From a virus, in the IMG/VR virus record IMGVR_UViG_3300022919_000086, positions 1 through 20,253 of that record: 20,253 nt of DNA; one strand, given 5' to 3'. Shown piece by piece: positions 1-20,253 of the stretch. A program made the position numbers and the translations under genes. Positions within the stretch are counted from its first letter, which is position 1. Each line of letters starts with the position of its first letter. Under the pieces are notes generated by a model that saw nothing but the letters and a program-made list of their open reading frames with translations, was not told the DNA's origin and ran no database searches.

Positions 1-1
1 A

Positions 2-130
2 GCTAAATCTATATTTGATAGCATTTCAGGTAAAAGAGAACCCGATGATTTACCTGCTGTGTGCGGCTTGGTTTTGAGGTGGGAGGAGTTTAATAAAACA
101 GAAAACAATAATTTAAATCCGGCGGGATAA
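2..130 (+). CDS. C-terminal end of an unknown phage protein (partial)
   Basis: An open frame enters from the left edge and encodes 42 residues (AKSIFDSISGKREP...NNLNPAG) before a TAA at 128-130. Its N-terminus lies outside the window and I recognise no domain in the visible part. It is kept as real because the frame is open from the edge and it runs in the same direction as the next four genes, ending 11 nt before the HNH gene. Given the neighbours it probably belongs to the replication or recombination block; that is inference only. Confidence 0.5.
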   Translation, partial: AKSIFDSISGKREPDDLPAVCGLVLRWEEFNKTENNNLNPAG

Positions 131-141
131 CGTATAAAATT

Positions 142-681
142 ATGGATGAGGAAATTTGGCTCCCTGTATCGGGTTATGAGGAAATATACAGGGTAAGTAA
201 TTTAGGGAGGGTTAAGAGTATAGATCATTTTGTTTTAGTTTCAAGCGGAAGAAATAGAATTCAAAAGGGAAGGATGATAAAAGCCGATATTTCCTCTAAG
301 GGTTATACGCAAGTATCGCTATCAAAGAATAAATCTAAATTCCATACAGGCGTTCACAGACTGGTAGCTATTGCTTTCATCGAAAATAACAACGACAAAC
401 CACAAGTTAATCATATCGACGGAAACAAACAAAACAACAGGGTAGAGAATTTAGAATGGTGTACTAATCAAGAGAATCAGATACACGCTGTTTCTAATAA
501 TTTAATCTCTCATAATACATCTGACAAACATCATATGTCTAAACTAACAAATACCGATGTGAGGCATGCAAGGTATTTTAATAAAAATGGATTTTCAACT
601 AAAAAGCTATCTGTAGTATACAATGTTACTACTACAGCGATGCATAACATATTAAACAATAAAACTTATATAAATATTTAA
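142..681 (+). CDS. NUMOD4/HNH homing-type endonuclease
   Basis: A 179-aa free-standing endonuclease. Residues 5-27 (EIWLPVSGYEEIYRVSNLGR) match the NUMOD4 DNA-recognition module. Residues 72-112 form an HNH nuclease core, with HR at 72-73, NHIDGNKQNN at 90-99 as the catalytic and metal-binding segment, and NLEWCT at 103-108. The C-terminal 50 residues are K/N/T-rich and look like a small helix-turn-helix-like DNA-binding tail of the kind found in this family. The family makes site- or strand-specific cuts that spread its own gene between phage genomes. It sits between an unknown gene and the SSB-like gene, the usual placing of a selfish gene beside replication genes. The ATG is preceded by an AT-rich tract and no Shine-Dalgarno sequence. 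It ends three bases before the next ATG. Confidence 0.9.
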   Translation: MDEEIWLPVSGYEEIYRVSNLGRVKSIDHFVLVSSGRNRIQKGRMIKADISSKGYTQVSLSKNKSKFHTGVHRLVAIAFIENNNDKPQVNHIDGNKQNNRVENLEWCTNQENQIHAVSNNLISHNTSDKHHMSKLTNTDVRHARYFNKNGFSTKKLSVVYNVTTTAMHNILNNKTYINI

Positions 682-684
682 ATT

Positions 685-1176
685 ATGTCAGAAATAACAG
701 TTACAGGCAGGGTTAAATTCATTGGAGAAATGGTAACTCGCGGAACATTCAGTAGCAGGGAAATTGTAGTAACTACAGACGAGCAATATCCGCAACACAT
801 AAATATCCAGTTCGTTCAGGATAAATGCGATTATCTCGATAAATACGCTGTAGGGCAGTCTGTAGAAATAGCGGTAAATTTACGGGGTAAAGAATGGGTA
901 AACCCGCAAGGCGAAACAAAATATTTCAACGCCATTCAGGGCTGGAGAATAAAAGCAGCAGAGGGATCCGCACCGCAACAACCAGCCGCTAATCCCGTCG
1001 CACCTAAAGCTGCCAGTAAAACCTACAAACATACCGCTACAGATTTTACCGAGGCTCAGTATTTAGCTACAGCAGGATGGAATCATGATGTTTTGGTAGC
1101 TAAAGGTAAAGGTGTTTGGGTTGAGTCTGCGCCGGGCGTGCCTGCTGCCGAGGATGACGATAATTTACCATTCTAA
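685..1176 (+). CDS. DUF3127-type OB-fold single-strand DNA-binding protein
   Basis: A 163-aa protein. Residues 1-95 (ITVTGRVKFIGEM, then SREIVVTTDEQYPQHINIQF, then a GWRIK end) match the OB-fold family DUF3127, common in Bacteroidota and their phages. A flexible A/P/K-rich linker of about 15 residues follows, then a second conserved stretch (TATDFTEAQYLATAGW). The protein ends EDDDNLPF. That tail is what bacterial SSB proteins use to dock partner proteins (E. coli SSB ends DDDIPF), so I infer a phage SSB that coats single-stranded DNA and recruits replication or recombination partners. It lies 11 nt upstream of the annealing-protein gene, and SSB plus annealing protein is a standard recombination pair. 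The DUF assignment is from recall of the family pattern; the tail is read directly. Confidence 0.8.
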   Translation: MSEITVTGRVKFIGEMVTRGTFSSREIVVTTDEQYPQHINIQFVQDKCDYLDKYAVGQSVEIAVNLRGKEWVNPQGETKYFNAIQGWRIKAAEGSAPQQPAANPVAPKAASKTYKHTATDFTEAQYLATAGWNHDVLVAKGKGVWVESAPGVPAAEDDDNLPF

Positions 1177-1187
1177 TCTAAAACACT

Positions 1188-1913
1188 ATGTCAGAAAATA
1201 AACTACCAAAAATAAATGACCTGTACAAAGATGTACAGCTTGCTCAATCTAATGATGTATTAACCGCGCTTCTTAATCAGCCTCCAAAACAGGAATGGGT
1301 AAAAACACATCCTTACATTGCTAATTATAAGTACTTGCCTATTGATAAAGTAGAGTTCTTGCTTAAAAAAATATTCAAGGCTTATAGAATTGAGGTTTTG
1401 CGTGAGGGAACTGCTTTTAACGGTGTGTATGTGATTGTAAGAGTGCATTATCAAAATCCTGTAACATTGGATTGGGATTATCACGATGGTGTTGGCGCAA
1501 AGGAGCTACAGACCAAAAAAGGAGAATCAGCAGCTAATTTAGCGATGATAAATCCAGGCGCATTAGCAATGGCGTTTCCAATAGCTAAAACAGTAGCCAT
1601 AAAAGATGCTTGCGACCATTTCGGAATGCTATTCGGTTCTGACCTTAACCGTAAGGACGTAATGAGTATCGGTGTAGATGAAAATCTGCAGTCAAAAAAT
1701 GTTATAGACGAGATAAACAAACTCGTTAAACAGCCTATAACTGAAACGCATGATTTCGAAGTTATACAGCCTGAAATTGTTTCGCCCGTAAATGATGTGG
1801 TTGATGTTCCTAAGCCACTCGATGTTCCTGAGCCAGTAACAGAACCTGAACCGTTGGATATACCCGCTCCCGAACCATTGATGCCTGAATTACCTTCGGA
1901 TGATGAATTTTAA
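1188..1913 (+). CDS. Single-strand annealing recombinase, Sak/Rad52-like
   Basis: A 241-aa protein. Residues about 40-155 look like the core of a phage single-strand annealing protein of the Sak/Rad52-like group: a predicted helix (YLPIDKVEFLLKKIF), beta strands (VYVIVRVHYQNP), a DGVGAKELQTKKG segment, and a helix with FPIAKTVAIKDACDHFGMLFGSDLNR. Such proteins form rings that pair complementary single strands during phage replication and repair. The last 70 residues are a disordered P/E/V-rich tail with repeated PEP units, ending SDDEF, an acidic tip like that of the SSB gene just upstream. Other annealing-protein classes (RecT, Erf) are possible. The function is firm as a class from motif and context; the exact family is not. 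Confidence 0.7.
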   Translation: MSENKLPKINDLYKDVQLAQSNDVLTALLNQPPKQEWVKTHPYIANYKYLPIDKVEFLLKKIFKAYRIEVLREGTAFNGVYVIVRVHYQNPVTLDWDYHDGVGAKELQTKKGESAANLAMINPGALAMAFPIAKTVAIKDACDHFGMLFGSDLNRKDVMSIGVDENLQSKNVIDEINKLVKQPITETHDFEVIQPEIVSPVNDVVDVPKPLDVPEPVTEPEPLDIPAPEPLMPELPSDDEF

Positions 1914-1959
1914 AATAAATAAAATCTCGCGATACGTAGGTTAATCGCTAATAATTATT

Positions 1960-2244
1960 ATGGCTGAAGATATAAAACCGTCAACATGGAGAGAATTAAG
2001 GGATTTTGCTAATTTAATTCCTGACGAACATTTAGATAATGATGTAGCAGTAGATTATTCTGAGACTACATTAAGAGTAAAAGCCGAAATAACACCTTCT
2101 GATTTATGGATAAACAAAGAAGATTACGAAGATGTTTACGATAGTGAAAAGGATTTTTTAGAAGCCGTTAAAAATGGTGATGCAGAAGAAAAATATTTTT
2201 TCAAACAACCTAAAGGAACTCCTTTTTTAACTACTGAGTTTTAA
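1960..2244 (+). CDS. Small acidic phage protein, unknown
   Basis: A 94-aa, strongly acidic protein with no membrane segment. The N-terminus (STWRELRDFANLIPDEHLDNDV) resembles a pattern seen in small phage proteins of unknown role; the rest is D/E/K-rich with clustered aromatics. The ATG follows taattatt, typical for this genome. A short inverted repeat (GCGAT at 1928-1932, ATCGC at 1943-1947) sits just upstream and could form a small hairpin near the start of translation. It is the last gene of the recombination block, before the stem-loop at 2284-2341. I do not recognise a function. Confidence 0.65.
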   Translation: MAEDIKPSTWRELRDFANLIPDEHLDNDVAVDYSETTLRVKAEITPSDLWINKEDYEDVYDSEKDFLEAVKNGDAEEKYFFKQPKGTPFLTTEF

Positions 2245-2255
2245 AATATAATCAC

Positions 2256-2341
2256 TATATTTACCTCGTCATAATTTCTATCCAAAACCAGTTTACTGTA
2301 TAGCTGCTAACCATGCCCTTATACATGAACTGGTTTTTTTT
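2256..2341 (+). terminator. Long stem-loop with T-tract; terminator and possible small RNA
   Basis: A perfect 10-bp inverted repeat, AAAACCAGTT at 2284-2293 and AACTGGTTTT at 2328-2337, runs into a T-tract ending at 2341. A nested 6-bp repeat, TGTATA at 2297-2302 and TATACA at 2320-2325, makes one long interrupted hairpin with a 17-nt loop. It can end the recombination operon on the plus strand. Upstream, TATATTTA at 2256-2263 is one base from the Bacteroidota -7 consensus TAnnTTTG, so a separate transcript of about 70 nt starting near 2270 is possible. The terminator is well supported; the separate RNA is a guess. Confidence 0.75.
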
Positions 2342-2353
2342 ATTTCATAACCC

Positions 2354-2365
2354 GTCGAATTCGAC
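2354..2365. repeat. Perfect 12-bp palindrome
   Basis: GTCGAATTCGAC reads the same on both strands. It lies between the plus-strand terminator (ends 2341) and the minus-strand terminator (begins 2381), outside any gene, where neither transcript should need it. It could be a protein-binding site or a chance palindrome. Confidence 0.5.
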
Positions 2366-2380
2366 ACCTTTTAAAACTAA

Positions 2381-2411
2381 AAGCCCGACAACAATTTAAT
2401 GCGCCGGGCTT
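2381..2411 (-). terminator. Intrinsic terminator of the minus-strand lysis/tail block
   Basis: AAGCCCG (2381-2387) and CGGGCTT (2405-2411) form a perfect 7-bp GC-rich stem. Read on the minus strand the hairpin is followed by TTTAGTTTT. It starts 28 nt beyond the lysozyme stop and faces the plus-strand terminator, so the two operons converge here. Confidence 0.75.
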
Positions 2412-2438
2412 CGAAACTAATTCCGTGTGGAATCAATA

Positions 2439-2984
2439 TTATTCCTTAAACTTAAAATCATTCAATCGGTTAAGCCATCCTTTTATAAAACGTTTTTGAC
2501 TTGGATTATTTTTTACAATATCATTTAGGAATTTTACTCTGGCTGCAAATATTTTGTCGAAGAATTCTTTTTGATTCTGAGCATTTAAAGCGCAAATTGT
2601 TTTTTCTCCAACAACTCCATCCGCAACTACACCTAATAATCTTTGCGGGATAACTATTCCCCATTTACCGCTACCCCAGTACCAATCAACAAGGATGTTA
2701 GCGATGCTTTGGTTCTGTATCTTATCTGCATGCCATTTATCCCAGTACTTTCGTAAAACGGCTTTAAAATCGTTTTCATTAAGCAGCCTTATATCGGCAT
2801 CGGTTATTTCTCCATCATTATTTTTATCATACCCGACCTGTTTCCATGTGTTAAGCGTAATACCCATATTTGTAGCTCCGCCCTTATCTAATGGATCGTT
2901 AACATATTTTCCCTCCCACTTAACTATTACGGGCGCAAGGTTTTTTATATCTGCCTGTAATCCGAGCGTATTAAATTCTGCCAT
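2439..2984 (-). CDS. Endolysin: GH108 lysozyme with C-terminal peptidoglycan-binding region
   Basis: A 181-aa phage endolysin that cuts the glycan strands of peptidoglycan at host lysis. The N-terminal half matches glycosyl hydrolase family 108: the KWEGKYVNDPLDKGGATNMG segment (residues 22-41) holds the catalytic Glu24 and the conserved GGATNMGIT run. Residues 53-64 (DKNNDGEITDAD) form an EF-hand-type calcium loop. The C-terminal half (about 105-175), with GVVADGVVGEKTICALN and KGWLNRLNDF, matches the PG_binding_3 pattern that accompanies GH108. No signal peptide is visible, so export should depend on the holin-like genes upstream in the same operon. The Glu role is family knowledge; the motif is read directly. 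Confidence 0.9.
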   Translation of the reverse strand: MAEFNTLGLQADIKNLAPVIVKWEGKYVNDPLDKGGATNMGITLNTWKQVGYDKNNDGEITDADIRLLNENDFKAVLRKYWDKWHADKIQNQSIANILVDWYWGSGKWGIVIPQRLLGVVADGVVGEKTICALNAQNQKEFFDKIFAARVKFLNDIVKNNPSQKRFIKGWLNRLNDFKFKE

Positions 2985-3002
2985 AATATTTTAATTTAAA
3001 TT

Positions 3003-3089
3003 TTAAACTCCTATTCCGCCGCTTAATTCATCTATTCCGCAACCTGTCTTGCCCTTTACAGGCGAACCGTGTACAATCTCTTTCTTCAT
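3003..3089 (-). CDS. Tiny 28-residue open frame in the lysis block
   Basis: An ATG at 3089 (minus strand) opens a 28-codon frame to a TAA at 3003-3005, giving MKKEIVHGSPVKGKTGCG followed by IDELSGGIGV. It fills most of the gap between a membrane-protein gene (stop at 3095) and the lysozyme (start 2984). The context before the ATG (AAATTAAATATT) resembles the other start sites here. The peptide is Gly- and Lys-rich, has one Cys and no membrane segment. I recognise no family. Placement and start context favour a real gene; the length alone does not. Confidence 0.45.
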   Translation of the reverse strand: MKKEIVHGSPVKGKTGCGIDELSGGIGV

Positions 3090-3094
3090 AATAT

Positions 3095-3460
3095 TTAATT
3101 TTTATCTTTATTCTGATACTCCTTCAATTTATCGTCGCGTTCTTTATTGTAGTATATCAAACAAACCCATAAAGCCACGCCTGCACATATTGCGACACCC
3201 GGACGTACAGATATTAAACCCTGCTTTAATTGGTTAACGTATGTTAGTATAATAATAAATATACTTAACATAAGTGGCGGCACAGATAGTAAATACCTGT
3301 TACTCATAAGCCATTCTAAAGGCTTTCTGTCTTTATGCCGCAACGCCCTCATTAAAATATACCAAAAATTATATTTCATCCCGGACATGATGTAACTGAG
3401 ATACACTATAAAGCACATCATTAAAATAATAAGGATTATATTGGCTATGCTAATTATCAT
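3095..3460 (-). CDS. Membrane protein in the lysis block
   Basis: A 121-aa protein with three predicted membrane helices, at about residues 2-25, 57-78 and 88-106, a basic loop (RALRHKDRKPLEW) between the first two and a charged tail (KERDDKLKEYQNKDKN). It overlaps the end of the upstream membrane-protein gene by 11 nt, suggesting translational coupling. Three helices and a charged C-terminus in a lysis operon fit a holin or antiholin, but this is inferred from topology and position only. Confidence 0.6.
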   Translation of the reverse strand: MIISIANIILIILMMCFIVYLSYIMSGMKYNFWYILMRALRHKDRKPLEWLMSNRYLLSVPPLMLSIFIIILTYVNQLKQGLISVRPGVAICAGVALWVCLIYYNKERDDKLKEYQNKDKN

Positions 3461-3845
3461 GGTCTTTATTTTTTAATTCATCATCTGCCAGTAAATTTTT
3501 AAGCAGGTTTTTGAAATATACGCTTAAACCTACCTTACCTATTTTATCTAACAAACCAACAATAAAAATACTAAAAAGACTCACAAAGAAAACATAAGTT
3601 GTTACCGGAAAATTAAGATCCAGATATGACCAAAAATTTAACCCTGCCCAACATAGACCACCAATGTATAAAATCTGTATAGCGATGCGTTTAAGAGTTA
3701 TTTGGTTATTCTGCCAATCGATACCTAAACGGATAGCAAAACCTGCTAAGGCCGCCATAAATATCGATAACGCAACCATAGGCGCGTCATGCTGTGTTTC
3801 CGTTATTAAATACGTCGTAATTAATAGAAATATTTTGTTTAGCAT
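3450..3845 (-). CDS. Holin-like membrane protein
   Basis: A 131-aa protein with about four hydrophobic segments (roughly residues 3-15, 24-41, 55-72 and 82-100) and a Lys/Asp-rich tail (LLADDELKNKDHDN). The layout (short N-terminus, a DWQNNQITLKR loop, then further helices) recalls phage holins of the LydA or related type, but I see no diagnostic motif. It is preceded by a -7 box on the minus strand at 3864-3871, so it may have its own transcript, and is coupled to the next gene by an 11-nt overlap. It ends with TAG. Confidence 0.6.
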   Translation of the reverse strand: MLNKIFLLITTYLITETQHDAPMVALSIFMAALAGFAIRLGIDWQNNQITLKRIAIQILYIGGLCWAGLNFWSYLDLNFPVTTYVFFVSLFSIFIVGLLDKIGKVGLSVYFKNLLKNLLADDELKNKDHDN

Positions 3846-3863
3846 CAGTTTGTAATTACAACG

Positions 3864-3871
3864 TAAATATA
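3864..3871 (-). promoter_or_regulatory. Candidate -7 box for the 3845 gene
   Basis: The minus strand reads TATATTTA, seven of eight matches to the Bacteroidota -7 consensus TAnnTTTG, 19 nt upstream of the ATG at 3845. It lies at the end of the neighbouring gene. I see no clear -33 element, so support is moderate. Confidence 0.4.
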
Positions 3872-3872
3872 G

Positions 3873-4310
3873 TTAAATTCTGCGGGTTATTTTTGCTAAT
3901 GAAAAAACTAACGCCACGCAATAAATAGCTAACATGATACTGGCGGTATAAAAACCAGTACCTAAGTTAAATACTATGTATATTTCAGATAAAAACCATT
4001 TTAAACATAAACCCAAAAACGCTATTTTCGCAGGCAGATTAAATTTATGACTTACTGAAAACATAAGTGCTAAAAACAGAAATGATCCATTCGCTAACAT
4101 CAATCCCTGCTCATGAAAACCCTCGTACCAATCCGCTACTGGCTTACCCGTATACATAGGCAGTGTGTACCTGAAATAAAATATCGCGTACCCGTAAGTA
4201 TTGCAGGCTAAAATAAAAATAACGAGTAAACTTACATTTTCGAATAATATAGCCCTTAAATTAAATAAGCAGGCGTAAACCTGCTTAAATAAATTTTTAA
4301 CCGAAATCAT
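3873..4310 (-). CDS. Polytopic membrane protein, unknown
   Basis: A 145-aa protein with about four membrane helices, at roughly residues 24-44, 72-88, 92-111 and 120-138, with a soluble loop containing GKPVADWYEGFHEQ. Its ATG overlaps the stop of the upstream gene (the C of TCA/CAT at 4307-4310), so the two are translationally coupled. The first 20 codons carry a strong inverted repeat (4266-4287). I recognise no family. Its place among holin-like genes suggests a role at the membrane at lysis or in superinfection control, but nothing in the sequence decides this. Confidence 0.6.
   Translation of the reverse strand: MISVKNLFKQVYACLFNLRAILFENVSLLVIFILACNTYGYAIFYFRYTLPMYTGKPVADWYEGFHEQGLMLANGSFLFLALMFSVSHKFNLPAKIAFLGLCLKWFLSEIYIVFNLGTGFYTASIMLAIYCVALVFSLAKITRRI
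4266..4287 (-). promoter_or_regulatory. Hairpin inside the start of the 4310 gene
   Basis: TAAGCAGG (4266-4273) and CCTGCTTA (4280-4287) form a perfect 8-bp stem with a 6-nt loop. On the minus strand it is followed by TTTAATTT, a weak terminator-like tail. It lies within the first 20 codons of the gene, so it could act as an attenuator or tune translation. Confidence 0.4.
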
Positions 4311-4561
4311 ATACGCGGGAACATTTTACGCGGTCTTAGTACCGGCCATGTACTCGTTACCGAATCATACGTTATCTCCCCTAACGTTTCGTTTCTTTTG
4401 TCTGAAATTTCAACCGACTGAAATGTATCGAGAGGCAACACTTCGGTTGCGTCATCAATATAACCGTAATATTTAGTTCCTCCGATATATGCTTTTTTAC
4501 CTGCTGCAACTAATTTGTGCGCATCGCTTTCGATAAAAACCTCTGCTACTGTGTAAGGCAT
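4307..4561 (-). CDS. Small soluble phage protein, unknown
   Basis: An 84-aa protein. I place the start at the ATG at 4561 (MPYTVAEVFIESDAHKLVAAG); an in-frame ATG at 4612 would add 17 residues that read like non-coding or overlapping sequence. The content is beta-rich and mixed polarity (KKAYIGGTKYYGYIDDATEV), with no membrane segment. Its start overlaps the end of the preceding small membrane gene by 16 nt, and its stop overlaps the next start. I do not recognise a family. Confidence 0.55.
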   Translation of the reverse strand: MPYTVAEVFIESDAHKLVAAGKKAYIGGTKYYGYIDDATEVLPLDTFQSVEISDKRNETLGEITYDSVTSTWPVLRPRKMFPRI

Positions 4562-4746
4562 AAAAATATTTTTAAAAATTGATAAAATACGTAAATCATA
4601 AATGCTATCCAAAACAGGACAGCTATTTTATAGGTTCTTCTGGAAAACCCCATTTCCCTGGTAATCTCGCTGAATATGTTTTGACGTTTTAATGCTGTCA
4701 GTTTGTTTTTTAAGGTCATCAGTATTTTTGTTAATCTTGCCCGCAT
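4546..4746 (-). CDS. Small membrane protein overlapping the 4825 gene in another frame
   Basis: A 66-aa frame (or 57 aa from the ATG at 4719, starting MTLKNKLTALKRQN). It has a basic N-terminal half and one strong C-terminal membrane helix (IAVLFWIAFMIYVFYQFLKIF). It overlaps the last 119 nt of the gene starting at 4825, in the +1 frame. Two short overlapping membrane genes inside a lysis operon recall the nested Rz/Rz1 spanin layout, although the helix here is C-terminal, not N-terminal. An alternative is that it is made as a frameshift extension of the upstream frame. The hydrophobic helix argues it is translated somehow. Confidence 0.45.
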   Translation of the reverse strand: MRARLTKILMTLKNKLTALKRQNIFSEITREMGFSRRTYKIAVLFWIAFMIYVFYQFLKIFLCLTQ

Positions 4747-4825
4747 CGCAACACCCGAAATTTATTACTATAACCACAACGATTACAACGGCAACCCCTG
4801 TTAAACGGCTTAAGAATTCTTTCAT
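4628..4825 (-). CDS. Small membrane-anchored protein, possible spanin-like
   Basis: A 65-aa protein with an N-terminal membrane helix (residues 9-23, very Val/Ile-rich) that ends in FGCCDAG, then a polar helical stretch (KINKNTDDLKKQTDSIKTSK). The Cys pair after the helix could be a weak lipobox, but the -3 residue is Asn, so lipid attachment is doubtful. Its ATG overlaps the stop of the holin-like gene (TGA within ATGA), indicating coupling. An N-terminal anchor plus a polar periplasmic helix next to holin and lysozyme genes fits a spanin subunit; no sequence motif proves it. Confidence 0.5.
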   Translation of the reverse strand: MKEFLSRLTGVAVVIVVVIVINFGCCDAGKINKNTDDLKKQTDSIKTSKHIQRDYQGNGVFQKNL

Positions 4826-5046
4826 TGTTTTTTAGCTAAATCAGAAATTGTTTCGTCTTTTCTTGCTGCGCCGGTAGATGATCCGAAATAATAACTTTGA
4901 GTATTACCAAGTGCGGCAACGATGGCTATTATTATTTGAGGATCCGGATTTACTTCTCCAAACGTACACAGAAAAAAATATGTAAAAGATAATACCACAA
5001 CCATTAAGGCTATTGTAGGCTTTATGTTATCTGAAATAGTTTTCAT
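4822..5046 (-). CDS. Holin-like protein
   Basis: A 74-aa protein with two membrane helices, at about residues 10-28 and 37-53, joined by a short acidic loop (GEVNPDP), and a polar tail (GAARKDETISDLAKKQ). The IVAALGNTQSYYFGSSTG segment is a pattern I associate with small phage holins and holin-like proteins. Size, two helices, charged C-terminus and lysis-module position agree with a class II holin, which would open the inner membrane to let the lysozyme out. It has its own predicted promoter and a 5'-end hairpin. Confidence 0.65.
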   Translation of the reverse strand: MKTISDNIKPTIALMVVVLSFTYFFLCTFGEVNPDPQIIIAIVAALGNTQSYYFGSSTGAARKDETISDLAKKQ

Positions 5047-5064
5047 AGAGTAGTGATTTATAAA

Positions 5065-5090
5065 ACACAGGAGTGTATGTCGTCCTGCGT
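5065..5090 (-). promoter_or_regulatory. 5'-end hairpin of the holin-gene transcript
   Basis: ACACAGGA (5065-5072) and TCCTGCGT (5083-5090) pair over 8 bp as RNA on the minus strand, counting one G-U pair, with a 10-nt loop. It starts almost at the predicted transcription start downstream of the -7 box at 5094-5101. A hairpin at the extreme 5' end may stabilise the mRNA or control the downstream holin start. Confidence 0.5.
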
Positions 5091-5093
5091 TTA

Positions 5094-5101
5094 CAAATAT
5101 A
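5094..5101 (-). promoter_or_regulatory. Bacteroidota-type -7 box for the lysis genes
   Basis: The minus strand reads TATATTTG, a full match to TAnnTTTG, 48 nt upstream of the holin-like ATG at 5046. It would start a lysis transcript separate from the tail genes. The -33 region falls inside the end of the preceding gene and shows no clear motif. Confidence 0.55.
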
Positions 5102-5106
5102 CTAAA

Positions 5107-5484
5107 TTATTGCTTTGCTGTAATTAAAAAATCCACATCCGCGTTAGCTACGGGCGTTGTGCTTGCTAAAAGTATCTCTAAATTTAATAACGCTGGTATT
5201 ACGCTTGTTTGTTGATACACTTGGCAGGTAAACCCGGACACGGTGTTATTGTATATCCTGATTAGCTGCCTGCCTGTTGATGCCTGGTTTACAATGTTGG
5301 CCTGCACATTAGGTATTACCTGATACGGATTAGGATACACTACGGTAATTATCCCGGATGCGTTACTGGTGTATGTGTAGGGAACGGATAGTCCAGCTAC
5401 AGGAGTTTCCTTGAATGCCACACCCCATAAAATAACAGCCATAATGCAGATAAAAACCGCTGAAATACTTAAAATTCTCTTCAT
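5107..5484 (-). CDS. Exported or membrane-anchored protein, tail-gene neighbour
   Basis: A 125-aa protein with an N-terminal signal or anchor helix (MKRILSISAVFICIMAVILW) followed by about 100 residues of beta-rich, Ser/Thr/Asn-rich sequence (YTYTSNASGIITVVYPNPYQ; NLEILLASTTPVANADVDF), ending LITAKQ. The body resembles the small beta-sandwich modules found near phage tail fibres. An anchor on a fibre-like domain is odd for a virion protein, so it may instead be shown on the infected cell. It stands 18 nt after the fibre gene and just before the lysis promoter. Function unknown. Confidence 0.55.
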   Translation of the reverse strand: MKRILSISAVFICIMAVILWGVAFKETPVAGLSVPYTYTSNASGIITVVYPNPYQVIPNVQANIVNQASTGRQLIRIYNNTVSGFTCQVYQQTSVIPALLNLEILLASTTPVANADVDFLITAKQ

Positions 5485-5502
5485 GTTATATAAATTAATT
5501 GA

Positions 5503-6231
5503 TTAAAATGATCCTGTTTTATCAAATGCTGTACCGTTCCATTGTACCCTAAGACCCGAACCTTGCGTATTAAACTGAGGGTTAACTATGCCGTCAACAG
5601 TACCGCCAATAGTTAAAACCCCTGTTCCTTTGTTTTTAATAACAAACTCCATATTAGTAGTTAACCCTGTAGGGAGGGTAAACGTACCGTTTCCAGAGGT
5701 AAGTGCCACATAATAGTCTGCTGTAGTTATCGTGGTATTGCCCGTAAGCATTCTAACGGGTTTGTTGTTGGCTACGGCGTTTAGTTGGGATAGGTTTACT
5801 GCGCTTGCCGCTGTAGTTCCGTTTGGAATAGTTAACTGGCCTGTAACATTCGCGGTTCCCTGTACTTGCATAGTGAATCCTGGATCAGAACCTAATGTAC
5901 CAAAGTTCCAGTTACCCGACACAAATTGTCTTAGGTTAACTACCCCCGCTGAATTTATAAATGTTAATTCGTCTGCCGCAGAAGTTGATAAAGGCCCTAT
6001 TATATTTGCTATAATCCTATTTAAATAAGCAACTCTATATCTCCTCGATCCCTGTCCTAAATCGCTGGTGCTGCCGGTTACAGGAAATAAACTTCTTGTG
6101 TTTAAATCCCCGGTCATTGTATCTCCTGCTTTATCTACTTTTAAAGATACATCGTCAGTTCCTGCTACTGTTATATTTCTATCAGGAAATACGTATGTCC
6201 TTAATCCGTGAAATAACTTAAATGTTCCCAT
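5503..6231 (-). CDS. Tail-fibre protein
   Basis: A 242-aa protein. Residues 25-75 hold DKAGDTMTGDLNTR and a following SDLGQGSRRYRVAYLNRI stretch, both frequent in phage tail fibres (the DMTGDL and DLG-S-RW-VY types). A beta-rich middle (FVSGNWNFGTLGSDPGFTMQ) and a C-terminal beta module (EFVIKNKGTGVLTIGG through VQWNGTAFDKTGSF) follow, the latter resembling fibre-tip repeats. It should be part of the receptor-binding fibre. Its ATG overlaps by one base the stop of the SGNH hydrolase gene, so the two are coupled. Confidence 0.75.
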   Translation of the reverse strand: MGTFKLFHGLRTYVFPDRNITVAGTDDVSLKVDKAGDTMTGDLNTRSLFPVTGSTSDLGQGSRRYRVAYLNRIIANIIGPLSTSAADELTFINSAGVVNLRQFVSGNWNFGTLGSDPGFTMQVQGTANVTGQLTIPNGTTAASAVNLSQLNAVANNKPVRMLTGNTTITTADYYVALTSGNGTFTLPTGLTTNMEFVIKNKGTGVLTIGGTVDGIVNPQFNTQGSGLRVQWNGTAFDKTGSF

Positions 6232-7328
6232 TATATTACTACATTATTAGTTGTCATAAAATTTAATAAAGCTGTCGCCATAACTTGATTACCGGAGTTA
6301 TTAGGATGTACCTCTGTAGTAGATAAGCCGTAGGTGGTGTAGTTAGATGAAGTTATAACCGTACTCATATCAAAATAAAGCATTTTGGTACTGCTGAAAG
6401 AAGCCATGTAACCCTGAAGCCATGTTCTGTAAGTCTGTAAAGTCGCTTCGTAAGTAGGGCTTGATGCAAGCGGGTAAAATATAGGGCCTAAACCAATTAT
6501 TGTAGCGTTAGGAAATACCCTTTTAGCTGCTAATATGATTTCTGTTAGTGCCGATTGATAAGCTGCTAAAGTAGGCGTTTGGTTAGTTCCAAGCATTACA
6601 GTAACAACTTTTACTTTTGAATTATCAGATACAGGCAAAAATCCGTATCTCGAAAGTAACGCTATATCTTCGGCTGTAGAACCAGGTATGCCTCGATTAA
6701 CTACTTTTAGACTGCTGCCGCTATCCCATTTAGATTTAAACATCCTACCTAACCATGTAGTGTACAAATCCGAAAGTACTTTAGTCTGAGTTGCGCTTTG
6801 CTGCCCTGCGGTTATACTGTCGCCTATGCCTACGAAAATGTTATCAGGATTATAATTCTCATAATTTAAAGGCAAAAGTATATAGCTATAATTTATGAAT
6901 ATATTTAAAGCTTCTGTGGTAACTCCTGCTGATTGAGATTCCATATCTCTAACCGCTAAGGCTATTACATACCCCGGCCTTATAAAGTTATTAAACTCAT
7001 ACCTCTTTGAGTTTCTTGCCTGTATTTGAGTTACTGGCGCATGCTCTCTTATAGTGTTTTCTACTACCAAAGATGATGTGGTTGTTATTTTAGGCTGTAC
7101 CCTACATGTTTTATCTACAACAACCTCGTACCAAAGTAAATAAACCTGCTGAAAAGCAAACTGTTCTAATGATATTCCGCTTGATGTAGCTGTATACCCT
7201 GTCGTTGCGTTTATGGTAGTACCCGAAGGAACTACAAATCCTGAATTTCTTGTTTTAAAGTCTCCATCCTTCATTAAAGTATCTATTAAAGATAATGAAG
7301 CTGATTGTACATTTATAGGTTTTGCCAT
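6231..7328 (-). CDS. SGNH/GDSL hydrolase, tail-associated esterase
   Basis: A 365-aa protein with an N-terminal beta-rich region (1-160) and a C-terminal SGNH hydrolase domain. Block I is FVGIGDSITAG with nucleophile Ser171, block II NRGIPGS has the oxyanion Gly, block III is MLGTNQ with Asn249, and block V is VHPNNSG with His341. The acid usually three residues before the His is missing: the local sequence is TTEVH, with Thr338 at that place and Glu339 one along. Family members remove acetyl or other ester groups from glycans. Between tail-fibre genes it probably deacetylates host surface polysaccharide during adsorption. The domain is firm; the substrate is inferred. Confidence 0.85.
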   Translation of the reverse strand: MAKPINVQSASLSLIDTLMKDGDFKTRNSGFVVPSGTTINATTGYTATSSGISLEQFAFQQVYLLWYEVVVDKTCRVQPKITTTSSLVVENTIREHAPVTQIQARNSKRYEFNNFIRPGYVIALAVRDMESQSAGVTTEALNIFINYSYILLPLNYENYNPDNIFVGIGDSITAGQQSATQTKVLSDLYTTWLGRMFKSKWDSGSSLKVVNRGIPGSTAEDIALLSRYGFLPVSDNSKVKVVTVMLGTNQTPTLAAYQSALTEIILAAKRVFPNATIIGLGPIFYPLASSPTYEATLQTYRTWLQGYMASFSSTKMLYFDMSTVITSSNYTTYGLSTTEVHPNNSGNQVMATALLNFMTTNNVVI

Positions 7329-7331
7329 TTT

Positions 7332-8789
7332 TTAAGCGTTTAATTCTGATACCATTACGGTATATGTTAATTCATTGTTGTAGTGCGTGTATTCTCTTCT
7401 TTTTCCGTCTCCGTAAACTGTATCATTAAGAACTATATATCTTATGGTAACAGTAGGGCTATCTCCTGATAAGGTAGATAACATATCATTATAAGTATTT
7501 ACAGTCCTAACTATGTAGTTTGCAGGAGGTGTTGGTGGCACAACAGGAGTGCTGCTCTGGCTAAGTATGTTTATGTATTCAGTAGGATTTAGAGGGTAAG
7601 TAGCATCAAATGTTAGACTGCCTGTAGTGTTATTGAATAATACCTGTAATCCTGTAGGAGTACCTGATGTAATAACTTTATATGGCTGCGTTCTATTGAA
7701 TAGCATTATTGTTCTGCCTATTAAATCGGTAACTGTAATACTTGTTTCTCCGCCTGTAGCTGTGTATTCTGATTTTAAAAGGTTTGGAACGGCGTTAATC
7801 ATAGCCACTATACCTTTTCTCTGAACATAATCTAAATCCCCTATAGCATTAGCTGTGAAATCATAATTAGCCGTTAAACCTTTTGAATCCGGGTTCGTGG
7901 CATTTATAATCAAATCATCCCCTGTTGAGAATATTTCTGAAGAAAACCCACTACTTGTATTTGTGGTTTTAAAAGTTGAGTATCCGTCTTGAAAACCAAA
8001 AATAGAATATAATCCTTCAACATCATCAGAGCTGTATATTTTCACAGAACCCAACATTTCTATATCTCCAGTTACGGGTCTTCCTGGTTCTGTTCCCAAC
8101 CTCGGTATATAATCATCTACTGGCGTTGTTTCACTCAACAACTGAAAATCACTAACTGTAGACTGCAATTGCCCCACTCCGTAAGTACCCGATGCGCCTA
8201 CGAATAAATACGACTGCTCTACTCCGTTTATCGTACCTTTAAACAGGGTATAACCATCGGTTTGCGGCTGTATTACTATGGGGGTGGTTTGTGTGTTCAA
8301 CCATTCCGAAACATTCTGAGTAGTTAATGCACCATAATTCACGGTATCCGTTGTAGGATCACTTTCTACTTCATCGGCAGCAGGAACATTAGCATTTATC
8401 AGCCCTAAGTCGCCTCGTGTTATCTGAATACCGCCCACCCCGTAAGTGCCTTTTCCTTTGTTGAATAATTTATAAAAATAAGTAGACACAGCGTCATTTT
8501 CGTTCACACTAACAGTAAACCAAACACTTTGAATTTGGCTAACCGTATATGATGGTAAGGCGTTTATAGCTGCCAGTATATCCGTTAAATCGGAGCTGTT
8601 TGTTAATACATTTTTCCTAATATCGATATTATCCTGATCTATCCCTCCTGAAAACTCGCTGAAAGGAATAGTCACTAATTCTCCTGCGTTTTCTCCGGAA
8701 GTCAATCTACCTAATGGCTCTACGTTATTTATATCCGTTATAACTTCGGGATCGGTAACGAAATTAACTTTACCTTTTAAAAGCTTCAT
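7332..8789 (-). CDS. Tail-fibre or tail-spike structural protein with internal repeat
   Basis: A 485-aa protein with no enzyme motif. The N-terminus (MKLLKGKVNFVTDPEV) and the following region up to about 95 look like a virion-attachment part. Two related modules follow: one with FNKGKGTYGVGGIQITRGDL at about 108-127 and one with VGASGTYGVGQLQSTVSDF at about 197-215, evidence of an internal duplication. The rest is T/S/N/G-rich beta sequence with a Pro-rich hinge (STPVVPPTPPANYIV) near residue 415 and a distinct C-terminal domain of about 65 residues. It is three bases from the SGNH gene. A fibre or spike role comes from composition, repeats and context. Confidence 0.65.
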   Translation of the reverse strand: MKLLKGKVNFVTDPEVITDINNVEPLGRLTSGENAGELVTIPFSEFSGGIDQDNIDIRKNVLTNSSDLTDILAAINALPSYTVSQIQSVWFTVSVNENDAVSTYFYKLFNKGKGTYGVGGIQITRGDLGLINANVPAADEVESDPTTDTVNYGALTTQNVSEWLNTQTTPIVIQPQTDGYTLFKGTINGVEQSYLFVGASGTYGVGQLQSTVSDFQLLSETTPVDDYIPRLGTEPGRPVTGDIEMLGSVKIYSSDDVEGLYSIFGFQDGYSTFKTTNTSSGFSSEIFSTGDDLIINATNPDSKGLTANYDFTANAIGDLDYVQRKGIVAMINAVPNLLKSEYTATGGETSITVTDLIGRTIMLFNRTQPYKVITSGTPTGLQVLFNNTTGSLTFDATYPLNPTEYINILSQSSTPVVPPTPPANYIVRTVNTYNDMLSTLSGDSPTVTIRYIVLNDTVYGDGKRREYTHYNNELTYTVMVSELNA

Positions 8790-8801
8790 ATAATAAATTG
8801 T

Positions 8802-9638
8802 TTAATTACTTTCTTCATAGCCCGGCTCGCCGTCCATGGGGTAAAAATCCCCATCTCCCCATTCTATGCTTGCTAAATCTGTGAGGTCACCGCCCTTCCA
8901 TCTGCCCGTGTATTCTATAGGGTATCCTGCTTCATTAAAAATTACAACCTTAAAATAGTCTCCAACTTCATTTATGTATGTATCTTCGTTTCTCGTAAAT
9001 ACTCCGTCTATATACTGGTATCCTTTTCGGTATAATTTAGGCTCGTTAAATTCCGCTGGCCTGTCAATCAAATTCAATATCGGTGCAACCCCAAATCCCG
9101 TTGCGTTTCCGCTTACATCGGTTTGGCTGCCTGTAATTAAGTAGCTGTCCGGTGGAAAATATCCCGGGTTTAAGTAGTTTGCTAAATCCTGCAAATTGAT
9201 ATTTAGCAGCGGGTTTTGCATCGACCTGATAAATAACCCGTCTATGTATAGTATCTGCCCGTTACGTCCCGTGAACGATGGAACGTCAACATCGGTTAAC
9301 TGTTTGAATTCATCTACACCACCCGAACCGCCGCCGCCTGTTCCGCCTGTGGGTATCCTGAAAAATGTTTCTTCTATCAAGTGTCCCTGTAACAATTCTG
9401 CGCTTACAGGCGTAACCATATTTTTAGACGGATCTACTTCGCTGTAATACGATATAACGCTATAATACACGTCGGGCAGTATTATCGCGCCTGTAATCGT
9501 GTTTATCGTTATCAGATTTCCATTACGGTTGCCCGTGTACGCGTTGGCGTCCCTTGTATCGGGTTCTTCGTTCAGTACATACACCCAATGGTTAGCTGAT
9601 TTCCTCGTTATTATTAATCTGTTTACAGGTATAGCCAT
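8802..9638 (-). CDS. Putative tail or baseplate protein with Gly-rich hinge
   Basis: A 278-aa protein. An N-terminal domain (1-90) is followed by a glycine hinge (PTGGTGGGGSGG) and by FKQLTDVDVPSFTGRNGQIL, a motif common in fibre-attachment and needle proteins of phages of Bacteroidota. The C-terminal part (about 150-278) ends in an acidic stretch (EWGDGDFYPMDGEPGYEESN). It overlaps nothing but sits two bases from the previous gene, in a tight tail operon. The hinge and adjoining motif support a structural role linking fibre and tail. Confidence 0.6.
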   Translation of the reverse strand: MAIPVNRLIITRKSANHWVYVLNEEPDTRDANAYTGNRNGNLITINTITGAIILPDVYYSVISYYSEVDPSKNMVTPVSAELLQGHLIEETFFRIPTGGTGGGGSGGVDEFKQLTDVDVPSFTGRNGQILYIDGLFIRSMQNPLLNINLQDLANYLNPGYFPPDSYLITGSQTDVSGNATGFGVAPILNLIDRPAEFNEPKLYRKGYQYIDGVFTRNEDTYINEVGDYFKVVIFNEAGYPIEYTGRWKGGDLTDLASIEWGDGDFYPMDGEPGYEESN

Positions 9639-9640
9639 AA

Positions 9641-11002
9641 TTAAGTTGTTGGTAGTGAAAATATAACTTCGTTTGAAATTATCCCGTAAACAGGATATAC
9701 AATCCTGAAATAACTGTATTGTACCGACGATGCAGGCGTAGCCACGATTAAAGGGCTGATATTTCCGCGAACGTTACGAATCCAGTTTATGCCGTCCGTT
9801 GATATTTCAGCGAAAAATCCTGCGCTTGGCGAAGTGGATAACGTGAAATTATATGTGAACGCCAGCTCGTATGTATTCCCTATAGGATTAAACTTAGTAT
9901 TGTTGGTGCTTACCTGATCTAAATGAATCGTTAATGCAGGCAACTGCAATACATTAGATCGTGTGCCTGTAATCGGATCGTAAACGCTATAATAAAAACC
10001 TCCGTTTATATGTCCCGGTACGCCTACTGTATTTTCAGGAAATGAAGTATTTGCAACACTCATTTCGTCCGTCCATGTTACGCCGTCTAAACTCCATTGG
10101 AATAACAGGAATTCAGGATCAAAATTTATTTGCTGGTGCGTATATTGCACAACGTTTTCGTTTAGCGAATCAACAGCGGATAAAATTATCTCATATACTG
10201 GCAATGGTGGATCAGGTGGTATCGGTGGCGCGTAATTCGGATCGTATAAATCGAACGGATCACGAAGTAGTAAAACTTCACTCTCTATAAAATTCTCCCT
10301 GCCTTCGGTATCAGGTGTTTCGGGAGCTTCTTTTAAATCCGTTACCTGTAAATCCGAATATACATACTGATTACGGAACATATCCTTAAAACGCTCGAAA
10401 ACCTCAATATCTACAACGCCTGTTTGCCAGCGTTCGTATTTGCTGATTTGGCTAACGCGGTTCGTTTCTTTACCGCTTCCGATTTGTTTGTAATTAACAA
10501 GTGTTAAATCTGATTTTTTCTGCCTAAACCATATAAATAACTGCGTAGATAACATCGTATCTTCAAGGTTGTTCCTGTAATCCCATCGTGAAGTATATTC
10601 TGCGTTATCCTGCGACAAATAAAATGGCGTACTGTATATTGAGCCTGCTGCCTGCCTGAATTCGATGTAAACGGGCTGTAAGCCAAAATCAAGTGATGTT
10701 AGAGGAAGGAACGACCAGTCTACCTGCGGCAAGCCTGTTCGCGGATCGTTAAACGTTTGGATTATCTCAAAACATTCTGCCGGTATATTAATTAATATGT
10801 CTCCACAAATATCACGCAGCACCGCATCGTCAATTTCAAGATTTATACCATCGGGGGCGTATGTACGCTGAATGTATTTGTAATCTGAATTAGGTAATAA
10901 TTGCACACCCTCAAAATTATAAATATCCATAAAGGGGCTGTTACGATAGTACATTGCCTCGTTAAATGTATTGTATAATGATATGAAAGTGGGTTGCTGC
11001 AT
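9641..11002 (-). CDS. Putative tail/baseplate protein with C-terminal Ig-like modules
   Basis: A 453-aa protein, first gene of the minus-strand tail block. Residues 1-240 are mixed and rich in aromatic and acidic residues (YNTFNEAMYYRNSPFMDIYN). A Pro-rich linker (YAPPIPPDPPLPVYE) at about 255-270 leads to two beta-rich repeats with FQWSLDGVTWTDE and ISTDGINWIRN, the Ser-Asp-Gly-W pattern of Ig-like or FN3-like modules used for surface binding. I recognise no named family. A minus-strand -7-like box lies 9 nt upstream of its ATG. The tail assignment depends on neighbours and composition. Confidence 0.6.
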   Translation of the reverse strand: MQQPTFISLYNTFNEAMYYRNSPFMDIYNFEGVQLLPNSDYKYIQRTYAPDGINLEIDDAVLRDICGDILINIPAECFEIIQTFNDPRTGLPQVDWSFLPLTSLDFGLQPVYIEFRQAAGSIYSTPFYLSQDNAEYTSRWDYRNNLEDTMLSTQLFIWFRQKKSDLTLVNYKQIGSGKETNRVSQISKYERWQTGVVDIEVFERFKDMFRNQYVYSDLQVTDLKEAPETPDTEGRENFIESEVLLLRDPFDLYDPNYAPPIPPDPPLPVYEIILSAVDSLNENVVQYTHQQINFDPEFLLFQWSLDGVTWTDEMSVANTSFPENTVGVPGHINGGFYYSVYDPITGTRSNVLQLPALTIHLDQVSTNNTKFNPIGNTYELAFTYNFTLSTSPSAGFFAEISTDGINWIRNVRGNISPLIVATPASSVQYSYFRIVYPVYGIISNEVIFSLPTT

Positions 11003-11010
11003 TTCGAGTG

Positions 11011-11018
11011 TAAATATA
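11011..11018 (-). promoter_or_regulatory. Candidate -7 box for the minus-strand tail block
   Basis: The minus strand reads TATATTTA, one base from TAnnTTTG, 9 nt upstream of the ATG at 11002. It would give a transcript with a very short or absent leader. It faces the plus-strand promoter at 11080-11087. Confidence 0.4.
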
Positions 11019-11079
11019 CCGAATAAAAATAAGCTAAAAAAATAAATGTAATTTTGCGCGCGTAATTAAAATAAAGCTG

Positions 11080-11087
11080 TATATTTG
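11080..11087 (+). promoter_or_regulatory. Bacteroidota-type -7 box for the plus-strand accessory block
   Basis: TATATTTG is a full match to TAnnTTTG, 31 nt upstream of the ATG at 11119. A TTTTG lies 23 nt before it (ends 11056), close to but a little farther than usual for the -33 element. It would drive the small-gene block 11119-13362. Confidence 0.6.
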
Positions 11088-11118
11088 TGAAAAATAAAAC
11101 CAATTAAAATAAATAATT

Positions 11119-11565
11119 ATGACACCAAAAGAACAAGCGATTAAAGAGGCTTACGGGGCGCACTGGGAATTAAATAAAGAAAATATTGATACTGAAGGCT
11201 CGTTTAACTGTGGTTATTGCCTCAATGGGCAGGAAGATGCTGAGCAAACCCTTATTGATTATGGTTTAGATTACAAAGAAGGTCTCTTTGAGTGCGATTC
11301 CGAACTGGGAAATGGGTGGATATATTGGAAACCGAAATCACTTTCAGGCATCGAAGATAACAACGGCTGGGTTAAAATTGAAAGTGAAGCGGATTTGCCA
11401 ACAACTGAAGGTTCGTACTTTGTCTACTCAAAAGTAAATTAGGGTATAGGTTACCGTGTAGATATTTTTACCGGTAGATTATCTAATGCCATAGACCACG
11501 AAACAGGTAAGCCTGTATTTTCTCACTACCAGCCTATAATAAAACCTAAACCGCCAGTATATTAA
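11119..11565 (+). pseudogene. DUF551-like phage gene interrupted by an in-frame TAG
   Basis: From the ATG at 11119 the frame encodes 107 residues to a TAG at 11440-11442. The same frame then stays open for another 40 codons (GIGYRVDIFTGRLSNAIDHE through SHYQPIIKPKPPVY) to a TAA at 11563-11565. The region from DNNGWVKIESEADLPTTEGS onward, together with the HYQP...KPPVY end, matches the layout of DUF551-like phage proteins, so the part after the TAG is probably the missing C-terminus. At least four other genes here end naturally in TAG, so a recoded code is unlikely. A nonsense mutation, read error or readthrough remain. The N-terminal part (residues 1-65) has several Cys and acidic residues. 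Confidence 0.65.
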
Positions 11566-11567
11566 TC

Positions 11568-11945
11568 ATGAGTAAAAGAAACCCAAAAAACGCCGGGCGT
11601 AAACTCGATTTCGGAGAACCCAGCAAGCGTGAAACATTCCGATTACCGGTATCACAATCAGATAGGATTAAGGGAGTAATCAACAGGTATTTAAATAAAT
11701 TTAAGATTATGAAAATTTCAATAGCTGTAATAACACCCTCATTAAAGGAGTATAGGCAAATATTAAAATTAAATGATTTTGATAAAGATGTTTGCTGTCA
11801 TGTACACAACGAGAACAGCGCGAGAGGGATAAGACCTGACAAGATATGCTTAGCTTACGACTGGGAAAAAGTAAGCAGCGTCAACAGGACAATTGATTAT
11901 TTCAAAAGGCATGGCGCTACTGAAATAGATTTTATAAAACATTAA
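11568..11945 (+). CDS. Probable in-frame fusion of a short basic protein and an unknown protein
   Basis: A 125-aa frame. Residues 1-45 (MSKRNPKNAGRKLDFGEPSK, then RETFRLPVSQSDRIKGVINR) look like a short basic Arc/CopG-like DNA-binding protein that is common in phages. From Met48 (ATG at 11709) a different protein appears to begin (MKISIAVITPSLKEYRQILK), 78 residues long, with Cys-Cys-His and a beta-alpha pattern. The bases between, tttaaataaatttaagattATG, look exactly like a gene start context of this genome, not coding sequence. So either the first gene lost its stop and is fused, or two proteins are made, the second from the internal ATG. Function of the second part unknown. Confidence 0.55.
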   Translation: MSKRNPKNAGRKLDFGEPSKRETFRLPVSQSDRIKGVINRYLNKFKIMKISIAVITPSLKEYRQILKLNDFDKDVCCHVHNENSARGIRPDKICLAYDWEKVSSVNRTIDYFKRHGATEIDFIKH

Positions 11946-11953
11946 ACACTAAA

Positions 11954-12118
11954 ATGAAAAAAACCCTAAAAATAAAACACAGCGACGGTATTACACCAAT
12001 ATCAGTTACAGGTAATTTAATCAACGGAACATTTACCGGGGAATATAAATTTCAGGGTATGACGTATGGTGTGGAGTTTCCTTATGAACTTAAACCGGCT
12101 GCCGGATGCAAACGATAA
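11954..12118 (+). CDS. Small protein, unknown (54 aa)
   Basis: An ATG at 11954 opens a 54-codon frame to a TAA at 12116-12118: MKKTLKIKHSDGITPISVTG, then a beta-rich stretch with GTFTGEYKFQGMTYGVEF and a short tail. It starts 8 nt after the previous stop and its end overlaps the next start by 13 nt. The beta-rich reading and the tight packing support a real gene; no family recognised. Confidence 0.5.
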   Translation: MKKTLKIKHSDGITPISVTGNLINGTFTGEYKFQGMTYGVEFPYELKPAAGCKR

Positions 12119-12222
12119 TAATAACCCAAACCCATCCCGACAAAAACTACGCCCTGCCTTTAAGTAATTTATTTACAGATTACGGGCAAAATCCTAACTA
12201 CGAAAAAATAATTGAATTATGA
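12106..12222 (+). CDS. Small protein, unknown (38 aa)
   Basis: An ATG at 12106, within the end of the previous gene, opens a 38-codon frame (MQTIIITQTHPDKNYALPLS, ending NPNYEKIIEL) to a TGA at 12220-12222. The TGA overlaps the next ATG (ATGA at 12219-12222), the standard sign of translational coupling. That overlap is the main support. No function recognised. Confidence 0.45.
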   Translation: MQTIIITQTHPDKNYALPLSNLFTDYGQNPNYEKIIEL

Positions 12223-12419
12223 GCGACATATTACATAGTGTACAAAAAGGAGATTTAGAGCTGTTTTTTGGCATAGATAAAACAACTTTTGAAGATAGCT
12301 ATTTTATAGGGATTGGAAATAATGTTTCTGGTGAAGCGCATTCTATAGAATTAAGCAGAGAAGATTTGTTATTGCTAAAAAATAAACTAAATCAAATATT
12401 ACCACATATAAACGAATGA
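12219..12419 (+). CDS. Small protein, unknown (66 aa)
   Basis: A 66-aa acidic protein: MSDILHSVQKGDLELFFGID, then FIGIGNNVSGEAHSIELSRE, then a leucine-rich C-terminal helix (DLLLLKNKLNQILPHI). The alternation of beta strands and a final helix resembles small phage accessory proteins, but I recognise no family. It is coupled to the preceding gene through an ATGA overlap. Confidence 0.55.
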   Translation: MSDILHSVQKGDLELFFGIDKTTFEDSYFIGIGNNVSGEAHSIELSREDLLLLKNKLNQILPHINE

Positions 12420-12555
12420 AAAATAAAAACTGGTTATTAAACCTATAAACCGATGCTTATTTTCACCACGCAACGGTTATGCCGGTAAATTATTAGTCGG
12501 TTACTCGGTGTGCTTAAGGATATTTGGAATAACAATAATTTAAAAAATAAACGAA
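12420..12555 (+). other. 136-bp gap with possible gene remnant and weak -7 box
   Basis: No intact gene is visible. An ATG at 12416 gives only ten codons (MKNKNWLLNL). In another frame, a longer stop-free run reads SPRNGYAGKLLVGYSVCLRI through 12540 without a start codon, so the stretch may be a frameshifted small gene. CGGT occurs four times (12474, 12483, 12498, 12506). GATATTTG at 12519-12526, one base from TAnnTTTG, lies 29 nt before the next ATG and could be a promoter. Confidence 0.3.
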
Positions 12556-12738
12556 ATGAACCAAAAAGCCATAGACAAATTAAAATCATATTGGGATGGT
12601 GCGCAGACTTGGAAAAATTCAGATATTGATTTATGGAAAAAATATTTAGATAAATACAATAGTTTAAAATTTTTCTGCCTTGAATGTGATATATTAACCA
12701 TAGATGTTTTTAGAGAAATAGAACGTAATATTAAATAA
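12556..12738 (+). CDS. Small protein, unknown (60 aa)
   Basis: A 60-aa, mostly helical, charged protein: MNQKAIDKLKSYWDGAQTWK, then NSDIDLWKKYLDKYNSLKFF, then CLECDILTIDVFREIERNIK. A CxxC-like Cys pair (CLEC) is present but alone. It starts after an AT-rich leader (ttaaaaaataaacgaaATG). The next gene begins one base after its TAA. No family recognised. Confidence 0.5.
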   Translation: MNQKAIDKLKSYWDGAQTWKNSDIDLWKKYLDKYNSLKFFCLECDILTIDVFREIERNIK

Positions 12739-12739
12739 G

Positions 12740-12946
12740 ATGCAGCCTAAAGAAACCTATATATGCGGATACGATAGGGCTATAAAATATATCTGCCCAC
12801 GCACTCGCGCCCTAAGAGAAAAACAAATACTCGAATCTGAAACTAAAGTATCCGATGCCATAATTAAGGGCTTCAAAAATAACGGAACAGGAAAAACAAG
12901 AAATAAAATGAGACATTTAAAACCTAAAAATAAAAAGAGGAAATGA
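12740..12946 (+). CDS. Small basic protein, unknown (68 aa)
   Basis: A 68-aa protein with two Cys in the first 20 residues (YICGYDRAIKYICPRT) and a very basic C-terminal tail (TRNKMRHLKPKNKKRK). The tail could bind nucleic acid; the Cys pair is too isolated to call a zinc site. Its TGA overlaps the next start (ATGA, 12943-12946), so translation is coupled. No family recognised. Confidence 0.5.
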   Translation: MQPKETYICGYDRAIKYICPRTRALREKQILESETKVSDAIIKGFKNNGTGKTRNKMRHLKPKNKKRK

Positions 12947-13362
12947 AAAATAGAGACTTTAGGCGACTGCCTTTTGATAGGAAATTTGAGTTGACAGATG
13001 GTATATATAATTATATATTAACTAAATTTAAGTTAAATCCAACTACATATGATATTGAAGGCCGAATCATGTATCAGATAAGGATTAAAGGAGGCAGCAT
13101 ATTCACTGAATCATTCGCTGTTTTTGAAGATACTGAGAAATCGGAAGAATATCCTTATCGTGAGTATCCTAAACTGACATATAGCGCGGGGATGGGTGGT
13201 TTTAGATTTAACGGAGATTTTTATATGCCGTGGTCATTATCAAAGAAGAATGAATTGAAATTCGTGACAGAAATGGATTTAAAAAAATATATGAAAAAAC
13301 AATTTTCAATAAACACACTATTAGCGGAGTGTGACCACATCAACGCACCGCATACAAATTAA
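12943..13362 (+). CDS. Phage protein, unknown (139 aa)
   Basis: A 139-aa protein rich in aromatic residues, with alternating strands (YDIEGRIMYQIRIKGGSIFT; PKLTYSAGMGGFRFNGDFYM) and a basic helix near the end (EMDLKKYMKKQF). The ATG overlaps the previous stop. Its last 23 bases overlap, tail to tail, the last codons of the 900-aa minus-strand gene, with no terminator between them, so the two messages should be partly antisense. It is the last gene of the plus-strand block. No family recognised. Confidence 0.55.
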   Translation: MKNRDFRRLPFDRKFELTDGIYNYILTKFKLNPTTYDIEGRIMYQIRIKGGSIFTESFAVFEDTEKSEEYPYREYPKLTYSAGMGGFRFNGDFYMPWSLSKKNELKFVTEMDLKKYMKKQFSINTLLAECDHINAPHTN

Positions 13363-16042
13363 GCCACCCGCTAACCTCCTGCGCACTTATTGCCGCCCCG
13401 CTATCATTAATCCTAATACGGTTATATAGTACGGGTGGCAGTATTCGTTTACTGTTGTAATCTTTCAGAGTTATGTAACCTAAACCATCTAAGCTGTATC
13501 TAAACCCATCCTCGTAACGAGTTCCGTTTATTACCCTGGTGTTGCCTTCCGCGATAATCACGACCTGAAACTGATTATATTTTTCTTCAAACATGCCTTT
13601 CATTACGCCTCCAAATTCTTGGGGAGTTTCTGCGCCGAATATTAAACCCGTCCATTCCATATTTTTAGGGTAGCCCTGAATAATTAAACCGTCCTGATCT
13701 AATGTTTCAATATAACCCCGGCTTAGCTTCACGGCGGACTGCAGCGCGAAATATTCCGCAATGTTCATCTGTAATTCGCACTCAAAATTAAAACGCGTTA
13801 AAATTGCTCCTGCAGGGTAAAACGTTTCTCCCTCGGTTATTATAGGCTCGCTGCCGAACTGCGTAATCGCGTTTTTACCATACAGATATTTAGTATTTTT
13901 AATCGGAAACGGGTTATCCAGTAATATTGTGGCCAATTCTGAATTATAGTAATTCTCTAAAATACGCTGTTTCGTAAATCGTAAATTACCGAAATTATCG
14001 CCGTCGTTTAATCCGCTGATTATTGTAAATCCTTCATCGGTTCTTAATTTCAACGCTATAGAGGTGTTTATAATATAAGTATACCTTGTATTCGCATCCA
14101 GCAAATCGAAAAATTCACGCCCTGTAATATCGCCTATAGGCTGCAATGTTAAATCCTGCCTTGTAACGCCTGTAACTACGTAATTACCCGCATTCGTAGT
14201 ATTCAGTATCTTAAATATGCTGCCCACAAAAATACCCAGCGTTACCCAGCTAAATGAGTTATCATTTTTAAGGCTTATTATCGGTATTGCTCCTGCCCTC
14301 GCAACAGTATGTATTAATTGTGATGTTTCGCTGCGTTCGCGTGTGCCTGAAAACTGTGTAACGTCAAGCATAACGATTTTATCATCATCCTGTGTGGCTG
14401 TGTCATCAGTAGTTTCATTGGCTTTATTCAGCATGTCCTGAATGTAGAACGGATCGCGGATAAACCCTATGGTTATATCACGCGTATCAGCAACCATATC
14501 GTTAGGGATATAGTTTTCACTTTCGCCGTGTACAATATCGAGCGTGTTACCCGTAGTAGATTCTTTTTGCGAGGCGTAATTTGTAAATGATATATTTACT
14601 GCGTTACAGGTGGTGCGCTCGTTTATAGATAACCGCCATGTGTCGTACTGTTGTACAGGGAAACTACCTATATTTACGCTCCTGTAAAAATCCTCTCGTA
14701 ATCCAAAAAACACCGTTCCGTTATTTATCTGATAATCTCCGTTTAACTCCGGTCGTATCTGTTTATCTAAAATATCTTTCATAGATACGTAAAACGGTCT
14801 GTCCAAACCACGCATTAACTGTGCATTGGTTATAAACTGGTCGTAAAACTCGCCGCCAAACTCAAAACGTGGTGCGCTAACAGGTAAACCTGAATTGGAT
14901 AACGTAACGTATTTTATGGCATCAATATAACGAACGGCATCGATTATGCTGTTATATGCTACCTCGCTACCTTTAATCGTGAATTTTGATGGGTAAAATG
15001 TATTTTTTGAAACAGCTATATCCGTGCCTGCTGCATGTATGAATACAAAATACAGGCATTCTCCTCTGTTTAAATCAGGTAACTGGATATCTGCTATAGT
15101 TCCGTTATATTCGTACGTCCTGCGGCTTGTATTCAATACGCCTGTATCGTATACGGTTATTCCGTTTGCGATATTAGCCGCCTTAAAATCATCAAAGCTT
15201 TCGCCATACACGCCTTTAAATATCCTGCCGCGTATCTGCATGTTCGTAGCAGGCGGAGATTCATTAGTCCACTCTGATTTAAGGTGTAGCTGTAGTGTAG
15301 CGGTTAAGCCGGTAAGATTTGAATCTGCCCTAAGAAATACGAAATTTTGCGGCGGTGTGTTATAATCTGAAACGCTGTTACCTCCTGCTGTATCGGTTTC
15401 ATTAACTAAATTAGTTAGGGACGCATCAATATCGCCTTTAGTAATGTTTTGTATAGCATTAAAAAAACCAGGTAAAATAGTATTACCCTGTGGCCCCAAT
15501 GGCTGAAATCCCAACGGCCTGTAACGCGATATAATTATTTCAGATGGATTAGTCCATTCTGATTCCTTAGTATAGGGCTTAGCAGGCATGTAAATTTTAT
15601 ACTTAGCACATGGCGTTATAGGCTCGCCTTTAAGGTTTACTGTAGAAAATAAATCTACAGTAGTTTCCATCGTTTCCTTAAACTTCGCCTCTATACTGTC
15701 CTGAATAACCGTGAACTCAAAAAATGTTTTACCGTCCGTATCGGGATCTATCATGTTTACGTTGCCCAGCACAATAATACCGTCGCCGTAATCGATGCTG
15801 ATTTTAACTTTAGCCTGATGCGATTGTAATTTCCAGTTCAGTAATAATAAGTCAAGGCAACCGTTCATTTTATCCGTTACCCGGTATTTAAAACCTGAAT
15901 CCCCGGCTGATTGCGTATCCCTGCCTTTCCTGCCATCATCCTGTTTTATAGAAAACGAAACGGCATCAGCCCCCTGCGGTTCTTCAATTTCACGAATACC
16001 GTGACCGGAAGTTATAAAGTCGAGATATATTCTTAATGCCAT
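13340..16042 (-). CDS. Large putative tail protein (900 aa)
   Basis: The longest gene in the window. There is no signal peptide, membrane helix or enzyme motif that I can see. The N-terminal 120 residues (DGRKGRDTQSAGDSGFKYRV; IDYGDGIIVLGNVNMIDPD) have the beta-rich look of phage tail or baseplate hub domains. The middle is a long series of beta-rich stretches with many Asn, Thr and Asp, and the C-terminal 150 residues (ECELQMNIAEYFALQSAVKL; QFQVVIIAEGNTRVINGTRY) are again beta-rich. Size and strand, in line with the tail genes beyond the inserted block, favour a tail-tip or baseplate component. No upstream -7 box was found on the minus strand. It ends in TGA. Confidence 0.6.
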   Translation of the reverse strand: MALRIYLDFITSGHGIREIEEPQGADAVSFSIKQDDGRKGRDTQSAGDSGFKYRVTDKMNGCLDLLLLNWKLQSHQAKVKISIDYGDGIIVLGNVNMIDPDTDGKTFFEFTVIQDSIEAKFKETMETTVDLFSTVNLKGEPITPCAKYKIYMPAKPYTKESEWTNPSEIIISRYRPLGFQPLGPQGNTILPGFFNAIQNITKGDIDASLTNLVNETDTAGGNSVSDYNTPPQNFVFLRADSNLTGLTATLQLHLKSEWTNESPPATNMQIRGRIFKGVYGESFDDFKAANIANGITVYDTGVLNTSRRTYEYNGTIADIQLPDLNRGECLYFVFIHAAGTDIAVSKNTFYPSKFTIKGSEVAYNSIIDAVRYIDAIKYVTLSNSGLPVSAPRFEFGGEFYDQFITNAQLMRGLDRPFYVSMKDILDKQIRPELNGDYQINNGTVFFGLREDFYRSVNIGSFPVQQYDTWRLSINERTTCNAVNISFTNYASQKESTTGNTLDIVHGESENYIPNDMVADTRDITIGFIRDPFYIQDMLNKANETTDDTATQDDDKIVMLDVTQFSGTRERSETSQLIHTVARAGAIPIISLKNDNSFSWVTLGIFVGSIFKILNTTNAGNYVVTGVTRQDLTLQPIGDITGREFFDLLDANTRYTYIINTSIALKLRTDEGFTIISGLNDGDNFGNLRFTKQRILENYYNSELATILLDNPFPIKNTKYLYGKNAITQFGSEPIITEGETFYPAGAILTRFNFECELQMNIAEYFALQSAVKLSRGYIETLDQDGLIIQGYPKNMEWTGLIFGAETPQEFGGVMKGMFEEKYNQFQVVIIAEGNTRVINGTRYEDGFRYSLDGLGYITLKDYNSKRILPPVLYNRIRINDSGAAISAQEVSGWLNLYAVR

Positions 16043-16067
16043 GTGGTAAAAGTAATAAATTTATTTG

Positions 16068-16075
16068 TATGTTTG
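16068..16075 (+). promoter_or_regulatory. -7 box of a possible small RNA
   Basis: TATGTTTG matches TAnnTTTG. It sits in the divergent gap between the 900-aa gene and the SPFH gene. The sequence around it (TTGTATGTTTGTAGT) is nearly repeated at the second promoter 117 bases on (TTGTATGTTTGTGGT). Transcription from here would run into the terminator at 16129-16161. Confidence 0.5.
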
Positions 16076-16161
16076 TAGTCTATTAAATGGGTTTGATAGG
16101 TCATAATTTTGGTTCGGTTTTTTAGGGATACAGATATTTTTTAAATGTCTGTATTTTTTTT
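16076..16161 (+). ncRNA. Candidate small RNA of about 80 nt
   Basis: The stretch between the -7 box at 16068-16075 and the T-tract ending at 16161 holds no open frame of useful length, only a terminator hairpin at its 3' end. A promoter and terminator enclosing a non-coding stretch define a possible short transcript starting near 16082. It could instead be a leftover or attenuated leader for the SPFH gene, since a second promoter follows at once. Confidence 0.35.
16129..16161 (+). terminator. Intrinsic terminator upstream of the SPFH promoter
   Basis: TACAGATATTT (16129-16139) and AAATGTCTGTA (16143-16153) pair over 11 bp, counting one G-U wobble, with a 3-nt loop, followed by eight T (16154-16161). 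It would stop transcription from the first promoter before the second one at 16185-16192. Confidence 0.75.
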
Positions 16162-16184
16162 GTGAAATAATGAAGTATAAGTTG

Positions 16185-16192
16185 TATGTTTG
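16185..16192 (+). promoter_or_regulatory. Bacteroidota-type -7 box of the SPFH transcript
   Basis: TATGTTTG matches TAnnTTTG. A TTTTG ends at 16162, 22 nt before it, near the place of a -33 element. Transcription would start near 16199, within an 11-bp dyad (ACGGT, T, ACCGT at 16197-16207) that could be an operator. Confidence 0.6.
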
Positions 16193-16197
16193 TGGTA

Positions 16198-16284
16198 CGG
16201 TTACCGTCTCACTATACGTAACATCAAAAAATTATACGAGCCCGTATATGAAGTAGAAGTGAGACGCTACCGATTATACGGGCT
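16198..16284 (+). ncRNA. Structured 5' leader with interleaved repeats (predicted pseudoknot or switch), copy 1
   Basis: Four segments in the order A-B-A'-B'. A is CGTCTCAC (16205-16212) and A' is GTGAGACG (16259-16266), a perfect 8-bp pair extended by CGGT (16198-16201) with ACCG (16269-16272). B is AGCCCGTATA (16239-16248) and B' is TATACGGGCT (16275-16284), a perfect 10-bp pair. The crossing order predicts an H-type pseudoknot or two exclusive folds. B can also fold locally: TATACG (16233-16238), AGCC, CGTATA (16243-16248) is a perfect tetraloop hairpin, and TATACG occurs again at 16213-16218. B' is followed by a T-rich run, and the ATG is at 16309. No known family is recognised. Confidence 0.7.
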
Positions 16285-16308
16285 TTGTTATTTAAAACTT
16301 TATTTATT

Positions 16309-17277
16309 ATGGTAACAATTATTTTATTAGTCATTTTCTTGATTATCTGGGGAGCTTTTGTAGCTCAAAAACGTTTCAAAATTTTATCTACTCAGGCTAT
16401 TGCCGATGCGAATGTTAGGGGCGGGTATCGTGAGGAAACCAAATTCAACTATAAACCCATCGTTTTACTTATCGTTGGCTTGTTATTTATTTTCCTGCAA
16501 CCGTATTCAATGAAAAAAATCGAAGCCGGATATAAAGGTTTGCGTGTAAACCTTGTGGGCGATAATCGCGGCGCATCGAATATAGAGGAAGTTTCTGGGC
16601 TGATACTTTATAATTCCTATACCGAGGAATTGCAGCAAATACCTTTAGACCAGCATCATATTGATTACGGTAAAAGCGTTATAGTTGCTAAAGGCGGTTT
16701 TGCGTGTGATATTAGCCCGGCATTTAACTATTCTGTAAAATCCCCTATGGCTGCCGATATGTTTACTAACCTGCGTTCTACTTATAAGACAGGAGGGCTT
16801 AAAGCCGTTGAACAGGGGTGGCTAAAAAATGCTATTTTAGGCGCAGTCAACGATGTGGCTAATACTTATCCAATTGAGGATATATTCAATAACCGTTCTT
16901 TATTTGAGGCAGCTATTATTGTTGAAGCTAACAAGCGTGTTGGTAAATGGTTCGAAATAAGCCAGCTTAAAACAAATATACAGCCCCCACGAAGCATTGC
17001 TGAAAGTATAGAAGCTAAAGCAAAAGCCACGCAGGACGCTATAACGAGCGCAGCACAAGCAAGTGCAGCAAGAGCAGATAAAGAACGCATCGTTGCGCTG
17101 GCACAAGCTGATAGCGCTAAAACAGTAATAAAAGCTCTTGCAGAAGCGAAGGCTGTTCAGTTGAAGGAGCAGAAACTAACGCCGCTTTATATTGAGTACA
17201 TGAAAATACAAAAATGGGATGGAGTACTCCCAACTACAACTACTGGCGGTGCAGGTACTTTCGTAAACATTAAATAA
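16309..17277 (+). CDS. SPFH-domain (prohibitin-like) membrane protein
   Basis: A 322-aa protein from the ATG at 16309. A TTG at 16285 would add eight residues but would lie in the leader just after B'. Two hydrophobic segments (residues 2-18 and 50-65) anchor it, followed by a prohibitin/SPFH domain from about 68 to 235 (KKIEAGYKGLRVNLVGDNRG; FNYSVKSPMAADMFTNL). An Ala/Lys/Glu-rich coiled coil follows at about 234-292 (SIEAKAKATQDAITSAAQAS), and a GTFVNIK end. SPFH proteins form large membrane rings; the bacterial members HflK/HflC control FtsH protease. In a phage it might shield or redirect a host membrane protease, or act in superinfection exclusion, which is inference. It stands alone behind its own promoter and structured leader. 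Confidence 0.85.
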   Translation: MVTIILLVIFLIIWGAFVAQKRFKILSTQAIADANVRGGYREETKFNYKPIVLLIVGLLFIFLQPYSMKKIEAGYKGLRVNLVGDNRGASNIEEVSGLILYNSYTEELQQIPLDQHHIDYGKSVIVAKGGFACDISPAFNYSVKSPMAADMFTNLRSTYKTGGLKAVEQGWLKNAILGAVNDVANTYPIEDIFNNRSLFEAAIIVEANKRVGKWFEISQLKTNIQPPRSIAESIEAKAKATQDAITSAAQASAARADKERIVALAQADSAKTVIKALAEAKAVQLKEQKLTPLYIEYMKIQKWDGVLPTTTTGGAGTFVNIK

Positions 17278-17314
17278 TTTTTCACAAAAACCATTTATAA
17301 TTAAAATAAATAAT

Positions 17315-17322
17315 TATATTTG
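17315..17322 (+). promoter_or_regulatory. Bacteroidota-type -7 box of the small membrane protein operon
   Basis: TATATTTG matches TAnnTTTG fully, 38 nt after the SPFH stop. Transcription would begin near 17329, right at the structured leader. No clear -33 motif was seen. Confidence 0.6.
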
Positions 17323-17331
17323 CAATGCAGA

Positions 17332-17412
17332 CCGCTACCTGCGCAAACTCATAAGTCTTGAATGACTAACAGAGAAACCTCATAGAATGCTGTAGCGGCT
17401 TTTATGGGGTTT
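17332..17412 (+). ncRNA. Structured 5' leader with interleaved repeats (predicted pseudoknot or switch), copy 2
   Basis: The same A-B-A'-B' order as the leader at 16198-16284. A is CCGCTAC (17332-17338) and A' is GTAGCGG (17392-17398), a perfect 7-bp pair. B is AAACCTCATA (17375-17384) and B' is TATGGGGTTT (17403-17412), a 10-bp pair with one U-G wobble. It begins 10 nt after the -7 box, and B' ends 20 nt before the ATG at 17433 (24 nt in copy 1). The segments differ in sequence from copy 1, so the arrangement, not the sequence, is shared. Small local repeats (GCAG/CTGC at 17327-17342 and AGTC/GACT at 17354-17367) may add side hairpins. A T-rich stretch follows A'. Confidence 0.65.
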
Positions 17413-17432
17413 TCTTTTTATATTTTATTATT

Positions 17433-17669
17433 ATGAAAAAACTAAAATACACAATGATTATAAACATGATTATATACTGGTCTGTTTATATTTTAAAGTC
17501 TTTTATTCAATGGGATTTACAAAACCCATTTCAATGGATTTTAGATTTGCCTTATAATGAAGATTTAAGAACATTAGTCTTAGTCGCTTTATTTTTCGAT
17601 ATAATAGCAATTAGGTTTATGGTAGTCGAAATATCTTTTCAGCATTATTTAAACAAACCGAAATCATGA
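17433..17669 (+). CDS. Small membrane protein (78 aa)
   Basis: A 78-aa protein with two membrane helices, at about residues 8-24 (MIINMIIYWSVYILKSF) and 48-66 (LVLVALFFDIIAIRFMVVE), joined by an aromatic, polar loop (QWDLQNPFQWILDLPYNEDL). It is the first gene behind the second structured leader. Its stop overlaps the cupin start (ATGA at 17666-17669). Small size and topology fit a holin-like, immunity or superinfection-exclusion protein, but I recognise no family. Sharing a leader type with the SPFH gene hints that the two membrane proteins are produced under the same condition. Confidence 0.6.
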   Translation: MKKLKYTMIINMIIYWSVYILKSFIQWDLQNPFQWILDLPYNEDLRTLVLVALFFDIIAIRFMVVEISFQHYLNKPKS

Positions 17670-18073
17670 ACCTAACCACCCACCGCGAAACGCTATCCCC
17701 GGCATTCAATAAATTACATATCGAGGGGTTGCCTTTCAATGCTTCATTTAATCATTTTACTGAACCTGATACAGGCGACCCTCATGACCATCCGTTTAAT
17801 TTCGTAACCCATATAATTAAAGGCAGTTATATTGAAAGGATATATGATACTCGTGGTAATTTTTATACTATAACACGCACTTTAGGTTCGTTTCATTATG
17901 TATCTGCCGATACTATACATAAAATAATCAAAATACCCGAGGGCGAATGCTATACCTTAATGATACCTGAACTTAAAATACGTGAGCCGCGCTTTTGGAG
18001 GTTCGAAAACGGTAAGGCATACAGCAGGCAATGGAATGAGGAAGAATTTAAACTATATGAGATTAATAAATAG
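17666..18073 (+). CDS. Cupin-fold protein
   Basis: A 135-aa protein with the layout of a small cupin. The first metal-binding motif is PHDHPFNFVTHIIKGSYIE (residues 39-57), giving His40, His42 and Glu57; the second supplies His85 in SADTIHKI. A PEGECYTLMIPE segment and an aromatic end (REPRFWRFENGKAYSRQW) follow. These residues would hold one metal ion inside a beta barrel. Cupins of this size in phages are mostly of unknown substrate; dioxygenase, isomerase or sugar-binding roles are all possible. It is coupled to the small membrane gene by an ATGA overlap. It ends in TAG. Confidence 0.75.
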   Translation: MNLTTHRETLSPAFNKLHIEGLPFNASFNHFTEPDTGDPHDHPFNFVTHIIKGSYIERIYDTRGNFYTITRTLGSFHYVSADTIHKIIKIPEGECYTLMIPELKIREPRFWRFENGKAYSRQWNEEEFKLYEINK

Positions 18074-18078
18074 AAGTT

Positions 18079-18474
18079 ATGATAAACTGGATTAAAAAAT
18101 TATTAGGTATTAAACCTAAAAAAGCAGACTCACCACGAAAATTTGTTTATGGAAGGAAACCTGGTGCTAACGGCGTTTACCCTCGATATGAGTTTACATC
18201 AACAGGAGCTTATAAAGCAAAGCTTCCTGAATACAATTGGAATCCTGGTGTGGTTTCGCTAAATAACCAATCTGCCTACATTCCAGATAATTCAACACAA
18301 ACGGATTACGGGAATTCTTTAGATCTAATCCCCTCACATTTCGATACCGGTTTCGGCGGTGGCGATTACAGCGGATCGGGCGCAGGAGGTAGCTGGGATG
18401 ACAGCGGCAGTTCTTCCTCTGATTATTCAAGTTACGATTCAGGCAGTTCGGATTCTTATTCATCTAACGATTAA
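18079..18474 (+). CDS. Protein with Gly/Ser/Asp-rich tail, unknown
   Basis: A 131-aa protein. The N-terminus (MINWIKKLLGIKPKK) is an amphipathic, basic stretch that may touch the membrane. The middle is Tyr/Asn/Pro-rich (GRKPGANGVYPRYEFTSTG). The last 45 residues are low-complexity Gly, then Ser/Asp/Tyr (FGGGDYSGSGAGGSWDDSGS), likely disordered. Short proteins with this N-terminal start and GS-rich end are frequent in phages and bacteria, without known function. It lies 5 nt after the cupin stop and 5 nt before the next start. Confidence 0.6.
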   Translation: MINWIKKLLGIKPKKADSPRKFVYGRKPGANGVYPRYEFTSTGAYKAKLPEYNWNPGVVSLNNQSAYIPDNSTQTDYGNSLDLIPSHFDTGFGGGDYSGSGAGGSWDDSGSSSSDYSSYDSGSSDSYSSND

Positions 18475-18478
18475 AACA

Positions 18479-18769
18479 ATGATCCACTACAACGACCCAA
18501 AATACCAACAGGAACGCGCTAATGTAAAGCCGTTGAGTGTTGAGGAAATTCAGCAATGCATCGACGGTATTAACCAGCTTATACATAACACCAGGGAATA
18601 CACCCCCTACTCTCAGGATTTATCTATAATCGCTAATCTACAACGCCTAATATGGGATTACGAAAACCTGCAGCACATGAGGGAAACATACGAAGCCGCA
18701 TTGAAAAATCAGTATAATGAAGGTTTTGAAAAGGGACACGCGTATGCGGTTAATACTTACATAAAATAA
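18479..18769 (+). CDS. Helical protein, unknown (96 aa)
   Basis: A 96-aa helical, charged protein: MIHYNDPKYQQERANVKPLS, then VEEIQQCIDGINQLIHNTRE, then a helix with ENLQHMRETYEAALKNQYNE and FEKGHAYAVNTYIK. I start it at the ATG at 18479, 5 nt after the previous stop; an upstream ATG in the same frame at 18359 lies inside the neighbouring gene in another frame and would add hydrophobic sequence made only of that gene read out of frame. A coiled-coil dimer is plausible. No family recognised. Confidence 0.6.
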   Translation: MIHYNDPKYQQERANVKPLSVEEIQQCIDGINQLIHNTREYTPYSQDLSIIANLQRLIWDYENLQHMRETYEAALKNQYNEGFEKGHAYAVNTYIK

Positions 18770-18782
18770 AAACCAAAATATT

Positions 18783-20051
18783 ATGAGAAACATTAAAGAT
18801 TTAAAACCGAATGAGTGCATAAAAATTAGCACTAAGAAGGAGGCGTGTAAATTAGTTAAGATACTTAACGAGTCTGGGCTTAAAAGATCAAGTGGGGAAA
18901 AGATAACATTTAAGTGGATATGGGATGAAAAATACCCATATTTATCAACCCAACTCGGCTATGTTGATATTTATAACAATCCACCCGGCATAATAATCTC
19001 CACCTCCGAATTCCTACCCAAAAAACACAAACGTAAAAAACAGCTTTATAACGGCGTAATGGAAAATACGCACGATATACAGGCGTTGCAATCGGCTTTT
19101 AAAATATTAGCTGATAAGGTTGATTCCCTGCCTATTGCTTTGCGTAATGATGAAGGTGTAATTAAACTACATATACCAGGGCTTAAGCTTGAAGATTCTG
19201 TTACCATAACTCCCGAAGCGTTATTATTCGAGCCTGCCGGTAAACCTGAGCCGTTAACTGAATTGCCTGAAAATTGGTATATATCCGTAAATAATCGAAA
19301 TCGGGATATTATAGAAAAATGGCGTTCAGGACTTGAATCGCTCAGAAATAAAACTCTGAGTTATGGGCTTTACGTCAATCAATCAGGCAGAGGTTTTTCA
19401 GGTATACCCGAATCTACCGAAATATCCACCGAAGATTTTAAACGCTTAGTGCTTAAGGAAAATGTTTTGGAGGTGGGTAAGTGGTATAAAAGAAAACAGG
19501 GCTGCCTATTTTTATTTAGTGGTAAATATGATAAAACAGATAATTTACCTATGGGATGTGGGTTTATAGTGGGCAAAGAATTTGTTTCGTGTGATACTGA
19601 TACAGGATGGGGTTTATCTGAAGGAGATAGCTGGATTATTGCCAGTAATAAAGAGGTTGAAGCCGCTTTAATAAACGAGGCTAAAAAGCGTGAGTTTAAA
19701 GATAATATAGAAATGATGTCTAACGGATCTAAAGTTTATTTAAGCGAAGATAACGGCTGCTTTGAGTTAAGCGGTAATTGCCTTTGGTTCGGTGGTTACA
19801 TTATATTCAGAAACGGCATCTGGGCAGAAATAATTGAGCCTGTTAAAGAAGAAATTGATTGGAGTAAACCGGGGTTATACATAAGTATAAACGGTTATTT
19901 AGTTCAATCGACAGGAGTTAATGATTTAGAAGCTTTCGAGGGTATAACTGTCACAGGAAATGATAAACAGAGACAATGGGAATTCTCTAAATACTGGCAT
20001 AAATCGCTTTTCGATTTATATACAGGCGAACCCATAACATTATCAAATTAG
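18783..20051 (+). CDS. Multi-module phage protein, unknown (422 aa)
   Basis: A 422-aa protein made of several small modules. Residues 1-75 (DLKPNECIKISTKKEACKLV; DIYNNPPGIIISTSEFL) resemble a module found in small phage proteins. A coiled region with DIQALQSAFKILADKVDSL follows at about 95-115, then an ENWYISVNNRNRDIIEKWR module (161-190) and a WYKRKQGCLFLFSGKYD module (232-300). The C-terminal part repeats a similar beta pattern (SKVYLSEDNGCFELSGN) and ends GEPITLSN. No catalytic or DNA-binding motif is clear. Such mosaics occur in phages as accessory genes. It is the last gene of the operon, 14 nt after its neighbour, and ends in TAG just before a terminator. Confidence 0.55.
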   Translation: MRNIKDLKPNECIKISTKKEACKLVKILNESGLKRSSGEKITFKWIWDEKYPYLSTQLGYVDIYNNPPGIIISTSEFLPKKHKRKKQLYNGVMENTHDIQALQSAFKILADKVDSLPIALRNDEGVIKLHIPGLKLEDSVTITPEALLFEPAGKPEPLTELPENWYISVNNRNRDIIEKWRSGLESLRNKTLSYGLYVNQSGRGFSGIPESTEISTEDFKRLVLKENVLEVGKWYKRKQGCLFLFSGKYDKTDNLPMGCGFIVGKEFVSCDTDTGWGLSEGDSWIIASNKEVEAALINEAKKREFKDNIEMMSNGSKVYLSEDNGCFELSGNCLWFGGYIIFRNGIWAEIIEPVKEEIDWSKPGLYISINGYLVQSTGVNDLEAFEGITVTGNDKQRQWEFSKYWHKSLFDLYTGEPITLSN

Positions 20052-20079
20052 ATCACTTTGCCGAGTTGAATTTAATTTT

Positions 20080-20111
20080 AAAAGCCAGTAACATAATATT
20101 ACTGGCTTTTT
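20080..20111. terminator. Bidirectional intrinsic terminator
   Basis: AAAAGCCAGTAA (20080-20091) and TTACTGGCTTTT (20099-20110) form a perfect 12-bp stem with a 7-nt loop, followed by T on the plus strand and by T (from the A-run) on the minus strand. It ends the plus-strand block and also the minus-strand frame that stops at 20113. Confidence 0.85.
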
Positions 20112-20112
20112 C

Positions 20113-20253
20113 TTATTTAATCTTCCTACCCTGAAAACTCGCTATCCTATTCTTATACTCGGTGCGCTGCCCTTGTCGTTCGCTGTAAGCTGAATATCCC
20201 TTAGCATCAAACGTAATACCATTTACAGGCATCTTAGCTAAAGTTTTATCCAT
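20113..20253 (-). CDS. Minus-strand frame at the right edge (46 codons visible)
   Basis: Read on the minus strand, an ATG at the very edge (20251-20253) opens MDKTLAKMPVNGITFDAKGY, continuing to ASFQGRKIK and a TAA at 20113-20115. The ATG may be the true start, giving a 46-aa basic protein, or an internal Met of a longer gene cut by the window. The terminator right after its stop supports a real transcript. No family recognised. Confidence 0.45.
   Translation of the reverse strand: MDKTLAKMPVNGITFDAKGYSAYSERQGQRTEYKNRIASFQGRKIK

Follow-up and report, generated by a model that had tools for sequence, protein, structure and literature searches.

Kissing-loop leader RNAs behind early-type promoters of Bacteroidota phages: a candidate family of promoter-proximal attenuators

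Phage gene control in Bacteroidota is, to our knowledge, poorly known. Elsewhere, pseudoknotted 5' leaders with the segment order A-B-A'-B' occur among the H-type pseudoknot riboswitches such as preQ1-I. In phage HK022 the put RNA (putL/putR) is a cis-acting leader of two hairpins just behind the early promoters that is present in more than one copy per phage (PMC9378689). In the pT181-type antisense attenuators, a leader with a 5' hairpin has its intrinsic terminator controlled through loop-loop kissing, and changes in the loop give orthogonal variants (PMC4878617).

We analyzed a 20,253-base stretch of DNA, hereafter called the window, that constitutes phage record IMGVR_UViG_3300022919_000086. 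Two leaders in the window (copy 1 and copy 2; Table 1) had been described as sharing, in order, a TAnnTTTG promoter, segments A, B, A' and B', a T-rich stretch and an ATG, and all of these parts are present in both sequences. The stem lengths reported in this preliminary description hold for copy 1 (8 and 10 bp) and for A-A' of copy 2 (7 bp), but stem B of copy 2 has 13 bp including G-U rather than 10. Likewise the A-B-A'-B' segments exist, but stem C of both copies and stem D of copy 1 had been missed, and with these helices the topology becomes one of two kissing hairpins. When we searched for a 7-bp A enclosed in a hairpin loop, with its partner enclosed by a stem of 8 bp or more, the observed score was reached in 0 of 3,000 dinucleotide shuffles of each leader; the window leaders are not due to chance.

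Table 1. Parts of the two leaders in the window and their first genes.
Feature	Position	Strand	Sequence, remarks and basis
Copy 1 promoter, -7 element TAnnTTTG	16185-16192	+	TATGTTTG; sequence
Copy 1 hairpin 1	16200-16222	+	Loop carries A; stem C covariation, double changes at 5/5 pairs
Copy 1 stem C	16200-16204/16218-16222	+	GTTAC/GTAAC; closes loop A
Copy 1 A/A'	16205-16212/16259-16266	+	CGTCTCAC/GTGAGACG; 8 bp
Copy 1 hairpin 2	16239-16284	+	Covariance-model match and covariation
Copy 1 B/B'	16239-16248/16275-16284	+	AGCCCGTATA/TATACGGGCT; 10 bp
Copy 1 hairpin 2 internal loop			TGAA/CGAT; between stems B and D
Copy 1 stem D	16253-16256/16267-16270	+	GTAG/CTAC; closes loop A'
Copy 1 hairpin 2 loop		+	AAGTGAGACG; contains A' GTGAGACG (16259-16266)
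Copy 1 T-rich tract, weak	16284-16293	+	TTTGTTATTT; 3' of hairpin 2; sequence
Copy 1 first gene	16309-17277	+	ATG 16309; SPFH/Band 7 protein, 322 aa; Pfam PF01145, E 7e-15
Copy 2 promoter, -7 element TAnnTTTG	17315-17322	+	TATATTTG; sequence
Copy 2 hairpin 1	17326-17343	+	Stem TGCAG/CTGCG, 8-nt loop ACCGCTAC; sequence, shuffles, L414 copy
Copy 2 A/A'	17332-17338/17392-17398	+	CCGCTAC/GTAGCGG; 7 bp
Copy 2 additional small linker hairpin	17354-17367	+	AGTC-TTGAAT-GACT; MFE fold
Copy 2 hairpin 2, A' in loop	17375-17412	+	MFE fold z -3.46; pattern scans
Copy 2 B/B'	17375-17387/17400-17412	+	AAACCTCATAGAA/TTTTATGGGGTTT; 13 bp including G-U
Copy 2 U-tract	17410-17419	+	TTTTCTTTTT; 3' of hairpin 2; sequence
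Copy 2 first gene	17433-17669	+	ATG 17433; 78-aa protein without database relatives

Compared to the described systems, these kissing leaders resemble HK022 put in placing two stem-loops immediately 3' of a promoter of early type and in having several copies per phage. However, neither kissing loops nor a terminal U-tract has been described for put, whereas the kissing leaders have both. The put copies also share sequence, while one 53-kb phage (G016) has four kissing leaders with four different kissing pairs. Furthermore, put acts on enterobacterial RNA polymerase, and the kissing leaders are unrelated to it in sequence and structure (no Rfam match). With the pT181-type attenuators they have in common a 5' hairpin, a terminator-shaped hairpin and loop-loop kissing, but in pT181 the leader kisses an antisense RNA made separately, whereas the loops paired here belong to a single molecule. 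The pT181 terminator also competes with an antiterminator, whereas the kissing helix described here leaves the terminator stem free. Riboswitches of the preQ1-I type are alike in being pseudoknotted 5' leaders of A-B-A'-B' order; in contrast to them, the kissing leaders pair two closed hairpin loops, precede unrelated first genes and have no ligand core by Rfam models.

In a relative (L002) the SPFH protein is 94% identical and A of the leader reads CTTCTCAC/GTGAGAAG, a compensated change relative to copy 1; it was comparison with this leader that brought the two further helices to light. IMG/VR was scanned with two patterns, TTCTCACN{30,60}GAAGTGAGAA and GTCTCACN{38,52}GAAGTGAGAC, each of which gave at least 120 matches. 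The matches listed for both have the TAnnTTTG promoter, two hairpins, a T-tract and an ATG in common, and a spacing of 58-60 nt predominates among those listed for the second. Matches to the CCGCTAC pattern with a 79-nt spacing are unrelated and lack the promoter, L414 alone being genuine. A covariance model (R1) was seeded with ten family members aligned by MAFFT, and the family test combined an R1 match with complementary A/A' loops and a TAnnTTTG promoter. Copy 1 is a family member by this test, with an R1 match at 16197-16292 (66.9 bits, E 7e-10 in 610 kb). Copy 2 is not (11.2 bits, E 2.3 on the window), so that the two copies, first presented as one sequence family, have only their architecture in common.

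The covariance-model search that had been suggested for these leaders yielded a large family. The copy-1 family comprises no fewer than 125 different members, drawn from uncultured phages and from one phage in culture, Flavobacterium phage FL-1 (R1 57.9 bits); nearly all loci are uncultured contigs, many of them fragmentary, and the counts are lower bounds. The same model detects 19 of 20 phage records. A variant leader (40 bits, with a different kissing pair, GCATCCTAC/GTAGGATGC) occurs in a second cultured phage, Tenacibaculum phage JQ, ahead of a small operon with a putative helicase gene. FL-1 was located by protein similarity, JQ through the CATCTCAA variant. A BLASTN search of cultured phages with the consensus leader gave no match, and a partial match in a Prevotella Lak phage showed neither a hairpin-2 partner nor a U-tract. 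SPFH orthologues were ruled out as a source of leaders since FL-1, L004 and L005 have no kissing leader 5' of the orthologous gene.

The aligned leaders indicate a loop-loop kissing complex: the 5' hairpin carries A in its loop, the second hairpin likewise carries A', and one or two extra helices are present. In the family, hairpin 1 has a stem C of ~5 bp and a loop of ~14 nt with A at its start; an A-rich linker of ~15 nt follows, and hairpin 2 consists of stem B (9-12 bp), stem D (4-6 bp) and a 10-nt loop with A' at its end. The hairpin 2 internal loop is mostly UGAA/GGAU, with the sides reversed in some members, and we take it to form consecutive sheared G-A pairs. Together with this internal loop, the unpaired sequence kept in the copy-1 family comprises the loop AUUAUA and the linker AAAGRAAUUA.

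A conserved RNA fold with compensatory changes, as proposed from the window copies, is borne out by very strong covariation in the copy-1 family. Across 85 distinct leaders, pairing holds in 96.6% of cells, 682 cells show double changes, the covariation score is 0.736 compared to 0.173 when shuffled, and pairing falls to 37-47% when partners are slid. Because the search pattern fixed the A core, this core could not vary among the 85. The one kissing pair that the pattern left free is C-G in 67 and G-C in 59 leaders with mismatches in 0 of 126, leaders found by other means (L280, L294 and L048) carry compensated changes in the A core, and a third A sequence (CATCTCAA/TTGAGATG) was seen again in several more phages. 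When 12 leaders are aligned in a single register, pairing of the kissing helix is complete (100%) and 6 of its 8 pairs show double changes; covariance-model alignments are biased toward their own structure, and both this test and the seed used MAFFT alignments. G-U pairs are abundant, indicating an RNA-level element. A simple H-type pseudoknot was dropped as a model after stems C and D were found to covary. We also rejected a taut linker between the hairpins, as the linker shortens when hairpin 2 lengthens, the reverse of the prediction, although this correlation is negative partly because the stem boundary is ambiguous.

A promoter-anchored scan of phage loci for kissing hairpins with a T-tail, using no fixed sequence, returned 129 leaders compared to 3 in shuffled sequence. 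The TCTCAC core is absent from 30 of the 129; a few of these 30 are probably chance, 27 have an ORF start within 60 nt, 22 different kissing sequences occur among them, and many have loops of just 7-8 nt as in copy 2. Copy 2 belongs to this wider set of the same architecture and different kissing sequences. Within one phage, cognate loop pairing is predicted at -8.6 to -11.7 kcal/mol and non-cognate pairing is never better than -5.5, a difference indicating that the leaders should work independently. Each leader in a phage has a kissing code of its own, which would let it act in cis free of cross-talk with the others.

Comparisons between phages show how freely these parts are exchanged. In L414/L447, a close relative of the window phage (900-aa protein 96% identical), ~160 nt at the copy-1 site, including the promoter, are nearly identical to the window, and behind this shared promoter L414 has a wholly different leader and a different first gene. 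The alternative leader, ACGG[ACAGCGAC]CCGT ... ATAC[TGTCGCTG]GTAT, again has kissing loops, so the architecture is kept in homologous leaders even where the leader sequence is exchanged. L223 compared to window copy 1 is a similar case. Conversely, L414:4252-4369 is the copy 2 leader with one base different, and its 78-aa first gene is replaced by an unrelated 87-aa gene; near-identical leaders also stand ahead of unrelated genes in L002/L011 and in L019/L042. By these comparisons, the architecture goes with the promoter rather than with the gene, and the first gene, even the entire leader sequence, can be exchanged with the architecture unchanged.

Other units of related appearance were observed. 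Just 5' of copy 1, window positions 16067-16165 hold a second short unit: it consists of a TATGTTTG promoter, what may be an ORF of 12 codons (MGLIGHNFGSVF) and a terminator of simple type (TACAGA/TCTGTA followed by T8); it is nearly identical in L414 and is possibly a leader-peptide or small-RNA unit. At 2256-2340, between convergent genes, a promoter-like CTATATTTA is followed by hairpin AAACCAGTT/AACTGGTT and T8, a geneless promoter-terminator unit and candidate small RNA. The window further encodes an SSB-like DUF3127 protein (685-1176) and a protein resembling a cysteine-dioxygenase-like family (17666-18073; PHROG 4786). In Riemerella phage vB_RanS_CRP5 (L255:2990-3190) a different, longer A-B-A'-B' leader lies behind TATATTTG, with pairs TTAATCCAAGTG/CACTTGGATTAA and AAATCGTCAGA/TCTGACGATTT, a T6 end and a gene next to an antirepressor.

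In the copy-1 family, TAnnTTTG is upstream in 107 of 125 members compared to 3% of random windows, and hairpin 1 usually begins 4-7 nt 3' of it. At least 3 of the 4 basal hairpin-2 pairs are GC in 109 of 125, T occupies positions 1-5 after the stem in 98, 96, 100, 93 and 86%, and an ATG follows hairpin 2 in 123 of 123 cases (median 23 nt), within 60 nt in 122 of 123. Judged by this position, the leaders are very likely cis-regulatory. The first genes fall into 45 unrelated families. The control of membrane-protein genes suggested by the two window genes was therefore dropped as a coincidental link, and for the same reason the first gene is unlikely to be under feedback or metabolite control. 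Replication-type first genes suggest that the promoter is an early one. The upstream gene is co-directional in 109 of the 118 cases with a called neighbour and typically ends tens of bases from the leader, so hairpin 2 would also block upstream read-through.

Behind wider-set leaders, 9 of 10 tested genes are HNH homing endonucleases, mostly with NUMOD4; the ten were partly picked for similar starts, and the true HNH share is lower, ~1/3 to 1/2 by eye. L257, L259, L277, L288 and others have HNH/NUMOD4 or GIY-YIG homing endonuclease genes with their own promoter and kissing leader, as if gene, promoter and leader had moved as a single cassette. The window HNH/NUMOD4 endonuclease gene (142-681) has no kissing leader, and a GIY-YIG gene of FL-1 is preceded by a terminator-like hairpin leader (L003:10460-10574) whose loops are not complementary. 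At L240:10725-10757 the Rfam DUF805b RNA (RF02914), a different, short cis-element of 35 nt, lies immediately 3' of a kissing leader and ahead of that leader's gene; similar-looking inserts are seen in L050, L119 and L142.

Comparison of the leaders, which would open many of the messages of Bacteroidota phages, thus places hairpin 1 at the start of the RNA and hairpin 2 at the leader end, with the loops paired over 7-9 bp. Hairpin 2 has the shape of an intrinsic terminator, with a GC-rich base and a U-tract directly after it, and this signature, together with the position between promoter and ATG, makes an attenuator the most economical reading. The leaders are modular RNAs that stand after an early-type promoter and ahead of the first gene of a transcription unit. 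From the structure that the comparison establishes we infer, with about even confidence, that hairpin 2 would be a conditional terminator set by the kissing contact. In a promoter-proximal attenuator of this kind, the kissing contact could form before the base of hairpin 2 leaves RNA polymerase and would set the amount of polymerase passing into the operon; the leader is probably a small RNA-only gate on the amount of message made. The FL-1 operon behind the leader has 0 simple + strand terminators (6.4 expected for both strands), leaving the leader hairpin as the obvious control target. Counting against an attenuator, the U-tract is short or interrupted in some members including window copy 1, and the tight ATG distance would fit a role in translation or mRNA protection as well. 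A mutually exclusive antiterminator/terminator pairing is absent: the kissing helix, the sole conserved pairing found, does not overlap the terminator stem.

Processive antitermination like that of HK022 put RNA or Bacillus EAR, in which the nascent fold stays on RNA polymerase and distant terminators are ignored, would account for two hairpins right behind early-type promoters, several per phage and independent of the first gene; put itself is two stem-loops of ~70 nt just behind PL (PMC9378689). However, the kissing leader ends in a conserved terminator shape that put does not have, and its kissing sequences differ wholly between copies while put copies have common sequence. This divergence and the FL-1 operon, which offers no simple + strand terminators to bypass (Rho sites are still possible), weaken the put-like reading, and we regard it as unlikely. 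A 5' stability or translation element, whose compact 5' end would shield the mRNA from nucleases and keep the A/U-rich start region open, fits the position of hairpin 1 at the expected transcript start, the indifference to the first gene and the median ATG distance, ~23 nt being close to the upstream edge of the ribosome footprint. It leaves the GC base and U-tract signature unexplained, gives no reason for a kissing contact over a plain hairpin, and is in our view decidedly unlikely.

The unpaired sequence conserved in the copy-1 family might point to a riboswitch-like aptamer binding a ligand or protein, or to a free, trans-acting small RNA released when transcription terminates at the U-tract. 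Yet that sequence is missing from other leaders, the start codon is always close behind, and the unrelated first genes leave no metabolite or feedback logic, so that we consider this improbable. Inverted repeats could also function in DNA or be chance repeats, but the abundant G-U pairs, the constant promoter to U-tract to ATG orientation, the excess of covariation over controls and the 129 real versus 3 shuffled scan matches make such an explanation scarcely credible.

No Rfam 15 family matched the window, canonical members or variants at the gathering score, in agreement with the initial view that no known RNA family fits; tRNAs in L257 served as positive control and the best sub-threshold matches were noise. 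The exact pattern had 8 scattered matches across bacterial and archaeal genomes totalling 257 Gb, none with promoter and stems, and R1 with stricter filters matched none of 395 genomes from the phylum to which a Bacteroidales genome (G001) belongs. As no members were found in the bacterial genomes searched, the element looks restricted to phages. The literature searched held nothing like the kissing leaders, and by this search and Rfam 15 the two-hairpin kissing leader is previously undescribed, the thousands of unnamed candidate motifs of PMC8040213 lying outside the comparison.

More tentatively, and at somewhat less than even confidence, the leaders may represent a novel RNA-only phage transcription control, in which intramolecular kissing joins a 5'-terminal hairpin to the loop of a terminator close to the promoter, loop codes that exchange freely keep the leaders in one phage independent, and promoter and leader form a portable cassette that HNH homing-endonuclease genes carry as well. 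These results add to the Bacteroidota phages a widespread family of leader RNAs, very likely cis-acting, whose structure is well supported. Selection acts on their architecture while the loop code exchanges freely, a natural counterpart to the engineered orthogonal attenuators. The two cultured phages, FL-1 and JQ, permit direct testing, and if the leaders do gate transcription, they would provide compact parts for Bacteroidota genetics.
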